Assembly: GCA_028821635.1 (NCBI GenBank)
Contig: JAPPDO010000302.1
Span: 1-10,914, forward strand
DNA: 10,914 bases
From: Ekhidna sp.
GTDB taxonomy: Bacteria > Bacteroidota > Bacteroidia > Cytophagales > Cyclobacteriaceae
Direction: 5' to 3'
Below are positions 1 to 10,914 of the stretch, piece by piece. The position numbers were made by a program, and so were the translations under genes. The notes beneath the pieces were generated by a model. The model was not told the DNA's origin, searched no databases, and saw only the letters and a program-made list of their open reading frames with translations. Position 1 is the stretch's first letter. The number at the start of each line of letters is the position of its first letter.

Positions 1-1
1 A

Positions 2-166
2 GAACCGGACAGAGCTAGAGTTGGATGGAGATCAGGTTATGAAGTACAGGCCATTGCGGAGAAAAAACTCCCCGATCTCAACGCATTCAGTATTGAATCC
101 GCTATGAAGATAGTAGCAGGCACGGCCAAGAGTATGGGTGTCAAGGTTTCGGATAACGCTTCTTAA
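2..166 (+). CDS. rplK: 50S ribosomal protein L11, C-terminal part (5' end outside window)
   Basis: Partial gene; the last 54 codons and the TAA stop are visible. L11 binds the GTPase-associated region of 23S rRNA at the base of the L7/L12 stalk, and this part is its RNA-binding C-terminal domain. Visible residues 35-49 (MKIVAGTAKSMGVKV) match the L11 family signature, and the preceding PDLNAF and EPDR segments fit Bacteroidota L11. The family is about 140-147 residues long, so roughly 90 N-terminal residues lie upstream. Visible residues 9-15 (WRSGYEV, bases 26-46) fit the family poorly and may contain compensating indels. The stop lies 17 bp before rplA, in the usual rplK-rplA order. The identification is firm; the exact sequence of the first 50 bases is less so. 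Confidence 0.93.
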   Translation, partial: EPDRARVGWRSGYEVQAIAEKKLPDLNAFSIESAMKIVAGTAKSMGVKVSDNAS

Positions 167-183
167 CAGAATAATATAGATAG

Positions 184-882
184 ATGGGAAAGCTTACTAA
201 AAATCAAAAAAAAACTCAGGAACTATTAGAAGTCGGCAAAGAATATTCGCTAGAAGATGCCTCGAAACTTGTAAAAGAGATTACCTTCTCAAAGTTTGAC
301 GCATCAGTAGATATAGACATCAGACTCGGTGTCGATCCGAAAAAAGCAGATCAAATGGTTCGAGGAGTTGTCTCCCTCCCCCACGGAGTAGGGAAAGAAG
401 TGAGAGTGTTGGTGTTATGCACTCCGGACAAAGAAGAAGAAGCTAAATATGCCGGTGCTGACCATGTTGGTTTAGATGAGTATATTAAGAAAATTGAAGG
501 TGGATGGACGGATATTGATGTAATCATTACCATGCCCACTGTAATGGTACAGGTGGGTAAGTTAGGTAGAATCTTGGGGCCAAGAGGTTTGATGCCCAAT
601 CCTAAATCCGGTACTGTAACAATGGATATTGCGCAAACGGTTACTGAAGTTAAAGCTGGAAAAATTGACTTTAAAGTTGATAAATTTGGCATTATTCATA
701 CAAGTATTGGTAAGGTATCTTTCCATTCTGATAAGATAAGAGAGAATGCACTTGAAATGCTGCAAACTGTTTCCAAGTTAAAGCCCTCTTCAGCAAAGGG
801 GACATATTTTAAGTCAATCACTTTATCAAGTACGATGAGCAGCGGTATTTCAATAGATAAAAGTAGCATAGGAAGCATATAG
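184..882 (+). CDS. rplA: 50S ribosomal protein L1
   Basis: L1 forms the mobile L1 stalk of the large subunit, which helps release deacylated tRNA from the E site. In several bacteria it also represses translation of its own L11-L1 mRNA. The protein has 232 residues, close to the family norm of about 230. The L1 signature is plain at residues 124-139 ([16 protein letters not shown]), followed by KSGTVT. The conserved segments [16 protein letters not shown] and MVRGVV near the N-terminus and [14 protein letters not shown] near the C-terminus are also present. The ATG start gives the expected [10 protein letters not shown]-terminus. No Shine-Dalgarno motif precedes it, only A/T-rich sequence, as is usual in Bacteroidota. 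It ends with TAG, 5 bp before rplJ. I did not identify an L1-binding RNA mimic. Confidence 0.98.
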
Positions 883-887
883 AGGTC

Positions 888-1418
888 ATGAAACGAGAAG
901 AAAAGGCACAATTAGTAAGTGATCTTGCTGAAAAGCTTGAGGGAACAGATCACTTCTACATAACTGATACCTCTGGATTTACAGTTGCTGAAGTGAATAA
1001 GTTCAGAGAAATGTGTTATAAGAAAGGTGTGGAGTATAAAATGGTGAAGAATACCTTTATAAAGAAAGCACTTGGGAATATTGAGGGAGATTTTTCATCT
1101 CTACACAAAGTTTTGAAAGGAACTTCAGGAATCATGTTCGTTAATGAGAATGCAAGTGTCCCCGCTAAGATTATGAAGAACTTCAAGAAAGAAGACCCAA
1201 GGGGAAGACCAACACTAAAAGCTGCTTCAATAGGCTCAGATTTATTTATTGGTGAAGATCAGTTAGGGGTTCTTGCTAATCTGAAGTCCAAACAAGAACT
1301 TATTGGCGAGATCATTACATTATTACAATCTCCTGCGAAAAATGTTCTTTCTCTTTTACAGAGTGGAGAGCAAACGCTGGCAGGTATTGTTAAAACACTT
1401 TCAAGAAAAGAAGAATAA
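888..1418 (+). CDS. rplJ: 50S ribosomal protein L10
   Basis: L10 (P0) anchors the L7/L12 dimers to the ribosome and contacts 23S rRNA beside L11. The protein has 176 residues, typical for the family. The N-terminal rRNA-binding domain is recognisable (MKREEKAQLVSDLAEKL, then YITDTSGFTVAEVNKFR and VEYKMVKNTFIKKAL at about residues 50-65). The C-terminal stretch from about residue 143 (LLQSPAKNVLSLLQ to the end) is the helical segment that binds L7/L12 dimers. The start lies 5 bp after the rplA stop, so translational coupling is likely. That gap leaves no room for a long L10-binding leader of the E. coli kind. AGAGGT next to the ATG looks like a Shine-Dalgarno motif but sits too close to act as a normal one. 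rplL follows after 30 bp. Confidence 0.98.
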   Translation: MKREEKAQLVSDLAEKLEGTDHFYITDTSGFTVAEVNKFREMCYKKGVEYKMVKNTFIKKALGNIEGDFSSLHKVLKGTSGIMFVNENASVPAKIMKNFKKEDPRGRPTLKAASIGSDLFIGEDQLGVLANLKSKQELIGEIITLLQSPAKNVLSLLQSGEQTLAGIVKTLSRKEE

Positions 1419-1448
1419 AATTTTAACAGAAATAACACTTAATATAAA

Positions 1449-1835
1449 ATGGCAGACTTAAAAGAATTTGCAGAACAGTTAGTAAACCTTTCAGTGAAAG
1501 AGGTAAGTGAACTAGCTAATATCCTTAAAGACGAGTATGGTATTGAGCCTGCGGTAGCAGCTGTAGGTCCTACGGTGGCAGCAGGTGGAGATGGTGCAGG
1601 AAATGAAAGCGTAGTTGAAGAGAAATCTTCATTTGATGTTATCTTGAAATCACCGGGTGGAGCTAAACTAGCTGTTGTGAAGTTAGTTAAAGAACTCACC
1701 GGAATCGGGCTCAAAGAAGCAAAAGGATTAGTTGATAATGCTCCCAAAGCAGTAAAAGAGGGAGCTGCCAAAGATGAGGCTGAAGGTCTTAAAAAGCAAC
1801 TTGAAGAAGCTGGCGCAGAAGTAGAGTTGAAGTAA
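1449..1835 (+). CDS. rplL: 50S ribosomal protein L7/L12
   Basis: L7/L12 is the multicopy acidic stalk protein that recruits translational GTPases (EF-Tu, EF-G, IF2, RF3) and stimulates their activity. The protein has 128 residues, the normal length. Residues 1 to about 34 form the helical dimerisation domain that binds L10. Residues about 35-58 are the Ala/Gly-rich flexible hinge ([17 protein letters not shown]). Residues about 60-128 are the compact C-terminal factor-binding domain, with the conserved [20 protein letters not shown] and LVDNAPK segments. It starts at ATG 30 bp after rplJ, behind an A/T-rich leader with no Shine-Dalgarno motif. A 112-bp gap separates it from rpoB, the largest spacing inside the operon; this is where E. 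coli places attenuation and RNase III processing. Confidence 0.98.
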
Positions 1836-1947
1836 TTAGCTATAGCTTAATTTAGTTTGGGCCCGACATCTCAAAGGTCAGTTGCTTGTTTATTTGTATG
1901 TAATACTAAAAGTTCTTTAAAATTTTCAAATTAAAACTCTGTAAAAT
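1836..1947 (+). promoter_or_regulatory. rplL-rpoB intercistronic region with a weak AU-rich hairpin
   Basis: This is the 112-bp gap between rplL and rpoB. Overlapping the rplL stop is a small possible hairpin: AATTAGC (1834-1840), loop TATA, then GC-T-TAATT (1845-1852) with one bulged T. No T-run follows, so it is not a standard terminator. GGGCCC at 1859-1864 is a six-base palindrome only. No convincing Bacteroidota promoter was found: TTTG at 1856-1859 and TTTATTTG at 1889-1896 are 29 bp apart and the second mismatches the consensus. A role in partial attenuation or processing is inferred from position only. Confidence 0.3.
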
Positions 1948-4900
1948 TTGGCTACAATTAAAAACGGGAGAATCAACTTTTCTTCCATTAAATTAGTGAT
2001 AGATTATCCAGATTTTCTGGATGTCCAACTAAAATCGTTTATTGACTTTTTCCAGTTAGATACCCCCGCAGAGAGAAAAGAGGGTGAAGGACTTTACAAG
2101 GTATTTATGGAAAACTTTCCAATTACCGATTCTAGGGAGAATTTTGTGCTGGAGTTCGTGGATTACACCGTTGATCCATCAAAATATAGCATTCAGGAGT
2201 GCATTGAAAGAGGATTAACATACTCTGTTCCTTTAAAGGCTAAACTAAGACTTCTTTGCAATGATGAAGAAAATGAGGATTTTGAGACAATCGAACAAGA
2301 GGTATTTTTAGGAAACATACCCTACATGACCGAGAAGGGGTCTTTTATAATCAACGGAGCGGAAAGGGTAATTGTGTCTCAGCTTCACAGATCGCCCGGA
2401 GTTTTCTTTGCACACAGCAAGCATACAAATGGCACATTACTATACAGTGCAAGAATTATTCCCTTTAGAGGATCATGGATTGAATTTGCTACCGACGTTA
2501 ATAACGTTATGTATGCTTATATTGATCGAAAAAAGAAATTTCCGATTACAACACTTTTAAGGTCTATTGGATATGGATCTGATAAAGAAATCTTAGACCT
2601 ATTTGGTTTATCTGAAGAAGTTGAGGCTACCGAGAAGGAGCTAAAGAAGGCCGCTGGAAGAAGGTTAGCCGCAAGGGTTCTGAGAACATGGACAGAAGAT
2701 TTCGTGGATGAAGATACCGGAGAGGTGGTTTCCATTGATAGAAATGAGGTAGTTCTTGAAAGGGATGGTATTATAGATGAAGATGATATCGCCATAATCC
2801 TTAATTCTGGTGCCAAATCAGTGATTCTACACAGAAAGGATGTGAATATTGCGGAGTACTCAATCATTTATAATACACTTCAAAAAGACAATTCAAACTC
2901 AGAGAAAGAAGCCGTCGAGCAGATTTACCGACAGCTAAGAAATACAGATGCCCCTGACGAACAAACGGCAAGAGATATTATTACCAGTCTCTTCTTCTCC
3001 GACAAGAGATATGATTTAGGTGAAGTTGGCAGATACAGAATCAACAAGAAACTGAACATGGATAAAGATTGGGATAGAAGAGTACTGTCCACTGAAGATA
3101 TTATCCTTATCATTAAATACCTCATCAGTTTAATCAATAGTAAAACTGTAATTGATGACATTGACCATTTGAGTAATAGAAGAGTTAGAACGGTTGGAGA
3201 GCAGTTGTATTCTGAATTTGGCACTGGCCTTTCCAGAATGGCTCGAACCATAAAAGAGCGAATGAACGTCCGCGATAATGAAGACTTTAAACCAGTTGAT
3301 TTGATCAATGCAAGAACACTCTCCTCGGTGATCAATTCCTTCTTTGGCACCAACCAATTGTCCCAATTCATGGATCAAACTAATCCATTAGCAGAAGTAA
3401 CACACAAAAGAAGGATGTCAGCCTTAGGCCCCGGAGGTCTATCGAGAGAACGAGCAGGTTTTGAAGTACGAGATGTTCACTACACGCACTATGGCCGGCT
3501 TTGCACTATCGAAACGCCGGAAGGTCCTAACATTGGTTTAATCTCTTCACTTTGTGTTCACGCAAAAGTGAACCAAATGGGATTTATTGAGACCCCATAC
3601 AGAGAAGTGGCCCGAGGGAAGGTGGATATGTCGGGTAATGTGAAATACCTAACGGCCGAAGAAGAAGACACATACAACATTGCGCAGGCAAATGCGCCAC
3701 TCTCTGATAAGGGTAAATTTCTGAATAATAAAGTTAAAGCACGCTTTGAAGGCGACTTCCCGCTTTGTGAAGACGATAAAATAAGCTACATGGACGTAGC
3801 ACCCAACCAAATTGTATCCGTTGCAGCATCAATGATCCCATTCCTTGAGCATGATGACGCAAACAGGGCCTTGATGGGATCAAACATGCAGCGTCAAGCC
3901 GTCCCGTTAATGAGACCTCAGGCTCCTATCGTCGGAACAGGGCTGGAAAGAAGGGTCGCACTTGATTCAAGATCGTTAATTAGAGCGGAAGGCTCCGGAG
4001 TAATTGATTACGTAGATGCGAATAAGATCATAGCAAGTTATGTTCTTGCTGAAGAGGAGGAAATCACTTCATTCAATAAGTCCTCAGTGACCTACGACTT
4101 GGTTAAATTTAGAAGAACCAACCAAGATACTTGTATTAACCTTAAGCCAATAGTAAAGAAGGGGGATAAGGTTCAGAAAGGTCAGCCATTATGCGAAGGT
4201 TTTGCAACAGAAAATGGGGAGTTGGCACTGGGGATCAATATGAAAGTGGCATTTATGCCTTGGCAAGGATACAACTTTGAGGATGCAATTGTAATCTCAG
4301 AAAGAGTAGTCAGAGAAGATATTTTTACTTCAATTCACGTTGAAGAATTTGAACTTGAGGTAAGAGATACGAAAAGAGGTGAAGAGGAATTTACGAGTGA
4401 GATTCCTAACGTTTCAGAAGAGGCAGTTAAAAACCTTGATGAAAATGGAATCATCCACATTGGAGCAGAGATTAAAGAAGGAGACATCCTGATCGGTAAG
4501 ATTACTCCAAAAGGAGAGTCAGACCCAACGCCGGAGGAGAAGCTTTTAAGAGCAATATTTGGTGACAAGGCTGGTGACGTGAAAGATGCTTCTTTGAAAG
4601 CTCCACCATCCCTGAAAGGGATTGTGATTGACACTAAACTCTTTTCCAGGCCTAAGAAGGACAAGGATGTAAGAGCCAAAGCCAAGAAAGAGGTTGAACT
4701 TCTTAAAAATAAATATAGCCAAAAGCTCACTGAAGCTAGAGAAACCATGGTTGAAAAATTGACAAAACTTCTGGAAGGAAAGAATTGTCAGGGAATTAAG
4801 CACAAATTTGGTGAGCAAGTGATGAGCAAAGGTGTCAAGTTCTCCAGGAAAAACATTGAAGCTAACCTTTTCCCCCCCGAGAACAAGTATAGAGATGAAA

Positions 4901-5790
4901 GCAACTACAACGTTCCTGAAGAAGCAAACCTCATTTCTGACTTAATCATTGAGGATTGGACAGGAGATGAATATACAGATGCTCTAATCCTTAAAATGGT
5001 TAAAAATTATATTGGGCACAGAAATAATATTTCAGGTTTATTCAAGAGGGAAAGATTCACACTGGAAGTAGGGGACGAATTGCCTGCGGGCATTGTGAAG
5101 CTCGCAAAAGTCTACATTGCCAAGAAGCGTAAATTGAAAGTGGGCGATAAAATGGCAGGACGACATGGCAATAAAGGTGTAGTAGCGAAAATTGTCAGAG
5201 AAGAAGACATGCCATTCAGTGAAGATGGAACACCTGTTGATATTGTATTGAATCCGCTAGGTGTACCTTCCAGAATGAATATAGGTCAGATTTATGAGAC
5301 CGTTCTTGGATGGGCCGGCATGAGGCTGGAAAAGAAATACGCTACTCCAATTTTTGATGGAGCCACTGAAGATGAAGTTCAGAACGAATTGAAAGAGGCC
5401 GGATTGCCAAACTTTGGCCGCACTCACTTGTACGATGGGCTAACAGGCGAAAGATTTGATCAACTAGTCACGGTTGGCGTAATATATATGTTAAAATTAG
5501 GCCACCTTGTTGATGACAAGATGCACGCAAGAAGTATTGGGCCTTACTCACTTATCACGCAGCAGCCACTTGGAGGTAAAGCTCAATTTGGAGGTCAGCG
5601 TTTCGGAGAGATGGAGGTATGGGCACTTGAAGCCTTTGGTGCAGCTAATGTTCTTCAAGAAATTCTCACAATAAAATCAGATGATGTGATTGGAAGAGCG
5701 AAAGCTTATGAAGCTATTGTTAAAGGAGAGAATATGAACAAGCCAAACATACCCGAATCGTTCAATGTATTGATCCATGAACTGAGATGA
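1948..5790 (+). CDS. rpoB: DNA-directed RNA polymerase subunit beta (TTG start; stops at a TGA inside the conserved tail)
   Basis: Beta subunit of the core RNA polymerase, 1280 residues as read. The TTG start is the only upstream choice: an in-frame TAA lies at 1942-1944, and the peptide from TTG ([11 protein letters not shown], then YPDFLDVQ) is the normal N-terminus. The rifampicin pocket at residues about 470-493 ([22 protein letters not shown]) keeps Q473, D476, H486, R489 and S491, so no common resistance change is seen. GYNFEDA lies at 774-780, and the active-centre KMAGRHGNK at 1068-1076 has both lysines. Residues about 900-1045 contain a charged, coiled-coil-like lineage insert. The C-terminus reads [12 protein letters not shown] and then TGA, where relatives continue with Gly or Ser. 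The same frame then encodes eight tail-like residues to a TAA at 5815-5817, so the ancestral protein was probably 1289 residues. Confidence 0.98.
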
Positions 5791-5817
5791 TTAGCACTTG
5801 AAATTACTTTAGACTAA
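5788..5817 (+). other. Displaced rpoB 3' end: TGA followed by in-frame conserved tail codons
   Basis: After the TGA at 5788-5790 the rpoB frame reads LALEITLD and then TAA (5815-5817). Bacteroidota RpoB proteins typically end in ELRGLxLxxxL(D/E), and E. coli ends EIRSLGINIELEDE. The TGA therefore sits at the Gly/Ser position and differs by one base from GGA. What follows looks like the original tail, not random intergenic sequence. Whether these codons are translated cannot be decided from the sequence. Confidence 0.75.
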
Positions 5818-5831
5818 AATTTAAATAACTA

Positions 5832-5855
5832 TCCTCTTGAACAGTAGCGAGAGGA
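5832..5855 (+). promoter_or_regulatory. rpoB-rpoC intercistronic RNA hairpin
   Basis: A continuous 8-bp stem is formed by TCCTCTTG (5832-5839) and CGAGAGGA (5848-5855) with one G-U pair. The loop has 8 nt (AACAGTAG). It lies 15 bp upstream of the rpoC ATG and no T-run follows, so it is not an intrinsic terminator. It may influence processing or rpoC translation initiation; that role is inferred from position only. Confidence 0.4.
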
Positions 5856-5870
5856 CTTACTGATACAAAT

Positions 5871-8800
5871 ATGGCGTTTAGAAAAAATAAAAAAATCCAT
5901 AACGAATTCTCAAGAGTTATCACCAGTCTGGCTTCTCCGGAGTCTATTCTGGAAGGCTCATACGGGGAGGTGACACAGCCTGAAACCATCAACTACAGGA
6001 CATACAAGCCTGAGATGGGTGGTCTTTTCTGCGAAAGAATCTTTGGTCCGGTTAAAGATTGGGAGTGTCATTGCGGCAAGTATAAAAGGATCAGATATAA
6101 AGGAATTATCTGCGATAGATGTGGGGTTGAAGTCACTGAGAAGAAAGTAAGGAGAGAGAGAATGGGGCATATCGAATTGGTAGTCCCTGTGGCCCACATT
6201 TGGTATTTTAAATCTTTGCCAAATAAGATTGGATACCTTTTAGGAATTCCTACTAAGAAATTAGATCAAATCATCTACTACGAAAGATACATTGTGATTC
6301 AGCCCGGAGTTAAGGAAGAAGATGGGGTTTCTAAATTAGACTTTCTGACCGAAGAGGAGTACTTGGATATTTTAGATAAACTTCCAAGAGAAAACGAGAT
6401 GTTGGATGATGATGATCCAAACAAGTTCATCGCAAAAATGGGTGCTGACGCACTTAAAATGCTCCTAGCAAGGACCCAATTAGATGAACTCTCTTACGAA
6501 TTGAGGCACCAGGCCGCAACGGATACTTCTCAGCAGAGAAAAGCAGAAGCACTAAAAAGACTTCGAGTAGTAGAAGCATTTAGAGACGCTAAAACAAGAA
6601 TTGAGAACAAGCCGGAATGGATGATAGTGAAGATGGTTCCCGTGATTCCTCCGGAATTGCGCCCGCTGGTTCCTTTAGATGGAGGCCGATTTGCTACCTC
6701 CGACTTGAATGACCTTTACAGGAGGGTTATCATCAGAAATAATCGCCTTAAAAGACTTATTGACATAAAAGCACCGGAGGTAATCCTTAGAAATGAGAAA
6801 AGAATGCTTCAGGAAGCCGTTGACTCATTATTCGACAATTCAAGAAAAGTCAATGCAGTAAGATCTGACGGTAACAGAGCACTCAAATCTTTGAGTGATA
6901 TGCTCAAAGGAAAGCAAGGTCGATTCCGTCAAAATCTACTTGGAAAGCGAGTTGACTATTCCGGTCGGTCTGTAATCGTTGTGGGTCCGGAATTGAAAAT
7001 GCATGAGTGTGGACTTCCCAAGAATATGGCTGCCGAGCTTTTCAAACCCTTCATTATCAGAAAGCTAATAGAGAGAGGTATTGTTAAGACGGTCAAGTCA
7101 GCTAAAAAAATCGTTGATAGAAAAGATTCTGTAATTTGGGACATCCTCGAGAACGTGTTAAAAGGACATCCTGTGCTGCTTAACAGGGCCCCCACACTCC
7201 ACAGATTAGGTATTCAGGCATTTCAGCCCAAATTAATCGAGGGTAAGGCAATTCAGTTACATCCACTTGCTTGTACTGCATTCAATGCTGACTTTGACGG
7301 TGATCAGATGGCTGTTCACGTGCCGCTTGGTCATGAAGCAATTCTGGAAGCCTCTCTGTTAATGTTCTCATCTCACAATATCTTAAATCCGGCAAATGGG
7401 GCACCGATTGCAGTACCTTCACAGGATATGGTCTTAGGCCTTTATTACATTACAAAAGGAAGAAGGAGTATAGAAAAAGAGCAAGTCCCGGGAGAAGGTA
7501 AGATTTTCTATTCTCATGAAGAAGTAATTATAGCACTGAACGAAAAGCAAATTTCTCAGCATGCCTATATTAAGTTAAGAACTAAAGTAAGAAATGAGAA
7601 TGGCGAGCTTGAGAGTAAAATTATTGAAACAGTCGCAGGCAGGGTTCTTTTTAATGAAGCTGTACCGGAGAAAGTCGGCTATTTAAATGAGCTTTTAACC
7701 AAGAAAAAGCTTCAGAAGATCATCGCTAATGTCTTCAAAATTTCAGGAATGGCAAGAACTGCACACTTCCTAGACAATATAAAAGATCTTGGATTTAAAA
7801 TGGCCTATCAGGGAGGTCTCTCCATGGGACTGGATAACATCGCAATTCCTGAAGAAAAAGAGAAACTAATAGCACAAGCTAAGGAAGAAGTAGACGGCGT
7901 ATGGCAAAACTATTGGACAGGTCTCATCACAGATAATGAAAGGTATAATCAGGTTATTGACATCTGGACAAGAACCAATACCCAATTAACAAACTCTCTG
8001 ATGACTCAGATGGAGGAGGACGATCAAGGCTTTAACTCGATCTATATGATGATGCACTCAGGTGCAAGAGGATCAAGGGAGCAAATTCGTCAACTGGGCG
8101 GCATGAGAGGATTGATGGCAAAACCTCAGAAAAATCTCCAAGGATCCATCGGAGAGATCATTGAAAATCCAATTCTTTCAAACTTTAAAGAAGGATTGGA
8201 CGTAATTGAATACTTCATTTCAACTCACGGTGCCAGAAAAGGACTTGCGGACACAGCACTTAAAACTGCTGATGCAGGTTATTTAACAAGAAGGCTTGTG
8301 GACGTTGCACAGGATGTTGTAATTAATGAAGAAGACTGTGGAACACTAAGAGGCCTCTCTGTTTCAGCCTTGAAGGATAATGAAGAAATTGTTGAAGCTC
8401 TCTCTGAAAGAATCCTTGGAAGGGTATCTGTACATGACATTTATGATCCAATTTCTGATAAATTAATTATTGAATCCGGGCAAGAGTTCTCAGAAGAGAT
8501 TGCCGACCACATAGACAACTCAGCAATTGATAAAGTAGAGATTAGATCAGTATTAATATGTGAAACTCATCAGGGAGTCTGTTCAAAGTGCTATGGTAGA
8601 AACCTTTCCACCGGAAAGATGTCGCATACAGGAGAGGCAGTCGGAGTAATTGCTGCCCAGTCAATAGGTGAGCCCGGCACTCAGCTTACTTTAAGAACTT
8701 TCCACGTAGGAGGCACTGCATCCAACATCGCCGTAGATGCGAATATTAAAGCAAAATTTGATGGTGTCATTGAATTTGATGAATTGAGAACCGTAAAGTC

Positions 8801-10178
8801 TACAAACGAAGAGGGTAAAAGCGTTGAAGTAGTAATGGTAAGGTCGGGTGAAATTAGAATCCTTGATGACAAGAAGGAGAAAAACCTAATTTCTAACCAT
8901 ATTCCTTACGGAGCGATCCTCAAAGTGAAAGATGGTGACAAAGTGTCTAAAGGAGATGAGATTTGCTACTGGGATCCTTACAATGCTGTGATCATGTCTG
9001 AGTTTGAAGGCACTGCATCATTTGATTCAATCATTGAAGGCATTACATTTAAAGAAGAATCGGATGAGCAGACAGGACATAGAGAGAAGGTGATCATTGA
9101 TACGAAAGATAAGACGAAGAACCCCGCAATTGAAGTTGTTAATAAAGATGGTGAAACTCAGAAATCTTATAATTTGCCAGTTGGGTCTTATCTGGCCGTA
9201 AATGAAGGTGATACATTGAAACCCGGACAGGTACTGGCTAAGATTCCAAGAAAAACGGGCAAGAATAGAGATATTACAGGAGGTCTTCCAAGAGTAACCG
9301 AACTCTTTGAGGCTAGAAACCCATCTAACCCTGCCGTTGTTAGTGAAATTGACGGCGTTGTTGAGTACGGAGGAATCAAAAGAGGTAAAAGAGAGATTTA
9401 TATTGAATCCAAAGATGGCATTAAAAAACGTTATATGGTTTCACTATCAAAACACATCCTTGTACAAGACAATGACTATGTGAGGGCTGGAGATGCACTT
9501 TCCGACGGTGCGACTACACCAGCGGATATTTTGAAGATCAAAGGGCCAACAGCCGTCCAGGAGTATCTGGTGAATGAGATTCAGGAAGTATACAGGCTAC
9601 AGGGGGTAAAGATAAATGATAAGCATATTGAGGTAATTGTTCGTCAGATGATGCAGAAAGTAATCATTGAGAATGCAGGTGATACCAGTTTCTTGACAAA
9701 TCAGTTAGTTGATCGATTTGTTTTCATGGAAGAAAATGACAACGTGCTTGACAAAAAAGTCGTTGTAAATCCGGGAGATTCAGAGAACTTCAAAGCCGGC
9801 CAGATCATTGACGCAAAAAGTCTGAGAGATGAGACATCAAGCCTGAAAAGAAGGGATATGAAACTAATGCAAGTAAGAGACGCTGAACCTGCTACAGGTA
9901 AGCCAACACTTCAAGGCATCACACAAGCATCTCTTGGAACCGAAAGCTTCATCTCCGCAGCCTCATTCCAAGAGACAACCAAAGTATTGAGTGAAGCCTC
10001 AATAAGAGGTAAAGCCGATACATTAATTGGACTGAAAGAAAATGTGATTGTAGGTCACCTAATCCCTGCGGGAACCGGAACAAGAAAATATAGTAAATAT
10101 ATTGTAAACTCAGAAGAAGAGTATAACAATCTTATTGCTTCTCGTAAAGAGTTTAGAACCAAAGAAGTCGAAGCCTAA
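5871..10178 (+). CDS. rpoC: DNA-directed RNA polymerase subunit beta'
   Basis: Beta' subunit of core RNA polymerase, carrying the catalytic Mg centre; 1435 residues, near-normal for the family and apparently intact. The N-terminal zinc site is C66, C68, C81 and C84. [11 protein letters not shown] lies at 358-368. HRLGIQAF (444-451) includes the NTP-contacting Arg445. The catalytic NADFDGDQM is at 472-480 with Asp474, Asp476 and Asp478. The second zinc site is C823, C897, C904 and C907. The trigger loop begins at [16 protein letters not shown] (930-945), with Leu941 where E. coli has Met932. It resumes at DITGGLPRV (from 1134), so residues about 950-1130 form an SI3-like insert with sandwich-barrel hybrid motifs, as in E. 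coli. The C-terminus has GLKENVIVG (1387-1395) and LIPAGTG. The ATG gives the family N-terminus MAFRKNKK. The stop lies 6 bp before the DUF3467 gene. Confidence 0.99.
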
Positions 10179-10184
10179 TTTGCC

Positions 10185-10526
10185 ATGAGTGACAATAAAA
10201 AAAATCAAGTACAACCACCGAAAACAAATAATAACCAAATTAACATAGAATTCTCAGAAGAAATTGCTGAGGGTGTCTATGCTAATTTGGCTATGATCGC
10301 TCATTCAAGTAGTGAATTTGTTATAGACTTCATCCGACTGATGCCCGGAGTTTCCAAAGCAAAAGTCAAATCCAGAATTGTGATCACACCTGAACATGCT
10401 AAGCGCCTTCTTATAGCACTGAAAGACAACGTCAATAAATATGAGAGTACATTCGGCGAGATCAAACAAACGGAAGAGACACCAAAATTTCCTATGAATT
10501 TTGGAGGAACCATAGGCGAAGCCTAA
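10185..10526 (+). CDS. DUF3467 family protein, downstream partner of rpoC
   Basis: A small cytosolic-looking protein of 113 residues with no signal peptide or membrane segment. Residues 1-20 are polar and Asn/Gln-rich, probably disordered. The core resembles DUF3467: EGVYANLAMIAHSSSEFVIDF at residues 29-49, then a short strand KSRIVITPEHAKRLLIALKDN at 62-82 and NKYESTFGEI at 84-93. The family has no assigned biochemical function that I know of. It starts at ATG 6 bp after the rpoC stop, so it is surely co-transcribed with rpoC and probably translationally coupled. This linkage is common in Bacteroidota, which suggests, but does not prove, a role near RNA polymerase or gene expression. It ends with TAA and is followed by a hairpin that probably closes the operon. 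Confidence 0.88.
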   Translation: MSDNKKNQVQPPKTNNNQINIEFSEEIAEGVYANLAMIAHSSSEFVIDFIRLMPGVSKAKVKSRIVITPEHAKRLLIALKDNVNKYESTFGEIKQTEETPKFPMNFGGTIGEA

Positions 10527-10543
10527 ATATTACAAATAGCATT

Positions 10544-10581
10544 TATTGTGGTTATGTTGACTCACTAACGTGACCCCGATG
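10544..10581 (+). terminator. Candidate operon terminator hairpin after the DUF3467 gene
   Basis: The hairpin starts 17 bp after the DUF3467 stop. GGTTATGTT (10550-10558) pairs with AACGTGACC (10567-10575) across an 8-nt loop. After one T/C mismatch the stem extends by five more pairs (10544-10548 with 10577-10581). Four pairs are G-U, so the structure forms well only in RNA copied from the + strand, the direction of the operon. The following T-tract is short (TAAGTTTTC), so termination strength is uncertain. Confidence 0.45.
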
Positions 10582-10746
10582 TAAGTTTTCAAATTAGATG
10601 ATCAAAATGAGTTGTTTTGTATCACTAAAATTCATTCTGTTTTGAATAGAAGTTACTTGATTTTGGGATTATCAGAATGAAGAGGCTGGAAACCGTCTCA
10701 AAAAAAACACAACCCCCACAAAAAACTAAAAAATTTCCCTCTTTCA
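10582..10746. other. A/T-rich non-coding spacer with inverted repeats
   Basis: I see no supportable gene here. It contains a perfect 9-bp inverted repeat, TTCATTCTG (10631-10639) and CAGAATGAA (10673-10681), with a 33-nt spacer. Directly adjoining it is a 7-pair hairpin, GAGGCTGG-AAA-CCGTCTC (10682-10699), with one bulged T. That hairpin is followed by eight A residues and then an A/C-rich, probably unstructured stretch. Neither element has a T-run on the proper side to be an intrinsic terminator on either strand. Confidence 0.5.
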
Positions 10747-10778
10747 TTTGTATTTCTAAAAAATACGTTATAGTTTTG
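10747..10778 (+). promoter_or_regulatory. Bacteroidota-type sigma-70 promoter
   Basis: A -33 box TTTG (10747-10750) and a -7 box TAGTTTTG (10771-10778) are separated by 20 bp. Both match the Bacteroidota consensus (TTTG, about 19-21 bp, TAnnTTTG) exactly. Transcription would start near 10783-10786, giving a leader of roughly 26-40 nt to the ATG codons at 10812 or 10822. The spacer carries a dyad, GTATTT (10750-10755) and AAATAC (10761-10766). TACGTTA is repeated at 10764-10770 and 10797-10803, on either side of the -7 box and start region, so an operator is possible. Confidence 0.7.
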
Positions 10779-10821
10779 TGGCTTATTAAATCATATTACG
10801 TTAAATATAAAATGTATCAAA

Positions 10822-10914
<93 letters not shown>

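Follow-up and report, generated by a model that had tools for sequence, protein, structure and literature searches.

A private in-frame TGA near the end of rpoB in an Ekhidna sp. draft genome most probably reflects an isolated mutation or a mistake in the sequence

UGA is read as glycine in the Gracilibacteria and SR1. E. coli carrying an rpoB frameshift can reportedly live by intrinsic suppression (PMC7022156). For stop codons in E. coli, passages of a reporter study (PMC11126739) describe TGA as the leakiest stop, a T after the stop as strengthening termination, a G before the stop as accompanying more readthrough, and Trp as the residue almost always inserted at TGA. In parts of a further report, four-pair anticodon stems are tied to UGA reading (PMC13092985). 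Sections of a survey of bacterial in-frame stops under purifying selection present such stops as widespread and short-lived (Belinky et al., 2021, PMC7918605). A literature search on truncation of the RpoB tail, the beta tail and clamp, Bacteroidota polymerase structures and fused rpoB-rpoC returned nothing directly usable, most subscription journals lying outside its reach.

The locus compared here with these systems lies in the window, the whole stretch of DNA that was analyzed (10,914 nucleotides), which is contig C188 of a draft genome (G000; 2.65 Mb, 456 contigs, 95.29% complete). In the window, rpoB and rpoC lie together with genes for ribosomal proteins and a small ORF. Its best match among the named-collection loci kept was Fulvivirga kasyanovii (82% in the best segment), which points to a bacterium of the Cytophagales, and the best PDB matches of the rpoB product were RNA polymerase beta chains. 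The following features make up rpoB and its end.

1948-5790, + strand: rpoB, an ORF that begins at a TTG and reaches the early TGA after 1280 codons; RpoB relatives aligned over its full length
5788-5790, + strand: in-frame TGA at a conserved Gly codon, which is GGN in 105 of 105 other readable tails
5791-5814, + strand: eight tail codons, LALEITLD, untranslated if the TGA terminates
5815-5817, + strand: TAA, the stop position of close relatives, from the reading of the frame and the relatives' tails

The 1280-residue frame stops nine codons before the usual end (1289), in a gene that is otherwise intact and of high identity; the codon difference is private to this assembly. A reading of the frame at 5788-5817 gave ELR-TGA-LALEITLD-TAA, exactly as an earlier sequence-only reading had described it. 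That reading had also pointed out that no other complete stop in the window is a TGA, and this was correct, since the others are five TAA and one TAG. The rarity carries no information as a clue, for TGA is a frequent stop in the sampled remainder of the genome. The TTG start at 1948 was considered as a second lesion and rejected: TTG-GC stood at the rpoB start position in 20 relatives among the matches listed (29 loci scanned, of which the motif missed 9).

First, the codon equivalent to the TGA was examined in other genomes. It was a Gly codon (GGN) in all 105 loci outside the window with a readable tail, and the claim that the TGA replaces a conserved glycine was thereby confirmed. The 105 loci comprise 111 rows, less eight that duplicate others (L032-L038, L160), together with L110 and L118; six loci whose sequence stops short of the tail (L011, L039, L048, L069, L107, L111) were left uncounted, and genome G001 supplies two of the tails. 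In none of the tails read does a relative end naturally at ELR. A second rpoB piece in G001 (L040, on contig C110), 68% identical, is perhaps bin contamination.

The genus search (10 genomes) found the stop only in G000, two of the genomes being represented by a fragment without the tail. In the order sample, rpoB was matched in 141 of 148 genomes, 140 of which reached the tail, and an internal stop was present only in G000. The family sample gave matches in 361 of 390 genomes, with a stop only in G000 among the matches listed, and the class sample in 142 of 149, with stops among the matches listed only in G000, G652 and G653. G652 (L271) has a TGA in the middle of rpoB with good frame on both sides, and its two genus mates in the sample lack it. 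In G653 (L272), two adjacent stops occupy the 5' end of the match and precede an open stretch of 1231 codons, and this candidate was set aside. G437, whose match ends at 1276, and G647 were rejected as natural truncations because the contig ends there in each case. In the class sample, rpoB was also seen in two or three neighbouring pieces in G582, G614 and G550.

A degenerate pattern of ELR, then TAA, TAG, TGA or TGG, then LALE.T was also searched for in one genome per species from 84,980 species. The scan, which covers LALE-type tails on contigs of at least 3,000 bases and may omit the window's own genome, gave no match, and thus no relative with a conserved stop of the kind that functional readthrough would predict. 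The window itself matched the pattern, the Gly version matched 35 of 40 loci, and 200 shuffles of the window gave no match to the stop-plus-tail pattern.

The early rpoB stop most probably reflects an isolated mutation or a mistake in the sequence and not a new reading of the code. Three options had been offered from the sequence alone, namely a tolerated nonsense mutation, a base error and UGA readthrough; the first of these is now the best supported, and the last gained no support. We give about an even chance to a genuine nonsense substitution, private to this genome, by which RpoB loses nine residues; this figure and those for the other three readings are judgements and not computed values. 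Such a substitution at the conserved glycine codon would end RpoB nine residues early, ordinary RF2 would terminate at the TGA, and the 1280-residue beta subunit would be used. A fast-changing lineage with changes in the adjoining part of beta-prime could tolerate the loss of the tail.

Several results favor the private nonsense substitution. The codon difference is private and sits in an intact gene, TGA is a normal stop in this genome, and RF2 is present. The stop comes 9 codons short of the end of the 1289, in the region where a truncation has the best prospect of being tolerated, and 84 compared genes yielded no other clean nonsense lesion. RpoB and RpoC also carry private changes. In the genus set, private RpoB differences numbered 35 in G000 (stop included), 14-15 in G009, the closest relative, and 9 in L008. 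At 470 near-invariant RpoB columns among 110 sequences, G000 showed three deviations (stop included) and seven congeners none; four other sequences had more than three deviations and four others also had three. Transitions made up 31 of the 40 private amino-acid-changing base differences in G000 rpoB, a predominance that natural substitution also shows, and the excess of G>T changes that was looked for among them was not seen (three of 40). Against these results stand the invariance of the glycine in every other tail read, the fragmented assembly and the post hoc nature of the beta-prime test. Since the glycine is invariant in those tails and no similar truncation was found among the genomes and listed matches compared, a real loss of the tail must be very rare.

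The N-terminus of beta-prime was examined because the RpoB tail presumably lies beside it in the clamp of the RNA polymerase structure. The part of rpoC concerned is as follows.

5871-5975, + strand: first 35 rpoC codons, holding five of the ten private changes found within the first 430 codons

In the first 430 residues of RpoC, 10 of 406 genus-invariant positions were changed only in G000, and five of these ten fell in the first 35 residues (hypergeometric P 0.0004; 95 sequences). When only positions that vary across the sample were counted, P was 0.004, 0.004 and 0.065 at three cut-offs, and weighting by entropy gave P 0.017. The test was chosen after the sequences had been seen, and one adjusted version (P 0.065) was not significant. 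The seven congeners jointly had one of seven private RpoC changes in the first 35 residues. All ten G000-private positions vary across the phylum, and near-invariant columns include none of them. The clustering is suggestive and is not what an error at 5788 would lead one to expect. The codon difference, its restriction to G000 among the genomes compared, the use of TGA as a stop and the clustered beta-prime changes are direct observations; that the base is real, that the short protein would work, and that the beta-prime changes may be connected with the stop are inferences.

Between the two genes lies a further element.

5832-5855, + strand: small hairpin in the rpoB-rpoC gap, with a stem of 8 pairs, predicted in many relatives and not specific to this genome

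In the rpoB-rpoC intergenic region (5818-5870 in the window and the corresponding place in L002-L030), the fold z was below -2 in 19 of 29 loci (100 mononucleotide shuffles per locus), with slight conservation of its sequence across loci. The hairpin might serve in attenuation or in processing.

A strong rival to the private nonsense substitution, and a distinct possibility, is that in a metagenome bin of thin coverage the base was miscalled or misassembled or comes from a consensus of mixed strains; the cells would then make a normal RpoB of 1289 residues. The draft is fragmented, with contigs as short as 2,001 bases among its 456, and the residue is invariant elsewhere (105 of 105 Gly). The mid-rpoB TGA of G652, absent from both genus mates, is most easily explained as an error, and it indicates that such lesions occur in bin data of this kind. 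Three contig ends, that of the window among them, carry artefactual stretches of 50-51 G, which point the same way. However, for an error placed at random the probability of hitting one of the last nine codons is 0.7% (9 in 1289), whereas a real, tolerated stop is expected in the tail, which weighs toward mutation. The lack of a G>T excess (three of 40) also argues against an error, and a mistake at 5788 would not predict the beta-prime cluster.

The comparison with the sibling genome G009 bears on the same question. When 84 likely G009 genes (28,712 codons) were compared with the G000 stretches, five internal stops were found, the rpoB TGA among them. Of the other four, two were near the start of one alignment, one was four codons from a gene end, and one was in a frameshifted gene that looks decayed. 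There were two frameshift-like cases in this comparison, the second in a different gene from the internal stop. Run in reverse on 77 genes (26,894 codons), the comparison turned up a single stop, close to a 3' end, and one frameshift-like case. The rpoB TGA was thus the only clean nonsense lesion of G000 in the 84 genes compared, a result that still allows a few errors per genome.

In the last part of the window, 10822-10914, a start-like ATGAAAAAGCTG... frame is followed immediately by 51 G up to the contig end, which for that reason is not to be trusted. Two more sampled G000 contigs, L169 and L248, end in 51 and 50 G. The run at the window end probably arose when the assembly looped on a genuine G tract close to a start. 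Runs of at least 9 G or C were also seen in G009 (33 in 577,606 bases, against 8 in 621,241 bases of G000), for example at L141, L145, L146, L149, L150, L152, L155, L156, L158, L228, L237 and L241. By their flanks, 12 and 8 of the 33 belong to two repeated cassettes, in which the tract coincides with the start codon, or follows it closely, in ORFs whose beginnings resemble those of lipoproteins or secretion signals. Of 13 start-proximal tracts in G009, two leave the frame open in their present form and the rest run into an early stop; G/C tracts also contain several scaffold gaps and contig ends. To judge from the sequences, the tract ORFs look like a family of slipped-strand, phase-variable surface proteins.

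We then analyzed how UGA is decoded in this genome. The G000 sample consisted of 81 stretches (621,241 bases, window included), in which the 423 likely genes, defined as ORFs of at least 100 codons after removal of overlapping shadows and not as annotated genes, end in TAA (237), TGA (114) or TAG (72). Likely genes defined in this way in the G009 stretches numbered 429 and end in TAA (245), TGA (117) or TAG (67). The prfB gene, encoding RF2, scored 473.7 bits in G000 (cut-off 370), and a second, weaker match was below the cut-off. At the 5' end of prfB, a short frame runs into CTT-TGA just before the main frame, an arrangement that we take to be the RF2 autoregulatory frameshift. The 24 tRNA matches found include tRNA-Trp(CCA) and tRNA-Gly(TCC); none of the 24, an incomplete set from 150 of 166 candidates scored, has a TCA anticodon. 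The anticodon stem of tRNA-Trp has five standard pairs, the outermost being G-U. None of the four tRNA-Sec matches in G000 was above the RF01852 cut-off, and all four coincide with ordinary tRNAs. The genetic code of G000 thus appears to be standard. A suppressor tRNA was rejected since none of the 24 tRNAs found reads UGA, and a selenocysteine UGA was rejected since no tRNA-Sec was above the cut-off.

Functional readthrough at a leaky TGA, which would yield a mixture of 1280- and 1289-residue RpoB with Trp at the stop in E. coli terms, is possible and in our judgement decidedly unlikely. The tail is intact, with seven of eight codons identical to those of G009 and one silent difference, and its undecayed state had been read from the sequence as a sign of a recent event, an error or continued decoding. 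That argument is weak: 14.6% of all 8-codon rpoB windows are at least as similar to G009 as the tail, eight codons are too few to tell decay, and the intactness is uninformative about readthrough. An intact tail is in any case no evidence of decoding, because in-frame stops under purifying selection are reported to be widespread but short-lived. Their being widespread, in the sections of Belinky et al. (2021, PMC7918605) cited above, also speaks for readthrough, as do the leakiness of TGA in the passages of the reporter study (PMC11126739) and two G among the five bases before the rpoB TGA. The reported survival of E. coli with an rpoB frameshift by intrinsic suppression counts on the same side. 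The base after the TGA, however, is T, which strengthens termination in the same E. coli reporters and is not a leaky 3' context; the two upstream G point weakly the other way. RF2 is present, no suppressor tRNA was seen in the incomplete set of 24, and tRNA-Trp is ordinary, with a CCA anticodon and a five-pair stem. The stop is private to one genome, so that no conservation hints at its use. The readthrough option offered earlier thus drew no positive support from the ordinary use of TGA stops, RF2, the tRNAs or the T at +4.

Reassignment of UGA to a sense codon such as Gly, to which one in-frame TGA at a Gly position is the only pointer, has next to no chance and is already refuted by the 114 TGA stops among the 423 likely genes of the 621,241 bases sampled, by a prfB of 473.7 bits (cut-off 370) seemingly with its own TGA frameshift site, and by the lack of a TCA anticodon among 24 tRNAs.

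Returning to the private nonsense substitution, if the base is real the window amounts to a natural experiment on the need for the conserved RpoB tail, with candidate compensating sites in the beta-prime N-terminus. It is rather unlikely, though conceivable, that in this bacterium the polymerase beta subunit has lost a C-terminal tail found invariant elsewhere and that the neighbouring beta-prime N-terminus has changed in compensation, or, more boldly, that a leaky UGA sets the ratio of two polymerase forms. If the base is an error, the case is a warning against reading lone stop codons in metagenome bins as biology.

The window rpoB resembles the Gracilibacteria and SR1 in having TGA at a Gly position; unlike in those groups, TGA is here a common stop, RF2 is present, and tRNA-Gly(UCA) was not found among the tRNAs recovered. 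It shares its stop codon with the leaky E. coli UGA reporters, in which UGA is the leakiest stop, but differs from them, as described in passages of PMC11126739, in the T that follows, a termination-strengthening base. The closest likeness in form is to the stops treated in sections of Belinky et al. (2021, PMC7918605): a single stop, followed by undamaged sequence, in a gene that purifying selection otherwise maintains. Those stops are short-lived, on the scale of population polymorphism, and the focus there is on stops in at least two genomes, which limits artefacts, whereas the present stop is in one draft genome. Unlike the cases in those sections, the stop in the window lies near the end of an essential gene.
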